Of a stretch of 64,000 bases of DNA, positions 1-64,000 are shown piece after piece. A program made the position numbers and the translations under genes. The notes below the pieces were generated by a model, which saw only the letters and a program-made list of their open reading frames with translations, did no database searches and had not been told where the DNA came from. This DNA comes from an uncultured Prochlorococcus sp. (lineage in GTDB: Bacteria > Cyanobacteriota > Cyanobacteriia > PCC-6307 > Cyanobiaceae), in NCBI GenBank assembly GCA_902583265.1, contig CACHVD010000002.1, positions 1 through 64,000 of the forward strand. Direction: 5' to 3'. How positions within the stretch are numbered: position 1 is the stretch's first letter; the number at the start of each line of letters is the position of its first letter.

Positions 1-1
1 T

Positions 2-237
<236 letters not shown>

Positions 238-238
<1 letters not shown>

Positions 239-1152
239 TGAAATTTAAAATATTAAAAAATTTATTTATTTATTTTTTGTTATTTATACCAATATCTCTT
301 GTTGTTATTTCATGTTCTGGAAATAATAAATCAAGTTCAAAATTTAAAGAGGAAATAACTTCAGATTTCATACCTCCTATTAAAGCTGTTGCCGCACTTG
401 GTCAACTTTCTCCTTCGGGAGAGATTAGACAATTGGCAGCTCCAATAAGTCAGTTTGGATCTTCCCCCCGAATTGTTGAAATTTTAGTAAATGAAGGAGA
501 TTTCGTAAAAAAAGGTGATATTCTAGCAATCTTTGAAAACGAAGAAAAATTAATTGCTGATCTTGAAAGAAACGAAAATCTAATTAATACTATTAACGAA
601 GAAATTATCCTAAAGAAAGATCAAATTCAAAGGTATGAATTAGCTTTGACTAAAGATGTATATTCTTTTGTAGAGTTTTCACAGAGAAAAGATGAATTAT
701 TAAAATTGCAAAAACAGAAGATAAACCTTATCGGAGAACAAAACAATATCAAGATAGATCTATTTAATTCAAAACTAAGGAGTCCAATCGATGGTTTTAT
801 TCTTGGAATAAACACGAGAGTTGGTGAAAGGGCTCAAAATGAAGGGGTTTTGGATATTGGTTCTAGTCAAAAAATGGAAGCTTTGATAGAGGTTTATGAA
901 TCTGACATCGATAGAGTTTTTATCTCTCAGGATGTTGAATTAAGCAGTGAAAATGGAGGTTTCCAAAAAAATCTTAAGGGTAAGGTGATTAGGATTAGTC
1001 CCCAGGTAAAACAAAGAAAGGTTCTATCGACTGATCCAACAGGGGATGCTGATTCACGAATTATCGAGGTACTAGTAAAACTTGATCAAGATTCTATAGA
1101 TATCGTTCAAAACTATGCAGGAATGAAAGTGATTGCTAAATTTATTCCCTAA
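238..1152 (+). CDS. devB: DevB-like membrane fusion protein (HlyD family) of an ABC exporter
   Basis: Periplasmic adaptor of 304 residues expected to link an inner-membrane ABC exporter to an outer-membrane channel. The N-terminus has a hydrophobic segment (about residues 8-25) followed by a cysteine at residue 26 in a lipobox-like ISCSG context, so it may be lipid anchored. Two half lipoyl motifs are visible, around residues 75-100 (NEGDFVKKGDILA) and 180-190 (LRSPIDGFIL), separated by a charged coiled coil, as in the HlyD family. The order devB-devC-devA and the tight TAATG junction with devC match cyanobacterial DevBCA exporters, which in heterocyst formers export glycolipids. The substrate in this unicellular organism is not known. 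Confidence 0.85.
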
Positions 1153-2324
1153 TGAGTTTTTCTTTTTTAAAATTTAGAAAAATACCATTAGCTTGGTTGT
1201 TATTAACTAGGCAACCATTAAGACTAGCAGTTGCCATAGCTGGAATCAGTTTTGCAGGGATTTTGATGTTTATGCAATTAGGTTTTAGAGATGGTTTGTT
1301 TGACACAAGCGTAACTATTCATAAACTTCTAGATGCCGATCTTGTTTTGATAAGTCCCAGATCAAAAAGTTCTATAAGCATGAGTGGATTCCCAAAAAGA
1401 AGATTAATTCAAACTCTCGCAGTAGAAGATGTTGAAAAAACTGCTCCTGTTAATCTAAATTATTTACTTTGGAGAAATCCCGAAAATCTTAAAACTAGAT
1501 CGATACTTGCATTAGGTTTTAATCCTTCCGATTCACTTCTTTTAGATGAGGGATTCTCAAAGAAAGCTTATAAATTGAGAAATCCATCAAGAGTTCTTTT
1601 TGACAAACTATCTAGACCTGAATTTGGACCTATTGAAGAATGGTTCTTATCTGAAAAAAAAGTTGAGACTGAGGTTGCTGGAAAAAGAGTAATTGTTGAG
1701 GGCCTTGTGGAGTTGGGACCATCTTTTGGTGCAGATGGTAATTTGATAACTAGTCGAGAAACCTTCTTAAGACTTTTTCCTGCTAATCCTCTTGGCAGTA
1801 TAGAAATTGGTTTGGTAAAGCTAAAAAAAGGATCTGATCCTGAATTGATTTCAAGGATATTAAATAACTCTCTCCCAAATGATGTTAGGGTTCTTACAAA
1901 AAATCAATTTATAGAATTTGAGAAGAATTATTGGAAAAATAGTACTGCGATAGGTTTTATATTTAGTTTGGGAGCATTGATGGGTTTTGTTGTAGGGTGT
2001 GTAGTTGTTTATCAAATTCTTTATAGTGACGTTACAGATCACCTCCCAGAGTATGCCACCTTATTGGCAATGGGATATAGACTTAAGTCCCTTTTCTTTG
2101 TTGTAGCAAGAGAAGGGTTTTTGTTGGCATTGTTTGGTTATTTACCTGCTTATTTCTCTGGTCAAATACTTTATTCAGTTATAAGAAGTTCTACTAAACT
2201 CCCAATAATAATGGATGCAGATAAAACTATTTTAATTTTCGTATTAGTCTTAGTTATGTGTATGGGTTCCGCCGCTGTTGCGATGCGTAAATTAGTTGAC
2301 GCTGATCCTGCCGAAATTTTTTAA
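1152..2324 (+). CDS. devC: DevC-like ABC exporter permease (FtsX/MacB type)
   Basis: Inner-membrane permease of 390 residues. One transmembrane helix lies near the N-terminus (about residues 27-46), then a large soluble periplasmic domain (about 50-260), then three helices near 265-290, 313-340 and 358-380. This one-plus-three layout is typical of FtsX/MacB-type permeases. The C-terminus ends in a conserved DADPAEIF-like tail. The start overlaps the devB stop (TAATG) and devA follows after 13 bases, so the three genes should be one operon. The exported molecule is unknown. Confidence 0.87.
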   Translation: MSFSFLKFRKIPLAWLLLTRQPLRLAVAIAGISFAGILMFMQLGFRDGLFDTSVTIHKLLDADLVLISPRSKSSISMSGFPKRRLIQTLAVEDVEKTAPVNLNYLLWRNPENLKTRSILALGFNPSDSLLLDEGFSKKAYKLRNPSRVLFDKLSRPEFGPIEEWFLSEKKVETEVAGKRVIVEGLVELGPSFGADGNLITSRETFLRLFPANPLGSIEIGLVKLKKGSDPELISRILNNSLPNDVRVLTKNQFIEFEKNYWKNSTAIGFIFSLGALMGFVVGCVVVYQILYSDVTDHLPEYATLLAMGYRLKSLFFVVAREGFLLALFGYLPAYFSGQILYSVIRSSTKLPIIMDADKTILIFVLVLVMCMGSAAVAMRKLVDADPAEIF

Positions 2325-2337
2325 CAGTTGAAGATAA

Positions 2338-3066
2338 ATGATTAAAGCTAATAAATCAAAAAATAATGTTAAAAACCTTAAAACAGTCTCAATAAATAAT
2401 TTGAGTCACTTTTATGGAAAAAATGAGAATAAAAAACAAGTTCTTAATGACGTTAATTTAAATATTGATAAAGGAGAATTGGTTCTTTTGAAAGGACCTT
2501 CTGGATGTGGTAAAACCACTCTTTTAACATTAATTGGTGCCTTGAGAACCTGTCAAAGTGGAGATCTAACTGTATTAAATAATCAGTTAAATGGAGCATC
2601 AAGGAAAACTCGTCAGATTCTTAGAAGAAGTATTGGAATGATTTTTCAAGGTCACAATCTTCTGAGATGTTTAACAGCAGAACAAAATGTCCAGATGGGC
2701 GCCGATTTAATAAATGGTTTAACATATTTGCAAAGACGTGAGATAGCACGTAATTGGTTGTCAGCAGTAGGATTAGAAGAACATCATAAAAAGTTACCAA
2801 ATGACTTATCTGGTGGGCAGAAACAGAGAGTAGCAATTGCTCGAGCTTTATCTGCTAACCCAAAACTTTTGTTAGCTGATGAACCTACTTCTGCTTTAGA
2901 TAGCGTAACAGGAAGAGAAATAGTAACTCTTTTAAGGAAACTGGCAAAAGAGCAAAATTGTTCTGTACTTATGGTGACGCATGATCCAAGAATTTCTGAT
3001 ATGGCTGATAGGATATTAAATATGGAAGATGGTAAAATATATAGTGCTCATAGTGAGCTAATATAA
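2338..3066 (+). CDS. devA: DevA-like ABC exporter ATP-binding protein
   Basis: ATPase subunit of 242 residues in the LolD/MacB-like class. Visible motifs are Walker A GPSGCGKT (residues 53-60), the Q-loop region IFQGHNLL, the signature LSGGQKQR (about 158-165), Walker B LLLADEPTSALD (about 178) and the switch histidine in MVTHDP. It should pair with the DevC-like permease encoded 13 bases upstream. The N-terminus carries an extra Lys/Asn-rich stretch of about 15 residues before the ABC fold; an internal start is possible but no nearby Met makes one obvious. Confidence 0.9.
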   Translation: MIKANKSKNNVKNLKTVSINNLSHFYGKNENKKQVLNDVNLNIDKGELVLLKGPSGCGKTTLLTLIGALRTCQSGDLTVLNNQLNGASRKTRQILRRSIGMIFQGHNLLRCLTAEQNVQMGADLINGLTYLQRREIARNWLSAVGLEEHHKKLPNDLSGGQKQRVAIARALSANPKLLLADEPTSALDSVTGREIVTLLRKLAKEQNCSVLMVTHDPRISDMADRILNMEDGKIYSAHSELI

Positions 3067-3084
3067 TTAAAAGTTAAAAATTTT

Positions 3085-3234
3085 ATGTCTAAGAGAAGGA
3101 ATCTAAAAAAAGAAAAGCAGGAACGTAATAGAGCCTATGCTAGAAAATTCAAAAAAAGGAAATTAAGAACTGATGGAAGACCTGACGGTGGAAACGTTAC
3201 AGGCACAGCAAATAATGGCGGTGCAGCTGATTAG
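3085..3234 (+). CDS. Small highly basic protein (49 residues)
   Basis: ATG-to-TAG frame starting MSKRRNLKKEKQ. The first 30 residues are very rich in Lys and Arg, and the tail is Gly/Asn-rich (DGGNVTGTANNGG). It begins 19 bases after devA and fills the gap before the glycosyltransferase. Its composition resembles small ribosome- or RNA-associated proteins, but this is only a resemblance; I do not recognise the family. The strongly biased composition and the fit to the gap argue that it is real. Confidence 0.55.
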   Translation: MSKRRNLKKEKQERNRAYARKFKKRKLRTDGRPDGGNVTGTANNGGAAD

Positions 3235-3295
3235 GGAATATCTTTTATTTTTATCTTTTGGAATTCAATTTGTCATGCATATTTAAGACATAACC

Positions 3296-4207
3296 ATGAA
3301 TGTAAGTATTGTTATACCGACTTACAATAGATTACCTATATTAGAGAAATGTCTATTTGCTCTAGAGAATCAAAAATTAAATACAAATATTAGTAATTAT
3401 GAAGTAATAGTAGTTGATGATGGATCAACTGATGGGACAACCTCATGGATAAATAAAAACAAAACTAATCTCCCACACGTTAATCTATTTCAGCAAGAAC
3501 ATGGTGGGCCTGCACTTGGAAGAAATCTGGGAGTAATTAAATCAAAATATGAAATTATTATATTCATTGATAGTGATCTTATTGTTTTAGACAATTTTAT
3601 AAATTGCCACGTAGAAAAATTACTTGCCTCTTGGAGAAAAAATGATAAAAAATGTTTTACCTATGGCTCGGTAGTCAATACATCTAATTTTCTAAATCCT
3701 CAGAGTGAAAAGCATAAAATAATGGACACTTCTTTTGCATACTTTGCTACTGGGAATGTAGCGATATCAAAAGAATTGATTTTAAGTGTGGGATTATTTG
3801 ATACTTCTTTTAGTCTTTACGGTTGGGAGGATTTAGAACTTGGAGAAAGATTAAAAAAAATTGGGACAAAATTAATTAAATGTCCAAATGCAGTAGGTTT
3901 TCATTGGCATCCTCCATTTAATTGCGAACAAATAGATTCATTAATAACTCAAGAAAAAGAGAGAGCAAAAATGGCTTTAGTGTTTTATAAGAAACACCCA
4001 AATTTAAGGGTTAGATTTATGATTCAATTAACTCCTCTCCATAATTTACTTTGGCAAATTCTTTGCTTGGGAGGACTAATCAGTGTTGATAGAATCCTTC
4101 CTTTATTAAGATTCCTAGTAAGTATAAGAAGAAATAGACTTGCACTTGAGATACTTAGGATCCCTCTAAATATGATTTACATTAAACAGTTAACCAAATC
4201 AAGATAA
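3296..4207 (+). CDS. Family 2 glycosyltransferase (GT-A fold)
   Basis: Protein of 303 residues with an N-terminal GT2 nucleotide-sugar domain. It starts NVSIVIPTYNR, has an early acidic pair in VVDDGSTDGT (about residue 40), and a DxD-type motif in FIDSDLI (about 90-96). A later GWEDLELGERL (about 180) matches the ED motif of processive or chain-transfer GT2 enzymes. The C-terminal 80 residues hold hydrophobic stretches that may contact the membrane. It likely transfers a sugar in cell-envelope polysaccharide or glycolipid synthesis; donor and acceptor cannot be read from the sequence. The upstream exporter genes could be functionally related, but the 61-base gap makes co-transcription uncertain. 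Confidence 0.85.
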   Translation: MNVSIVIPTYNRLPILEKCLFALENQKLNTNISNYEVIVVDDGSTDGTTSWINKNKTNLPHVNLFQQEHGGPALGRNLGVIKSKYEIIIFIDSDLIVLDNFINCHVEKLLASWRKNDKKCFTYGSVVNTSNFLNPQSEKHKIMDTSFAYFATGNVAISKELILSVGLFDTSFSLYGWEDLELGERLKKIGTKLIKCPNAVGFHWHPPFNCEQIDSLITQEKERAKMALVFYKKHPNLRVRFMIQLTPLHNLLWQILCLGGLISVDRILPLLRFLVSIRRNRLALEILRIPLNMIYIKQLTKSR

Positions 4208-4235
4208 AAAACTTTTAGAAATACGCATCACTTGC

Positions 4236-4241
4236 TAGAAT
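4236..4241 (+). promoter_or_regulatory. Candidate -10 element for rpsB-tsf
   Basis: TAGAAT lies about 20 bases before the first arm of the structured leader. A -35-like hexamer is weak (TTTTAG around 4213). If used, transcription would start near 4248 and the RNA would include the whole leader structure. Confidence 0.35.
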
Positions 4242-4260
4242 ACATGAAGTATATTTCACA

Positions 4261-4324
4261 CATCTGACAGTTTCGGGTGAATTATCAATATTAATTCCCC
4301 GTCAGATGGAGGCTAACCCGAAAC
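4261..4324 (+). promoter_or_regulatory. Structured rpsB 5' leader with two crossing perfect stems (candidate pseudoknot)
   Basis: CATCTGAC (4261-4268) is perfectly complementary to GTCAGATG (4301-4308), and GTTTCGGGT (4270-4278) is perfectly complementary to ACCCGAAAC (4316-4324). The arms interleave in the order a, b, a', b', which is an H-type pseudoknot with linkers of 1, 22 and 7 nt. The last arm ends 13 bases before the rpsB ATG and is followed by CCCTTTTTT, so the second stem alone also looks like an attenuator. GGAGG (4308-4312) lies in the linker before the last arm. Ribosomal protein S2 is known to autoregulate rpsB-tsf through a leader RNA in enterobacteria. That this leader binds S2 is inference. 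Confidence 0.7.
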
Positions 4325-4337
4325 CCTTTTTTAAATT

Positions 4338-5042
4338 ATGGCTGTTGTATCACTATCAGAAATGATGGAAGCTGGTGCTCATTTTGGGCATCAAACTAGA
4401 CGTTGGAATCCCAAGATGTCTAAATATATATATTGCGCTAGAAATGGAGTTCATATTATTGATCTTGTAAAAACAGCATTGTGTATGAACAATGCATATA
4501 AATGGACGAGAAACGCTGCAAAAAGCGGTAAACGTTTCCTATTTGTCGGTACAAAAAAACAAGCATCAGATGTAGTAGCTCAGGAAGCTGCACGCTGTGG
4601 AGCTGCATATGTAAATCAAAGATGGCTTGGTGGGATGTTGACTAATTGGACGACAATGAAAGCAAGGATTGAAAGATTAAAGGATCTAGAAAGAATGGAA
4701 AGTAGTGGTTCAATAGCAATGAGGCCTAAAAAAGAAGCTGCAGTATTAAGAAGAGAACTTGAAAGATTACAAAAATACTTAGGTGGACTTAAGGGTATGA
4801 GAAGATTACCAGATGTTGTTGTATTGGTTGATCAGAGAAGAGAATCTAATGCAGTATTAGAAGCTAGAAAATTAGATATCTCATTAGTATCAATGTTGGA
4901 TACAAATTGCGATCCGGATTTGTGTGAGGTTCCAATTCCTTGTAACGATGATGCCGTTAGATCTGTGCAACTCATTTTAGGAAGACTTGCAGATGCCATA
5001 AATGAAGGTAGAAAGGGTTCTAATGCCGAAAGAAAAAATTAA
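4338..5042 (+). CDS. rpsB: 30S ribosomal protein S2
   Basis: Small-subunit ribosomal protein of 234 residues. It shows the S2 hallmarks: [18 protein letters not shown] near residues 11-28, FVGTKKQA (about 69), [12 protein letters not shown] (about 94-105) and the C-terminal [12 protein letters not shown] (about 183-194). The ATG at 4338 has no close Shine-Dalgarno; GGAGG is 25 bases upstream inside the leader structure. It is followed by tsf after 44 bases, the usual bacterial pairing. Confidence 0.98.
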
Positions 5043-5086
5043 ATTCCAATTTAAAACTTACTATTCACTATTTTTTATTACTTCAA

Positions 5087-5743
5087 ATGGGAAACATTAC
5101 AGCAAAACTCGTAAAAGATCTTAGAGACAAAACTGGCGCAGGAATGATGGACTGCAAAAAAGCACTTAACGAAACTGAAGGAAATCTAGATAAAGCTTTG
5201 GAATGGTTAAGAAAGAAAGGCATAGCTAGTGCAGAAAAGAAATCGGGAAGAGTAGCGGCGGAAGGGTCAATTGGCAGTTATATACATACAGGATCAAGAG
5301 TTGGAGTTTTACTAGAGTTAAATTGTGAAACTGATTTCGTTGCTAGAGGTGATATATTCCAATCTTTGTTGAAGGATGTTTCAATGCAAGTAGCAGCATG
5401 CCCAAATGTTGAGTTTGTATCTATTGACGAAATACCAGAAGATGTTGTGGAAAAAGAAAAGCAGATTGAAATGGGTAGGGATGATTTATCTGGAAAACCA
5501 GAACAAATTAAAGAAAAAATTGTTGAAGGGAGAATAGCAAAAAGACTTAATGAGCTTGTTTTGCTTTCACAACCCTACATTAAAGATAGTTCCATAACAG
5601 TTGAGGATCTTGTTAAACAAGCAGCTGCAAAAATTGGTGAAAATATCAAAGTAAGACGCTTTACAAGATATACATTGGGTGAAGGTATCGAAAAAAATCA
5701 GATGGACTTTGCTGAAGAGGTCGCATCAATGCAAACAAACTAG
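5087..5743 (+). CDS. tsf: Elongation factor Ts
   Basis: Guanine nucleotide exchange factor for EF-Tu, 218 residues. The N-terminal UBA-like domain ([12 protein letters not shown], about residues 17-28) and the core signature [11 protein letters not shown] (about 77-87), which contacts the EF-Tu nucleotide site, are clear. It is shorter than E. coli EF-Ts (about 280) but usual for cyanobacteria, having one compact core domain. It lies directly downstream of rpsB. Confidence 0.97.
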
Positions 5744-5747
5744 TCAC

Positions 5748-6824
5748 TTGAATAATTTCAATAATTACATAGATAAAGATAAAATTAATTCTCAATTAGG
5801 GAGAGCAGACATACAAAAAAAAATATTAACTAGAAATATCTATAGGGAATATGTACTTTATCTTAATCTTGTAAGAGATCTACTTTTCACCTCTGTAGAA
5901 AAAGGCCTTAATCAAATATATAGTTATCCATTAATTAATGATAATTTCTTAAATGAAAATGAATTCTATAGTCTTTTTGAAAAAAAAATAAGTAAATTAA
6001 TATTTACGATTTTGCCTTTTTTAACAGTAGAACAATTAAAGATAAATGAAATTGAAAAAAATATAAATAAGGAAATTAATTATACTATCTTTGATGGTTC
6101 CAAAAAAACAAAGGATGATCAAAAAGAAAAATTTAAATATGAAGATGGTTTTCAATTAAAAGAACCCACTCAGTTCGAGATTAGTAAGGACTTCTCAAAT
6201 GCTTCTGAATATTATCAAGATCATAATTATGAGAAATTCGTATCACTTGATTTAGATAACAACGACCATAATAATTATTTATCTAAAAACAATATTTTTG
6301 AGAATTTAGGAGTTGAAAAACAATTTTTTTCCTCCCTACTTGAATTAATAGGAGAAGAAAAGATGAAAAAAACAAGACATCCAGAAAAAGAAAATATCAA
6401 TCAATTGGATAATTTACCAAAAAATCATAATCTTAATAATTTTGAGTTAATAGACGAGTCATTGGAAAATTTACTATTGAATCTTTCACATAATATTAAT
6501 CAAGAATTATTCAAGGCAAATCTAATAAAAAAAATGATTTCTAAAGATTCCTTTGATTTTTTAGTAGGCAAAAATTTCATGATAAAACATCCATATCCTT
6601 TTGTTATTAATTTCGAATTAAACTTAAATCGGTCATCATCAAACGGTAATAATTTTCCCAGCATTATTTTCTTCAATATATCTACTGTCGAGTTAGAGTT
6701 TGAAAATTTAAATCTTTCTATTCAAAGGAACAAAATAAATGAGCTAAAAAATCAATTTCAGCATTTGATTAAAAAAGAGACATATTGGCGACAAAAAGAA
6801 ATAACTTTCAATAGGATACATTGA
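5748..6824 (+). CDS. Uncharacterised Asn/Lys-rich protein upstream of recG
   Basis: I choose the TTG at 5748, five bases after the tsf stop; the longer frame from 5679 would run inside tsf in another frame and is unlikely. The product is about 358 residues, rich in Asn, Lys and Glu. Its first 70 residues look folded (REYVLYLNLVRDLLF), a low-complexity charged middle follows (about 115-230), and a more ordered end has alternating hydrophobic strands. No domain is recognised. Its stop overlaps the recG start by four bases, so it is probably co-translated with recG, but a shared function is not established. Confidence 0.75.
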   Translation: MNNFNNYIDKDKINSQLGRADIQKKILTRNIYREYVLYLNLVRDLLFTSVEKGLNQIYSYPLINDNFLNENEFYSLFEKKISKLIFTILPFLTVEQLKINEIEKNINKEINYTIFDGSKKTKDDQKEKFKYEDGFQLKEPTQFEISKDFSNASEYYQDHNYEKFVSLDLDNNDHNNYLSKNNIFENLGVEKQFFSSLLELIGEEKMKKTRHPEKENINQLDNLPKNHNLNNFELIDESLENLLLNLSHNINQELFKANLIKKMISKDSFDFLVGKNFMIKHPYPFVINFELNLNRSSSNGNNFPSIIFFNISTVELEFENLNLSIQRNKINELKNQFQHLIKKETYWRQKEITFNRIH

Positions 6825-9304
6825 AAAAAATAACCCTTTTTTCAAATGTGACTATAATCGGGAACAATAATAAATTAATTAAAGATTGGATAAGACCTCT
6901 TCAAAAATCTCTTACTATTGAAACTGAAAACAAATTTATAAACACTCTAGGAAGAGAAAAATATTTTAATGATTATTTGCATGAATCATTAAAAAAACTT
7001 GATAATCTAAATCTCTCAGATGAATATTTAAGGATATTTTATGAATTTTCTAAAAAATATAATGAATATAATAAATTAGATGAAAATCAAAGAAAAAGGT
7101 TAATTATAGATACAAGAAAAAATCTTTATAAACTAGGTAAAACCCTAGAAATAGAAAGTTCCAATAGTATTTCTAACAATGTTTTTCTGAATAAAGCTGA
7201 TTCAAGTTTATCTTTTGATTCAGATATTTCTTTAATAAAAAATGTAGGAAAGGTTTATAAAAATAAGCTTAATGAATTAGGGATATTTCATATAAAAGAT
7301 CTAATTAATTATTTCCCACGAACATATCTAGACTATACGAATAGAGTTAAGATTATAAATTTAAAACCAGATAATTTATATACGTGCATCGCAAAGGTTA
7401 AAAGATTTTATATCCATAAGAGTAAAAAAAATAGTAATTTATCAATAATGAATATTGTGGTTTCTGATGAAACGTCTTCAATAAAAGTTACAAAATTTTT
7501 TTTAGGAAGAAGATTTAGATCCTACTCCTTCTTCACATCTCAAAAATCTTTGTATGCTCTTGGTACCAATTTAGCAATTTCCGGTAAGGTTAAATTGACA
7601 GAGTATGGCAAAACTTTTGTAGATCCTCAGATTGAAATTCTTAAGGATAATAATGATAACTTTAATTTCTCAGGCAAAATATTACCCTTGTATTCATTAG
7701 GTGAAGCATTATCAAATATGAGTTTTATAAAACTTATGAAAAAGGTACTAATCTATGCAAAGCAATATCCAGAGATTTTAAATAAAAAGCAACTTGATTC
7801 ATTATCTTTATTATCAAAAGGAGATTCGTTGATTAATATTCATTTTCCACCAACTCAAGAGGCACTTATTGAGTCAAAAAAACGTTTGGTTTTTGATGAG
7901 TTATTCCTTCTTCAAATAAAGTTCCTACTTAGAAAAAGAAAGATGAAAAAAAATTTAACCTCCCAACAATTACCCCAAAAAAAATCTTTATTAAAACAAT
8001 TTTTAAACACAATTCCTTTTGAATTAACAAAATCTCAAGAAAATGTTTTAAATGAAATTAAGAAAGATCTATCTAATCCGGCACCAATGTCTAGATTGCT
8101 TCAGGGAGATGTGGGAAGCGGTAAAACCATAATTGCAATAGCGTCTCTTTTACTTGTGATTGAAAAAAACCTGCAAGGTGCAATTATGGTCCCAACCGAG
8201 GTATTGGCAGAACAGCACTATAAAAATTTATTAAAATATTTGAACCCCCTTTTAGTTTCTGTTGAACTACTTACTGGGAATACTCCTCAAAAAAAGAGAA
8301 AAGAAATTTTCTCTAATTTGAACAATGGATTAGTTGATATCCTCGTAGGTACTCATGCATTATTTGAGGATAAAGTCATCTTTAATGCATTAGGGATGGT
8401 CGTAATTGATGAACAACATAGATTTGGAGTTACTCAAAGAAATAGATTACTAAATAAAGGAGAAAATACTAACTTGTTATCAATGACAGCAACACCAATT
8501 CCAAGAACTCTTGCGCTTTCTATTTATGGTGATTTAGATGTGAGTCAAATTACAGAACTACCTCCTGGGAGAGTTCCTATAACAACAAAAATAATTTCAG
8601 AAGATGATTTAACTAACTTGTTCAAGACTGTTGAAGATGAGATCAATAAAGGAAAGCAAGCTTATGTGATTTTGCCACTTATAGAAGATTCAGAAAAAAT
8701 GAATTTAAGCTCCGCAACGAAAACATTCAAGCATTTATCAGAAAAGGTCTTTCCTAACAAAAAAGTTGGATTATTACATGGCAAATTAAGTTCACAAGAA
8801 AAGAATGAAGTAATTAATTCTTTTTTAAAGAATGAAATTAATATATTGGTTTCAACCACAGTAATTGAGGTTGGCATTGATGTGCCTAACGCCACAATTA
8901 TGATTATTTATAATTCGGACAGATTTGGTTTGTCCCAGCTACATCAATTAAGAGGGAGAGTTGGTAGAGGATCAACAAATTCTTTTTGTTATCTGGTAAC
9001 CCCCGATAAAAATAGATTAGAAAATAAACGACTTTGTGTTTTGCAAAAATCTAATGATGGCTTTTATATTGCTGAAAAAGACTTGGAACTTAGAGGACCA
9101 GGTCAGATTTTAGGATATAGACAATCCGGATTGCCTGATTTTGTACTGGACAATTTACCTAACAATAAATTTCTTATTGATAAGGCTCGTGAAGAGGCTA
9201 TTAAGATTGTTAGTGATGATCCTGATTTAAAAGAAAATATTGTTTTAAGGAATATACTTATTGATAATTCTGATAATAAATTCATACATGATTTCTTAAA
9301 TTGA
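6821..9304 (+). CDS. recG: ATP-dependent DNA helicase RecG
   Basis: Branch-migrating superfamily 2 helicase of 827 residues acting on stalled forks and Holliday junctions. It has an N-terminal extension of about 130 residues, then the wedge OB-fold region opening with IKNVGKVYKNKLNELGI and NYFPRTYLDY. Helicase motifs follow: Walker A GDVGSGKT (about 428), VIDEQHRFG (about 527-535), SMTATPIPRT (about 550) and QLRGRVGRG (about 709-717). It is longer than E. coli RecG (693) because of the N-terminal extension, common in cyanobacteria. The TTG start overlaps the upstream gene's stop. Confidence 0.95.
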   Translation: MKKITLFSNVTIIGNNNKLIKDWIRPLQKSLTIETENKFINTLGREKYFNDYLHESLKKLDNLNLSDEYLRIFYEFSKKYNEYNKLDENQRKRLIIDTRKNLYKLGKTLEIESSNSISNNVFLNKADSSLSFDSDISLIKNVGKVYKNKLNELGIFHIKDLINYFPRTYLDYTNRVKIINLKPDNLYTCIAKVKRFYIHKSKKNSNLSIMNIVVSDETSSIKVTKFFLGRRFRSYSFFTSQKSLYALGTNLAISGKVKLTEYGKTFVDPQIEILKDNNDNFNFSGKILPLYSLGEALSNMSFIKLMKKVLIYAKQYPEILNKKQLDSLSLLSKGDSLINIHFPPTQEALIESKKRLVFDELFLLQIKFLLRKRKMKKNLTSQQLPQKKSLLKQFLNTIPFELTKSQENVLNEIKKDLSNPAPMSRLLQGDVGSGKTIIAIASLLLVIEKNLQGAIMVPTEVLAEQHYKNLLKYLNPLLVSVELLTGNTPQKKRKEIFSNLNNGLVDILVGTHALFEDKVIFNALGMVVIDEQHRFGVTQRNRLLNKGENTNLLSMTATPIPRTLALSIYGDLDVSQITELPPGRVPITTKIISEDDLTNLFKTVEDEINKGKQAYVILPLIEDSEKMNLSSATKTFKHLSEKVFPNKKVGLLHGKLSSQEKNEVINSFLKNEINILVSTTVIEVGIDVPNATIMIIYNSDRFGLSQLHQLRGRVGRGSTNSFCYLVTPDKNRLENKRLCVLQKSNDGFYIAEKDLELRGPGQILGYRQSGLPDFVLDNLPNNKFLIDKAREEAIKIVSDDPDLKENIVLRNILIDNSDNKFIHDFLN

Positions 9305-9361
9305 GAACTATCATTGTAATTTGTGATATATGTGCCACTATAAATCAATTGCAAATTTCAA

Positions 9362-10045
9362 TTGAAAATTTGGAATAAAATACCAATTAAAGATAATGGA
9401 GATCAATTAATAGCTATACCTAGCTGTCTAAAGTTTTTGGATCCCCACCCTTACGATTATTTAGGAGCACCTTACAAAGATAAAAATTCTATTTGGAAAT
9501 TAAGAGAGGAGGTAGTAAATAGATTAGTAAAAGTAAATGACTATTTGATATCAAAGAGTAGTTTTAACCTTTTAATTTATGACAGTTGGCGACCTTTGGA
9601 AGTCCAGGAATTCATGTTTAAAAGAGCATTTTTATTGGAGTGTAAAAAATCCGATATAGATATTTCTTTTGAAAATATAAAATCTTATCCATCCATTTTG
9701 AAAAAAGTTGAAAAATTTTGGGCATATCCTTCTTATGATATTAGCTGTCCTCCCCCTCATTCAACTGGGGGTGCATTGGATGTTTGTTTATCAGATAAAG
9801 ACGGAAATCTTGTTGAGATGGGAAGCATGATTGATCAAATGGATGAGACCTCAAATCCTTATTTTTATGCAAACAAAACGAATGAAGAAGCAATTATTTG
9901 GAATAGTAGAAGAAATTTATTAAAGGAAGTTATGACTGAATTCGAATTTGCTCAACATCCTAATGAATGGTGGCATTTTAGTTATGGTGATCAATTATGG
10001 GCTTGGCAAAATAAAAAAGCAAATGCCCTTTATGGGAAAATTTGA
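9362..10045 (+). CDS. D-alanyl-D-alanine dipeptidase (VanX/DdpX-like, M15D)
   Basis: Zinc dipeptidase-like protein of 227 residues with a TTG start. The M15D features are IYDSWRP (about residues 72-78), the zinc-site segment PPHSTGGALDVCLSD (SxHxxGxAxD, about 136-150) and the C-terminal catalytic EWWHFSYGD (about 199-207). It should release D-Ala-D-Ala from peptidoglycan-related peptides. No signal peptide is visible, so a cytoplasmic role is likely. It ends six bases from the convergent sir gene. DdpX is the closest functional name; vancomycin resistance is not implied. Confidence 0.85.
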   Translation: MKIWNKIPIKDNGDQLIAIPSCLKFLDPHPYDYLGAPYKDKNSIWKLREEVVNRLVKVNDYLISKSSFNLLIYDSWRPLEVQEFMFKRAFLLECKKSDIDISFENIKSYPSILKKVEKFWAYPSYDISCPPPHSTGGALDVCLSDKDGNLVEMGSMIDQMDETSNPYFYANKTNEEAIIWNSRRNLLKEVMTEFEFAQHPNEWWHFSYGDQLWAWQNKKANALYGKI

Positions 10046-10051
10046 ATTATA

Positions 10052-11836
10052 TTAATTTTTATTTAGTAAATTCAAAATATAATTTTCATCTTGAGTATTT
10101 ATAAAATCTCCGAAATCCAAATCCAAATTACTCTTCCATTTATCTAATAATGGTTGAAGAGTTTTTTCTAAATCGTTAAGTTCCATTCTTTGTAAAAATG
10201 GTTTAGCAAGCCTTTGTAAATTTTTACTTCCCCCCAACCATAATTGGTATTTGTTTTGCCCACTTCCAACAAGTGCTAATTCGGCCATATAAGGCCTGGT
10301 ACATCCATTCGGGCAACCTGTCATTCTGAATAATATTGTCTTTTGTATTTTTAGATCTGATAGCAAATTTTCAATCCTTTTTAATACATCAGGTAATATT
10401 CTTTCAGCTTCAGTCATTGCAAGACCACAAAGTGGTAAGGCAGGACAAGCTAAAGCGTGTCTTTGTATTTCATTAATGGTTTCTAAATTTTCGTATCCAA
10501 TTGTTGATAGCGATTTTTGAATTTCACCTTTATTTTTATTGGCAATATTGCAAAGTAAAATATCTTGATTAGGTGTGAGTCTTAAATCTAAATTATATTT
10601 TTTAACAATACTTGTGATGGTATTCTTCTTCTCTCCAAATAATCTCCCTGATAATAAAGGTAAACCTACGAAATAGGAGTTTTTATTTTGTTTATGCCAA
10701 CCTAGGTAATCAATGAGAACCTTATCAGGTTCTTTTCTGATTTTTTTAATTTCTTTTTTGAAATACTTATCAGAAAGTATCTTTTTGAACCATTTAATAC
10801 CTTTTCTATGAAGAAGATATTTCATTCTCGAATTTTTTCTTGATTTTCTATCACCATAGTCTCTTTGAATAGCCACAATGCTTTGTATCAATTCATATAC
10901 ATCAGGTTCTTCAACATATCCAAGTGGATCTGCAATTCTGGCAAAGGTCTCTTCATTATTATGTGTGCGACCCATACCACCTCCAACATAGAAGTTGCAG
11001 CCCTCTAAGTTTCCATCTTTAGAGGTAAAGGCAACTATTCCTATGTCATTGGTAAGAAGATCAACAGAGTTGTCCCCAGGAACTGTAACAGCACATTTGA
11101 ATTTTCTTGGTAAATAAGTTGAACCATAGAGAGGCTCATCTTTTATCCCACTAAAAACATTATCTTTGAATTGGAGCTTCCTAATTGCTTCAACATCTTT
11201 GTCAGGCTTTATGGTGTACTCTAAATCTCCATCAGCCCAAAGCTCTAAAAAAGTACCTTGGCCAGCCTTTGGGGTAAGAAGATCTGCAACTTTTTTTGCC
11301 AATGCTCTTGCAATATTATAGTCTGGCGAATCAAATGGAGCCGCAGGGGCCATAACGTTTCTATTTATGTCTCCACATGCAGCTAATGTGGAGCCCATTG
11401 AATTTACTATTGTTTGAATTACTTCCTTTAGGTTCTCCTTTCTAATTCCATGCATTTGAAAGGCTTGTCTTGTAGTGGCCCTAAGAGTTCCATTTCCTAG
11501 TTTGTCAGATAATTCATCTAATGCTAAAAATAATTTCCCAGGGACTTCACCTCCAGGATTTCTCAATCTAAGCATCATTTGCCAATCTTTACTTTTGCCG
11601 GGCCTTCTATTTTCCCTGTTATCTTGTTGATAACTACCATGAAATTTCAATAACTGAACTGCATCATTAGTAAAATGATCGCTCTCATTAGCTAATTCCG
11701 TATCAAGTGGTTCCTTTAGAAATTGACTACTTTTTTTAAAATTTTCGAATTTAGAAACTTCTAGTCCATTTGCCAAACAAACAGTTTCTTCTTTGGCAGA
11801 ATCTTTTTTCTTTTTTACTTTCTCAACCTTGATCAA
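10052..11836 (-). CDS. sir: Ferredoxin-dependent sulfite reductase
   Basis: Siroheme / 4Fe-4S enzyme of 594 residues reducing sulfite to sulfide in assimilatory sulfur metabolism. Both ferredoxin-like halves are present: the first around KSKDWQMMLRLRNPGG (about 80-95), and the cluster-binding cysteines in CPALPLCGLA and TGCPNGCTRPYMAELALVG (about 465-530). The TxCxNxC and CPALPxC motifs separate it from nitrite reductase only weakly; the AELALVG ending and overall pattern favour SiR. The frame opens with TTG, and the first 15 Lys-rich residues may be outside the enzyme core. Confidence 0.92.
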   Translation of the reverse strand: MIKVEKVKKKKDSAKEETVCLANGLEVSKFENFKKSSQFLKEPLDTELANESDHFTNDAVQLLKFHGSYQQDNRENRRPGKSKDWQMMLRLRNPGGEVPGKLFLALDELSDKLGNGTLRATTRQAFQMHGIRKENLKEVIQTIVNSMGSTLAACGDINRNVMAPAAPFDSPDYNIARALAKKVADLLTPKAGQGTFLELWADGDLEYTIKPDKDVEAIRKLQFKDNVFSGIKDEPLYGSTYLPRKFKCAVTVPGDNSVDLLTNDIGIVAFTSKDGNLEGCNFYVGGGMGRTHNNEETFARIADPLGYVEEPDVYELIQSIVAIQRDYGDRKSRKNSRMKYLLHRKGIKWFKKILSDKYFKKEIKKIRKEPDKVLIDYLGWHKQNKNSYFVGLPLLSGRLFGEKKNTITSIVKKYNLDLRLTPNQDILLCNIANKNKGEIQKSLSTIGYENLETINEIQRHALACPALPLCGLAMTEAERILPDVLKRIENLLSDLKIQKTILFRMTGCPNGCTRPYMAELALVGSGQNKYQLWLGGSKNLQRLAKPFLQRMELNDLEKTLQPLLDKWKSNLDLDFGDFINTQDENYILNLLNKN

Positions 11837-11923
11837 AGGACCAAAACATATCTCTTTTTATACATTAGCGAAAAGCTTATTTAACTGGTAGTAAATTATA
11901 GTAATAGGAGTCATATTTTTTTC

Positions 11924-14086
11924 TTGTCTAAATATTTACTTGAGATTGGAACAGAAGAGTTGCCCGCAAAATTTTCTCATGCTGTTCTAGAACAATTTAA
12001 ATCTCTAATAGAATTTGAATTGGATAAAAAATTAATCAAATTTAATAATATAGTCGTTACTTCTACACCAAGGAGAATAGTTCTACTTTTAGAAGGGTTA
12101 GTCGATTATGCAGAAGATAAGATGATAGTAAGAAAAGGACCTAAAGCTAATTCAGCCTTTTTAGATGGAACTCCTACTAATGCTGCATTAGGATTTGCTA
12201 ATAGTTTAGGTATAGATATAGGTGAGCTAGAAATAAAAAATACAGAAAAAGGTGATTTTGTTTTTGGAACGAAAATTGAGAAGGGAGAATCCACGAGAAT
12301 TTCTTTGTCTTCAATTATTCCAAAAGTAATGAAGAGTCTTCAAGGCCCACGATTTATGAAATGGGGTGCCGGTAATATAAAATTTTCAAGACCTATAAGG
12401 TGGATTACCTCTATCTACAATGATGATATTCTTGATTTCGTATTTGATGAATGTGATCCAAATATTCAAATAAGTAATAAATCAAAAAGTCATAGACTAA
12501 TCAATAAAGTCTTCGAAGTTCAAAATCCTGATAATTTTTTTGAAATATTAAAACAAAATAGAGTATTGGTTGAGCGTCATGAAAGAAAAGAAAAAATTGA
12601 AAGCCTTATAAATCAGGCCTCTAAATTATTAAATCTGAAGCCTGACCTTTCTAAAGAATTGCTTGATGAACTAACTGATTTGGTTGAATGGCCCGAATTG
12701 ATTATTGGTGAATTTAGCGATGAATTTCTCAATCTCCCAGTTGAAGTTCTTTCTACAGTCATGAAAAGTCATCAGAGATATGTACCTCTTTTGTTAAACA
12801 ATAATACCTTTTCAAAACTAGATTTAAGCTCTGAAAAAAATATTAGTACAAATTTTTTCGTTATTTCAAATGGTCTTGAAGAATCAAATAAAAATATTGC
12901 AAAGGGTAATGAGAAAGTTTTGAGGGCAAGGTTTTCAGATGCAAAGTTTTTTGTGGAAAGTGATAAAAAAGTTGCTTCAATAGAAAGAAATGAAAAACTT
13001 AAATCTGTTTCTTATTTAAAAGGATTTGGAAATATCTTTCAGAGAGTAAAGAGAATAGAGGAAATTACAAAAAAAATCCTTATATTTTTAAATGATAAGT
13101 CTTTAGAAGATAAAAAAATTATAGAAGCTGCTAGATACTGCAAAAACGACTTATGTAGCGAAATTGTTTTCGAATTCCCAGAGTTGCAAGGAATAATGGG
13201 TGGTAAATATCTTAAAAACGAAGGTTTTAGTGAGGATGTTTGTTTGGCTGTAGCTGAACATTATTTGCCCTCTTTTTATAAAGATGCTTTGCCTTCGTCA
13301 AAATATGGTGCGATAGTTTCTATCGCAGATAAGATTGAAACTTTAATAAGTATATTTATTTCCGGTAAGCGTCCAAGTGGATCGTCTGATCCTTATGCTT
13401 TGAGAAGAAATTTGAATGGAGTGATTAAAATAATTTGGGATTATGAACTTGATTTACCTTTAGATAATTTATTTAACGAACTAATTGATTTTTGGAAAAT
13501 CGAATTCCCGAATTTGGTCTTCTTAAAAGAGGATGTTTTAAATGATTTAAATGAATTTTTAGTTCAAAGAATTGTTAGTCATCTTGAAGAAATATCACTA
13601 GGTAAAGAATTGATACAAGCCCTTTGCTACTCCGATAAGTTTTCTCAAAAAAGAATTTTGAATATTGTTGATCAAAAAAATAGGATTAAAAGTATTGTCA
13701 ATTTTAAAGAAAAAGAAACTTTTGTTGAAATCCAGAAGGTAATTACTAGGGTAAGCAAATTAGCTAATAGTAGTAATCTTTCAACAGAAGAATTCTCAAT
13801 AGGAGATTATGTGAACACAAAACTTTTTGAAAAAGATTGTGAATTGAAAGTTTTCGAATTCATTAGAGAATTAGAAAAACTTTTTTCAAAAGATTATTGC
13901 GATTATTTGGAACTTCTTAATTTGTTCGAGATCAATATAAGAACTATTGAGGATTTCTTTGACAATGAGAGAGGGGTCTTAGTAATGACAGATGATATAA
14001 AAGTACGAAATAATAGACTCAATTTGTTGAGCTTAATTAGAAATTATTCTCTGAAGATTGCTGACTTTACACTTTTGAACTCTTAA
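11924..14086 (+). CDS. glyS: Glycyl-tRNA synthetase beta subunit
   Basis: Beta subunit (720 residues) of the heterotetrameric bacterial glycyl-tRNA synthetase. It opens with the family start YLLEIGTEELPAKF after a TTG codon, and has GPRFMKWG (about 140), the HERK motif (about 215) and an HD-like region SIADKIETLISIF (about 467) followed by GSSDPYALRRN (about 485-495). The alpha subunit is not in the window. The end overlaps the convergent chlP end by 20 bases. Confidence 0.96.
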   Translation: MSKYLLEIGTEELPAKFSHAVLEQFKSLIEFELDKKLIKFNNIVVTSTPRRIVLLLEGLVDYAEDKMIVRKGPKANSAFLDGTPTNAALGFANSLGIDIGELEIKNTEKGDFVFGTKIEKGESTRISLSSIIPKVMKSLQGPRFMKWGAGNIKFSRPIRWITSIYNDDILDFVFDECDPNIQISNKSKSHRLINKVFEVQNPDNFFEILKQNRVLVERHERKEKIESLINQASKLLNLKPDLSKELLDELTDLVEWPELIIGEFSDEFLNLPVEVLSTVMKSHQRYVPLLLNNNTFSKLDLSSEKNISTNFFVISNGLEESNKNIAKGNEKVLRARFSDAKFFVESDKKVASIERNEKLKSVSYLKGFGNIFQRVKRIEEITKKILIFLNDKSLEDKKIIEAARYCKNDLCSEIVFEFPELQGIMGGKYLKNEGFSEDVCLAVAEHYLPSFYKDALPSSKYGAIVSIADKIETLISIFISGKRPSGSSDPYALRRNLNGVIKIIWDYELDLPLDNLFNELIDFWKIEFPNLVFLKEDVLNDLNEFLVQRIVSHLEEISLGKELIQALCYSDKFSQKRILNIVDQKNRIKSIVNFKEKETFVEIQKVITRVSKLANSSNLSTEEFSIGDYVNTKLFEKDCELKVFEFIRELEKLFSKDYCDYLELLNLFEINIRTIEDFFDNERGVLVMTDDIKVRNNRLNLLSLIRNYSLKIADFTLLNS

Positions 14087-15407
14087 CTTTAATGCCACCT
14101 TTTATTGAATAATTTTCTAGCATTTTTTCTACTTCTTTATTTTCCCTAACGGCACTATCAACGGGTTTATATTTTAGTGGTGCTAGAGCTTTCCCTCTTA
14201 AGATAGAACCAAGTGTAAGCATTGTGATTTTAAGTTGCTGTAATGGTTTCATGGAGACAACTTTTTTGTATAAGTAACTATCAAACGTTAGTCTTTGTAC
14301 ATCCATGTCATCACACATTTCAACAAAGGCTTCTCTTGCTGAATCATTTCTGTAGAAAATATTTTGAAGGATTTCTAGTACCTTATAAGTTGTGCCATAT
14401 TTTTTATCCCATTTTTTTAGATAGTTTTTTAAATCTTTTTCAGATGGAATTACTTGACCGTTTTTTGAGGCTTCAACAATTTCTTCAGCACACATTCTCC
14501 CGCTCTTTGCAGCAAAATAAATACCCTCACCTGAACTCTTTGTAACATATCCTGCTGCATCACCAACCAAAGCCATTCTACCAACAACTCTTCTTGGTCT
14601 TGGATGCTCAGGAATTGGATGTGCTTCTACTTTGATTACTTCACCATTAACAAGTCTTTTCTTTGCCCTATTTCTTACTCCCTCTTGAAGTCCTTTAATT
14701 AAAGACTGATTCTTTTGCATGGTACCAGTGCCCACTGCAACATGATCATATTTAGGAAATACCCACCCATAAAAATCTGGAGAAACATCGGTGCCGACAT
14801 ACATTTCAGCAAGATCTTCGTAATAACTCATTTCTTCTTTAGGTAGTTTAATTCTCTCCTGAAATGCAATAGCAACTTTGTAATCTCCTGCATCCATTGC
14901 TTTTGCTACCCTACTATTAGCTCCATCAGCACCGATTAAAAGGTCAACTGTAAGCTCCTTAAGTTCTCCTTTTTTATCTCCATTCGTGAAATCTGAATAG
15001 GAGAGTTTATAGGGCCCTTGGTTATTATCACCAGTATCAATAGAAGTAACCAATCCATTTATTAGTGTCGCCCCAAGATCTGATGCTCTATTACGCATAA
15101 AAGCATCCATAACTTCCCTTCTACACATCCCAATAAACTCATTATCACTTTTGCCATAAACTCTATCTAGACTTATGTCTACCTCTCTATTTGATGGAGA
15201 TATCATTCTCATATGCCTTACTTTTCTATCAATAATTGACTCAGGCAAATCAAATTCTTCTACCATGCAAAGGGGAATAGCCCCTCCACAAGGTTTCGCA
15301 TTATCTAATTTTCTCTCGAAGAGCCAAGTTTTTATTCCAGCTTTGGCAAGTATTTCTGCAGCACATGAACCACTTGGACCTCCTCCAATAACAGCTACCC
15401 TCAACAT
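14067..15407 (-). CDS. chlP: Geranylgeranyl reductase
   Basis: FAD/NADPH enzyme that reduces the geranylgeranyl chain to phytyl for chlorophyll and tocopherol synthesis. The start at 15407 (MLRVAVIGGGPSGSCAAE) puts the Rossmann FAD motif GGGPSG at the very N-terminus; a frame 19 residues longer adds an unconvincing aromatic leader. CGGAIP (about residues 41-46), IGADGANSRVA (about 160) and GDAAGYVTKSSGEGI (about 275-290) are the group signature. The length of 446 residues fits. Divergent from the carboxypeptidase gene at 15519. Confidence 0.95.
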   Translation of the reverse strand: MLRVAVIGGGPSGSCAAEILAKAGIKTWLFERKLDNAKPCGGAIPLCMVEEFDLPESIIDRKVRHMRMISPSNREVDISLDRVYGKSDNEFIGMCRREVMDAFMRNRASDLGATLINGLVTSIDTGDNNQGPYKLSYSDFTNGDKKGELKELTVDLLIGADGANSRVAKAMDAGDYKVAIAFQERIKLPKEEMSYYEDLAEMYVGTDVSPDFYGWVFPKYDHVAVGTGTMQKNQSLIKGLQEGVRNRAKKRLVNGEVIKVEAHPIPEHPRPRRVVGRMALVGDAAGYVTKSSGEGIYFAAKSGRMCAEEIVEASKNGQVIPSEKDLKNYLKKWDKKYGTTYKVLEILQNIFYRNDSAREAFVEMCDDMDVQRLTFDSYLYKKVVSMKPLQQLKITMLTLGSILRGKALAPLKYKPVDSAVRENKEVEKMLENYSIKGGIKVKSSKV

Positions 15408-15518
15408 ACGAAAAAAAAAATACTGTATATAAAACCTACATCTTTTTTGCTTATAAAAGTGCATTTCTTAAAATAATAGTTAATATCGAAATATGTTTTC
15501 CAGATTCACAACTAAATA

Positions 15519-16232
15519 TTGGAACAAAATAAAGATTTAAATCAATTTGATATACCTTTTGCTAGAAGAACCCACTTAAATAATTCCAACTCAATATTTA
15601 ATAAAAAATTATTAATACTTTCTCCATTTCTCTTCCTCTTATTTTCTATCTTTGCATTGCGATTAATTAGAAATATAGAGATAGGATCTCTTGATAATCT
15701 CAATTTTCAGGATCAGATAAATCACGACCATAGAATTTTGGGCCATTTGCCCTATGCCGAAATTCCTAAGGAAAAACTAGTTTTAATTGAGCCTAATATT
15801 GAAGTACATATTGACATGCGTAACTCTCTTTTAAACATGAGAGAAGAAGCGAAAAAAGATGGGATATTTTTGGTCTTCTTGAGTGGTTTTAGATCAATAA
15901 ATTTGCAAAATGATATCTTTTATTCTTTAAAATCATCTAGAAATCAAGAAGCAGCAGAAAGAGCAAGAGTTTCAGCACCTCCAGGATATTCTGAACATAG
16001 CACTGGTTTCGCAATTGATATTGGTGATGCTGCTCACAGAGAAACAGACTTTCAGACGGAATTCGAAAATACTGATGCCTTCAGATGGTTAATAAAAAAT
16101 GCAGCTAAGTTTCACTTTAAGTTGTCTTTCAACAAAAATAATAAATTTATAGATTACGAGCCTTGGCATTGGAGATATGAAGGTTCAATTGAAGCTCTAA
16201 AAGTTTTTGAAACTTCAAACAGAGAATTATAA
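15519..16232 (+). CDS. Membrane-anchored D,D-/L,D-carboxypeptidase (VanY/LdcB-like, M15B)
   Basis: Peptidoglycan-trimming zinc peptidase of 237 residues, read from TTG. A single transmembrane helix (about residues 31-50) anchors it. The M15B catalytic domain shows LSGFRS (about 127-132), the zinc segment PPGYSEHSTGFAIDIGD (about 153-170, with HxxGxAxD) and the C-terminal EPWHWRYEG (about 211-219). The catalytic domain is predicted to be periplasmic. It is the second M15 peptidase in this window, from a different subgroup than the VanX-like one at 9362. Confidence 0.88.
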   Translation: MEQNKDLNQFDIPFARRTHLNNSNSIFNKKLLILSPFLFLLFSIFALRLIRNIEIGSLDNLNFQDQINHDHRILGHLPYAEIPKEKLVLIEPNIEVHIDMRNSLLNMREEAKKDGIFLVFLSGFRSINLQNDIFYSLKSSRNQEAAERARVSAPPGYSEHSTGFAIDIGDAAHRETDFQTEFENTDAFRWLIKNAAKFHFKLSFNKNNKFIDYEPWHWRYEGSIEALKVFETSNREL

Positions 16233-16363
16233 ATCTAGATGATTTATAAAATTATCCAATATGTTTATGTTTTTCAAAGTCTTAAAGAGAAAATATTCAT
16301 AATAAGCATTCTTTGAGTTAGCCTTGATAAAGTTAATCTACTATTTTTATAATAATTTTATAA

Positions 16364-18160
16364 ATGTCATCATCGATAAAAGAAATTAGGAATGTTGCAA
16401 TTATTGCACATGTAGATCATGGGAAGACAACTCTTGTGGATGCATTATTATCTCAATCAGGAATATTTAGAGACAATGAAGTAATTCCAACTTGTGTAAT
16501 GGATTCAAATGATCTTGAGAGAGAAAGAGGGATAACAATACTCTCAAAAAATACTGCAGTTAACTATAAAGACACAAGAATAAATATTATAGATACTCCT
16601 GGACATGCAGATTTTGGTGGAGAAGTCGAGAGGGTTTTGGGAATGGTGGATGGTTGTTTACTTATTGTCGATGCTAATGAGGGCCCTATGCCCCAAACTA
16701 GATTTGTTTTAAAAAAAGCATTAGAAAAAGGACTTAGGCCTATAGTTTTTGTAAATAAAATTGATAGGCCAAGAGTAGTACCAGAAATAGCCATTGATAA
16801 GGTTCTTGATTTATTTCTAGAATTAGGAGCTGATGATGATCAATGCGATTTCCCTTATCTTTTTGGTAGTGGCCTATCTGGATTTGCAAAAGAAGAGATG
16901 GAATCTAGTAGTGATAATATGATGCCTCTCTTTGAAGCTATCATAAGACATGTTCCACCTCCAATAGGTGACTCAAGCAAGCCTCTTCAGCTACAAATAA
17001 CTACTTTGGACTATTCTGATTTCTTAGGCAGAATTGTAATTGGAAAAATTCATAATGGCACTATAAAAAATGGTCAACAAGCTAGTTTAATTAAAGAAAA
17101 TGGAAAAACAATTAAAGGTAAGGTCAGCAAACTACTAGGATTTGAAGGATTACAAAGAATTGATATAAATGAAGCATTTGCAGGAGATATTGTTGCTGTT
17201 TCTGGTTTCGATGACGTCAATATTGGTGAGACCATAGCATGTCCTGATTCTCCTCATCCTCTCCCATTAATCAAAGTTGATGAACCTACCTTAAATATGA
17301 CATTTGTTGTTAATGATTCCCCTTTTGCGGGTAAAGAAGGGAAATTTGTCACTAGTAGACAATTAAAAAATAGATTGGAGAGGGAACTTTTAACAAATGT
17401 TGCCCTTAGGGTTGAAGAAACAGATTCTCCAGACAGGTTCTCAGTTTCAGGAAGAGGAGAATTACATTTAGGGATTTTGATTGAAACAATGAGGAGAGAG
17501 GGATTTGAGTTTCAAATATCACAACCTCAAGTAATTTTTAGAGAAATTGAAAATGTTGAATGTGAGCCTATAGAGACTTTAGTTTTAGATGTACCTGAAG
17601 TGGCTGTGGGTTCATGTATAGAGAAACTTGGATCAAGAAAGGCAGAGATGAAAAACATGCAGACAAGTTCAGATGGGAGAACTCAATTAGAATTTCTTGT
17701 ACCATCAAGAGGACTAATTGGATTTCGTGGTGAATTTGTTCGGATAACGAGAGGTGAAGGTATCATGAGTCACTCTTTTTATGAATATAAGCCAAAAACA
17801 GGGGATTTTGAAACAAGGAGAAATGGAGTTCTTATAGCTTTTGAGGAAGGGGTAGCAACATTTTATGCATTAAAGAATGCTGAAGATAGAGGCGTATACT
17901 TTATTAAACCTGGAGTTAAAGTCTATAAAGGAATGATAATTGGAGAAAATAATCGACCTCAAGATCTCGAACTAAATATATGTAAAACTAAGCAGTTGAC
18001 TAATATGAGGTCAGCAGGGGCAGATGAACTCGATACTTTGCAGTCCCCTGTTGACATTACCCTTGAAAGGGCACTCGAATATATTGGTCCAGATGAAATG
18101 CTTGAAGTGACACCAGATTCAATAAGGATGAGAAAAATAAATAAAAAGAAAAAATTTTAA
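16364..18160 (+). CDS. typA: Ribosome-associated GTPase TypA/BipA
   Basis: Translational GTPase of 598 residues related to EF-G. Visible are G1 AHVDHGKTT (about residues 15-23), the switch I region RERGITI, G3 DTPGHADFGGEV (about 75-86), G4 NKID (about 131-134), domain II, and the TypA-specific C-terminal segment VPSRGLIGFRGEF (about 446-458). It binds ribosomes and supports subunit assembly and stress growth. The gene stands alone with a 131-base upstream gap and is followed 11 bases later by a DUF309 gene. Confidence 0.97.
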   Translation: MSSSIKEIRNVAIIAHVDHGKTTLVDALLSQSGIFRDNEVIPTCVMDSNDLERERGITILSKNTAVNYKDTRINIIDTPGHADFGGEVERVLGMVDGCLLIVDANEGPMPQTRFVLKKALEKGLRPIVFVNKIDRPRVVPEIAIDKVLDLFLELGADDDQCDFPYLFGSGLSGFAKEEMESSSDNMMPLFEAIIRHVPPPIGDSSKPLQLQITTLDYSDFLGRIVIGKIHNGTIKNGQQASLIKENGKTIKGKVSKLLGFEGLQRIDINEAFAGDIVAVSGFDDVNIGETIACPDSPHPLPLIKVDEPTLNMTFVVNDSPFAGKEGKFVTSRQLKNRLERELLTNVALRVEETDSPDRFSVSGRGELHLGILIETMRREGFEFQISQPQVIFREIENVECEPIETLVLDVPEVAVGSCIEKLGSRKAEMKNMQTSSDGRTQLEFLVPSRGLIGFRGEFVRITRGEGIMSHSFYEYKPKTGDFETRRNGVLIAFEEGVATFYALKNAEDRGVYFIKPGVKVYKGMIIGENNRPQDLELNICKTKQLTNMRSAGADELDTLQSPVDITLERALEYIGPDEMLEVTPDSIRMRKINKKKKF

Positions 18161-18171
18161 TAATTAATTTC

Positions 18172-18540
18172 ATGGATGAAGAAAGTACAAAAAGTTTTAA
18201 AGAATCCCTTTTTATTGCTTTAAATCTTTTTAATAATCATGAATGGTATGAGGCTCATGATGCTTTTGAAGAAATTTGGAATACTGTTGATGGTGACGAA
18301 AGACAAATAATCCAAGGAATTTTACAGGTATCTGTCTCTCAGTTTCACTTAAGTAAGGGAAATTTAAATGGAGCTACTATTTTGCTAGGTGAGGGTTTAG
18401 CTAGAATAAAAACTAGAACCAGGATTAATTTAGGAATTGATCTTGAATCCTTTTGTGGATGTCTAGAAATTTTATTGAGAAAATTACAATATAAGGAGAT
18501 ATTAAATGAGAGTGATAAGCCTTTTTTGAAACCTCTTTGA
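18172..18540 (+). CDS. DUF309 family protein
   Basis: Small alpha-helical protein of 122 residues. The DUF309 signature is clear: ALNLFNNHEWYEAHDAFEEIW (about residues 17-37), followed by IIQGILQVSVSQFHL and GATILLGEGLARI. The conserved His-Glu-His and acidic residues look metal- or ligand-binding, but the biochemical role of the family is unknown. It starts 11 bases after typA and is probably co-transcribed. Confidence 0.85.
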   Translation: MDEESTKSFKESLFIALNLFNNHEWYEAHDAFEEIWNTVDGDERQIIQGILQVSVSQFHLSKGNLNGATILLGEGLARIKTRTRINLGIDLESFCGCLEILLRKLQYKEILNESDKPFLKPL

Positions 18541-18628
18541 TGCTTATGAATATATTTTTCCCTTTAACTAAATTTTTTCAAAAATTCTTTTTTCAAGACT
18601 ACAAGATTACTTATCGATCTCAAACAAG

Positions 18629-19357
18629 ATGAACTTAAAAATTCAAAATGTATCTCTTTCAATTAAGGGAAGATTTATCGTAAATGATGTTTCCATAATT
18701 GTAAATCCAGGGGAAGTTGTAGGTTTAATGGGACCTAATGGTGCAGGAAAAACTACCACTTTTAATCTTGCAGTTGGGAATATAAAACCTGATAATGGTG
18801 AAGTTTTAATGAATGGCAAAAATATCACTTATCTTCCTCTCCCGATTAGATCAAGACTTGGGTTAGGTTATTTAACTCAGGAAGCTAGTATATTTAGAAA
18901 CCTCACTGTCAAGGACAATATAGATTTGGCTTTACATAATTCATCGTATAGTCGAGCTGCAATTAGAAATAGAAGAGAACAATTAATTAATGAATTTAAT
19001 TTGAATAATTTTGTAGATAATTATGGTTATCAACTTTCAGGAGGAGAGAGAAGGAGGTGTGAGATAGCTAGAGCTCTTTCTGTCGGAAGAAAAGGGCCCA
19101 AATATTTATTATTAGACGAACCTTTCGCTGGAATAGACCCTCTAGCTGTAAATGATTTAAAGAAACTAATTCTCAAGTTAAGTGGTGACGGAGTAGGAAT
19201 TCTTATTACAGACCATAATGTAAGGGAGACCCTTTTAATTACCAACAAATCATATGTATTAAGTGAAGGAAAAATTTTAGCCTATGGATCATCAAGTGAA
19301 TTAGCAGATAATCCAATAGTTAAAAAGTATTATCTGGGAGATAATTTCAGACTTTAA
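18629..19357 (+). CDS. lptB: LptB-like ABC transporter ATP-binding protein
   Basis: ATPase of 242 residues, closest in pattern to LptB of the lipopolysaccharide exporter. Walker A GPNGAGKTT (about residues 35-43), GYLTQEASIFRNLTV (about 82-96, the LptB-type Q-loop), signature LSGGERRR (about 137-144), Walker B LLLDEPFAGIDP (about 159-170) and switch ITDHNVRETL (about 193) are seen. Neither the LptFG permeases nor LptA is adjacent; ccsA follows directly. The partner proteins must be encoded elsewhere, and a different ABC role is possible. Confidence 0.88.
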   Translation: MNLKIQNVSLSIKGRFIVNDVSIIVNPGEVVGLMGPNGAGKTTTFNLAVGNIKPDNGEVLMNGKNITYLPLPIRSRLGLGYLTQEASIFRNLTVKDNIDLALHNSSYSRAAIRNRREQLINEFNLNNFVDNYGYQLSGGERRRCEIARALSVGRKGPKYLLLDEPFAGIDPLAVNDLKKLILKLSGDGVGILITDHNVRETLLITNKSYVLSEGKILAYGSSSELADNPIVKKYYLGDNFRL

Positions 19358-19471
19358 AACCCTGTTGCATAAGTAATTAAAACTTAATTATTAAAGATTT
19401 ACACATTCAAATATGATTTAAATTATTATTTTGGTAGTTATTGAATATTAAAACTGTATAAATTTCTAGAA

Positions 19472-20401
19472 ATGATACTAGATAATATTTTAAAAAATTT
19501 AATATATGATCCGGTCTCAATTTTAGGTATTTTAGTTTTTTATATTTTATTAGTTAATTTACCAATATCTTTAGGCGCAGTTTTTAAAAAAAAGTCATCT
19601 TTTACTGTAAGAATACTCACTATTCTAGTGAATTTATTAATAACATTACAATTACTTTTTAGGTGGTCAATTTCTGGGCATTTTCCTGTAAGCAATTTGT
19701 ATGAATCTCTTTATTTCCTAACTTGGGGGATAACATTCGGACAACTATTTATTGAGAGGGAATATCAATCTCCAATAATACCCTCAATTGCCATACCTAT
19801 TGAGTTACTTACTGTGGCTTTTGCTTGTTTTGTTTTGCCTGAAGATTTGAAATTATCTTCCAACTTGGTTCCAGCATTAAGATCTAGTTGGTTAGTAATG
19901 CATGTTAGCGTCGTAATGCTTAGTTACGCGGCACTCATAATAGGCTCTTTACTCTCAGCTTCTGTCTTGTTCGTTAATAAAAATAAACCGCTTCAAATTA
20001 GAAGTAGTTCTACAGGCACAGGAGGGTTCAAAATGTTAAATAACTATTCTTTTAATGATTTAGTTGAACCTATTGAATTTTCTCATTCAGAAGAATTAGA
20101 CACATTAAGTTATCGTTCTATATTAATAGGTTTTGTTCTTTTGACTCTAGGTTTAATCTCAGGAGCAGTTTGGGCTAATGAAGCTTGGGGAACATGGTGG
20201 AGTTGGGATCCAAAAGAAACATGGGCATTTATCTCATGGTTGTTTTATGCGGCTTACCTGCATATGAGAATAAGTAAAGGTTGGCAAGGAAGAAGACCAG
20301 CATTATTAGCATCGACAGGTTTCATAGTGATTGTAGTATGTTACTTAGGAGTTAATTTTTTAGGAATAGGTTTACATAGCTATGGCTGGATATTTGGTTA
20401 A
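19472..20401 (+). CDS. ccsA: Cytochrome c biogenesis protein CcsA (system II heme handling)
   Basis: Integral membrane protein of 309 residues with about eight transmembrane helices. The periplasmic tryptophan-rich heme motif WGTWWSWDPKETWAF (about residues 240-254) is diagnostic, and conserved histidines occur in WLVMHVSVVMLSY (about 139) and near the C-terminus (GLHSYGW). It forms the system II cytochrome c synthase with a Ccs1 partner, delivering heme to lumenal c-type cytochromes. NCBI-style annotation may call this protein CcsB. Confidence 0.93.
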   Translation: MILDNILKNLIYDPVSILGILVFYILLVNLPISLGAVFKKKSSFTVRILTILVNLLITLQLLFRWSISGHFPVSNLYESLYFLTWGITFGQLFIEREYQSPIIPSIAIPIELLTVAFACFVLPEDLKLSSNLVPALRSSWLVMHVSVVMLSYAALIIGSLLSASVLFVNKNKPLQIRSSSTGTGGFKMLNNYSFNDLVEPIEFSHSEELDTLSYRSILIGFVLLTLGLISGAVWANEAWGTWWSWDPKETWAFISWLFYAAYLHMRISKGWQGRRPALLASTGFIVIVVCYLGVNFLGIGLHSYGWIFG

Positions 20402-20422
20402 TTTGTTAATCTCCCAAAATAT

Positions 20423-21181
20423 TTATTGAGGTTCAGAAAGAACCTTCCCATTTTGTGCTTCTTGAGCTACTTTTCTCAAGTCATCACACCCTTCTTTTAA
20501 AGTTGGATATGCAAACATTCCACTGCCTGCAATAAAACAATTAGCACCGGCATCAGCACATTGAGAAATAGTCCAATTTGCTTTTATTCCTCCATCAACT
20601 TCAATATCGACATTTAAGTTTTTTTCGATTACAAAGTTTCTGATTTTTCTGATTTTATTAAGCATTGTTGGGATATAAGCTTGTCCACCAAAACCTGGAT
20701 TAACTGTCATAACCAAAACATGGTCAACCATATCCATAATGTTTTCAATCATTTCAAAAGGAGTATGTGGATTTAACGCGACTGAAGGAGATCCTCCTAA
20801 ATCTCTTATTCTTCCAAGAACCCTATGTAGATGAATATTTGCTTCGGCATGAGCTATTACTACTCCGGGTTCACCATTTCCTCCTTTTGTAGCTTTTACA
20901 TAAGATTCAAGCATGGTTTCACAATTGTATTGGCTAACCATTAGTTGGGTTTCAAAAGGGACATTGCAATATTTTCTGCACGCAGCAATCATCTCTGGAC
21001 CAAAAGTAAGGTTAGGGACGAAATTTCCATCCATTACATCAAATTGAATTCTATCTACACCAGCTTCCTCGAGTTCTTTGACACATGCCCCCATATTTGC
21101 CCAATCTGCTGGTAAAACAGAGGGGATTATTTGAATTGGTCTATTAACACCAGCTAAATTTGCTTGATTTGACTCAGTCAT
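20423..21181 (-). CDS. rpe: Ribulose-phosphate 3-epimerase
   Basis: TIM-barrel enzyme of 252 residues interconverting ribulose 5-phosphate and xylulose 5-phosphate in the Calvin and pentose-phosphate cycles. Motifs are IIPSVLPADWANMG (about residues 18-31), the metal/catalytic FDVMDGNFVPNLTFGP (about 48-63), VMTVNPGFGGQ (about 152-162) and VDGGIKANW (about 197-205). It is slightly longer than E. coli Rpe (225), with an N-terminal extension. Divergent from glpX across about 190 bases that must hold both promoters. Confidence 0.96.
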   Translation of the reverse strand: MTESNQANLAGVNRPIQIIPSVLPADWANMGACVKELEEAGVDRIQFDVMDGNFVPNLTFGPEMIAACRKYCNVPFETQLMVSQYNCETMLESYVKATKGGNGEPGVVIAHAEANIHLHRVLGRIRDLGGSPSVALNPHTPFEMIENIMDMVDHVLVMTVNPGFGGQAYIPTMLNKIRKIRNFVIEKNLNVDIEVDGGIKANWTISQCADAGANCFIAGSGMFAYPTLKEGCDDLRKVAQEAQNGKVLSEPQ

Positions 21182-21369
21182 TTAATTTTTAAAATATTTA
21201 ATAAAGATACTATATTTAGTTGCTTATTCCTAATTTCAAGTCACGGCCTGATAAAGTAACAGCTGTAAAGAGTTAAAAAAAGCTTAATAGCATAATAATT
21301 CTCATAAAAAATTGCATTTTATATGAGATCATACTCAAAACCTTTTAGAAAATCCTCAAAAATTTAATT

Positions 21370-22371
21370 GTGAATCAAACTTTAATTCAAGAAATTCTCG
21401 AAGTTGTCGAGCAAGCAGCAATCGCCTCAGCAAAACTAACAGGACTTGGTCAAAAAGATGAAGCTGATGCTGCAGCTGTAGAAGCAATGAGATTGCGAAT
21501 GGGAAAAATTGAAATGAAAGGGAAAATTGTTATTGGAGAAGGCGAAAGAGATGAAGCACCTATGCTTTATATAGGTGAAGAGGTAGGGAGTGGAAGTGGA
21601 CCAGGTGTTGACTTTGCTGTAGATCCTTGTGAAGGAACTAATCTTTGTGCAAATAATCAAAGAGGCTCTATGGCAGTATTGGCCGCCTCTGATACCGGTG
21701 GACTTTTTAATGCACCTGATTTTTACATGAATAAATTAGCAGCTCCTCCTGCTGCCAAAGGAAAAGTAGATATTAGAAATTCAGCTACTGAAAACTTGAA
21801 GATACTTAGTGATTGCTTGGGCCTTTCTATTGATGAGCTTACTGTAGTTGTAATGGATAGAACTAGGCATAAAGATTTAATTAAAGAGATTCGAGGATGT
21901 GGTGCAAAAGTTCAGCCGATTTCTGATGGTGATGTTCAAGCTGCGATTGCATGTGGTTTTGCAGGAACGGGAACACATTGCTTGATGGGTATAGGTGCCG
22001 CTCCAGAGGGTGTTATTTCGGCTGCTGCGATGAGAGCTCTCGGCGGACACTTTCAAGGACAATTGGTTTATGATCCAGCAATTGCGCAAACTTCTGAATG
22101 GGCAGATTACACAAAAGAAGGAAATATAAAACGTCTTAATGAAATGGGCATAACAGATATAGACAAAATCTATGAAGCAAATGAACTTGCATCGGGAGAA
22201 AATGTTGTTTTCGCTGGAAGTGGAATAACTGATGGATTATTATTTGACGGAGTTAAATTTGAAAGGGATTGTGTTAGAACAAGTAGTCTAGTTATTAGTA
22301 CATTAGATAGTACAGCAAGGTTTACAAATACTGTCCATATAAAAGATGGTGCTAAGAGTATCAGCCTTTAA
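21370..22371 (+). CDS. glpX: Class II fructose-1,6-/sedoheptulose-1,7-bisphosphatase
   Basis: GlpX-type phosphatase of 333 residues with a GTG start. In cyanobacteria this bifunctional enzyme carries the FBPase and SBPase steps of the Calvin cycle. Visible are [15 protein letters not shown] (about residues 56-70), the metal site VDPCEGTN (about 83-93), the [11 protein letters not shown]-like segment [10 protein letters not shown] (about 206) and ITDG near the C-terminus. It is 18 bases upstream of hemA, suggesting one transcript linking carbon fixation to tetrapyrrole synthesis. Confidence 0.96.
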
Positions 22372-22389
22372 AAATTCACTTTTGAGTTT

Positions 22390-23700
22390 ATGCATATTGT
22401 TGTCGTCGGACTGAGTCATCGCACGGCACCTGTAGAAGTGCGTGAGAAGTTAAGTATTCCTGACCAATCCATAACAGAGTCATTGAAAGCATTAAAAGCT
22501 TTTTCTGATGTATTAGAAGTGTCAATTTTAAGTACTTGTAATAGGCTGGAAATATATGCGCTAGTAAAGGATAAAAATACTGGAATTTCATCTATTAAAG
22601 AATTCATATCAGAATATTCTGGAATTATTTTTGAAGATTTAAATCCACATCTTTTTTGCTTTAGACAGGAAGAAGCAGTTTTGCATTTGATGAAAGTCTC
22701 TGCAGGACTCGATAGCCTAGTTTTAGGGGAAGGACAAATCCTTTCGCAGGTAAAAAAAATGATGAGATTAGGTCAAGAGAATCAATCTACTGGACCAATT
22801 CTTAATAGATTATTAACTCAATCAGTAAGCACAGGTAAAAAAGTAAGATCCGAAACAAATTTAGGAACTGGAGCTGTATCAATCAGTTCAGCAGCGGTAG
22901 AACTAGCTCAATTAAAAATTGGACAAGAAAAGGGTTTTGATAATCTTGTAAGTTTGGAATCAGAGAACGTTCTTGTTGTAGGTGCCGGACGAATGAGTAG
23001 GCTTTTAATAACTCATTTAAAATCAAAAGGCTGTCATAAACTTATCCTTTTAAATAGAAATATTGATAGAGCATTAAATCTTGCTCAAGACTTCCCTGAT
23101 TTAGAGATTGTTTGTAGAGGGTTAAACGAATTGGAAAAAAATATATCATTATCTTCGCTTGTTTTCACCAGTACTGCTTCTGAAGAGCCAATAATTGATC
23201 TCGCTAAAATTGAAAAAATAAATTTAAGTAATAGACTTAAGTTTATTGATATTGGTGTCCCGAGAAATATATCTAATGATGTCAAACAACATGAATTTGT
23301 AAAATCATTTGATGTTGATGACTTACAAGAGGTCGTTTCAAGAAATCAAGAATTTAGACAGAAAATTGCAAAGGAAGCGGAATCTCTAGTGGAAGAAGAA
23401 AGGATAGTTTTTCTAGAATGGTGGGCAAGTTTAGAGGCGGTTCCAGTAATTAATAAACTTAGATCAGATTTAGAGTTAATTAGAAAAGAGGAATTGCAAA
23501 AAGCACTTAGTAGGATGGGACCAGATTTTTCGGCTCGAGAAAGAAAAGTTGTTGAAGCTCTTACTAAAGGAATTATCAATAAAATTCTTCACACGCCTGT
23601 TACCAAGTTGCGAAGTCCTCAATCAAGAGAAGAAAGACAAGTTTCTTTGAAAATCGTTGAAAAATTGTTTTCTTTGGTAGATGAGAAAAAAAATAACTAA
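22390..23700 (+). CDS. hemA: Glutamyl-tRNA reductase
   Basis: First committed enzyme of C5-pathway tetrapyrrole synthesis, 436 residues. It reduces glutamyl-tRNA to glutamate-1-semialdehyde with NADPH. The catalytic cysteine lies in LSTCNRLE (about residues 47-54), GLSHRTAPVEVRE is at 7-19, GLDSLVLGEGQILSQ at about 103-117, and the NADPH-binding VVGAGRMSRL at about 197. A C-terminal dimerisation helix domain is present. The product supplies the pathway that chlP later finishes. Confidence 0.97.
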   Translation: MHIVVVGLSHRTAPVEVREKLSIPDQSITESLKALKAFSDVLEVSILSTCNRLEIYALVKDKNTGISSIKEFISEYSGIIFEDLNPHLFCFRQEEAVLHLMKVSAGLDSLVLGEGQILSQVKKMMRLGQENQSTGPILNRLLTQSVSTGKKVRSETNLGTGAVSISSAAVELAQLKIGQEKGFDNLVSLESENVLVVGAGRMSRLLITHLKSKGCHKLILLNRNIDRALNLAQDFPDLEIVCRGLNELEKNISLSSLVFTSTASEEPIIDLAKIEKINLSNRLKFIDIGVPRNISNDVKQHEFVKSFDVDDLQEVVSRNQEFRQKIAKEAESLVEEERIVFLEWWASLEAVPVINKLRSDLELIRKEELQKALSRMGPDFSARERKVVEALTKGIINKILHTPVTKLRSPQSREERQVSLKIVEKLFSLVDEKKNN

Positions 23701-23830
23701 TATTTCTCGATTTATATTAAGTTTTTCTAGTGATTTATCGAAATACCTTTGTAAACTGACCATTTGTATTTCTAAATATGCCCATAATCAGTTACTTTAA
23801 ATAGTTGTATATCTATCTCCATTAGATTGA

Positions 23831-25126
23831 ATGAAGCGCGTGTTGGCCATAATCCTCGGAGGAGGAAAAGGTTCTAGACTTTACCCTTTAACAAAAATGA
23901 GGGCTAAACCTGCTGTGCCTTTGGCAGGTAAGTATCGTTTAATAGATATCCCAATTAGTAATTGTATAAATTCAGGTATTGAAAAAATGTACGTATTGAC
24001 TCAGTTCAATAGTGCATCTCTAAATAGACATATAGGAAGAACCTATAATTTAAATGGCCCTTTCGGCCAAGGATTTGTGGAGGTTTTAGCGGCACAACAG
24101 ACTCCTGATAGTCCGAAGTGGTTTGAAGGTACTGCTGATGCTGTAAGAAAATACCAATGGTTATTTCAAGAATGGGATGTTGATGAATATTTAATATTGT
24201 CAGGTGATCAACTGTACAGAATGGACTACAGTTTATTTGTTCAACACCATAGAGATAATGGAGCTGATTTAACTGTTGCAGCTTTGCCTGTTGATGAAGC
24301 TCAAGCAGAAGGTTTTGGCCTAATGAGAACCGATGATGTAGGAAATATAAAAGAATTTAGTGAAAAGCCTACTGGAGAGAAGTTGAAGGCAATGGCAGTA
24401 GATACTTCAAAATTTGGATTAAGTAAGGAGTCAGCTGCCGAAAAACCATATCTAGCCTCTATGGGTATTTACGTTTTTAGCAGAAATACTCTTTTCGATC
24501 TTCTAAATAAATTTCCTAATTATACGGATTTTGGTAAGGACATAATTCCAGAAGCCCTCAATAGAGGCGATACTCTTAAAAGTTATGTATTCGATGATTA
24601 TTGGGAAGATATTGGCACCATAGGGGCATTCTTTGAGTCAAACCTTGCATTGACTGAGCAACCAAAACCTCCTTTTAGTTTTTATGATGAGAAATTTCCA
24701 ATTTATACTAGACCTAGATTTTTACCCCCTTCTAAACTTGTAGATGCTCAAATTACTGATTCAATTGTTTGTGAAGGAACAATCTTGAAGTCATGCAGTA
24801 TTTTACATTGTGTTTTAGGTGTAAGGAGCAGGATTGAAAGTGACTCGGTTCTTGAGGACACTCTTGTTATGGGTGCCGATTTCTTTGAATCCCCTGAAGA
24901 GAGGATTGAATTAAGAAAAGGTGGAGGAACTCCTCTTGGAGTAGGTGAAGGGACTACTGTTAAAAGAGCAATTCTTGATAAGAATACAAGAATTGGTGAT
25001 AATGTCGTGATCATTAATAAAGATAGAGTAGAAGAAGCAGATAAGCCAGAATTAGGCTTTTATATCAGAAATGGAATTGTTGTAGTTGTTAAAAATGCAA
25101 CTATTTCAAACGGAACTGTTATTTAA
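23831..25126 (+). CDS. glgC: Glucose-1-phosphate adenylyltransferase (ADP-glucose pyrophosphorylase)
   Basis: Makes ADP-glucose for glycogen synthesis; 431 residues as usual for cyanobacteria. The N-terminal nucleotide loop [12 protein letters not shown] (about residues 10-21), [19 protein letters not shown] (about 26-44), the substrate-binding GTADAVRKY (about 99-107) and EKPTG with its lysine (about 184) are seen. The C-terminal left-handed beta-helix domain (about 290-431) is the allosteric part; 3-phosphoglycerate activation is known for cyanobacterial enzymes. Stands 130 bases from hemA. Confidence 0.97.
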
Positions 25127-25221
25127 ATCTTTTCCATCATTTTTCGCTGACATAAGTAATTTTTTTGAGCAATTTTGTTGAGTTGTAGGCACACTGTATT
25201 TATTGAGTTTTTTAATTTTTT

Positions 25222-26640
25222 ATGTCCAAGGCACATTTTGGTTTAGTAGGTCTTGGTGTTATGGGCGAAAATTTAGTTCTTAACGCAGAGAGAAATGGAT
25301 TTTCTAGTGTAGTTTTTAATAGGACTTACTCAAAAACTGAAGAATTTTTACAAGGTCGTGGTCTTGGGAAGAATATAGAAGGAGCTGAAACTCTTCAAGA
25401 ATTTGTTAATAAGTTAGAGAGACCTAGAAGAATTCTAATGATGGTAAAAGCTGGGCCAGCAACAGATGCCGTCATTGATAATATTTCTGGATATCTCGAG
25501 GAAGGAGATTTATTAATAGATGGAGGCAACTCTCAATTTAAAGATACAGAAAGAAGAGTAAATACTCTTGAAAGTAAAAGTTTTGGATACATTGGTATGG
25601 GAGTCTCTGGAGGTGCTAAAGGAGCTCTAGAGGGCCCAAGTATGATGCCTGGTGGTACTAAGGCTTCATATGACGCAATAGAAAGCTTATTAACAAAAAT
25701 GGCTGCCAAAGTTGAAGACGGACCATGTGTTGCATATGTTGGACCAGGGGGCTCTGGTCATTTTGTAAAAACTGTTCATAACGGAATTGAATATGGAATT
25801 GAACAAATACTCGCAGAAGCTTATGACCTTATGAAGAGAGTCAAAGGGATGAATGGTAAGCAGATGTCAGAGGTATTTGGAATTTGGAATAATACTGATG
25901 AATTAGCTTCTTATCTTGTTGAGATAACAGAGATTTGTCTAAATACAAAAGATGAGATAACTGGAGATGATGTTGTTGAAAAAATATTAGATAAAGCTGG
26001 CCAGAAAGGTACTGGGTTATGGACTGTTGTAAGTGCTTTAGAACTAGGGGTATCAGTCCCAACTATTTATGCATCTTTAAATGCAAGAGTAATGAGTTCA
26101 CTAAAGGAGCAACGTAGTGAGATTGAAAAAACTATTCCATCTAAAGAGATTGTGGATTTTGATTTAGGAAACATATCAGACGGAATGAAACCTTTATTTG
26201 ATGCTGTAGTCCTTGCCACTATTGCTAGCTATGCCCAAGGTATGGATATTTTAAGAGAAGCATCTGCAGTATATAATTATGGGTTAAATATGCCGTCAAT
26301 TGCTCAAATATGGAAAGGAGGTTGCATAATTAGATCAAAATTATTAAGTAAAATTCAAGATGCTTATAACAAAGACCCTAATCTAAAAAATCTAATTTTT
26401 GATGATTGGTTCAATAATGAAATTGCGACAAGATTAGATAACTTAGCTGAAGTAGTTTCTTTATCCACAAAAGCTGGTATACCAGTCCCATGTTTATCTA
26501 GTACTTTAGATTATTTGAATAGTTATAGAACCAATAGACTTCCTCAAAATCTTGTTCAAGCAATGAGAGACTGTTTTGGCTCTCATACATATGAAAGAAT
26601 TGATAAGGAAGGTAGTTTTCATACTGAATGGATGAAATGA
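25222..26640 (+). CDS. gnd: 6-phosphogluconate dehydrogenase, decarboxylating
   Basis: Oxidative pentose-phosphate enzyme of 472 residues producing ribulose 5-phosphate, CO2 and NADPH. The N-terminal Rossmann motif GLGVMGENL (about residues 10-18), the NADP segment NRTYSK, IDGGNSQFKDTERR (about 100-113), GMGVSGGAKGALEGPSMMPGG (read in two parts, about 128-147) and the catalytic-lysine segment GHFVKTVHNGIEYG (about 180-193) are visible. It overlaps pgl, so the two oxidative steps are translated together. Confidence 0.97.
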   Translation: MSKAHFGLVGLGVMGENLVLNAERNGFSSVVFNRTYSKTEEFLQGRGLGKNIEGAETLQEFVNKLERPRRILMMVKAGPATDAVIDNISGYLEEGDLLIDGGNSQFKDTERRVNTLESKSFGYIGMGVSGGAKGALEGPSMMPGGTKASYDAIESLLTKMAAKVEDGPCVAYVGPGGSGHFVKTVHNGIEYGIEQILAEAYDLMKRVKGMNGKQMSEVFGIWNNTDELASYLVEITEICLNTKDEITGDDVVEKILDKAGQKGTGLWTVVSALELGVSVPTIYASLNARVMSSLKEQRSEIEKTIPSKEIVDFDLGNISDGMKPLFDAVVLATIASYAQGMDILREASAVYNYGLNMPSIAQIWKGGCIIRSKLLSKIQDAYNKDPNLKNLIFDDWFNNEIATRLDNLAEVVSLSTKAGIPVPCLSSTLDYLNSYRTNRLPQNLVQAMRDCFGSHTYERIDKEGSFHTEWMK

Positions 26641-27365
26641 TTGAAAAGGTTAAAAATGGATACACCATAAATATATATAAAGACAAGTTAGAACTATCAA
26701 AAGCGGTTTTTAAGGTTATTGAATTTCACATTATTCATACTTTAAAAAATAAAGACAGGTTCAAATTTTGTGTAAGCGGAGGTTCAACGCCTAAATCTGT
26801 GTATCAGCTCTTATCTGAAAGCGATCTTAGATGGGATATGGTTGATGTTTTTTTAGGAGATGAAAGGTGTGTTGATCCAAATTCAGAATTAAGTAATTCG
26901 TTAATGTTGAAAAATTCATTGTTAACTAATTTTGGATCTAAAGCTTTTTTTTATGAAATTTTCAATGATTTACACGCTGATGATGAAGCTATAAAAAATC
27001 AATTTATTTCTAAATTATTTGAAAAATGCGGATCAAACCCTCCCTCCTTTGATTTGACTTTATTAGGTCTTGGAGACGATGGTCATACAGCTTCACTATT
27101 TCCTTATCAAAAAAACAATAATGCAGATGATTTTGTGATTTTTAGCAAAGGCAAAGGATTAAAAAGAATTTCATTAACTCCAAAGGTCCTTTCAGCCTCA
27201 TCAAAGATAGTATTTTTGGTTAGTGGAGCCAATAAAAGAATTGCTCTTGAGAGATTATTAGATGAAAAAGAGCCGCCAGATAGAACACCATCAAAATTAA
27301 TAAAATCTATTAATCAAATTTCAATATTTTGTGATCAGGATTCAGCAAAAGAATTAGAAATTTAG
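26637..27365 (+). CDS. pgl: 6-phosphogluconolactonase
   Basis: Hydrolyses 6-phosphogluconolactone, 242 residues. I use the ATG at 26637, which makes an ATGA overlap with the gnd stop; another ATG three codons earlier is possible. The sugar-isomerase-like fold shows CVSGGSTPKSVYQ (about residues 44-56), VFLGDERCVDPNSELSNS (about 73-90) and LLGLGDDGHTASLFP (about 139-153). Often called devB in older annotation; it is unrelated to the exporter subunit at 238. Confidence 0.95.
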   Translation: MIEKVKNGYTINIYKDKLELSKAVFKVIEFHIIHTLKNKDRFKFCVSGGSTPKSVYQLLSESDLRWDMVDVFLGDERCVDPNSELSNSLMLKNSLLTNFGSKAFFYEIFNDLHADDEAIKNQFISKLFEKCGSNPPSFDLTLLGLGDDGHTASLFPYQKNNNADDFVIFSKGKGLKRISLTPKVLSASSKIVFLVSGANKRIALERLLDEKEPPDRTPSKLIKSINQISIFCDQDSAKELEI

Positions 27366-27395
27366 TTAAAGTCTATTAATAATTGCAATTATTAA

Positions 27396-27944
27396 ATGGG
27401 CAAGAAAAAATTTTTATTCCAGAAAAGGGAGTTTAATGGTTGGAAAACATTAAATGATACTGTTATGGGCGGATCAAGTTCAGCTTTTTGTGAAATTTCA
27501 AATTCTGGTTTGATACTAAAGGGTAATATTGTCGAGAAAGCAGGGGGATTTGTTAGTTGTAGATCTTCAATATATAAACCTTCTTTAAATATATCTGAGT
27601 ATTCATCCTTTGAATTAAATATTGACGGACAAGGAAGAACTTTTAAATTTGCTGTTGCTTGCGAAGATGATCTTCTTGGACTAACCGAATTTATTCCAGG
27701 TGGTCTCAGGTGGATTAAATCATTCCCAACAAAAAAATTCGGAACAACAAATGTTCAAATTCCTTTTAGTGAGCTAAAACCTTCAGTAAGAGCTAATAAA
27801 GTACGTTTTCCATTTAAATTCAAGCCATCTAAAATTAAAAGATTGCAACTACTTCACTCTAAGTTCGGTGATGATGGATTACTTAATAATGAGTTTAAAC
27901 AGGGTTCAATAAAAGTTTTAATAAAATCAATAAGTGTTATTTGA
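27396..27944 (+). CDS. CIA30 family protein (NADH:ubiquinone oxidoreductase intermediate-associated type)
   Basis: Protein of 182 residues matching the CIA30 / galactose-binding-like beta sandwich: NGWKTLNDTVMGGSSSAF (about residues 13-30), GNIVEKAGGFVSCRS (about 44-58) and the closing LHSKFGDDGLLNNEF segment (about 155). In mitochondria CIA30 helps assemble complex I. In cyanobacteria the role is not settled, though NDH-1 assembly is a reasonable guess. Start is 30 bases after pgl. Confidence 0.8.
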   Translation: MGKKKFLFQKREFNGWKTLNDTVMGGSSSAFCEISNSGLILKGNIVEKAGGFVSCRSSIYKPSLNISEYSSFELNIDGQGRTFKFAVACEDDLLGLTEFIPGGLRWIKSFPTKKFGTTNVQIPFSELKPSVRANKVRFPFKFKPSKIKRLQLLHSKFGDDGLLNNEFKQGSIKVLIKSISVI

Positions 27945-28320
27945 AAATTCATCTACAAATATAGAGACCTTAATCGCTAAGTCAGCAGATTTAACAAATA
28001 AACCTTTTGTTCATTCTGTCGTAAAAATAAATGGTGAATACGAAATAGAAGAAGAAGATATTGATTTAACAGTTAATATCTTATGTCGAGATAAAGAAGG
28101 TAAAAGATTAGAAATTTATGATCTTGAATTAGAACTTTTTAAATCAAATAAAGAGTTGGTTTTAGTAATCTCTAAGCTTAATTTCCCTGATGAACCAATA
28201 TTATGGTGTGGAGTTAAAACATTATGGATGGATAGTAATAATGGAAAAAAATGCAACTCACCAAAATACAGCGCCAGATTGGAAAACCTAGCAAATAGGA
28301 TAAAAAGCTTTATTGATTAA
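27934..28320 (+). CDS. Uncharacterised 128-residue protein
   Basis: Starts with GTG inside the end of the CIA30 gene (11-base overlap), so it is probably translated from the same message. The protein is acidic, with short beta-rich stretches and a tryptophan-containing LWCGVKTLWMD (about residues 88-98). No signal peptide or membrane segment is visible. I do not recognise the family. It ends near the convergent ilvD end. Confidence 0.75.
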   Translation: MLFENSSTNIETLIAKSADLTNKPFVHSVVKINGEYEIEEEDIDLTVNILCRDKEGKRLEIYDLELELFKSNKELVLVISKLNFPDEPILWCGVKTLWMDSNNGKKCNSPKYSARLENLANRIKSFID

Positions 28321-28341
28321 TAAAATAAACTTTCAGCTGAT

Positions 28342-30015
28342 CTATAAATCAGTAACAGCCCCTAAACTTGATGTGCTTACGATTCTCGAATATTTTGAAA
28401 GAATTCCTCTTTTGTATTTTGATGTAGGCTTTACCCAATCCTTTTTTCTTTTTTCTAATTCTTCGTCAGATAAATCAACTTCAATGAGTTGCTTTACAGC
28501 ATCTACTGTAATTAAATCACCTTGTTTTATTAGAGCAATATTTCCGCCAACAGCAGCCTCTGGGGCTATATGACCCACAACCAGACCATAAGTACCTCCG
28601 CTAAATCTTCCATCAGTAATTAAAGCTACCTTCTCTCCGAGCCCTTGACCAACAATTGCAGATGTTGGAGCTAACATCTCTCTCATACCTGGACCTCCTA
28701 CAGGTCCTTCGTTTCTAATAACAACAACATCACCAGCTTTGATATCATTATTCAATATCGATTTTAAACAATCCTCTTCACTTTCAAAAATCTTTGCTGG
28801 ACCTGTTAATACAGGGTTTTTTACTCCGCTAATTTTGGCTACAGAACCCTCGCTCGCTAAGTTGCCTTTTAATATCGCTAAATGTCCTTTTTTATAAAGA
28901 GGGTCATCTATATCTCTTATGACATTTTGATTTGTTGGAGGCTTATCTGGAATATTCTGTAAGTATTCTGAGATGGTTTTGCCTTCAATGTTTTTGCAAT
29001 CGCCATGAATTAATCCTGCATTTAAAAGTATTTTCATTACTTGTGGAATCCCACCTGCCTTATGAAGATCTACCGTCACATATTTACCACTCGGTTTAAG
29101 ATCACAAATAACGGGTACTTTTTGTCTGATTCTTTCAAAATCATTAATATTGATATCTATTCCTGCAGTATTCGCAATAGCTAAGATGTGCAGTACCGCA
29201 TTTGTTGATCCACCAATTGCCATAATTACTGATATTGCATTTTCAAATGCTTTCTTAGTCATTAGGTCTAGAGGTCTTATATCTTTTTCTATTGCAGAGA
29301 CTAATATCTCAGCACTTTTATCTGCACTTAGTTCTTTTTCAAGATCTTCAGCAGCCATAGTGGAACTGTGAGGAAGACTTAACCCTAATACTTCAATAAC
29401 AGCAGACATTGTATTAGCAGTAAACATTCCTCCACAGCTACCAGCACCAGGAATACAATTTTTTTCAACTTGGATTAGCCTTTCTTCATTAATTTTGCCT
29501 GATGTTAATTGTCCAACAGCTTCAAATGCACTAACAACAGTAAGATCTTCTCCATGCAATTTCCCAGGCTTTATTGTCCCTCCATAAATGAAAATTGAGG
29601 GAATATTCATTCTTGCAATCGCAATCATGGCACCAGGCATATTTTTATCACATCCACCTATAGCAAGTACTCCATCCATACTCTGAGCATTGCATGCTGT
29701 TTCAATTGAATCAGCAATAACTTCTCTTGAAACTAGGGAATATTTCATGCCCTCTGTTCCCATAGAAATGCCATCACTTACTGTTATAGTCCCAAACATC
29801 TGAGGCATCCCACCTGATCTTTTTATTGACTCTTCAGCTTTTAGAGCTAACTTATTTAAACCCATATTGCATGGTGTTATGGTGCTGTATCCATTTGCAA
29901 CTCCAATAATAGGTTTATTAAAATCATTATCATTAAATCCAACAGCTCTTAACATCGATCTGTTAGGGGATCTTTGTACACCTTGGGTTATTGCAGATGA
30001 TCTGAGTTTATTCAT
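28342..30015 (-). CDS. ilvD: Dihydroxy-acid dehydratase
   Basis: Iron-sulfur enzyme of branched-chain amino acid synthesis, 557 residues. Cluster cysteines are seen in [11 protein letters not shown] (about residues 117-127) and [14 protein letters not shown] (about 189-202). The C-terminal signature [18 protein letters not shown] (about 466-483) is also present. It converts dihydroxy acids to 2-oxo acids for valine, isoleucine and leucine. The only Leu/Ile-pathway companion in the window is leuB at 39.8 kb. Confidence 0.97.
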
Positions 30016-30038
30016 ATTATTTGAGAACCTTTTTTATT

Positions 30039-30329
30039 CTATTGCCCCAACTCTTCAAGTTGCTTCCTCACATCAGCAATTGCAGAATTAAGTTGCTCAA
30101 CTTTCTTCTCCAGATTCTCTCCTTCAACTTCATTTATATTTTCATTTGAATCAATCGCTTCTGAGCCGTCTTGAATTCTGGAGGAATACATCATTGCTTT
30201 TTGTTTTTTTTCCTCCTTTCTTTTGTCTGCTTCGGATATTAGCCACCAAGCTAGACCTGCTGCTCCAATAAAAGCACCGCTTATTAATGATAAAAGATTA
30301 TTTGAAGACGAATCTCTGTATTCAGACAT
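30039..30329 (-). CDS. Small membrane protein with C-terminal coiled coil
   Basis: Protein of 96 residues with one hydrophobic helix near the N-terminus (LLSLISGAFIGAAGLAWWLI, about residues 12-31) and a long charged C-terminus with heptad-like spacing (LEKKVEQLNSAIADVRKQLEEL, quoted in spirit; about 73-95), suggesting oligomerisation. It ends 23 bases before ilvD and probably shares its transcript. The family and role are not recognised. Confidence 0.7.
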   Translation of the reverse strand: MSEYRDSSSNNLLSLISGAFIGAAGLAWWLISEADKRKEEKKQKAMMYSSRIQDGSEAIDSNENINEVEGENLEKKVEQLNSAIADVRKQLEELGQ

Positions 30330-30358
30330 TGGTAAAATATTTACTCCTTTATTCTATA

Positions 30359-30976
30359 TTAGTTCTTATCTTGAAATATAGTACTTAAACGCGATAGAGG
30401 ATTCCCAATACCCGGTACTAATAGTTGTGTTTTTTCGTCTTCCTCATCTATGCAAGAAGTGTAAATTACCTGATTAGGGAATAATTTCGCAATTTCATTT
30501 AACCCTTTATTTGAGCAAATAGCTGTTATTAAAAGGATCCTATTTGAATCAACACCTAATTCCTTTAACTTAATTAAAGTTTCTAATGTTGCTGATTTTG
30601 TCGTTATTTGTTCTGAATAAAATATAACTCCTTCATTTGATTCAATAGTTTTAGGAAGTTCTCCTAATGAAAGGGTTGAATTAGGAATTACTTCTTTAGA
30701 TCCAAACCAAAGAGATAACCCTTCGGGCAACATTGCGAGCACTTTTATTGGATAATCATTATTGATAAAGAATCCATCCGCGTCTCCATTATCAGTATTT
30801 ACTATTTCTTTTTTATATGGCAGCCAATTACGTAATGCTTCATATGTAAGCCATTTCCCTAATTGCTCATATCCTGTTGAGTACAAAATATTTGGAGTAT
30901 TTTTTTCTCGCAATATTGAAAGCCAATGTTTTATTAATGGATGAGGAGGAACAATAACCTTTAGTGACATTGCCAT
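30359..30976 (-). CDS. upp: Uracil phosphoribosyltransferase-like protein
   Basis: The start at 30976 (MAMSLKVIVPPHPLIKHW) is preceded by AAGGAAAA at the right distance; a start nine codons upstream is less likely. The 205-residue product resembles UPRT: HPLIKHWLSILRE near the N-terminus, then the middle EALRNWLPYK, and LVPGIGNPLSRL near the end in place of the classic uracil-binding GDAGDR-type region. The usual PRPP loop is diverged, so salvage activity is less certain than in typical Upp. It is divergent from the pentapeptide gene across only 60 bases. Confidence 0.7.
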   Translation of the reverse strand: MAMSLKVIVPPHPLIKHWLSILREKNTPNILYSTGYEQLGKWLTYEALRNWLPYKKEIVNTDNGDADGFFINNDYPIKVLAMLPEGLSLWFGSKEVIPNSTLSLGELPKTIESNEGVIFYSEQITTKSATLETLIKLKELGVDSNRILLITAICSNKGLNEIAKLFPNQVIYTSCIDEEDEKTQLLVPGIGNPLSRLSTIFQDKN

Positions 30977-31039
30977 ATATTTTCCTTTAAGATACTTATA
31001 CAAACTTTAAATACTTAAGTTCTAAAATACAGTTTTATT

Positions 31040-31552
31040 ATGATTAAATCAATTGTTTTCCCCTCTTTAAAGAATGCATTAATTACTTTTCTATTCGTTG
31101 GGATTTTATTTTTTAATTCTGTAAATTCTGCATGGGCTAAAAGACCTCCTGAGATTAGAAACCAACAAGACCTTAATTTAGAGCCAGATATGCATGGTCA
31201 AGACTTAAGCGGTAACGAATACGTTAAGTTTGATTTGAATGGGTTTAATTTCAGTGAAAGTAATTTAGAAGGGGCGGTGTTCAATAATAGTAAATTGCAA
31301 AACTCAAAGTTTATTGGAGCAAATTTAAGAGATGCACTAGCTTATGCAACAGACTTTACAGATGCTGATCTTTCGGATGTTAATTTTACTAATGCCTTAT
31401 TAATGGAGAGTAATTTTGAAGGTGCAAAAATTGATGGTGCAGATTTTACTGATGCTGTTCTTAGTCGTACACAACAAAAACAATTATGTGCGATTGCTAA
31501 TGGCACAAATAGTTCTACAGGAGAGAGTACAGAATATAGCTTAGGTTGTTAA
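31040..31552 (+). CDS. Secreted (lumenal or periplasmic) pentapeptide repeat protein
   Basis: Protein of 170 residues. A signal peptide is evident: basic start, hydrophobic core about residues 11-27, and a likely cleavage site SAWA/KRP near residue 34. The mature part carries A(D/N)LXX-type pentapeptide repeats (about residues 66-140, such as ADLSD, VNFTN, SNFEG, ADFTD), which fold as a right-handed quadrilateral beta helix. Similar cyanobacterial proteins localise to the thylakoid lumen. Two cysteines (CAIA and GC at the end) could form a disulfide. Function unknown. Confidence 0.85.
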   Translation: MIKSIVFPSLKNALITFLFVGILFFNSVNSAWAKRPPEIRNQQDLNLEPDMHGQDLSGNEYVKFDLNGFNFSESNLEGAVFNNSKLQNSKFIGANLRDALAYATDFTDADLSDVNFTNALLMESNFEGAKIDGADFTDAVLSRTQQKQLCAIANGTNSSTGESTEYSLGC

Positions 31553-31561
31553 TCATCAAAA

Positions 31562-32626
31562 ATGAAAAAAAAAATTCCAGTTATTGTTGTTTCGGGATTT
31601 CTTGGTTCAGGTAAAACAACTTTTCTAAGATATCTATTGAAAGAGAGTAATAAAAAATTTGGTTTAATAATTAATGAATTTGGTGATGTTGGAATTGACG
31701 GTGATTTGATTAAAAGTTGTGATAAATGTGATGAATCTGAAGACGATTGCGTTATCGAATTAAACAATGGATGTTTATGTTGCACTGTTCAAGATGATTT
31801 TGTTCCATCAATAAAAGCTCTCCTAGAATTTAATCCTCCTATCGAATCAATAATTATCGAAACAAGTGGCTTGGCACTACCAATTCCCTTAATTCAAGCA
31901 CTTAACTGGCCTGAGATTAGGGCTTCCATCTATCTTGATGTAGTTGTTGGTATCGTTAATGGAGAGTCAATGCTTAATGGTTCACCAATTAATGATTTAA
32001 ATAAAATAACAAAACAATATAATGATACAGATAGAATTGATCACAACGCCTCTATTGAAGAACTTTTTGAGGAGCAACTTGAAGTCTCTGATATCGTTTT
32101 AGTCTCTAGATCAGATATCTTATATGATCATCAGTTTGATGTTGTAAAAAATAAAATCCAGGGAAGTCTAAACTCATCAACACCAGTCCTTAAATCCAAG
32201 AATGGCAAAATTGATTTAAATTATATATTTGATTTTAATTTTAAAAAAGAGACTTATAAAGAATTTTTAACTGAAGAACATGACCATAATCATGTAGAGC
32301 TTGTATCAGATTCAATTAAATCAAATTATTTCCTTGACAAAAATGACTTTGAAAAAGAGATGTCAAAAATCTTGGATGAATTAAACATTCTTCGAATAAA
32401 AGGACGTATTTGGATACCAAATAAATCATTGCCTTTACAAATACAAATTGTTGGAAAGAAAATTAATACTTGGTTTGAAGATGCTCCAGATAATTGTTGG
32501 AGACCAAATGATAATGCTGGTCTTGAATTAGTAATAATTTCCTTTGATGAAAAAACTATAAAAACTTTCAATAGAAAAATTAAAGAGAAATTTAACATTT
32601 TAACAGAACCAAAAATAGCAATTTGA
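31562..32626 (+). CDS. CobW/COG0523 family metal-linked GTPase
   Basis: G3E GTPase of 354 residues. It shows Walker A GFLGSGKTTF (about residues 12-21), the family metal motif NNGCLCC (about 69-75), VIIETSGLA (about 97-105) and a His/Asp-rich stretch EEHDHNHVE (about 238-246) that may bind metal. COG0523 members act as metallochaperones for zinc, cobalt or other cofactors; the metal here cannot be told. It follows the pentapeptide gene by nine bases. Confidence 0.9.
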   Translation: MKKKIPVIVVSGFLGSGKTTFLRYLLKESNKKFGLIINEFGDVGIDGDLIKSCDKCDESEDDCVIELNNGCLCCTVQDDFVPSIKALLEFNPPIESIIIETSGLALPIPLIQALNWPEIRASIYLDVVVGIVNGESMLNGSPINDLNKITKQYNDTDRIDHNASIEELFEEQLEVSDIVLVSRSDILYDHQFDVVKNKIQGSLNSSTPVLKSKNGKIDLNYIFDFNFKKETYKEFLTEEHDHNHVELVSDSIKSNYFLDKNDFEKEMSKILDELNILRIKGRIWIPNKSLPLQIQIVGKKINTWFEDAPDNCWRPNDNAGLELVIISFDEKTIKTFNRKIKEKFNILTEPKIAI

Positions 32627-32671
32627 CATTATAGTTAGCTGCCGAGATACTAAAGCAGTAGACAGCCCAAG

Positions 32672-32836
32672 ATGGAAAATCCAAAAATTTTATTAAAACA
32701 AATAATCTCCAACGAAGTTACATCAATTGATAAAATAAAATGTTCAAAATGTGGTGGGTCAGGAAACTTTAAAACTCATGAAAATTCAAGAAGAACTTGC
32801 TTAGTTTGTTTTGGTAAAGGCTATATAAACATCTAA
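32672..32836 (+). CDS. Small zinc-finger-like protein (54 residues) with DnaJ-type CxxCxGxG motifs
   Basis: ATG-to-TAA frame. Two cysteine pairs are present: CSKCGGSG (about residues 24-31) and CLVCFGKG (about 43-50). These are exactly the CxxCxGxG half-sites of the DnaJ-type zinc-binding domain, here as a single stand-alone unit without a J domain. Such proteins could act as thiol or zinc chaperones, but no function is established. It sits 45 bases after the CobW GTPase, an interesting neighbour for a metal-binding protein. Confidence 0.7.
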   Translation: MENPKILLKQIISNEVTSIDKIKCSKCGGSGNFKTHENSRRTCLVCFGKGYINI

Positions 32837-32933
32837 TAACTCAGAGAACCCTAAGGTAAAAATATTTGTTTATTAATCAATAGTACTTTTTATTAAAATT
32901 TAAACTAATCTTCTAATAGAAATTAATTTTTAA

Positions 32934-33188
32934 TTGGACCAATTTGCTGTAAAAGTTTTTGTAAGACTAAGACCCTCAGTTTTAGATCCAGCAGGGGAAG
33001 CTACCAAATCTGCCTCTATAAAACTTGGAGCCGAGGGAATAAAATCATTACGTATAGGAAAAATGATTGAGGTAAAGATAGAAGGTAATGGTGAAAACGA
33101 GGTAAGAGAAAAAATTAATTTATTGTGTGATAGGTTATTCGCAAATACTGTTATTGAAGATTATGAGTATTCATTAGAAAAATTATAA
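32934..33188 (+). CDS. purS: Phosphoribosylformylglycinamidine synthase subunit PurS
   Basis: Small subunit (84 residues) of the three-part FGAM synthase of purine synthesis. The family sequence [17 protein letters not shown] (about residues 7-23), a central [11 protein letters not shown] and the short dimerising fold are clear. It starts with TTG. PurQ follows one base after its stop, so the two are translated together. PurL is not in the window. Confidence 0.92.
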
Positions 33189-33189
33189 G

Positions 33190-33855
33190 ATGGATAATTT
33201 TACTGTAGGAGTTGTTGTCTTTCCTGGTTCTAATTGTGATCGTGATGTTTCATGGGCATTGGAAGGTTGTTTAGACATAAGAACAAAATACTTGTGGCAT
33301 GAGTCTTCAGATTTAAGTGATGTAGATGCAATAGTTTTACCTGGAGGATTTAGCTATGGTGATTATTTAAGATGCGGCGCAATTGCAAGATTCTCTCCAT
33401 TAATAAATGCCTTAGATGAGTTTGTTAAAAGCGGAAAAAGAGTTTTAGGAATTTGTAATGGGTTTCAAATTTTGACAGAATCAGGCTTTTTGCCTGGCGC
33501 CCTTACCGCGAATAAAAATCTTAATTTCATCTGTGATGATGTTGAACTTGATATCATTTCTTCAAAAGGAGGTTGGTTTAATAATGGAGGTCAAAAACAA
33601 ACTATAAAGTTGCCAATAGCGCATGGGGAAGGAAGATATCATTGTGATTCTGATACTTTAAAAAAACTTGTAGATAATGAATTGATCGCTTTGAGATATA
33701 AAAATAATCCTAATGGATCCTCATTCGATATTGCAGGCATAACTAATGAAAAAGGAAATGTTCTAGGTTTAATGCCTCATCCAGAGCGCGCATGTGACGA
33801 GACAATTGGTGGGACTGATGGTCTATTTACATTAAAATCATTAATATTGAAATAA
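33190..33855 (+). CDS. purQ: Phosphoribosylformylglycinamidine synthase subunit PurQ
   Basis: Glutamine amidotransferase subunit, 221 residues, giving ammonia to PurL. The class I triad is visible: nucleophile cysteine in [10 protein letters not shown] (about residues 84-93), and histidine with glutamate in LMPHPERA (about 195-202). [12 protein letters not shown] near the start and [15 protein letters not shown] (about 51-65) are PurQ-specific. Followed by a strong hairpin terminator shared with the convergent fbaA. Confidence 0.95.
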
Positions 33856-33887
33856 AAAAAGACCCCTAATTCTGGAGGTCTTTTTTT
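33854..33887. terminator. Bidirectional intrinsic terminator between purQ and fbaA
   Basis: An A-tract followed by GACC...GGTC with further C/G pairing across an AT-rich loop, then a run of seven T. The A-tract and T-tract pair with each other and extend the stem, so the element can stop transcription from both directions. It lies exactly between the two convergent stop codons. Confidence 0.8.
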
Positions 33888-33905
33888 ATTTAATTTGGGA
33901 AGAAA

Positions 33906-34979
33906 TTAAACAGTAACTTTTACTTTTGGATCTAAATCACCTTTAGCGTAAAGATCAGCAAAGTAATTGGTGCTGTTTTGCTTGATCTTACTTGCTTGAC
34001 CTTCACACCAGAACTGCTTGTATCTATCAAGACAAACTTGCTTCATGTATTTTCTGGCAGGTTTGTTGAAATGTCTTGGGTCAAAGTTTGCCTTGTCAGC
34101 AAATGCTGCCTCTCTAACCGCGGCAGTGAAAGCAAGTCTGTTATCGGTATCAATGTTGATTTTCCTAACTCCATTTCTTATTCCCTCTTGAATCTCTTCA
34201 ACAGGAACACCATATGTTTGAGGTATTTCACCACCATATTTGTTAATGATATCCAACCATTCCTGAGGCACTGAACTAGATCCGTGCATTACAAGATGTG
34301 TATTTGGAAGTGCTTTATGAATCTCAGCAATTCTGCTTATTGCAAGAACTTCTCCTGTTGGCTTCCTTGTGAATTTATATGCACCATGACTTGTACCTAT
34401 AGCAATTGCTAATGCATCAACTTTTGTTTTGGCAACAAAATCTGCCGCTTCTTCAGGATCAGTCAAAAGCATATCTGTAGAAAGTTCACCTTCAAATCCA
34501 TGACCATCTTCTGCCTCACCTTTTCCTGTCTCTAATGAACCTAAGCAACCTAATTCTCCTTCAACACTAACTCCAACTGAATGAGCAAAATCAACTACTT
34601 TTTTAGTAACTGCAACATTGTATTCGTAACTAGCGGGTGTCTTTGCATCTGCCTCTAGAGAACCATCCATCATTACTGATGTGAAACCATTTATTGCTGC
34701 TGAATAACATGTTGATGGCTCATTACCATGGTCTTGGTGCATTACCACTGGAATATTAGGATATGTTTCTGTAGCAGCAAGGATTAGATGACGTAGGAAA
34801 ATTTCGCCTGCATAATTTCTTGCCCCTCTTGAAGCTTGGAGGATAACAGGACTATCAGTTTCATATGCTGCTTCCATAATTGCTTGAACTTGCTCAAGGT
34901 TATTAACATTGAAAGCTGGAATACCGTAACCATTCTCAGCAGCGTGATCTAAAAGTAGTCTTAGTGGAACGAGGGCCAT
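33906..34979 (-). CDS. fbaA: Class II fructose-bisphosphate aldolase
   Basis: Zinc-dependent aldolase of 357 residues for the Calvin cycle (fructose and sedoheptulose bisphosphates) and glycolysis. Motifs: [11 protein letters not shown]-like IPAFNVNN (about residues 19-26), the metal site VVMHQDHGN (about 77-85), [17 protein letters not shown] (about 138), [12 protein letters not shown] (about 192-203) and MHGSSSVP (about 229). It lies upstream (in the minus direction, downstream) of a class I aldolase gene on the same strand, separated by about 150 bases. Confidence 0.97.
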
Positions 34980-35126
34980 AATTAAATTAAGTTAAATGCT
35001 ATATAAAGCACATGTTTCCGAGAGTTTAGTATAAAGAGGTATCAAATGTCACGTCATTAGATATACAAAATACTAAATTAAAGAAACTAATTTTATGACC
35101 CAGAGTATATTTTTAGGATTTTTTAG

Positions 35127-36194
35127 TTAGTAAGTGTAGCCTGCCACAAACAATTGCTCATCAGATGAAGGTTGAGATCCTGCTACATAGGCACCTTTTG
35201 AAGCTTCAGAGTTTGCCTGGGCTCTTGCTATTAATGCTTTTTGCCCCCCTTCAACGTCGCTTCCTTTCCAGGCCTTTAAGCATGAGTGCTGTAATGCTCT
35301 TCCATAGGAGAATGAAACATTCCATAAAGCTTTCCTGTAAAGAGTGTTCATATTATTTAAATAGACAGAAGCAGCTTCTTCGCTTAACCCTCCTGATAAG
35401 AAAACTATTCCAGGAACTGATGCAGGAACGCACCTTTCCATAGTTCTTATCGTCATTTCAGCAACTTTCATAGGATCAGCCTTTGTTGGACAATCTGCTC
35501 CATTAACAGTCATAGAAGGTTTTAATAGAGTCCCTTCTAGAAAAACTCCATTTGCTTGACAGGCAATATAAACCTGCTTTATTACCTCTTCTTGAACTTC
35601 AGCGGTTTTTTCAATATTATGGTCGCCGTCCATTAAGATTTCAGGTTCAATAATTGGTACCAAACCAGATTCTTGAACGGACCTTGCATACCTTGCTAAT
35701 CCCCATGCATTCTCTTGAATTGATAGTTTTGAAGGACAACCATCATTTGTAATTTGCAGAACTGCTCTCCACTTCGCAAATCTTGCACCTTGTTCGTAAT
35801 ATTTTGCTGCTCTTTCAACTAACCCATCTAGGCCAGAGCAAAAAGTTTCTACATCTCCTCCTCCAGGGAGTGGATTTAGACCTTTATCGACCTTTATACC
35901 TGGAATAATACCTAAATTATTTAGTTTCTTAACCATTGACTCACCATCTTGGTGATTCTGATAAAGAGTTTCTTCGAAGAGGATTGCACCACTTATATAC
36001 TTCCCAAGGCCTTCTGTAGTAAAAAGCATTCCTCTATATGCCTTCCTATTGCCTTCAGTATTCTCAACGCCAATTCCAGCGAGTCTTTTACCTACTGTTT
36101 TAGTGGATTCATCTACTGCTAATACTCCTTTTCCTTTAGAAGCTAGTAATTGAGCATTCTCTTTAAGCTCATTTTTGTAATAATTTAAAGCCAT
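35127..36194 (-). CDS. fda: Class I fructose-bisphosphate aldolase
   Basis: Schiff-base aldolase of 355 residues. Visible are GKGVLAVDEST (about residues 21-31), the Trp-Arg segment FAKWRAVLQI (about 139), the Schiff-base lysine in FLEGTLLKPSM (about 219-229) and FLSGGLSEEAA (about 268-278). Class I enzymes need no metal, so it can replace the class II enzyme when metals are short. Having both classes adjacent is notable; the tail ends in AGYTY, typical of class I enzymes. Confidence 0.96.
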   Translation of the reverse strand: MALNYYKNELKENAQLLASKGKGVLAVDESTKTVGKRLAGIGVENTEGNRKAYRGMLFTTEGLGKYISGAILFEETLYQNHQDGESMVKKLNNLGIIPGIKVDKGLNPLPGGGDVETFCSGLDGLVERAAKYYEQGARFAKWRAVLQITNDGCPSKLSIQENAWGLARYARSVQESGLVPIIEPEILMDGDHNIEKTAEVQEEVIKQVYIACQANGVFLEGTLLKPSMTVNGADCPTKADPMKVAEMTIRTMERCVPASVPGIVFLSGGLSEEAASVYLNNMNTLYRKALWNVSFSYGRALQHSCLKAWKGSDVEGGQKALIARAQANSEASKGAYVAGSQPSSDEQLFVAGYTY

Positions 36195-36297
36195 TCTTTA
36201 ATAATTCAGTTCAATTGATTTTTCCAGAATATTAAAAAAAAATAAAATCAATCCAATACTTCATCGGGTGATAATTGCTACCTATAAATGTATAGCT

Positions 36298-37395
36298 TTA
36301 AATTTTGATTCTTAATCCGCTTTTCGAAGATTCTCTTATAGCTTCGCAAACTTTTTGACTGGCAAGTCCCTCACATAATCCTGGAATGATAGGTGTTTGA
36401 TTAAAAATACTCTCAGCCCATAAATTTTGAATTCTTAAAACTGGAGCTATTCTTCCATCAGTCCATGTTTTTTCAAAATTAAATCTTGAATCTGCAGTTA
36501 GATTTTGAATTTTATTTTCGTTGTTTGAATATTTCAAATTAAAACCATGTACATAATCTTTTTGGTTTTCGCTTTTAAGAATAAGTGAACCTTCGCTTCC
36601 ATATATTTCTAAACTAAATCCTCTACCATTTTTAGAAATCGATGATAAAGATACCTGACATGGAATAAGATTAGAGCTGTAGTTTGATATTTCTATATTG
36701 GCTAAACATACATCTTCACTTGTAACATCATTTAAATCAGATGAATTAGGTAAAGGTCTTTTTTTTATTGATGTTGCTAACTTGCCAGACACGTTTATTG
36801 CTTCTCCAAAAAACCAATTCAACATATCGAATGCATGAGTACCTAAAGCGCCAGTAACTCCTCCACCTTTTTCTTCCAATGAATACCAATTCCAGGATCT
36901 TTTGGGGTCGGATCTACTGCCCATTAACCAATCTAATTTGACTAAATATATATCTCCTAAGATATTTTCATCAATAAGTTTTTTTGTCTGAAGGAAAAGA
37001 GGTACTGCTCTATATTCAAAATCAACACATACGCTTAAATTATTAATCAAAGATGTTCTCTGAAGCTCTTCAATTTCTGAGGAGGATATTGAAACGGGTT
37101 TTTCTAGGAGCAAATTTTTATTATTCTCAAGAGCTTGTTTTGCTAACTTAAATCTTGATTCAGGAGGAGTGGCAATAATAATCCCATCAATTTCTTGAGA
37201 TTTAACTAAGTCTTCCCAATCATGAAAAAACTCTAATCCAGTTTCTTTTTCTAGAATTGATTTTTGCTTTTTCTCGTAATGATAAATTGCTACAGGAGTT
37301 AGGTGATCAGACTCTTTTAATGCCTCTAAATGAACTTTTTTCCCAAACCCTAGTCCAGCGATTGCTATTTTTAATTTTTTATTTTTAGTATTCAT
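36298..37395 (-). CDS. Gfo/Idh/MocA family NAD(P)-dependent oxidoreductase
   Basis: Sugar or polyol dehydrogenase-like protein of 365 residues. The N-terminal Rossmann motif GLGFGKKVH (about residues 15-23), GIIIATPPESRF (about 70-81) and the catalytic-type LLEKPVS (about 97-103) are seen. The C-terminal domain has GALGTHAFDMLNWFFG (about 180-195), with the family histidine and aspartate. Substrate is unknown. It is separated by two bases from the signal-peptide protein gene upstream and lies in a minus-strand run below accD. Confidence 0.85.
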   Translation of the reverse strand: MNTKNKKLKIAIAGLGFGKKVHLEALKESDHLTPVAIYHYEKKQKSILEKETGLEFFHDWEDLVKSQEIDGIIIATPPESRFKLAKQALENNKNLLLEKPVSISSSEIEELQRTSLINNLSVCVDFEYRAVPLFLQTKKLIDENILGDIYLVKLDWLMGSRSDPKRSWNWYSLEEKGGGVTGALGTHAFDMLNWFFGEAINVSGKLATSIKKRPLPNSSDLNDVTSEDVCLANIEISNYSSNLIPCQVSLSSISKNGRGFSLEIYGSEGSLILKSENQKDYVHGFNLKYSNNENKIQNLTADSRFNFEKTWTDGRIAPVLRIQNLWAESIFNQTPIIPGLCEGLASQKVCEAIRESSKSGLRIKI

Positions 37396-37397
37396 TC

Positions 37398-37790
37398 TTA
37401 TTCATTAATAAACTCTGAACAGCTATTTTCAATAACAACATCTATAAGTTCATCATTATTAGAAGTTTGCCATTTTGAATTGAATTGAGGAATTCCATTT
37501 ATTGATGTATCTTTGAACTTTTTTTCATTGCAATTAATTCTCATTACATAAAGTGATAACTCTCCATCATCATCAGAATTAGTTGGATTCTTAAAGAACT
37601 TTGTTAATACACTTATTTCACCATTTGGTAGCGTATTAATACTCCCTTTATCAAGCCATTCTTTCCCATCATCATTCTCTTTAAGGAGAACCCAATCAAC
37701 ATTTCCTATCGCATATGAATAGGAGGCAAAGTTTAAAATAAAGAGTAAAAGGCTTATAGAAAAATAAAATAAATTAGAAATTATTCTCAT
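37398..37790 (-). CDS. Exported uncharacterised protein
   Basis: Protein of 130 residues with a signal peptide: hydrophobic core about residues 7-22 and a likely cleavage after SYA near residue 27. The mature part starts near VDWVLLKEN, has a D/E-rich turn, and has two cysteines (MRINCNEKKF and the C-terminal NSCSEF) that could form a disulfide in the periplasm or lumen. Its pattern resembles small surface-adhesin-like lipocalin-type domains of proteobacteria but I would not name it. It sits two bases after accD. Confidence 0.75.
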   Translation of the reverse strand: MRIISNLFYFSISLLLFILNFASYSYAIGNVDWVLLKENDDGKEWLDKGSINTLPNGEISVLTKFFKNPTNSDDDGELSLYVMRINCNEKKFKDTSINGIPQFNSKWQTSNNDELIDVVIENSCSEFINE

Positions 37791-37792
37791 TA

Positions 37793-38674
37793 TTATATAT
37801 TTGCTTCTGAAAGTTCTTTTACACCATGAATTTTTAAAATTTTAGTCAGAGTATCTTTGAGATCTTTCCTTTTGACTATTGCATCAACAAAACCATGCTC
37901 CAGCAGATATTCAGCTGTTTGAAAATTATCGGGTAATTTTTCTCTTAATGTTTGTTCTATAACCCTTCTTCCAGCAAATCCAATAAGTGCTTTAGGTTCT
38001 GCCAAAATTAAATCACCTAACATCGCAAAGCTGGCTGTTACCCCTCCAGTAGTTGGATGAGTTAACAATGGCATATATAGGAGATTTTTCTCTTTATGTT
38101 TTTTTAGTGCTCCAGATATTTTTGCCATTTGCATGAGACTTAACATACCTTCTTGCATCCTTGCTCCTCCTGATGCGCAAACAATAAGAATTGGAAAATT
38201 TTCCAAAGTTGCCCTCTCAATTATCCTTGTAATTTTTTCACCAACTACTGAACCCATGGATCCTCCCATAAATCTAAAATCCATAACAGCTAATGCTAAA
38301 GGCATTGAATTCACAGAACAGATACCTGTTACGACTCCATCTCTTAAACCTGTACCTGCTTGACTTTCTTTAATACGATCAGCATACGCTCTTCTATCTT
38401 TAAAACCCAAAGGATCTGTAGGACTTAGTGAACTATCAAATTCTTTGAATGAATTTTTATCAGCAATTATATTTATCCTTTCATCGCTATTAATCCTATT
38501 GTGGTGTCCACAATTACTACAAACATTGAAATTTGAAATTAGGTCTTTTCTATAGGCTACTTGCGAACACTCTGAACATTTAACCCACAAACCATCTCCT
38601 TCGTCAGTATCTTGGGAAACTTTCCCAACAAATTGATCTTTACGCCTTGCGGCAAACCAGTCGATTAATGACAC
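37793..38674 (-). CDS. accD: Acetyl-CoA carboxylase carboxyltransferase subunit beta
   Basis: Makes malonyl-CoA for fatty acid synthesis with AccA, 293 residues. The N-terminal four-cysteine zinc ribbon (CSECSQ about residue 33 and CSNCGHHN about 52) and the crotonase-like core with [17 protein letters not shown] (about 131-147), [12 protein letters not shown] (about 163-174) and GRRVIEQTL (about 231) are clear. The AccA partner is not in the window. Confidence 0.97.
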
Positions 38675-38812
38675 AACGTTACCTGTTTTTTCTATTTAAA
38701 TCTAAGTAAGGTACTTTTATCAAGAGAGAGATATAAATATTTGAGATCCACTAGATTAAAAACTTCTCAAAGTTAAAAAAAATGATTTGAGTTGATAATC
38801 GAAAATTAAACA

Positions 38813-39710
38813 TTATTTATTTTTCTCTTCAATCATTTTATGAATTATTGGAGTGAGAATTAGTTCCATTGCGAATCCCATTTTCCCTCCATTTACCACG
38901 ATACTTGTTGGACTTGACATAAATGAATCATTAATCATTCCAAGCAAGTATTGAAAATCAATCCCCCATTTCTCTCTTGCCCCTTTTCTGAAATGTATGA
39001 TCACAAAGCTCTCATCAGGAGTTGGGATATTCCTGCATATGAAAGGATTAGAAGTATCAATTGTGGGAATTCTTTGGAAATTAATGTCGGTTTTGCTAAA
39101 TTGTGGGCATATATGATTTATATAATCAGGCATTCTTCTCAAAATAGTATCCACAATGGTTTCCGCTGAGTAACCTCTTTCTGCGTTATCTCTATGTATT
39201 TTTTGAATCCACTCTAAATTTGTTATCGGAACAACTCCAACAAGTAAATCAGCATAAGAGGCAACATTGTATCCATCACCTTCTACCCCCCCCATGCAAA
39301 CCTTCATAAAAAAGTACATCTGTTCCCTCAGGAATATCTTCCCATGGAGTAAATTGCCCAGGTTCTAGGGATGTGCCAAGTCTTGTATTATGTTCTTCTG
39401 CTTCTTCAAGACTATGTAGATAATATCTTTTCTGTCCTCCTCCAGTTTCACCATAGATTTTAAAAAGTTCTTCTAGCTTGTCAAAAAGATTAGCCTCTGG
39501 ACCAAAATGTGAGAAATTTTCACCTTTTGAAAGAGCGTCTGCCATAGCTTTTTTCATAGGCATTCTTTCAAATCTGTGGTAACTATCACCTTCTACAACT
39601 GCGGGTACAATATCTTCTCTGGCAAAAATATGCTCAAAGGCTCTTTTTACTGTACTTGTTCCTGCTCCTGAAGATCCTGTTACAGCGACTACTGGATGAC
39701 GTTTTGACAT
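38813..39710 (-). CDS. prk: Phosphoribulokinase, reading frame broken by one extra base
   Basis: Calvin-cycle enzyme that makes ribulose 1,5-bisphosphate. The N-terminal half (39710 to a stop at 39276) has the P-loop GSSGAGTST (about residues 12-20), EGDSYHR and FGPEANLFD. The C-terminal half (in another frame, ending at 38813) has DGYNVASYADLLVGVVPI and the closing domain. The junction is a run of eight C (39286-39293; eight G in the gene) after the codons for GLH. With seven, the protein reads straight through as about 298 residues, the normal length. Because the enzyme is essential in a photoautotroph, this is most likely a sequencing error, though slippage or a true mutation cannot be excluded. 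Confidence 0.9.
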
Positions 39711-39799
39711 TTTTTAAAAACAATATCTAATGATTCTGACAGGTCATATGCCAACTTTATGTTTTACTTAAAAATATTTTTTTATTTATTAATTTTTTT

Positions 39800-40873
39800 T
39801 TAAATTTCATCCATTATTTTTTCTCCGATTTCACTGCAAGATAAAACTTCAGAAGACCCATCAGCTAAATCTGCTGTTCTAAATCCTTTTGATAAAACTT
39901 TATCAATGGCAGTTTCTAAATTTTCTGCAGCTTCTTCTTCATTTAATCCAATTTTTAACATCATGGAAGCAGATAAAAGCATTGCTATAGGATTCGCTAT
40001 GTTTTTACCAGCTATATCAGGAGCCGAACCATGAACAGGTTCAAAAACTCCTGGGCCATTATTGTTTAGAGAAGCAGATGGAAGCATACCAATAGAACCA
40101 GTTAACATTGCGGCTAAGTCGCTTAAAATATCTCCAAATAAATTACTTGTTAAAATTACATCAAATTGACCAGGATCTCTAACTAATTGCATCGCTGCAT
40201 TGTCAACGTACATGTTGCTTAGAGATATATTTTTATCTTTTGAGGTGATATTTAAAACTGTATCTCTCCACAATTGACTAACCTCAAGAACGTTTGATTT
40301 ATCAACAGAACATATTTTTTTATTTCTTTGGTTAGCAATTTTTATTGCTATTTCAGATATTCTCTCTATCTCGGTCGAATCATAAACCATAGTATTGAAA
40401 GCTTTTGGGATTTTTGTATTTGTTATATGTCCTCTTGGGTTTCCAAAATAAATTCCGCCTATTAATTCTCTTACAACAATAAGATCTACATGCTCAACGA
40501 TTTCTTTTTTTAATGTACTTGCTTCCAATAGAGATTTTCTTATTTTGACTGGCCTGATATTTGCGAAAAGGTTTAAGGCAGATCTTAACTTTAGTAACCC
40601 AGTTTCTGGCCTTAATTCTCTTGCAAGAGAATCATATTTAATATCTCCAACACATGCTAAAAGTACTGCATCACTTTTTTTGCATTGATCTAGTGTCTCA
40701 TCTGGAGCAGGAGTACCATATTTTTCATATGCTATCCCTCCAAATAATTTTTCAATAATCTCAATATTGAAATTATGATTTTTTGAAAGCTTTTTTAAAA
40801 CTTTTTTTGAAACTTCTGAAATCTCTGGTCCAATTCCATCTCCTGACAATAAAACAATCTTATATTTCTTCAT
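39800..40873 (-). CDS. leuB: 3-isopropylmalate dehydrogenase
   Basis: Leucine-pathway decarboxylating dehydrogenase, 357 residues. It opens with the family start YKIVLLSGDGIGPEI, has RPETGLLKLRSALNLFANIRPV (read in two parts, about 86-107), VVRELIGGIYFG (about 134-145) and the metal-site NLFGDILSDLAAML (about 245-258). It heads a group with lpxD 28 bases upstream on the same strand, ending 89 bases before prk. Confidence 0.97.
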   Translation of the reverse strand: MKKYKIVLLSGDGIGPEISEVSKKVLKKLSKNHNFNIEIIEKLFGGIAYEKYGTPAPDETLDQCKKSDAVLLACVGDIKYDSLARELRPETGLLKLRSALNLFANIRPVKIRKSLLEASTLKKEIVEHVDLIVVRELIGGIYFGNPRGHITNTKIPKAFNTMVYDSTEIERISEIAIKIANQRNKKICSVDKSNVLEVSQLWRDTVLNITSKDKNISLSNMYVDNAAMQLVRDPGQFDVILTSNLFGDILSDLAAMLTGSIGMLPSASLNNNGPGVFEPVHGSAPDIAGKNIANPIAMLLSASMMLKIGLNEEEAAENLETAIDKVLSKGFRTADLADGSSEVLSCSEIGEKIMDEI

Positions 40874-40901
40874 TTAAATTTTTGTTTAATAGAACAATAA
40901 A

Positions 40902-41936
40902 TTATTGCTTGTCTAATTGTCTAAGTTTTTTTGCTAATTCTGGTAATTTTTTAAAAATACTTGAACTCCTTAGCCATGATTTATTTTCCATCGCGGGGAA
41001 ACCACTAATTACCTTGCCATCTTCTATGTCACAATGGATTCCGCATTTTGAACTCGCAGTGACATTATTACCAACTTTTACTCTATTATTAACTCCAACT
41101 TGCCCTGCCAAAATAACTCCATCTCCAATATTTGCTCCTCCAGCGATACCAACTTGAGCTGCAAATGCACAATTTTTTCCAATTTTTACGCCATGCCCTA
41201 TTTGTATTAAATTATCCAATTTTGTTCCCTCATCAATAAAAGTAAATCCAACTGCTGGTCTATCAATACAACAATTAGTTCCAATTTCTACAAAACTCAT
41301 TATTTTTACACCACCTTTTTGCGGCATCTTTACCCATTTGCCATTTTCAGGAATAAAACCAAATCCCTCTGATCCAATAACAGAATTTGAATTAATTACA
41401 CAATTGTTTTTTAGAGTGGTATTTTCGTAAATAACACAATTTGGATGAATTATATTATTATTGCCTATTCGAACATTGCCTAAAATTGATGATCCAGGAA
41501 GAATATGATTATTGTCTCCAATTACTGTATTTTCTCCAATATAGACATTAGGTCCAATATGGCAATCTGCTCCAATTATTGCTGTTTTATCTATAACTGC
41601 TGAAGCATGAATTCCTGGTTTGAAATTGATAGTTTTATATAAATAATCCAATACTTCTGCAAATGCAATTCTTGGATTTTTAACGATTATGTTTGATATA
41701 TTGAGTTTCTTTAGGGCACTAACGATTTCATCGTTGTTAGAAGTTATTATTGCTGATGCTTTAGTTTGATCTAATTTTTCTTTAAGAATATTATTTTCTT
41801 CTAAAAAAGATATTTGATGTTTAACTGCAGCATCTAATGAGGCAGCATCATCTATATTTAAATCTTCGAAAATATTGGCACTAATAAAATTTGAATTTCC
41901 TTTTTTTATTAGATCAACTAAATCACTTAAAAGCAT
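40902..41936 (-). CDS. lpxD: UDP-3-O-acyl-glucosamine N-acyltransferase
   Basis: Lipid A biosynthesis enzyme of 344 residues. After an N-terminal uridine-binding domain (about residues 1-100), the left-handed beta helix has many hexapeptide repeats (IGADCHIGPNVYIGENTVIG, read as repeats, about 118-230). The catalytic histidine lies in IQIGHGVKIGKNC (about 237-249). Its presence implies that this organism makes a lipid A-type lipopolysaccharide. It follows proB in the minus-strand run. Confidence 0.95.
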   Translation of the reverse strand: MLLSDLVDLIKKGNSNFISANIFEDLNIDDAASLDAAVKHQISFLEENNILKEKLDQTKASAIITSNNDEIVSALKKLNISNIIVKNPRIAFAEVLDYLYKTINFKPGIHASAVIDKTAIIGADCHIGPNVYIGENTVIGDNNHILPGSSILGNVRIGNNNIIHPNCVIYENTTLKNNCVINSNSVIGSEGFGFIPENGKWVKMPQKGGVKIMSFVEIGTNCCIDRPAVGFTFIDEGTKLDNLIQIGHGVKIGKNCAFAAQVGIAGGANIGDGVILAGQVGVNNRVKVGNNVTASSKCGIHCDIEDGKVISGFPAMENKSWLRSSSIFKKLPELAKKLRQLDKQ

Positions 41937-41956
41937 TTTTCAGTTTTAATTTTTTT

Positions 41957-43039
41957 CTAAGAGAGAGCGAGAACATCTCTATGTACGACAATTATCGAGG
42001 AGTTGTTATTTTCTTTATTATTTAAGATACTTCTTAATTTGTCGCTACTTATTGATACTAAACCTTTTGCAACTTCTTTATCATTTGTATTTACGATTTT
42101 AACTGCCTGATTAATCATAAAGTTTCCTTCTACATTCTTAACACCAACCGCTAAAAGTGAGGCACCTTTTTTTTTAATTGCAAAAGAAGCGCCATCATCT
42201 AAAGTAATTTTCCCTACTGTTTGAATTGCATGTGAAAGCCAACTTTTTTTGTTTCCAATAGGTTTTTCTACTGGATAAAATAAAGTTCCAATTTTATTAT
42301 CATTAAATATTTCAATTAAGTTTTTTTTATTAGTTCCATCAACTAGTTGGACTTCGACTCCTCCTTTTGTAGCTATTTCTGCAGAAATTAATTTTGTAGC
42401 AATACCTCCTGTTCCCCATTCATTATTTGAGTTTTGAATATTTTTATCTTTAATTTCCTTTAATTCACTATTATGAACTTCTTTAATAGGTTCTGCATCT
42501 TTATTATTACGTGGATCTTTTGAGTATAGATTTTCAATATCGGTTAATAAAATAAGCTTGTTAGCATTTATAGCCAAGGCAACTAAAGCAGAGAGGGTAT
42601 CATTATCTCCATATTTAAGCTCTTCATTTGCTACAGTATCATTTTCATTTACTATTGGAATAACATTCAAATCGATTAATCTTTTTAAAGTTTTAGAAGC
42701 GTTATTAAAGGATTCTCGTGAATTGAAATCAGCTTTAGTTATTAAAATTTGAGCAATATTAAGACCTAATTTATTAAATACTTTATCGTATAAGGACATT
42801 AAATTAACTTGACCTACTGCAGCAGTAGCTTGAAGGGTACTTAAATCATTTGGTCTTGTTTTAATTTTTAACTTTTGGCAACCTAATCCAACGGCTCCAC
42901 TAGTTACTAAAATTAACTTGTTTCCTCTTGAAATAAAACTTTTAAAGGATCTAGAAAGGTTTTCAATAACTTCTTCTGTAGATGTTTCCTCTGTTCCTCT
43001 TAAAATACTAGTACCAATTTTTATAACCCAAGTTTTCAT
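41957..43039 (-). CDS. proB: Glutamate 5-kinase
   Basis: First enzyme of proline synthesis, 360 residues. The amino-acid-kinase domain starts [11 protein letters not shown] (about residues 5-15), with VTSGAVGLG (about 45-53), [11 protein letters not shown] (about 135-145), [11 protein letters not shown] (about 147-157) and [14 protein letters not shown] (about 165-178). A C-terminal PUA domain (about 270-355) is present, as in E. coli ProB, and relates to feedback control by proline in that family. It overlaps the start of the YqeG-like gene by four bases. Confidence 0.96.
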
Positions 43040-43530
43040 TTTATAAAATGAGAAATTAATTTTTCTATTGTTAAAGTTAAATTAAATTTTATAGGCAAGC
43101 CATCTCTATTTAATCTCTTAACTAATATTGTTTTTATATCACATCTATTCCCAACAATAATATCTGTAAAAATTCTGTCGCCAATAATGGCTATTTTTTT
43201 TGGCTCTCTGCCAATTTCTTTGATAGCAGACAAAGTTACTTTTTTTCTAGGTTTTGATGCATTGTATTTATATCTTAAATTTAATTCTTTCGCTATTTTT
43301 GCGATTCTTTTTTTTGATGGATTATTACTTATTAGATAAAGGGAGAAAAGTTTTTTAGATTCTATGATCCAATTTTTTACAGCTTTTGGGATCATATTTG
43401 ATTTTCTATTTATTAGAGTCCCATCCACGTCTAGCAATAAAGAATTAATTCCTTTTTTTTGTAAATCAGATTGAGAAATATTATATATTGGTAAGTTTGA
43501 ATCCCAATTGATTTTTAGGATAGATCTCAT
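43036..43530 (-). CDS. YqeG family HAD phosphatase
   Basis: HAD-superfamily (IIIA) protein of 164 residues. The nucleophile loop is [10 protein letters not shown] (about residues 32-41), motif II is [11 protein letters not shown] (about 65-75), a lysine lies in SKPRKK (about 93), and the acidic motif [15 protein letters not shown] is at about 114-128. In plants and cyanobacteria YqeG relatives include phosphatidylglycerophosphate phosphatase (PGPP1-like), so a role after pgsA in phosphatidylglycerol synthesis is attractive but unproven. Sits between proB and the DUF3727 gene. Confidence 0.82.
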
Positions 43531-43535
43531 TTATT

Positions 43536-44072
43536 TTAAGAACTTCTTTTTTCAAGCTCAGTTTCAATCAAAGGCTGAATTTTATCGAACTCATCATCTT
43601 CAACTAATAAGGCACCTTTGTCTTTTAATTTACCCACAATAAAAAAAGGATCTAGTGGTATATATAAGCCATATTCTTGGTCAAAAAGATTAAAGTTAAC
43701 GAGCAATTCATAACTCTCACTATCATCATCGACGTAATCTTCTTCTAATTCATCGAAAATTGGTTCTTCAAGTTCTCCTGATACTGTTAATGTAACTGCT
43801 GATCTTATAAGCCTTAAATCATGTTCTTGAAGGACTGCTTCAGCATTTTTAAGTATTTGTTCATTTTTATCTATTTTCTCAATTAGTTCAGGATCATCTT
43901 TTTCATTTATCTTAAAAAGACTTACTGGTGTATCAACTGGCGTTAATAAAGCATATTCTTGGCCTTCAACACTTACTAATTGTTCAAGATAACAAAAAAG
44001 CTCGTTTCCATTTGAGTCATTTAATAAAAGAGTCTGTGCATCATAATTATCATTTGAATTGGCTTCTTTCAT
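43536..44072 (-). CDS. DUF3727 (DUF1292-like) protein
   Basis: Acidic protein of 178 residues. The first part (about 14-50) resembles the small DUF1292 fold (LLNDSNGNELFCYLEQLVSV, seen in part), and the second part (about 85-175) is the cyanobacterial DUF3727 domain, with LYIPLDPFFIVGKL (about 142-155). No signal peptide or membrane helix is seen. Function is unknown; it sits five bases upstream of the YqeG gene and 26 bases after ruvX, in a conserved-looking minus-strand run. Confidence 0.8.
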   Translation of the reverse strand: MKEANSNDNYDAQTLLLNDSNGNELFCYLEQLVSVEGQEYALLTPVDTPVSLFKINEKDDPELIEKIDKNEQILKNAEAVLQEHDLRLIRSAVTLTVSGELEEPIFDELEEDYVDDDSESYELLVNFNLFDQEYGLYIPLDPFFIVGKLKDKGALLVEDDEFDKIQPLIETELEKRSS

Positions 44073-44098
44073 TTAAAAATTATCTATCCTTTTTAATA

Positions 44099-44560
44099 CT
44101 AATATTTTATCTGACGTTTACCAGCTATTTCTTCTAATTCAGGACCTTCTTCGATCCATTGTTCAAGTATGATTTTTGCTGAAAAACTATCAATCAATCC
44201 GGATTTATCTTTTTTTATTCCAAATCTTTCTGAAGATTCCCAAGTTGAACTATGTTCGTTGACAAAAGAAAATGGAAGCTTTAATTCATTTGAAAGTAAT
44301 TGACCGTAATTTTTACAATCAATAGCTTGAGTGGTCATTTGACCTTCCTCATCTAGCGGAATACCCACGATAAAACCGGTCAAATTAAATTCATTTATAT
44401 AATTTCTAATGATTTTAATCTCTTGATTATTTTCAAATCGCTTTACTGCTGGAAGTATATTTGATGTTATGCAGAGGGGATCACAATAAGCTAATCCTAT
44501 TCTCTTGGTACCTATATCCAAACTCAAAATTGACTTGGGTTTGGGTTTGCAAAATTTCAC
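44099..44560 (-). CDS. ruvX: RuvX/YqgF family Holliday junction resolvase-like protein
   Basis: RNase H-like nuclease of 153 residues. It opens with the YqgF signature [18 protein letters not shown] (about residues 12-29), has [15 protein letters not shown] (about 62-76) and [11 protein letters not shown] (about 98-108), carrying catalytic acidic residues. In bacteria it is linked to pre-16S rRNA 5' processing and possibly junction resolution. It overlaps the upstream unknown gene by four bases. Confidence 0.9.
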
Positions 44561-45612
44561 TTTGTTTTTAATGGAAAAGGAGATGGATATGGATTACCTT
44601 GTGGACTTAATTTTTCAAAGATTGATTCCAAAGATTGATTTATTATATTTACTTGTTTGGCTTCATTCTTAATAATTGTGTTCCTAATAAGAATTATTTC
44701 TTGATTTTTTTCTTTGATATTACACTCTTCTAGAAAAACATTTAATTGAGAATTTTCTTTATAGGTTTTTAAATATGAAACAGGTGCTTTTTCAAAAAAT
44801 CTTTTTATAAATTCTTTTAAAATAGAATTAAATCTCTCATCCCAATATCTACTTATAGTTAAAGTATAAATTTTCTCATTTTGATAATTAATATCTTTTA
44901 AAATTGTACATAAAACTGAATTTTCATATATTAATGCACCACTCTTAGAGTTATTTCTTTTAAGAATGTCGTCTTGATCAAAATCTAAAGTATTTCTTAT
45001 TAAGGGAGATTGATTTGATCTTATGAAATTAACTATTTTTAATATATTTTGTTTATTAATGTTTTGGAATTCATTAATTAATGTATAGGCATTAGTATTT
45101 TGATTTGTAGGTTTATTTAGATCAGAACCATCCCAAAGGATTATCTCTCCTAAAGGTTGAAAGCCTAATTCTCTTGAGTTTGATATGAGGTCAACATTAT
45201 TTATATCTGAATTAATTATCCAACTTGAAGTTTTGATTTCTTTTATTGAGATAGATTTTTTTATCAATCCTAAAGTTAATTGTTTATCTGTTAAAGAACA
45301 CTTGCTATTAATCAACTTGGGCTTAGATATTTTTAAGCAAGTCTCTTTTTTGTTTAAAGGAAAAATATTCAAATAACCAATAATTTCGTTTCCATATATA
45401 GCAATTATGCATTTATTTTTATTTTTCTTAAGATTATTCAAGAAGATTTTTAAGTCATCAAAGGTATTTATAATTGCCATCTTTAAAAACCAATTATTCA
45501 ATTCCTTATTTTTAATATCTATTAAAAGATTAATGTGCCGTATATGGAGTTCTTCAAAAGTTACTTCCATTCCTTTTTTAGATTGAAAAGAATAAGAGGT
45601 ATCTTTTTTCAT
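44557..45612 (-). CDS. Uncharacterised protein with GNAT-like halves
   Basis: Protein of 351 residues, rich in Asn, Ile and Lys. The first half has an acetyltransferase-like strand pattern ([19 protein letters not shown], about residues 70-88, followed by a long helix), and the second half (about 210-310) has similar beta strands with [21 protein letters not shown] conserved-looking Pro-rich tail [13 protein letters not shown] ends the protein. No acetyl-CoA loop is clear, so activity is uncertain. Overlaps ruvX by four bases. Confidence 0.7.
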
Positions 45613-46779
45613 TTACTTTTTTTCTCTTATTAATACTATAGGGGTTTTTTCATCTCCATTGCCAGCTGGATTAGATAATAAGTTTCTTTTAAGTATTTTA
45701 TTTACTTTTTTATTTGAACTTGCTAAGACTTTCACACGTCCAAGATCATTAACATCGACAACAGCAACATCTATATTTAGATAGTTCGAGACCTCCTTAC
45801 AAAATAAATCCGCATTGAGGGGACCCATTACTATACTCTTGTCGTAAGGTGCAACTGTGCCGCTTATATCATCAATGAGGGATGATTCTGAACCAGTTAA
45901 CCTATAAAACATACCTTTAATCCCAACTAATTTGAAGAGACATCCAACAAATAGTGCAAAGGTTATTCTTGAGACTCCGATTCTATTTATTAATAATTGC
46001 ATGCCGCAAGCTGTTGCTAGACTGCTTGTAGGGTGAAAAAAATAACATAAAGCTTTCGAAAATAAACTATATTCTAAATTTTGAGGAGAAATATATCTAT
46101 TTTGCATAATTGCTAGCGGACTCTCACCGATAGTTAAAATATCATTTTTTTCTACAATTCCTTTGCAGTATTCAATTACAGTATTTACTGGATTATCAAA
46201 GCAACCAAGTAAATCAGTTTTAATAGCAAAAGCTTTATATTTATTATTTATTGGAATTTCAAAAACTTCTTTCGACCTTTGTTTTTGACCATCTAAATTA
46301 ATTAAGAAACAATCCTTATTATTTGAAATACCAAAATGTCCATAGTTCTCCCAATATATTTTTAACCATAGATATTTTATTTTTTTTCTAAAATTATTAT
46401 TGCTAAATTTATAAATGATTCTTACAAATAATTCTGAATTTGACTTGATAATTGTTGTTGGCCAGTAATTATTCAAATTCTTAATTTTATTATTTTCATA
46501 TATATAAATGTCCTCTTGATAATTAAAATTTCGGCAATATTCGTTACCTTTACTTTTAAAAAAATCTAATTCAAAATCTATATTAGATACCATCGTCTCT
46601 TTGGTTTTACTTTTATTAGTTATTTTTAAATCAATAATTAATTCGTTTAAACCATCCTTTTTTTTGATTTTGTAATTTATAGGTACCAGATTTAACTTTG
46701 ATTTGGGTGAGTTTTTAATATATAAATCTGAAAGAATTAAAAAAATTAAAAGAACTAAGAGGATATTTATTAATATCAT
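45613..46779 (-). CDS. F420-0:gamma-glutamyl ligase (CofE)-like protein
   Basis: Protein of 388 residues with an N-terminal membrane anchor (about residues 2-20), a beta-rich domain and a CofE-like C-terminal half: IPINNKYKAFAIKTDLLG (about 185-202), ILTIGESPLAIMQNR (about 222-236) and DDISGTVAPYDKSIVMGP (about 310-327). CofE adds glutamates to F420-0, but cyanobacteria of this type are not known to make F420 by the standard route and no other F420 gene is in the window. The true substrate is open. It directly abuts the GNAT-like gene. Confidence 0.78.
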   Translation of the reverse strand: MILINILLVLLIFLILSDLYIKNSPKSKLNLVPINYKIKKKDGLNELIIDLKITNKSKTKETMVSNIDFELDFFKSKGNEYCRNFNYQEDIYIYENNKIKNLNNYWPTTIIKSNSELFVRIIYKFSNNNFRKKIKYLWLKIYWENYGHFGISNNKDCFLINLDGQKQRSKEVFEIPINNKYKAFAIKTDLLGCFDNPVNTVIEYCKGIVEKNDILTIGESPLAIMQNRYISPQNLEYSLFSKALCYFFHPTSSLATACGMQLLINRIGVSRITFALFVGCLFKLVGIKGMFYRLTGSESSLIDDISGTVAPYDKSIVMGPLNADLFCKEVSNYLNIDVAVVDVNDLGRVKVLASSNKKVNKILKRNLLSNPAGNGDEKTPIVLIREKK

Positions 46780-46801
46780 TTTTTTAAATCAATTTTTGTT
46801 T

Positions 46802-47338
46802 TTATCTTTTTTTTTCAGAAATGATACTGTTGTATTCATTAAAACTTTCTACAGAAAATGTCGTATCTTCTATATCAATTCCCTTTAGTTCTCCTATAAC
46901 TTTGTTTAATTCATCTATATTAATCATTCCATTTTTATCATATTGCACTTCTCCATCACTATTTAAGATAATGGTTTGTGGAATTAATCCGTTCCAATAA
47001 TAATTAGGTTCATTTCTAGTATCAGACTTTTCCTTAGTCTGCAATTCATCAGTAGTTAAAGCAATGATATCTATATTATTTCTCCATATCAAATCTAAAC
47101 CGGATATTATCGGAGCCATTGATTTACTATCTGAGCTGTCGTCAAGATAAAAAAATAAAACTGCGACTCTTTTATTTTTTAATGATTCCTGAAGAGTTGT
47201 CTGGGGCGGAACTATAGCCCCATTACCTGCGTATATAGGAAAGATGTTGCCATCGTAACTATCAGAATCTCTAGAGGCATTTGCTTTATATGGACTTAAG
47301 AAAATTAATGCTATTAGGATCCATTGAACTATTTTCAT
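46802..47338 (-). CDS. Exported thioredoxin-fold protein lacking CXXC
   Basis: Protein of 178 residues with a signal peptide (hydrophobic core about residues 6-17, cleavage near NAS at about 22). The rest fits a thioredoxin fold: RVAVLFFYLDDSSDSKSMAP (in part, about 58-77) occupies the position of the active-site loop but has no cysteines, and IPQTIILNSDGEVQY (about 124-138) gives the cis-proline strand. Redox activity through CXXC is therefore excluded. It probably acts in the thylakoid lumen or periplasm as a chaperone or assembly factor; this is inference. Confidence 0.78.
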   Translation of the reverse strand: MKIVQWILIALIFLSPYKANASRDSDSYDGNIFPIYAGNGAIVPPQTTLQESLKNKRVAVLFFYLDDSSDSKSMAPIISGLDLIWRNNIDIIALTTDELQTKEKSDTRNEPNYYWNGLIPQTIILNSDGEVQYDKNGMINIDELNKVIGELKGIDIEDTTFSVESFNEYNSIISEKKR

Positions 47339-47351
47339 TAAAGTTTAAAAC

Positions 47352-48968
47352 TTACTTTGAACTTGATCTTCCTAATCCTTGAAGGATTCCTTTCCCAACT
47401 AAACCGATAGCTTTGCCAACGACCTTTGTAAGGAAAGTTACGAAAAGATTACCGATATATTTTACAGCAACTTCTAACTGAGGTGCTACGGCATCTCTTA
47501 TCTCAACTAACAATGTAACTTGTTTTTGTAACCATTCTAGATTCTCTAATTCTTTCTCCCTATTTTCATTTTTGAAGTATCTGGTAAATTTTTTATCGAT
47601 AATATCAATATATTCTCGTTTACTCTCATACAAGTAGATAGGCATATAAATATAATCATGCCAGCGATTAAAGTTATTAATATTATTTCTAAATCTTTCA
47701 AAATTTCTTGTCGATTGTAATTCGGGATTTATAAGTACAGTCCTTAATTCAGGCCAAGAAGAACAAATATTAAAGATTTCAGAAGCTAATAAATTACAGT
47801 TCCTTATTGTCCAATTTGAAATTATATTTTCAAGGATTAAAAACGATTCTGTTTCATATAGAGGGAGTAATTTTCCATCATAGTCAAGAGCTTCATTTTT
47901 AATAATTGGATCAATAAACATTATTGATTCATGTGATTCTTTATCTATCTCTTCACAACTTACCTCACTATAAATAAAATCATTTATTGAAATAGATTCG
48001 CTTCCTTTTTTTAATCGAAAATAGCTGTCTGTAATATTTGAAATTGTATTAACTTTAAGTTCCTTTATGAGAGAATTTAAATCATCTTTAAAATCTTTCT
48101 CCTTATAGTTTTCCTTTATATTTTTTACTAAATTATTTAACTCATCTAACATTTTGCAAATTAGTCTTGAAATGAATTCTTTCTTTATCCCAGAGAGAAT
48201 TATTGATGAATTATTAAATTCAACCTGTAAGTTAGTTGAGCTATACCTTTCTTTTAGTCTATCTAAAATTAAATTCCATATTTCTGTAGTGTTTTTATCT
48301 TTAATGAATACAGTGTTCTTATTTTCAAGATTAATTTCATTTTCAGTGTAAACTGCCTCCGTATAAAGTTCTAGTGAATTCCCCCATAAGAAAATTAGAA
48401 AAGATTTTGCAGTAATAAGTTCTCTTAATCTTCCTTTTAAAATGAATTTATAAAATTCTGGTGTTGAATCAGAGTTTACATATTTGAATATATAATTAAT
48501 TTCAGAATCTATTTGTTTAAGACCTGAAGTTAGAATTTTTTGACTAAAAGAAAGAGGCTTATCTTTGTTTAATTTAAACCTAGAATTATTTTCAATATCA
48601 AATACCCTTCCTCCATTTAAAATGGTATCAATAGATTCAAGAACTTTTTCTGCACTGGGATTTAAAAGAAAACCTTCAGCATTTAATGACGGAGTGGTAT
48701 TCGCTTCATATACAAGTTCGCCAGAAAGAATTATAAGAAAATTTGACTCATCATATCTTTGTCTTAATTTTAATAATTCTAACCTTATAAGATCTTCTGA
48801 TTGAAAATTAAGAACATTCCATATAACTAGGTCCGGAGTTTTATCACCTATTCCATTATTAAAATTAATGTCTAAATTTTGGTCCAGTGACGTTAACTTA
48901 AGCGATAAAGATTCTGCTATTAAGCTTGGAGCAATAATCAATATCGATTTTTTTGAAATTAATTCCAA
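47352..48968 (-). CDS. DUF3685 (Ycf55-related) protein with a receiver-like N-terminus
   Basis: Protein of 538 residues. The N-terminal 120 residues resemble a response-regulator receiver: a beginning KKSILIIAPSLIAESL, a strand with DLVIWN where the phospho-accepting aspartate should be, and LLNPSAEKVLESIDTILNGG at the end. The aspartate is not in the usual place, so phosphorylation is unlikely. The remaining part is the DUF3685 domain, related to red-algal plastid Ycf55, with a small hydrophobic C-terminus (FVTFLTKVVGKAIGLVG, about 510-526). Function is not known. Confidence 0.78.
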   Translation of the reverse strand: MELISKKSILIIAPSLIAESLSLKLTSLDQNLDINFNNGIGDKTPDLVIWNVLNFQSEDLIRLELLKLRQRYDESNFLIILSGELVYEANTTPSLNAEGFLLNPSAEKVLESIDTILNGGRVFDIENNSRFKLNKDKPLSFSQKILTSGLKQIDSEINYIFKYVNSDSTPEFYKFILKGRLRELITAKSFLIFLWGNSLELYTEAVYTENEINLENKNTVFIKDKNTTEIWNLILDRLKERYSSTNLQVEFNNSSIILSGIKKEFISRLICKMLDELNNLVKNIKENYKEKDFKDDLNSLIKELKVNTISNITDSYFRLKKGSESISINDFIYSEVSCEEIDKESHESIMFIDPIIKNEALDYDGKLLPLYETESFLILENIISNWTIRNCNLLASEIFNICSSWPELRTVLINPELQSTRNFERFRNNINNFNRWHDYIYMPIYLYESKREYIDIIDKKFTRYFKNENREKELENLEWLQKQVTLLVEIRDAVAPQLEVAVKYIGNLFVTFLTKVVGKAIGLVGKGILQGLGRSSSK

Positions 48969-49046
48969 GACTAGATTTCTTATCTCTTATACAAAATTAA
49001 CTAACAATTACTGCAAATACCAGCCTTAAATTAATTTTTTACTCTT

Positions 49047-49814
49047 TTAGGCGTAGTAATTTCTGTTTAAATCAAAGTCATTTAATCTCTCTGATGACAG
49101 TACATTATTCGCTTCGTTAATCGTGAATTTATTTTCATATAGAGCTTTACCTACAATTACTCCAAAAAGTCCAGAATTTTCAAATTTTACTAACGATAAT
49201 AAATCAGAAATTGAACCAACACCTCCTGATGCTATTACTGGAATATCAGTAATATCAAGTATGCTTTTTATGAATTCTTCATTTGTTCCTTCTAACGTCC
49301 CATCTGTATTTATATCTGTAACAATAAAACTAGCAATTTTAAATGAAGAAAACTCCTTTACTAGATCTGTGGCTAAAATATTAGATTGCTCAAGCCAACC
49401 CCTTGTACTAACTTTTCGATCTTTTGCATCTATACCAACAATTATCCTTCCAGGAAATTTATTTGATAACTTTTTAACTAATTCTTTATTTTCTATTGCA
49501 GAGGTTCCCATGATAACTTTCTCAATACCATAAGAAAATAATTGTTCTATCCTTTCTTGAGACCTTATCCCCCCTCCTATTTGGATAGGTATGTTAACAG
49601 TATTTGCAATCTTTTTTATTGATCTATCGTTTGTTGGGGATCCAGTTTTTGCGGCATCCAAATCAACAATATGTATGTATTTTGCCCCTTCGCTTTCCCA
49701 AAATTTAGCCTGCTCATGAGGCTCTCTGGTGAAGTCTTTTCTTTTATTAAAGTCGCCTTTAAAAAGTCTAACACACTTACCATTCATTAAATCAATTGCT
49801 GGTATTAGGTCCAT
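49047..49814 (-). CDS. hisA: HisA, phosphoribosylformimino-AICAR ribotide isomerase
   Basis: Histidine synthesis isomerase of 255 residues with a (beta/alpha)8 barrel. Visible are IPAIDLMNGKCVRLFKGD (about residues 4-21, the catalytic Asp), HIVDLDAAKTG (about 48-58), IQIGGGIRS (about 77-85), FIVTDINTDGTLEG (about 161-174, second catalytic Asp) and VIASGGVGS (about 193-201). Divergent from the epimerase gene at 49901. Confidence 0.97.
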   Translation of the reverse strand: MDLIPAIDLMNGKCVRLFKGDFNKRKDFTREPHEQAKFWESEGAKYIHIVDLDAAKTGSPTNDRSIKKIANTVNIPIQIGGGIRSQERIEQLFSYGIEKVIMGTSAIENKELVKKLSNKFPGRIIVGIDAKDRKVSTRGWLEQSNILATDLVKEFSSFKIASFIVTDINTDGTLEGTNEEFIKSILDITDIPVIASGGVGSISDLLSLVKFENSGLFGVIVGKALYENKFTINEANNVLSSERLNDFDLNRNYYA

Positions 49815-49900
49815 AGAATCATCCTTTTCATTAATTACTTATTAGTAGTACTATTCAATATGTAATTCTATTTAAGATTACTACTTCAGTTAAATATTTT

Positions 49901-50827
49901 TTGAATATGAAAATTCTTGTAATGGGTGGCACTAGATTTGTTGGCAAGTCTTTGGTTGGAAAGTTATTAAGTCAAAATCATGATATTGATATTTTCACGA
50001 GAGGTAATAAAAGCAATCCTGAAAAAACAAATTTAATCAAGGGTGATAGAAATAGTTCAGAAGATGTCGTCAAGTTAAGAAATAAAAAGTATGATGTTAT
50101 TTATGATATTTCTGGAAGAGAGTTACAACAAACTAAACTTCTTTTAGGAAATTTAGATAACTCCTTCCAAAGATATATATATGTCAGCTCTGCTGGTGTT
50201 TATAAAGATAATTGTGAACTACCCATATCCGAAGTTGATCCAATTGATCCATATAGTAGACACAAAGGAAAGTTTGAGACAGAAAATTGGTTGATAAACC
50301 AGAAAATTCCTTTTACAAGTTTTAGACCTACTTATATTTATGGACCAGGAAATTATAATAAAATTGAAAATTGGTTTTTTGAAAGATTATTTACTAAAAA
50401 ATCTATACCCATCCCTGGTGATGGGTCTTTAATTACTCAGCTAGGACATGTTTCGGATTTAACTGATGTAATGATTAGGTGCATGAATTTTGAAAATTCT
50501 AAAAATAATATTTACAACTGTTCAGGTGAAAAAGGAGTTACAATTAAGGGTTTAATTTATTTCTGTGCAAATGTTCTTGGATTAAACCAAAATGAGATTT
50601 CTTTAAGAACATTTGATTATCAAAAATTAGATCCTAAATCTCGAAAGGGATTTCCAATTAGATTAAATCATTATCAGACTGATATCTCTAAGATTAAAAG
50701 TGATTTAGAGTGGGCCCCAACTTTTGATTTACTTAATGGTTTAAAAGATAGTTTCGTGAAAGATTTTAATAATAAAAAGAGTGAGGAGTTTGATGAAAAT
50801 TTAGATCATATTCTTTTTAATTCTTAA
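49901..50827 (+). CDS. NAD-dependent epimerase/dehydratase-like protein (CSP41-like)
   Basis: Extended short-chain dehydrogenase fold, 308 residues. The N-terminal GGTRFVGKSL (about residues 7-16) is the dinucleotide motif, SSAGVYKD (about 95-102) holds the Ser, and YSRHKGKFETE (about 116-126) replaces the standard YxxxK. This and FRPTYIYGPGN (about 143-153) match the CSP41-like group, whose plant members are RNA-binding chloroplast proteins. Whether this protein has sugar-nucleotide or RNA function is open. Its end overlaps pgsA by 27 bases in the opposite direction. Confidence 0.85.
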   Translation: MNMKILVMGGTRFVGKSLVGKLLSQNHDIDIFTRGNKSNPEKTNLIKGDRNSSEDVVKLRNKKYDVIYDISGRELQQTKLLLGNLDNSFQRYIYVSSAGVYKDNCELPISEVDPIDPYSRHKGKFETENWLINQKIPFTSFRPTYIYGPGNYNKIENWFFERLFTKKSIPIPGDGSLITQLGHVSDLTDVMIRCMNFENSKNNIYNCSGEKGVTIKGLIYFCANVLGLNQNEISLRTFDYQKLDPKSRKGFPIRLNHYQTDISKIKSDLEWAPTFDLLNGLKDSFVKDFNNKKSEEFDENLDHILFNS

Positions 50828-51340
50828 ATAGCTTAATAAAGTCAAAAAAGTCAGGATGAATCCTATCCAATAAAAAGTTAAAGCCAAATTACTTAATAAG
50901 CTTATTTTCAATGGTGTAAAAAAGGTGATTACTGAAATAAAAAAGAAAAATGTTTTATATTTTCCTAATATTGATGCTGGTAGGCCGTCTTTCGTAGAGT
51001 TCCTCAGGCTAGAGATAATTAATTCTCTAAATAAAATTAATGACAATGACCAGAAGGGTATAAGATTATTTTTACAAAGGAAGATCAGAGGAATTAAATA
51101 GAATACTTTATCGCTTAAAGGATCAAGGATAGCCCCTAATCTGGTTTTAAGATTAAATTTCCTTGCAATTAACCCGTCAAAATAATCAGTTAAACCGCCA
51201 ATAATAATCAATATAAATACATATATGGGTCTGTTAATTTCTAAAAAAAGTATTAATGGAAATACAAGGAAAAGGCGAGATATCGATAATAAATTGGGAA
51301 TATTCAATGCCAAATTTTTAAAAATTTTTTTTAATAACAA
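50801..51340 (-). CDS. pgsA: CDP-diacylglycerol-glycerol-3-phosphate 3-phosphatidyltransferase
   Basis: Membrane enzyme of 179 residues making phosphatidylglycerophosphate, on the route to the thylakoid lipid phosphatidylglycerol. The full CDP-alcohol phosphatidyltransferase motif DG-x2-AR-x8-G-x3-D-x3-D is seen at about residues 54-76 (DYFDGLIARK to DPLSDK). About five hydrophobic helices are predicted. The C-terminal end overlaps the convergent epimerase gene by 27 bases. Confidence 0.95.
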   Translation of the reverse strand: MLLKKIFKNLALNIPNLLSISRLFLVFPLILFLEINRPIYVFILIIIGGLTDYFDGLIARKFNLKTRLGAILDPLSDKVFYLIPLIFLCKNNLIPFWSLSLILFRELIISSLRNSTKDGLPASILGKYKTFFFFISVITFFTPLKISLLSNLALTFYWIGFILTFLTLLSYLRIKKNMI

Positions 51341-51524
51341 ATTAGTTTTTGTATATAAAAAATATATTACACTCTCAACAAACTTAAATTTTTAGTAAAA
51401 ATTTTAAATAGTTTTTGATGCTAGATTTTAAAATTTAATTTAAATCTGAATCCTAAAGATTATAAACTCAACTTCTCTTTATGAATGATGATGTTTTATA
51501 TTACAAAATTATTCCTTATATATA

Positions 51525-52136
51525 ATGCAGCCTCATAGCCTAAAGCTATTTCCAGAATCTGATTTGATAAATTCAATTAAAGAATATTCTTTATCGAATA
51601 ATTTATACGGGTATGTTTCTGGAGTGGTTGGTAATCTTAGAACAGTTTGTATTCAATGCCCAGGTAATCAAGAGATAAATAAATTTGAAGGAAATCTAGA
51701 GATAGTTTCTTTAAACGGACATTTTAATAAAGCAGATGTTCATTTACATTTGAGTTTTGCAGATGAGGGATGTAATGTGTTTGGGGGGCATCTTGAAGAG
51801 GGATGTATTGTAAAAAAAGGTGCTGATATATTATTACTTTCTTTTGAACAGAAAATTATTAATGTCTCAAATCATGATTTAATCACTAATGAATCACGTT
51901 TAAAAGTATATATTTTAAAGGATTGTCCTTGGTCTAAAAGAGCAATTAGGTTGCTTAATTCTTTCTCAATCCCTCATGAAGTTACTCTAATAGACAATGA
52001 TGATAGCTTTCAAAAAATTATGGCTCAAAGTAGCCATAATACTTTCCCTCAAATATTTTTGGATAATAAATTTTTTGGAGGATATGATGAACTTTCAGAA
52101 CAAGCAAAATTGGATAATTTAATTTCATTTAAGTAA
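51525..52136 (+). CDS. Fusion of a PPC (DUF296) domain with a monothiol glutaredoxin
   Basis: Protein of 203 residues in two parts. The N-terminal part (about 1-115) is a PPC/DUF296 domain with the metal-like HLHLSFADEGCNVFGGHL (about 73-90), containing HxH and GGHL. The C-terminal part (about 125-203) is glutaredoxin-like: VYILKDCPWSKRAIRLL (about 128-144) with one active-site Cys (CPWS), and NTFPQIFLDNKFFGGYDEL (about 171-189). The CPWS single-Cys pattern means monothiol chemistry, perhaps Fe-S or glutathione related. The fusion is unusual. Starts ATG after a gap of 185 bases. Confidence 0.85.
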   Translation: MQPHSLKLFPESDLINSIKEYSLSNNLYGYVSGVVGNLRTVCIQCPGNQEINKFEGNLEIVSLNGHFNKADVHLHLSFADEGCNVFGGHLEEGCIVKKGADILLLSFEQKIINVSNHDLITNESRLKVYILKDCPWSKRAIRLLNSFSIPHEVTLIDNDDSFQKIMAQSSHNTFPQIFLDNKFFGGYDELSEQAKLDNLISFK

Positions 52137-52146
52137 TCTAAATTTT

Positions 52147-52335
52147 TTAACTATCACGATTAGTAAGTTTTTCAGCAACTAATTCGTCCTCTAACTGCTT
52201 TATTAATCTTGATACAAGACTTTGAAATTCTGGTTGACAGCCTTTAAATGCAGCTTTATGTCTTATTGGCTCATTTCTAGTTCTTAAGTCAGTAAGCATT
52301 AATTGTAATGCGTCAATTTTGGGATTTATTTTCAT
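52147..52335 (-). CDS. Small conserved-looking protein, 62 residues
   Basis: Helical charged protein with MKINPKIDALQLMLTDLRTR and a second helix around LVSRLIKQLEDELVAE. No motif for a known fold is visible. It ends ten bases from the convergent fusion gene and starts 26 bases after the reductase-like gene on the same strand, so it may share that transcript. I recognise the pattern as a typical picocyanobacterial hypothetical but not a named family. Confidence 0.65.
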   Translation of the reverse strand: MKINPKIDALQLMLTDLRTRNEPIRHKAAFKGCQPEFQSLVSRLIKQLEDELVAEKLTNRDS

Positions 52336-52361
52336 AGTTTTAATTTATATATTTACATCTT

Positions 52362-53021
52362 TTAAATCATTTGCATAGCTTTTTTAAAAGATATCTTTTT
52401 ATCATCATTCGAACTTGTAACTTCTATTAATTTATTTATGGATTCTTTGTTTTTTAAAGAATCTATACAACATTGCGCAACTAATCTCCTTGGGATTGAT
52501 CCATTAATTTGAGTATCCTCTTTTGAATAATTTATATTTTCTGATTTAATATCTTCATTTTCCTTTAATCCTCCAGGTCTAATAATAGTCCAATCAAAAT
52601 TTGAATTACGTAGAAAGTTTTCACCTAATTTCTTCCAAATAAGAATTAAACCAAATAAGTTTAATGGGTGAAATAATTTACCAGTACAAAGGGAACTAAC
52701 TAAAATAACCCTTTTAATACCAACTCTTTTGCAACTCTCTAATTGCCTGTATACACCTAATGCATCAACCTTTGCAGGACCAGTTAAATCTAATGATGCT
52801 CTCGCTCCAGTAGCAATTATCAAGGCATCAATATCTTTAAAAGCTTTATCGAGTTCTTTCTTATTATCTAATGAAACTCTAATTGTTTCTAAACGCTCTA
52901 GTCCTGCTGAGACTTTTGAATTCTTTCTAATGATTTGCCTTACTTTATACCCTTTCTTAACTGCTTCTTCGGAAATTCTATAACCTGTTTTCCCCGATGC
53001 ACCAGTAATTGCTATTTTCAT
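52362..53021 (-). CDS. NAD(P)-binding atypical short-chain reductase
   Basis: Protein of 219 residues with the N-terminal dinucleotide motif ITGASGKTGYRI (about 4-15) and a following IIRKNSK. LIIATGAR (about 67-74), VILVSSLCTG (about 105-114) and WTIIRPGGL (about 144-152) match the NmrA / atypical SDR-a5 group, which lacks a classic catalytic YxxxK. Members bind NADP in redox-sensing or quinone-related roles. Ends 26 bases before the 62-residue gene. Confidence 0.82.
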   Translation of the reverse strand: MKIAITGASGKTGYRISEEAVKKGYKVRQIIRKNSKVSAGLERLETIRVSLDNKKELDKAFKDIDALIIATGARASLDLTGPAKVDALGVYRQLESCKRVGIKRVILVSSLCTGKLFHPLNLFGLILIWKKLGENFLRNSNFDWTIIRPGGLKENEDIKSENINYSKEDTQINGSIPRRLVAQCCIDSLKNKESINKLIEVTSSNDDKKISFKKAMQMI

Positions 53022-53056
53022 GATTAAAAAACTAATTTAAACATTATATAAATTTC

Positions 53057-53710
53057 TTAAGGCTTTTTACATATAAATTTCTTTTTTCTTTTGGGATAAA
53101 GAGTGCGACATAAATAACATTTTCTTCCATCACAGCCTCTTGCAGTACAGTATTCTCTGCCATAAAAGATTATTTGCAAATGTAAAGTATTCCAATCATT
53201 AATAGGAAATATTTTTTTTAGGTCTTTTTCTGTTTGAACTACGCTATCGCCATTTGATAGGCCCCATCTTTGCGCCAACCTGTGTATATGAGTATCTACT
53301 GGGAATGAAGGTATTTTAAACACTTGAGACATTACAACTGATGCTGTTTTATGACCTACCCCTGGAAGAGATTCAAGCTTTTCAAAAGTATTTGGCACGC
53401 AACTTTTATGCTTCTCAATCAACATTTTAGATAGATTATAAATGTTCTTTGATTTTTGATTAGATAGACCTAAAAATTTTATGTATTCATAAATGCCATT
53501 AATACCTAGCTTGACCATCTTTTCTGGACTATCTGCAACTTTAAATAAGCTTTTTGTTAATTCATTAACTTTCTTATCGGTTGATTGAGCGCTTAAAACT
53601 ACGGCGACGAGAAGCGTATAAGCATTTGTATGATCAAGGGGTATTGGAGGCGATGGATATAGCTTTTTTAGTTCCTTTTTAATTATTTCTGCTCTTTCGG
53701 CCTTTCTCAT
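53057..53710 (-). CDS. nth: Endonuclease III (bifunctional DNA glycosylase)
   Basis: Base-excision repair enzyme of 217 residues removing oxidised pyrimidines. The helix-hairpin-helix is LESLPGVGHKTASVV (about residues 106-120) with the catalytic lysine, and the catalytic aspartate lies in VDTHIHRLAQRWG (about 133-145). The C-terminal cysteines are spaced C-x4-C-x4-C-x2-C (CTARGCDGRKCYLC, about 190-203) rather than the usual C-x6-C-x2-C-x5-C, so the iron-sulfur cluster region is altered. Divergent from futC. Confidence 0.92.
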   Translation of the reverse strand: MRKAERAEIIKKELKKLYPSPPIPLDHTNAYTLLVAVVLSAQSTDKKVNELTKSLFKVADSPEKMVKLGINGIYEYIKFLGLSNQKSKNIYNLSKMLIEKHKSCVPNTFEKLESLPGVGHKTASVVMSQVFKIPSFPVDTHIHRLAQRWGLSNGDSVVQTEKDLKKIFPINDWNTLHLQIIFYGREYCTARGCDGRKCYLCRTLYPKRKKKFICKKP

Positions 53711-53730
53711 AAAATTGAATAATTGAATGG

Positions 53731-53746
53731 TGTATAAAATTATACA
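53731..53746. promoter_or_regulatory. Perfect 16-base palindrome between nth and futC
   Basis: TGTATAA-AA-TTATACA has seven-base arms about a two-base centre. It lies 20 bases from the nth start and 60 bases before the futC GTG. A dimeric regulator site is plausible. It does not match the Fur consensus well, and AT-rich DNA makes chance palindromes more likely. Confidence 0.4.
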
Positions 53747-53805
53747 AGAGATATTTTTAGTTAATATTTTCTGCTAATTTAATATATTTAAAGAATAATA
53801 ATTTT

Positions 53806-54864
53806 GTGAATAATGATGCGTTAATAATTGATGATCTGCATCATAAATATGATAAGAGAGAAAATTCAAATTGGATATTAAATGAAATTAACCTAAAAAT
53901 TGAAAAAGACGAACTATTAGGTTTGCTTGGTCCTTCTGGTTGCGGAAAAACTACTCTTTTGAGATTAATCGCAGGTTTCGAATATCCCTCTAAAGGAACG
54001 ATATCTTTAAATGATGTCGAAATTTCAAGTAAGAAAAAAATTCTTAGTCCTGAGAAAAGAAATATAGGTATGGTTTTTCAAGACTATGCACTTTTCCCTC
54101 ACTTAACTGTTTTGGAAAATGTAATTTTTGGTTTGAAAAACAAAAAAGACAGATCTAGAGTTGATTATTTATTGAATGTTGTTGGTCTTGATAGTTTTGT
54201 TGAAAGGTACCCACATGAACTGTCTGGAGGCCAAAAACAAAGACTCGCAATTGCGAGAGCTCTTGCTCCAGGTACAAATTTTATTTTATTAGATGAACCT
54301 TTTTGTAGTCTTGATATGCATGTCAAACTAAAATTGAGAAGTGAACTCCCTAATATCCTAAAAGGTTGTAATGCAAGCGGATTGATGGTTACTCATGATC
54401 CTCAAGAAGCCATGTCAATTTGCGATAAAGTTGCCGTTATGAATGAAGGTAAAATTCATCAAATTGATACACCAATTAATCTTCTAAATAATCCAAAGAC
54501 TATATTTGTGAGTAGTTTTATTTTGGGAAATAATATTATTAATCTCGAAAAAACTGGTAATTCATATATTTCTTGTTTGGGTGAAATAAATTGTTCAGGG
54601 TATTTGAAAAATACAGTTATCAAAAGTATGTCAATTTCGCCTAAATTTATTTCAATTAAAAAATCAAAATCTGGTGATGCTCAGGTAATATCTAAAGAAT
54701 TCCTTGGTGAATTTCTTATCTATAAAGTATCTATTAATGGAAACATATTAAGGGTTAGAACTGATATTAATAATCTCCTTAATAATGGCGATAAATGTTC
54801 ACTTTCTATTAATAAAAATAGTCATTATTTTTTATATCCTGGAGCATATAAGGAATATATATAG
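53806..54864 (+). CDS. futC: Ferric iron ABC transporter ATP-binding protein (FutC-like)
   Basis: ATPase of 352 residues with a GTG start. Walker A GPSGCGKTT (about residues 42-50), Q-loop VFQDYALFPHLTV, signature LSGGQKQRLAIARA (about 138-151), Walker B ILLDEPFCSLD (about 160-170) and the switch MVTHDPQEAM are clear. The C-terminal part (about 235-352) is a TOBE-like domain, as in Fe3+/thiamine-type importers. FutC assignment rests on this architecture and on the ferritin and Fur-like sites nearby. The permease and binding protein are not in the window. Confidence 0.85.
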   Translation: MNNDALIIDDLHHKYDKRENSNWILNEINLKIEKDELLGLLGPSGCGKTTLLRLIAGFEYPSKGTISLNDVEISSKKKILSPEKRNIGMVFQDYALFPHLTVLENVIFGLKNKKDRSRVDYLLNVVGLDSFVERYPHELSGGQKQRLAIARALAPGTNFILLDEPFCSLDMHVKLKLRSELPNILKGCNASGLMVTHDPQEAMSICDKVAVMNEGKIHQIDTPINLLNNPKTIFVSSFILGNNIINLEKTGNSYISCLGEINCSGYLKNTVIKSMSISPKFISIKKSKSGDAQVISKEFLGEFLIYKVSINGNILRVRTDINNLLNNGDKCSLSINKNSHYFLYPGAYKEYI

Positions 54865-55003
54865 ACTTTTTTATAGGCAATTACACTTGCCCCCCTTCCA
54901 ATTAGAGCATTTTTTCTTTTTACATTTCTTTTTTTTACTGTTATATATTTTATTAGTTAATAGCAGTTCAGAAAATCTGTACTGTAAATTCATTTATAGT
55001 ATT

Positions 55004-55022
55004 GAGACTGATTTTCATTATC
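55004..55022. promoter_or_regulatory. Candidate Fur box upstream of ferritin
   Basis: The 19-base site GAGACTGATTTTCATTATC matches the classic GATAATGATAATCATTATC at 15 of 19 positions, the right half almost perfectly. It lies about 84 bases before the ferritin ATG and past the futC end, within a likely ferritin promoter. Confidence 0.55.
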
Positions 55023-55105
55023 ATATTATTTAATCTAATTTAAATGATTAATTTATTACTAATTCATACAAAATGTTGTAATATTTATATAGTTTCTCTG
55101 TACTA

Positions 55106-55660
55106 ATGAACGAAACTAATTTAAAAGTAAAGAAGTTAATTAATTTTGGTCCATCTGGAAGAGCTGTTGCACAACCAATGGACAATAGTTTATTGGATAA
55201 TATTTTTGAACATCTAACAATGGAAAGATATGCCAATGTGCAATATTTTTCTATTTACCTGTGGTTTCAGGAGAGAGATTTAAATGGTTTTGCCTCACAT
55301 TTTCTAAATGAATCACAAAGTGAAATGGAACATGCTCAAAAATTTGCAGATTATTTAATAGCAAGAGGACAAAGCGTAAAATTAGATGATCTTCCCGCTC
55401 CTGTTCAAACATGGGATTCAATTGAGGATTTAATTTCTTATTCTTTCAATATGGAAGCTGATTTAACTTCATCTCTACAACAACTTTATTCAATTTCAGA
55501 GAGAATTTCAGATACAAGAACCAACGTATTTTTAGATCCAATTGTAGAGGCTCAAACACAATCAGAAGATGAATTTGCAAACATACTTGGTAAAATTAAG
55601 TTTGCCTCTGGTCAACCTTCTGCAATTTTATTAATAGATAGTGATTTAAAGAAAAAATAA
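55106..55660 (+). CDS. ftn: Ferritin
   Basis: Iron-storage protein of 184 residues. The four-helix bundle has the ferroxidase residues in MERYANVQYFSIYLWF (about residues 39-54, Glu and Tyr), SEMEHAQKFADY (about 72-83, ExxH) and further acidic residues in later helices (AQTQSEDEF, about 150-158). It is non-heme bacterial-type ferritin rather than Dps. Its 3' end overlaps the convergent 96-residue gene by 15 bases. Confidence 0.93.
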   Translation: MNETNLKVKKLINFGPSGRAVAQPMDNSLLDNIFEHLTMERYANVQYFSIYLWFQERDLNGFASHFLNESQSEMEHAQKFADYLIARGQSVKLDDLPAPVQTWDSIEDLISYSFNMEADLTSSLQQLYSISERISDTRTNVFLDPIVEAQTQSEDEFANILGKIKFASGQPSAILLIDSDLKKK

Positions 55661-55936
55661 ATTACTTTCAAATTTATTTTCATTCAATGTTCTTTTGGTT
55701 ATTTCAAAGAGTAACTTAGAAAAGTTTATTTTCTCATTATTTTTTTTATTTAAGAACTCAGCTATTTTATAAATCTCTTTCACTCTTTTAAAAATATTTT
55801 TGTTTTCAGAAAATAACCTTTCCTTCAATGCTGTATTACTAGTAGTTTTGAAAGATTGTTTTATATTTCTAAGTCTATTCGATAAAAAATCAACTTCCAT
55901 TAACAAGTTGTTAGTAAGTGATTGTGATTCCTTCAT
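55646..55936 (-). CDS. Uncharacterised helical protein downstream of the Crp-like gene
   Basis: Product of 96 residues, starting at the ATG at 55936; a longer frame into the regulator gene is unlikely. The sequence is Lys/Asn-rich and helical (NRLRNIKQSF and RVKEIYKIAEFLNK) with no membrane segment. It starts four bases after the regulator stop, so it is translated from that message. Its end overlaps ferritin's end on the other strand. The pairing suggests a role linked to the regulator, but no family is recognised. Confidence 0.65.
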   Translation of the reverse strand: MKESQSLTNNLLMEVDFLSNRLRNIKQSFKTTSNTALKERLFSENKNIFKRVKEIYKIAEFLNKKNNEKINFSKLLFEITKRTLNENKFESNLFFL

Positions 55937-55940
55937 ATTT

Positions 55941-56528
55941 TTATAGCGGCGATGATTCAATAAAAGAAGGGGCAACACTGACTGTTTGGGTTCCAATCGG
56001 AGCTATTATTAACTCTGATGATCTTAATTTAGAAATTAATCTTGTTGATGTTACACGAGTAGAACCAATTAACTCACCAATCCTTTCGTGAGTTAACCTA
56101 AAAGGTAATTCGCACCAATTACCGCATCTTCTTCCTAAACGATTTACTAGTATTGAAAACAACGCATGTAATCGCTGCTCTGCATTTCCTAAGTGTCTAA
56201 TCCTAAGGAGTTGCAAAGTCCATTCATTCACTGCATCGAAACCAATATTACCATCAATATTTACATTGCTATGAAAAGACAAATCTGTTAACGCTTCTAC
56301 ACAGACACCTTCGCTACATAAAAGGTCCGTTCTTAATTGATCACCTGATTGTAAAAAAGCAAGTGTCATTCCTTCTGTCTCTTCACAAGGGCAATAAACT
56401 CTAGCAATTCCGCTTTCAACTTCAAGGCATGTGCCTTTTGGCCTTGATGAAGGGTCTATTAAAACTGATTGGCCAGTTACTATCCTTACTGATTTTGACG
56501 CAGGTTCTCCATAACTATGAAAATTCAT
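55941..56528 (-). CDS. Crp/Fnr family transcriptional regulator
   Basis: Regulator of 195 residues. An N-terminal cyclic-nucleotide-binding-like beta barrel (about 20-95) has degenerated: the usual phosphate-binding GEL/RS motif is replaced by GDQLRTDLLCSEG (about 83-95), so cAMP binding is doubtful. The C-terminal winged helix-turn-helix is LTHERIGELIGSTRVTSTRLISKL (helices about 145-168), the Crp-type DNA-reading helix being STRVTSTRLI. It is divergent from a zinc-ribbon gene across a region with two Fur-like sites, and co-transcribed with the 96-residue gene. Confidence 0.87.
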   Translation of the reverse strand: MNFHSYGEPASKSVRIVTGQSVLIDPSSRPKGTCLEVESGIARVYCPCEETEGMTLAFLQSGDQLRTDLLCSEGVCVEALTDLSFHSNVNIDGNIGFDAVNEWTLQLLRIRHLGNAEQRLHALFSILVNRLGRRCGNWCELPFRLTHERIGELIGSTRVTSTRLISKLRSSELIIAPIGTQTVSVAPSFIESSPL

Positions 56529-56540
56529 TAATTAAAGTAT

Positions 56541-56559
56541 GATAATGAGAATTATTATC
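56541..56559. promoter_or_regulatory. Strong candidate Fur box in the divergent Crp / zinc-ribbon promoter region
   Basis: GATAATGAGAATTATTATC matches the 19-base Fur consensus at 17 positions. It lies 13 bases upstream of the Crp-like regulator start, where binding would block transcription, and 122 bases from the zinc-ribbon gene. Confidence 0.7.
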
Positions 56560-56585
56560 AATTATGCACTAATAAAGAACTTATT

Positions 56586-56604
56586 GCAATAGATTCTCAT
56601 TATC
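56586..56604. promoter_or_regulatory. Weaker second Fur-like site
   Basis: The right half TCTCATTATC is nearly perfect while the left half is weak, about 13 of 19 positions in all. It is spaced 45 bases from the stronger box and 77 bases before the zinc-ribbon gene start. Confidence 0.4.
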
Positions 56605-56680
56605 ATTTTATTTTTGAAGTTTTCTTTACATGGTATTTATCAATATAATTTAATTAGAAATGCTAAAAATTTTATTTTAG

Positions 56681-56869
56681 ATGAGCTTAAATAGAGTCTG
56701 TTTTAATTGTGGAAGTTCTTCATTCGTTTCAGATAGATCTTTAGGAGGTAAGATTGTTTGCTCTAAATGTGGATCTTCTTCATTTAAAAATAAATCCTCT
56801 TCATTTTTTAAAAGTAAAAAATTTATATTTCTTGCTCTAGCGATAGCTATTCTTATTATTGTTATTTAG
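56681..56869 (+). CDS. Small zinc-ribbon membrane protein
   Basis: Protein of 62 residues. Two cysteine pairs (CFNCGSSSF at about residues 7-15 and CSKCGSSSF at about 27-35) form a zinc ribbon, and a single transmembrane helix ends the protein (FIFLALAIAILIIVI, about 48-62). Its 3' end overlaps the convergent ABC gene by eight bases. The cytoplasmic ribbon plus tail-anchor layout could sense metal or recruit a partner; the upstream Fur-like sites suggest iron control. Function unknown. Confidence 0.7.
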   Translation: MSLNRVCFNCGSSSFVSDRSLGGKIVCSKCGSSSFKNKSSSFFKSKKFIFLALAIAILIIVI

Positions 56870-57650
56870 AACCTCTGTTTATATTCCAAAGTCCATTATT
56901 TTTAGTTACCTCTACATCAATACCATATAACTTATTTAGATTCTCACTATTCATAACCTTATTTTGATCTCCATCAGCGATTATTTTGCCATCTTTTAGC
57001 ATTATGACCCGGTCATAAATTTGGGTAATTGTTGAAATATCATGAGTGACGCATAAAATTTTCGTATTTAATTTTGATAATTCATTAACCTTATCAATTA
57101 CAAAAAACTTTGATCTATAATCTAAATTTGCAATTGGTTCATCTAGGATTAAAATTTCCGGTTTTTTGATTAATGCCCTTGCAATAAGGGAAATTTGTTT
57201 TTCTCCATCTGATAAATAGGAAAAATTCTTTTTAGATAAATTAGAAATATTCATTTTTTTCATGATTTTTTCAACCTTATAAGAATCTCTTTCAGATTTT
57301 TTTTGTACGTAACAATATCTTCCATATAGTCCACTTAAAATTAAATCAAAAACTTGTAAATTTGGATTTATTCTATTTTTTATATCATTATTTACGGTAC
57401 TTATTTTATTTCTTAGTTCCCATAAATTTATAAGTTCTTTGTCAAATATCTTTAGTTTCGATTCATTAGCTACTACTGGGTATAAGTTTCTATTAATTAT
57501 CTCAATTAGAGATGATTTACCTGAACCATTCGGTCCAATTAATATTACATTTTCTGAATAAGATATCTTTAAATTTAAATCTTTAATTACTCTAAAACCA
57601 TTTTTAAAACAATTTATATTTTTTGCGTCAAACCAAAATTTATTAAACAC
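56862..57650 (-). CDS. ABC transporter ATP-binding protein without adjacent permease
   Basis: ATPase of 262 residues with a GTG start. Walker A GPNGSGKSSL (about residues 38-47), signature in YLSDGEKQISLIARAL (about 145-160; SDGEKQ in place of SGGQ), Walker B ILILDEPIANLDYR (about 167-180) and switch CVTHDISTI are visible. The overall order resembles the ModF / FepC-like import ATPases. No permease or binding protein lies beside it. Its GTG overlaps the TAG stop of a 33-residue membrane ORF, in turn four bases after a Rieske oxygenase gene. Confidence 0.82.
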   Translation of the reverse strand: MFNKFWFDAKNINCFKNGFRVIKDLNLKISYSENVILIGPNGSGKSSLIEIINRNLYPVVANESKLKIFDKELINLWELRNKISTVNNDIKNRINPNLQVFDLILSGLYGRYCYVQKKSERDSYKVEKIMKKMNISNLSKKNFSYLSDGEKQISLIARALIKKPEILILDEPIANLDYRSKFFVIDKVNELSKLNTKILCVTHDISTITQIYDRVIMLKDGKIIADGDQNKVMNSENLNKLYGIDVEVTKNNGLWNINRGSK

Positions 57651-57751
57651 TAAAACTTATTACTCCAAAATATAATCAATTGAATCGAGCTTAAAATAAA
57701 TATAAAGAGATAAAGCCAATTCAACCATGAAGGTCTATCTACTTTCTTCAT
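57650..57751 (-). CDS. 33-residue membrane micro-protein between the Rieske and ABC genes
   Basis: ATG-to-TAG frame reading MKKVDRPSWLNWLYLFIF and on, with one hydrophobic helix (about residues 10-29) and a short charged start. Its ATG begins three bases after the Rieske gene's TAA, and its TAG shares its last base with the GTG of the ABC gene (TAGTG). This close fit on both sides argues strongly that it is translated. No family is recognised; it could be a membrane anchor or regulator. Confidence 0.6.
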   Translation of the reverse strand: MKKVDRPSWLNWLYLFIFILSSIQLIIFWSNKF

Positions 57752-57754
57752 GAA

Positions 57755-59077
57755 TTATATTATTAACATAAAAAATATAAGCGGAGCAGCAAATCTTACT
57801 AAGGTTTTTCTAATAATATCTATATTATTTTCAATTTCTAACTTCTTTATCTCAGGAGGATATTTCAATATAACTTTGTCATATACATCAAGATTTTGGG
57901 TGTTGTTAATATTTTTCCATGGTTCATCTTTATCTTCAGACTTTTTGTACCACTTCCAAAAATAATTTATTATCCTATCCTCTCCCAATAATTTTATTTC
58001 ATCCTTACTTATAAATCCCATATCGTGATTATATGTTTGTGTTTTTAAAATCATATAATCCTCATCGAATATCTTATAAAAAATCTTTCTTTGAGTCTCT
58101 TTAAATAATAAGAGATTATTTAGCAGTTTATTTTGTAGAAATTTCCTATAGTGTCTTACTATTACTCTTGCTTTGTTGTTTCCTAGAGGGATATGATCTA
58201 AAACTTGTAAATATCTTGATGAGGAAGGCTCTCCTTTGTAAATTAATATCCTTCCTGGAGGAATGTACTTTATTCGAATAAATTCTTTTGTAGGATTATT
58301 CTTGTAATAGTAAATACTTTCAATGTATGAGGGATTAATATTAATTTTCTGGTTGAAACTAACTAATACGTTTTTATTTACATCTTTATCTGGGATTGTA
58401 TCGCCATGAACCCAAAAGATATGAAGGATATCTAGGTGATTTTCAATAATCCTTGACCAATCACATTTGAAGTCGACTAATACCTCCTCAAAGACATAAT
58501 CCTTATGTGAAAAACCATTTTCATATAATTCGTAGTTACTTATAGGTGTATCTTCACTTATATTATTTAAATCAGTCTCAGATTTTTTAGAAAAATGTAC
58601 AAAAATATATCCATTTTTTTCTGAAGTTTTGTATTGAGATAAATGAATCCTTTTGGCGTAGTTATCGTAGTTATTATCAACTATATGGCGACATGTTATT
58701 CTGTCGAGATTTTGGCAACTTCCTCCAGATGAAAATTTAGCTCCATGATATGGGCAGGTTATTACTCCATCTGATAATGTACCTCCAAAAAAGGAGGCCC
58801 CTCTATGTGGACAAATATTTTTAATGCACCTAACGTTTTTATTTTCATCTCTATAAAGAACAAGAGGTTCATCATAGAGTGAAAAATAATATAGCTTATT
58901 TTTTTTTAATTCTTTAGAGGGACAAATTGCATACCAACCAAATAAACCTATACTTAAATCTTTTTGAGTTTCTCTAATATCAAACGAGTCAATTTTTACT
59001 ACCGTTCCTTTTTTAAATGGCTTAAGAACGGTATTAAAGTCTTTTGATTTAAAAAAATTAATTTGTCTGTTTTCCAT
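57755..59077 (-). CDS. Rieske non-heme iron oxygenase (PaO-like)
   Basis: Protein of 440 residues. The Rieske 2Fe-2S site is CPHRGASF (about residues 88-95) and CPYHGAKFS (about 107-115). The catalytic iron site appears as NHLDILHIFWVHGD (about 211-224), fitting D-x2-H-x4-H. The C-terminus has a hydrophobic end (FAAPLIFFMLII, about 428-440), typical of membrane-bound pheophorbide a oxygenase / chlorophyllide-type enzymes. The substrate is unknown; a tetrapyrrole or aromatic is possible. It begins an operon with a micro membrane protein and an ABC ATPase. Confidence 0.85.
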   Translation of the reverse strand: MENRQINFFKSKDFNTVLKPFKKGTVVKIDSFDIRETQKDLSIGLFGWYAICPSKELKKNKLYYFSLYDEPLVLYRDENKNVRCIKNICPHRGASFFGGTLSDGVITCPYHGAKFSSGGSCQNLDRITCRHIVDNNYDNYAKRIHLSQYKTSEKNGYIFVHFSKKSETDLNNISEDTPISNYELYENGFSHKDYVFEEVLVDFKCDWSRIIENHLDILHIFWVHGDTIPDKDVNKNVLVSFNQKININPSYIESIYYYKNNPTKEFIRIKYIPPGRILIYKGEPSSSRYLQVLDHIPLGNNKARVIVRHYRKFLQNKLLNNLLLFKETQRKIFYKIFDEDYMILKTQTYNHDMGFISKDEIKLLGEDRIINYFWKWYKKSEDKDEPWKNINNTQNLDVYDKVILKYPPEIKKLEIENNIDIIRKTLVRFAAPLIFFMLII

Positions 59078-59235
59078 AAATTAATTTCTTTTTTTAAATG
59101 ACTGTTTATCTTTCGGAACTATAACTCAAGTAAATAATCAATTTCTTATAAAAAGAAAATTCTCTATTATTTGTAGCAATAATTATATATTTATCGAAAA
59201 ATATTGAGTCTCTATCGTAACTATGTATCTTTATT

Positions 59236-59430
59236 TCATGTTTTTTGTATCTTTTGTGATTCTTTCAAATTTTTTATGTAATCAATAGCATCATCAACAT
59301 TTTTGTGGAAATTACATTGACCCAAGTAACAACCTATAAATCTTAAAAATTTTCTCTTGCCACCACTAATTTCATATCTATGTATTGTTCCGCCATCTAC
59401 AGGAGCATAAATAAGTTCTGGTAGTGCCAT
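59236..59430 (-). CDS. Small uncharacterised protein, 64 residues
   Basis: The frame begins MALPELIYAPVDGGTIHRY and carries two cysteines (RFIGCYLGQCNF, about 31-42). The spacing is suggestive of a metal or disulfide pair. It has no membrane segment. It is one of several tiny genes between the Rieske operon and urt. I do not recognise it. Confidence 0.6.
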   Translation of the reverse strand: MALPELIYAPVDGGTIHRYEISGGKRKFLRFIGCYLGQCNFHKNVDDAIDYIKNLKESQKIQKT

Positions 59431-59798
59431 ATTAATTTTGTATTTAGTACTTAATTAAACAATAATTCATGTTTAAATACATTTCCATAGCTCAATCCAT
59501 ATATTTAATATTTAATTTACTTATTTTTATATAGTTATTTATTGAATACCCATTTATTATTTGTTATCTATTAATTATTAATATGGATTTTTTATTATGC
59601 CAAAAGCATTTAGGCGTTTTTTAAAAAAATTACCAAAAAAAATTCAAACTATAAAATACTCATTTAGAGAGTTTTTATCATCCAAAATATGAAATAGCTG
59701 TTCTGGTTAATAAATTTTTAATTTCTATAATTTTTAATAAAACATAGTCTGCAGAGTTAAATTTTAAACTATATTAAATTTGCAATTTTTGAAATATT
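59431..59798. other. Gene-poor interval with one possible micro-ORF
   Basis: Between the 64-residue gene and the exported 113-residue gene I see no standard gene, tRNA or clear hairpin. The DNA is very AT-rich. The only candidate is the 31-residue frame at 59597. A promoter for the exported gene probably lies near the right end. Confidence 0.6.
59597..59692 (+). CDS. Possible 31-residue basic peptide
   Basis: ATG-to-TGA frame, MPKAFRRFLKKLPKKI at the start, Lys/Arg-rich and amphipathic, alone in a gene-poor stretch. No clear Shine-Dalgarno is seen. It could be an antimicrobial-like or membrane-active peptide, or a chance ORF in AT-rich DNA. Confidence 0.3.
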   Translation: MPKAFRRFLKKLPKKIQTIKYSFREFLSSKI

Positions 59799-60140
59799 AT
59801 GATCAAAAGGGGTTTTGTGATATTCACTTTAACTTTGCTTTTTCTTTTTAGTACTCCAGTTTACTCATTAGATACTTCTTCAAAAACTCTTGAAAAGTAT
59901 ACTAGAAAGATTTCTAGCAAATTCACTAGAACTTATTGCAACACTAGCAACTTCGGTATTTCTTATGAAGGAGCTTTGGCATTTGCTATTGGAGAAACTA
60001 ATAAGGAATTTAAAAATAATAAACTCAATAAGTTGATAGATTATTCTCTACTAAAAAATTCAATAGTTAATGATTTAGAAAATAATTGCCAGGTTTATGA
60101 TTTCGATATTAGTAATTTAGAAAATTTGCAGTTTAACTAG
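59799..60140 (+). CDS. Exported small protein, 113 residues
   Basis: Signal peptide clear: MIKRGFVIFTLTLLFLF and probable cleavage after VYS near residue 23. The mature part is Lys/Asn-rich with two cysteines (RTYCNTSNFG at about 45-54, and ENNCQVYD at about 98-105), possibly a disulfide in the periplasm or thylakoid lumen. No known family is recognised. Confidence 0.7.
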   Translation: MIKRGFVIFTLTLLFLFSTPVYSLDTSSKTLEKYTRKISSKFTRTYCNTSNFGISYEGALAFAIGETNKEFKNNKLNKLIDYSLLKNSIVNDLENNCQVYDFDISNLENLQFN

Positions 60141-60161
60141 AAAATATATATTGTATGAGTC

Positions 60162-60344
60162 TTATTTTTTACCTATCCAATCATTTGGTTTCTCCATCAT
60201 CCATTCGAAAACCCCCTTCGCATCGAGGTTTTTAGAAGCATAAACAAATAAAATTGGAAATATTAAAATTACTGAGCCAATCACTGCTAACTCTATTTTA
60301 CCGATCCCCATCTCACTAGTTGTTAAGGCTAAATAATTAATCAT
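60162..60344 (-). CDS. Small single-pass membrane protein, 60 residues
   Basis: One transmembrane helix (about residues 17-36, ELAVIGSVILIFPILFVYAS), then a short charged tail with conserved-looking WMMEKPNDWIG (about 48-58). Size and layout resemble small photosystem or NDH accessory subunits, but I cannot name it. Confidence 0.65.
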   Translation of the reverse strand: MINYLALTTSEMGIGKIELAVIGSVILIFPILFVYASKNLDAKGVFEWMMEKPNDWIGKK

Positions 60345-60513
60345 TACCTTTTTTGAATTACTATTAATTTAGTGAATAATTTATAAAAATTCTTTATTAT
60401 TTCACTTTTTAATAAAAAATCTTAATTCTTCATATTAAAAGATATTTGTATTAAGTACCTATTTTATTGATGCAAACTTTTGAATAACTTTAATAATATA
60501 TGCTTGTTATTTT

Positions 60514-60663
60514 ATGGTTATGAATCATGAAATTATAATTTTTACTCCTATTTTTATATTATTTATAGGATTTACAGTTTTTTTGATTTTAAAAAAAAGA
60601 AAGAGATCAGCTAAAAGTATTTATAAATTAATAGATGATTTAGAAAAAAAATACATATATTAA
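60514..60663 (+). CDS. Small single-pass membrane protein, 49 residues
   Basis: ATG-to-TAA frame with a hydrophobic N-terminal helix (about residues 6-26) and a basic tail containing KKRKRSAKSIYK. Positive-inside rule places the C-terminus in the cytoplasm. Unknown function; the ordinary membrane topology supports a real gene. Confidence 0.5.
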   Translation: MVMNHEIIIFTPIFILFIGFTVFLILKKRKRSAKSIYKLIDDLEKKYIY

Positions 60664-60683
60664 TAATATTTAGAAGAAAAAAA

Positions 60684-60980
60684 CTAATCAAACTCTATTC
60701 CAACTTCTTCTTTTAAATCTCGCTCTAGATCTGGAAGATGAGGTTCAACCCAATGATCTTTGTTATCAATACCAGCTGCATTTACATAGTTCATGATATG
60801 TTGATCTACTTGCCTATAAAGATCATGCAAATTTAAATCCATACGAATGTCATGTGCAATTTCAGAGACTTGTTTTTCAGTTAAACAATGATCTGGATGA
60901 AGTAAATCACAACAGGGGATTCTTTTCTCAATCAATTCATTTAAATTGATTTTTATTTCGTAATCTTGATGGACAGTCAT
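60684..60980 (-). CDS. Uncharacterised acidic 98-residue protein
   Basis: Charged helical protein with an unusual cysteine-histidine cluster, IPCCDLLHPDHCLTE (about residues 21-35), which could bind a metal, followed by IAHDIRMDLNLHDLYRQVDQHI. No membrane segment. The Cys/His cluster makes a metal-binding role plausible in this iron-linked neighbourhood, but it is inference. Confidence 0.7.
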   Translation of the reverse strand: MTVHQDYEIKINLNELIEKRIPCCDLLHPDHCLTEKQVSEIAHDIRMDLNLHDLYRQVDQHIMNYVNAAGIDNKDHWVEPHLPDLERDLKEEVGIEFD

Positions 60981-61076
60981 TTAATCTATAGCTTGGTTAT
61001 CCTAATTCTAATTATGTTTAAGATTTTGTATATCTTTAGTCAAGAAACAAAGTTCTTAAGTATCAAGGTAGTTATT

Positions 61077-61226
61077 TTAAATAAATAGATCTTCTAAGTC
61101 TTTATACAAATCATCATTCTCTATTGAGTTTTCTAAATGGGGATCATCATTCAGTGAAAGTTCTTTTTTTGAAGTATAGATAAGATACCCAAGGGCACCA
61201 AAAAGTAAGGTTGTTGGTAAAATCAT
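61077..61226 (-). CDS. Small membrane-associated protein, 49 residues
   Basis: ATG-to-TAA frame: a short hydrophobic start (MILPTTLLFGALGYLIY) followed by a strongly acidic tail rich in Asp, Glu and Leu. One membrane pass with the acidic part in the cytoplasm is likely. Shares the intergenic region with the divergent ribbon-helix-helix gene. Confidence 0.5.
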   Translation of the reverse strand: MILPTTLLFGALGYLIYTSKKELSLNDDPHLENSIENDDLYKDLEDLFI

Positions 61227-61254
61227 TAGCGTTTGATTGACTTATTATGAATAT

Positions 61255-61266
61255 AGTGCAACACTT
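61255..61266. repeat. Left copy of an inverted repeat flanking the RHH-like gene
   Basis: AGTGCAACACTT holds GTGCAACACT (61256-61265), the exact reverse complement of AGTGTTGCAC at 61601-61610 past the gene end. It is internally palindromic (AGTG-CAA-CACT). A related AGTGCTG lies 20 bases downstream. Likely an operator for the gene product. Confidence 0.6.
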
Positions 61267-61301
61267 ATTACAGTCAAGTGCTGTACTTTAATTAAATTTA
61301 G

Positions 61302-61598
61302 ATGCCTACCAAGAAAAAGAGAGTTGGATTTATTCCAAGAGAAGAGGTTATGAAAATAATTAATAAATTAAGCATAGAAAATAATTTAAGTAATTCAAAA
61401 ATAACAAGTATCTTAGTAGAAGAAGCCCTTTCTAATAGAGGTATGTTTAACAAAAAAAATGGTAAAGCAACTCAATCATATCTTAAGATAGAAGACAATT
61501 CAGATGACTTATCTGAAGGACATGTCGATTTACAAACTTATAAAAAATTCTTATCATTCTTAAAATTTCAGGAAATGATGGAAGAATATAACAAGTAA
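61302..61598 (+). CDS. Ribbon-helix-helix-like DNA-binding protein
   Basis: Protein of 98 residues. A basic start MPTKKKRVGFIPREEVMK is followed by two short helices and a turn, IINKLSIENNLSNSKITSILVEEAL (read in two parts, about 18-42), fitting the CopG/Arc ribbon-helix-helix fold. The C-terminal half is charged and low in motifs. It is flanked by matching inverted-repeat operator-like sites, supporting autoregulation. No toxin partner is adjacent. Confidence 0.65.
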   Translation: MPTKKKRVGFIPREEVMKIINKLSIENNLSNSKITSILVEEALSNRGMFNKKNGKATQSYLKIEDNSDDLSEGHVDLQTYKKFLSFLKFQEMMEEYNK

Positions 61599-61600
61599 AA

Positions 61601-61625
61601 AGTGTTGCACAGTGAATTACTGTGC
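61601..61625. repeat. Right copy of the inverted repeat with an overlapping hairpin
   Basis: AGTGTTGCAC (61601-61610) pairs with the copy before the gene. It runs directly into GCACAGT-GAATT-ACTGTGC (61607-61625), a perfect seven-base-pair hairpin with a five-base loop. The hairpin has no T-tract, so it is not a typical terminator; a dimeric protein site or weak terminator are both possible. Confidence 0.6.
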
Positions 61626-61726
61626 GATAAATTGTATTTGTATGTCCTCCTGAGAATTACTTTTTAGAAATTATTTATTACCATTTCAAAATCCTTAATC
61701 TAATTTACTAGAAAATATTTGTTCCT

Positions 61727-62041
61727 ATGAATTCATCTCTACCGGTTTTATCTGTAAATCTACTCCCTCCAGACAAGTTACATTGTGATTTTAGTTATTG
61801 GAGTTCGTTGTTTTCACAGGATATGCAACTTTTATGGGATAGAGCGCATGGAGTACCTTTAGAAAAACTGCCAAAATGTGTTTCTGATATGATTTTTCCT
61901 TATTTATTGCTTGCACTTTCAGACTATAAGACTTCCCAAATAAATAGAATGAATGGAATAGGATTAGACAATCTATTAAGCCTTTGGTTTGATAAATACT
62001 TATTAAATAAAAATGGTTACTTCGAGCTAATTAAAAAATAA
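61727..62041 (+). CDS. Uncharacterised 104-residue protein
   Basis: Mixed hydrophobic and charged protein: aromatic start (SYWSSLFSQDMQLLWDRAHG, about residues 24-43), a hydrophobic MIFPYLLLALSDYKTS (about 55-70) and a helical C-terminus (LLSLWFDKYLL). Looks folded and helical. I do not recognise the family. It stands alone with about 130 bases on the left. Confidence 0.65.
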   Translation: MNSSLPVLSVNLLPPDKLHCDFSYWSSLFSQDMQLLWDRAHGVPLEKLPKCVSDMIFPYLLLALSDYKTSQINRMNGIGLDNLLSLWFDKYLLNKNGYFELIKK

Positions 62042-62444
62042 TTTTTAAAATTAGCTTTGTTAATATCAAATTTGATTGATTTAAAAAATTTATTACGTTT
62101 AAAAAAGTTTTTAAGTGATTCTTTCCAAATTGGCACATCAATAGTCTTGCTATAAATATATTAAGTTGTTTGATGATGAATTTTTTAAATTTCTTTTTAG
62201 CTAATATGTGTAATCTCGTTTTGGTAATGCTAATCAGGAGAGATATAAAATTAAGAAAAGCAAGATAAATGAAATTTAATTCAAAAACCCTTAGCTTGAT
62301 ATTAAATCTGTTATTTTGCTTGTTTGTATTTATTATTTAATTTTTTAGTCTTAATTAATTTTCATAAAATTCAAAAATAAATATTCAATTTTGGTTGACT
62401 TTTATTGTTAATGCGATGATAATGGCAAAAATAAATTTTTAATT
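62042..62444. other. Gene-poor interval with two tandem tiny membrane ORFs
   Basis: AT-rich DNA without tRNA or strong hairpins. At 62173-62268 an ATG frame encodes 31 residues with a hydrophobic core (MNFLNFFLANMCNLVLVML) and a basic end. Its TAA is directly followed by an ATG at 62269 opening a 23-residue hydrophobic frame ending at 62340. The zero-base junction is suggestive of coupling, but both may be chance. Confidence 0.4.
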
Positions 62445-62618
62445 GTGAATCTTCTTTCAGATACTTTTGATGATTTTATTGATGATCTAATTTCATCTGA
62501 TGTTAATTTGTTGAAAGGGGAACTTGATTTTTTACTTATGCAACATTTATATAATTCTATAGATTTGAAGCGTATTAATAAAACTGTAATTGAAGATAAC
62601 GAATCATTAGCTGCTTAA
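62445..62618 (+). CDS. Small acidic protein, 57 residues (GTG start)
   Basis: Frame opens MNLLSDTFDDFIDDLISSD and is acidic with alternating Leu/Ile, predicted helical, ending in NESLAA. No Shine-Dalgarno is obvious before the GTG. It is followed six bases later by a 38-residue ORF. Unknown family. Confidence 0.5.
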   Translation: MNLLSDTFDDFIDDLISSDVNLLKGELDFLLMQHLYNSIDLKRINKTVIEDNESLAA

Positions 62619-62624
62619 TTTTTT

Positions 62625-62741
62625 ATGAAATTTTTTTATGAAAAGTTTTGGGCACCAGTTTTTGGTTATATTTTATCAAAATTTGTTTTTTTAATAGAAG
62701 GTAAAAAGCAAGATTCCAAAAATAAAAAAAAAATGGATTAA
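62625..62741 (+). CDS. Micro-protein, 38 residues
   Basis: ATG-to-TAA frame: aromatic amphipathic start (MKFFYEKFWAPVFGYILSK) and a strongly basic tail (KKQDSKNKKKMD). Six bases after the 57-residue gene, so probably the same transcript. Aromatic-rich N-terminus could associate with the membrane. Confidence 0.45.
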   Translation: MKFFYEKFWAPVFGYILSKFVFLIEGKKQDSKNKKKMD

Positions 62742-62876
62742 TTACTTTTTTCCTTATAAAGTATTTTTAATTACATAATTTAAATCAATATATTTTGATA
62801 ACAACAAAAGTTGTGCTTTAAATTTACGAATATATGCATGGTTGAAATATACATGATTGCTTTAAAGCAAATTAAT

Positions 62877-63056
62877 ATGAACAAAAATAATATGTTGAAG
62901 CCATATACAGTGCATTACCGTGATTTTCAAAATATAAGATTAGAAAATTGTTTTTATGCTTTTGACGCTTACGAGGCTAGAACACTAGCGATGGAATTTA
63001 ATAAGTATATTAATGAGCATCCAAACAGCATAGACCTTATAAGATGTGAAAAATGA
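62877..63056 (+). CDS. Small uncharacterised protein, about 59 residues
   Basis: I start at the ATG at 62877 (MNKNNMLKPYTVHYRDFQ); earlier in-frame starts at 62811 (TTG), 62838 and 62853 add a less protein-like leader and cannot be excluded. The sequence looks compact: YTVHYRDFQNIRLENCF, then a helix YEARTLAMEFNKYI. One cysteine pair (ENCF, RCEK) is present. Unknown family. Confidence 0.6.
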   Translation: MNKNNMLKPYTVHYRDFQNIRLENCFYAFDAYEARTLAMEFNKYINEHPNSIDLIRCEK

Positions 63057-63091
63057 ATAAAGTTTTTAATTAATTTAAAATAATAATCTAT

Positions 63092-63802
63092 TTAAACACT
63101 CAAGAATTTATCAATAACAGCTTGACTCAACTCGCTAGTATTTCCGCTAGCAACAATACCTCCGCGTTGCATTGCATAATATCTATTGGCTTGTCTTACA
63201 AAATGCAAATGCTGTTCAACTAACAAAACTCCTATTCCTGTATCTGTAATTATCTGATTGATTGCATTTTCAATGTCTATAACTATATTTGGCTGAATAC
63301 CCTCTGTTGGTTCGTCAAGTAATAGAAGTTGAGGTTTGCCCAGCAATGCTCTTGCAATAGCAAGTTGTTGTTGTTGTCCTCCACTAAGATCTCCTCCTTT
63401 CCTTTGTAGAAAATCTTTTAGGATTGGGAATAGATCATAAATAAATGAATCTATTTTCTTGTTCTTAGTTAATCCACCTGGAAGCGACTCCATTCCTAAC
63501 ATAAGATTCTCTTCTACTGATAGATATGGAATGATTTCTCTCCCTTGAGGAACGTACGCCATTCCTTTTCTCGCCCTCTGATGAGGTGCTTTTCTATTGA
63601 TATTTTCGCTATTCAAATATATATCGCCTTTTTTTTGTTTTAACAAACCAATAAGTGATTTCAATAAAGTTGTTTTTCCAACTCCATTTCTACCAATTAA
63701 ACAAACCATTTCGCCTGATTTAACATTTAAATCTACATCTCTGAGAATATGACTCTCACCATAATAAGTATTTAAAGATTTTATTTCGAGTAAATTTTCC
63801 AT
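63092..63802 (-). CDS. urtE: Urea ABC transporter ATP-binding protein UrtE
   Basis: LivF-type ATPase of 236 residues. Walker A GRNGVGKTT (about residues 37-45), AYVPQGREIIPYLSVEENL (about 82-100), signature LSGGQQQQLAIARAL (about 139-153), Walker B LLLLDEPTEGIQP (about 158-170) and the switch VEQHL are clear. The GIQPNIV stretch and GREIIPYL are typical of UrtE rather than amino-acid LivF. Two bases separate its start from the urtD stop, so it is the end of a urt operon, which is NtcA-controlled in many cyanobacteria. Confidence 0.93.
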   Translation of the reverse strand: MENLLEIKSLNTYYGESHILRDVDLNVKSGEMVCLIGRNGVGKTTLLKSLIGLLKQKKGDIYLNSENINRKAPHQRARKGMAYVPQGREIIPYLSVEENLMLGMESLPGGLTKNKKIDSFIYDLFPILKDFLQRKGGDLSGGQQQQLAIARALLGKPQLLLLDEPTEGIQPNIVIDIENAINQIITDTGIGVLLVEQHLHFVRQANRYYAMQRGGIVASGNTSELSQAVIDKFLSV

Positions 63803-63804
63803 AA

Positions 63805-64000
63805 CTAGTCCTCAGGTCTTCCTAAATAAACATCAATAACTTTTTTGTCTTTTTGTATGGTTTCCATAGTTCCCTCACATAATACTGTGCCTTGATTTAA
63901 TACTGAAACATTACTATCAAGTCTTCTTATAAATTCCATATCGTGATCTATTACCACTACTGTATTTTCTCCTGATAAAGTTTTTAATAAATCAGCCGTA
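63805..64000 (-). CDS. urtD: Urea ABC transporter ATP-binding protein UrtD, C-terminal part cut by the right edge
   Basis: The visible 64 residues are the C-terminal end of a LivG-type ATPase: TVVVIDHDMEFIRRLDSNV contains the switch histidine, followed by VLNQGTVLCEGTMETI and the usual ending VYLGRPED. Its position directly upstream of urtE supports UrtD. The rest of the gene, including Walker A, lies beyond the window. Confidence 0.9.
   Translation of the reverse strand, partial: TADLLKTLSGENTVVVIDHDMEFIRRLDSNVSVLNQGTVLCEGTMETIQKDKKVIDVYLGRPED

Follow-up and report, generated by a model that had tools for sequence, protein, structure and literature searches.

Autoregulation by ribosomal protein uS2 has been documented for the rpsB leader of E. 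coli, where bS1 acts together with uS2; the portions of that source available to us place the ribosome binding site outside the operator and call the mechanism of repression unclear (PMC10931766). An rpsB motif was reported by Meyer et al. 2009, whose section on it describes P1, P3 and a pseudoknot formed between J2-3 and a 3' extension after P1, in hosts that include Cyanobacteria, where P2 is absent or very short (PMC2704228). A leader pseudoknot upstream of the start site, used for autorepression, is also described for mycobacterial rpsO in the relevant part of PMC10931766; gene and protein (uS15) are different ones, and we liken the two by description. In the available text of PMC7247131 rpsB appears only beside the L13 candidate of Bacteroidia, and it was not found in the available text of PMC2864571. 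A literature search over titles and abstract openings, with few subscription papers, returned neither experiments on a cyanobacterial rpsB leader nor reports of Shine-Dalgarno loss at cyanobacterial rpsB.

The locus described here lies in a 64-kb stretch of Prochlorococcus DNA (the window, meaning the whole stretch that was analysed) and comprises the following features:

4233..4241, + strand: extended -10 promoter element TGCTAGAAT (pattern TGnTANNNT), 19 nt before P1
4248..4337, + strand: predicted rpsB 5' leader, with a start at about 4248 placed from the -10 box
4257..4260, + strand: conserved CACA/CGCA directly before P1, kept across groups and common to t44
4261..4268, + strand: P1 5' arm
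4270..4278, + strand: pseudoknot 5' arm GTTTCGGGT
4279..4297, + strand: P3 hairpin, all modelled pairs of which changed on both sides
4298..4300, + strand: CCC, able to pair with GGG 4275-4277 as in the minimum-energy fold
4301..4308, + strand: P1 3' arm
4308..4314, + strand: GGAGGCT, a conserved junction, of which GGAGGC is also in the E. coli rpsB leader
4316..4324, + strand: pseudoknot 3' arm ACCCGAAAC
4327..4332, + strand: T-run, peculiar to the window's genus
4338..5042, + strand: rpsB, ribosomal protein uS2, 234 aa
5087..5743, + strand: an open reading frame of 218 aa that we take to be tsf, elongation factor Ts, from its sequence and the rpsB-tsf order

P1 joins CATCTGAC (4261-4268) to GTCAGATG (4301-4308) over 8 bp and the pseudoknot stem joins its two arms over 9 bp, every pair in both being perfect. 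The stems cross at 4261-4324, with linkers of 1, 22 and 7 nt between their arms, exactly as the sequence-only reading had laid them out, and the 3' end of the crossing lies 13 nt from the rpsB start codon. A third stem, P3 (GAATTA 4279-4284 with TAATTC 4292-4297), which that reading had overlooked, takes up most of the 22-nt linker, giving the order P1 5' arm, pseudoknot 5' arm, P3, P1 3' arm, GGAGGCT, pseudoknot 3' arm, AUG. The GGAGG that had been placed between the two 3' arms is indeed found there, at 4308-4312, except that its first G is at the same time the last paired base of P1. Each of the four arm strings occurs a single time on the + strand of the window, and three crossing pairs in which both arms have at least 8 perfect bp were counted in the window under our own geometric limits, so that geometry alone is no proof; the proof lies in conservation and covariation.

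The element is the rpsB motif of Meyer et al. 2009, a known kind, in a modest lineage-specific variant. It shares with the published motif its position upstream of rpsB, a covarying P1, P3, the pseudoknot to the 3' extension and the absent or short P2 (here 1 nt separates P1 from the pseudoknot arm), and differs in having 9 pseudoknot pairs, where the text of the motif section gives 5 in most groups; that section is silent on Shine-Dalgarno loss, a nearby start site and a longer pseudoknot (PMC2704228). The suggestion that this would be a new form in picocyanobacteria is thus superseded, since the section had already reported an rpsB motif with a pseudoknot for Cyanobacteria in 2009. By eye, the E. 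coli rpsB leader (L287) carries the same CACA, an 8-bp P1 (382-389 with 430-437), GGAGGC and a pseudoknot of GGGGT with ACCCC (402-406 with 446-450); unlike in the window, its pseudoknot and AUG have an SD-like AGAGG between them. The full-length model of Rfam t44 (tff, RF00127) matches 4239-4318 with 26.1 bits (E 0.0011), below its gathering cut-off of 44, and at gathering scores Rfam yielded no match in the whole window, nor did RF00127 with strict filters in the family genomes (0/61). SNORD12 and drum matches from an E-value Rfam scan were taken as chance.

We compared relatives in three groups: the window's genus, its family outside the genus, and other families of the same class. Matches to rpsB were found in 163/200 genus genomes (30 loci fetched), 110/121 family genomes and 145/146 phylum genomes, and from named contigs the best 80 rpsB loci were kept, with 120 upstream stretches in addition; the uS2 of the window is 100% identical in many named Prochlorococcus contigs. 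Coverage extended to all 105 family genomes outside the genus that had a match, 51 of the 58 class genomes of other families that had one, and 16 genomes from other classes. Two of the 114 genus loci were left out, one with 34 nt upstream (L087) and one that begins inside the gene (L144), and the remaining 112 represent 81 distinct leaders, with the same genome possibly present in both collections.

The leader was present at every rpsB locus examined in the genus (112/112), the family (105/105) and the class (51/51). A script parsed 49 of the class loci, and the other two were recognised by R1, a covariance model built from alignment A1 (below) with cyanobacterial leaders alone and with rough E-values (L264, 13.1 bits, E 0.1, a weak match; L266, 24.0 bits). 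Uninterrupted pseudoknot runs, with G-U included and counted to 9, reached 9 in 112/112 genus and 104/105 family loci and 6-9 in the 49 class loci. The loss of complementarity without compensation in close relatives, which the sequence-only reading had named as counting against the structure, did not appear: a single genus locus of the 112 (L013) has one broken P1 pair, and its pseudoknot, like all others in the genus, keeps 9 pairs. In 14 loci (12/105 family, 2/49 class) the P1 pairing given by the script covered fewer than 7 of 9 positions; re-registering the 12 family loci gave 7 or 8 of 8 P1 pairs, and 13 of the 14 (all except L036), run against R1, matched in 13/13 cases with 40.4 to 64.6 bits. 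These 14 loci were kept in the counts on the 3' side (Shine-Dalgarno, T-run, GGAGG) and omitted from those on the promoter, P3 and CCC.

Covariation was assessed on A1, which holds 54 of 91 non-redundant leaders, mainly short-loop ones, with rows selected for at least 7 of 9 P1 pairs and with P3 columns placed by inspecting the alignment itself. Five of the 7 modelled P1 pairs changed on both sides and 2 were invariant, with 100% of P1 paired, a figure that leans upward because of the way the rows were chosen; in P3, 5/5 pairs changed on both sides and 82.9% of cells were paired. The pseudoknot, modelled with 8 pairs and paired in 95.1% of cells, hardly varies: 2 pairs are invariant, 2 show one-sided variation, 3 depart solely by unpaired cells, and the only one changed on both sides is the outermost modelled, which is unpaired in 14 of the 54 rows. 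For the structure as a whole the covariation score of 0.404 exceeded both the mean of 0.176 in shuffles (0/500 as high) and the values, at most 0.147, obtained with partners slid. Two other measures were less decisive, with 11 double-change pairs where shuffles averaged 9.0 (14/500 shuffles reach 11) and 32 further pair types where they averaged 27.1 (3/500 as high). By eye, compensated pseudoknots were seen in L266 (CTACGGGT/ACCCGTAG), L264 (TGGGT/ACCCA) and E. coli (GGGGT/ACCCC). Of the compensatory changes proposed for both stems, those in P1 were found widely, and those in the pseudoknot were confined almost wholly to these few deep cases; within Cyanobacteria its pairing is carried by near-invariance. 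Positions 4261-4324 are a conserved RNA structure, pseudoknot included.

R1 was also used to trace the range of the element. The model matches the E. coli rpsB leader at L287:376-454 with 24.7 bits (E 2e-5, 84,822 bases searched). With strict filters, 38 of 98 phylum genomes match, which are 38 of the 40 class members, the window's own genome included; the two class members missed are those carrying L264 and L266, and none of the 58 genomes of other classes matched. With filters off, R1 matched 13/13 long-loop leaders given to it and, among 16 loci from other classes, placed only L271 below E 1 (19.4 bits, E 0.0011).

Several minor features of the leaders came to light in these comparisons. 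Five rpsB leaders from other classes (L271, L273, L275, L280 and L281) seem on visual inspection to be diverged versions of the element, with sequences such as GGGGT and AACCCC. Nine family leaders with long P3 inserts (L203, L204, L205, L206, L208, L215, L219, L221 and L228) are matched whole by R1, and parsed loops in the family run up to 138 nt. A family subgroup (L230, L231, L232, L233, L235, L236, L237 and L238) has the junction GGTGGTGG instead of GGTGGAGG and is matched by R1 in 8/8 cases. One genome has a second weak R1 match (G352:C1:44408-44497, 21.6 bits, E 0.007) in addition to its rpsB leader.

The structure is probably transcribed, given a conserved extended -10 box that precedes P1 by about 20 nt. 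The pattern TGnTANNNT occurs 9-45 nt before P1, mostly at a spacing of 19-23 nt, in all distinct stretches of the genus (85/85), family (91/91) and class (46/46). Shuffles gave a background of about 5%, and the adjoining upstream stretch one of 0; the family and class carry the weight of this evidence, since the genus stretches come from close relatives. In the window, a promoter scan gave TTTAGA at 4214-4219, 16 nt, and TAGAAT at 4236-4241 with TG. The conserved box speaks against a transcript start downstream of 4301, as far as promoter motifs can tell.

By analogy with E. coli, the element is very probably the picocyanobacterial form of the rpsB motif, an operator through which free uS2 limits its own synthesis. 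The view of this leader as a regulatory pseudoknot of rpsB accordingly stands on the side of structure, with conservation, covariation in P1 and P3, the promoter element and the match to the E. coli leader all pointing the same way, and its regulatory half is carried over from the described system. Transcription would begin near 4248; uS2 in excess over free 30S subunits would bind the pseudoknot fold and block initiation at the AUG 13 nt downstream, which would lower S2 and, through the shared mRNA, EF-Ts as well. Mimicry of 16S rRNA did not stand out in 7 leaders: 36-190 of 200 shuffles equalled their best scores against the whole E. coli rrsB, and 41-196 of 200 those against rrsB 1041-1130, the uS2 head site. 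Tiny, abundant photosynthetic cells would thereby use a form of ribosomal-protein feedback whose RNA element is conserved across Cyanobacteria and can still be recognised in E. coli.

How such an operator could act is bound up with the start site. SD-like stretches separate pseudoknot and AUG in 49/49 class loci, 1/105 family loci (L223) and 0/112 genus loci. Prochlorococcus is probably not reliant on Shine-Dalgarno sequences, according to the part of PMC5607370 that we draw on, and in the window SD-like stretches precede 8 of 50 open reading frames with 150 codons or more (start codons assigned mechanically), so that the absence at rpsB is in keeping with the genome in general and taken alone is unremarkable. 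With one such stretch among the 217 family and genus loci, initiation is probably SD-independent, and the pseudoknot could hinder the 30S subunit directly. A lineage so cleanly devoid of this signal provides a natural comparison for testing the way in which uS2 represses translation.

The same setting lends itself to another role, in which the pseudoknot would be a translational enhancer, a docking site for 30S or bS1, or an mRNA stability element instead of a uS2 operator. bS1 is said to bind pseudoknots and U-rich sites in the passages of PMC10931766 concerned, and S1-dependent, SD-independent initiation is proposed for Prochlorococcus in those of PMC5607370. We nevertheless regard this role as unlikely, given that, up to E 1, R1 finds a single place in the window's genome (64% complete), at rpsB, and that it matches a leader controlled by uS2 in E. 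coli.

We give little chance to the idea that the GGAGG within the pseudoknot is itself the rpsB Shine-Dalgarno, masked or exposed by the fold. It is the nearest SD-like stretch, there being none between pseudoknot and AUG in 112/112 genus loci, but in the genus its end lies 21-26 nt from the AUG, a greater distance than a normal Shine-Dalgarno allows, it is replaced by GGTGG in 10/105 family loci, and it is kept in 44/49 class loci and in E. coli, which own a separate one. A structural or protein-binding role for GGAGG fits better.

Very little credence is due to the proposal that the second stem and T-run form an intrinsic terminator by which the leader attenuates transcription: CC and six T come after ACCCGAAAC, the energy evaluated for the second stem nested with P3 is -14.4 kcal/mol, and T5 follows the pseudoknot in 71/112 genus loci (48/81 distinct leaders) against 6/50 upstream stretches of open reading frames in the window, but T5 occurs in none of the 105 family and 49 class loci, where the stems are present nonetheless, a hairpin made by the second stem would have 37 nt inside it, quite unlike an ordinary terminator, no compact GC-rich hairpin with an immediate conserved T-run was found, and a terminator scan limited to loops of 3-8 returned 0, leaving transcription termination, raised in the sequence-only reading, poorly supported. 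T4 after the pseudoknot is found in 100/112 genus loci against 2/105 family loci. The genus T-run might be a U-rich bS1 site.

Returning to the uS2 operator, folding of 4248-4337 gave a minimum energy of -20.4 kcal/mol (z -2.41, 4/200 shuffles as low), a value that is not comparable with the pseudoknot because the program draws nested folds only. In this fold P1 and P3 are retained, and CCC 4298-4300 takes GGG 4275-4277 as its partner, so that the pseudoknot cannot form alongside it. We tentatively suggest, as a possibility well short of likely, that in marine picocyanobacteria lacking the rpsB Shine-Dalgarno the uS2 pseudoknot itself serves as the start-site gate in a two-state leader, with GGG switching partners. 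In the on state, GGG would pair with the CCC beside P3 in the nested fold, leaving the 3' extension free and translation on; in the off state, GGG would pair with AACCC near the AUG in a pseudoknot held by uS2, turning translation off. The CCC beside P3 is found in 109/112 genus, 72/93 family and 3/47 class leaders, and is thus common in leaders without the Shine-Dalgarno (181/205 of genus and family together) and rare in those that have one (3/47).
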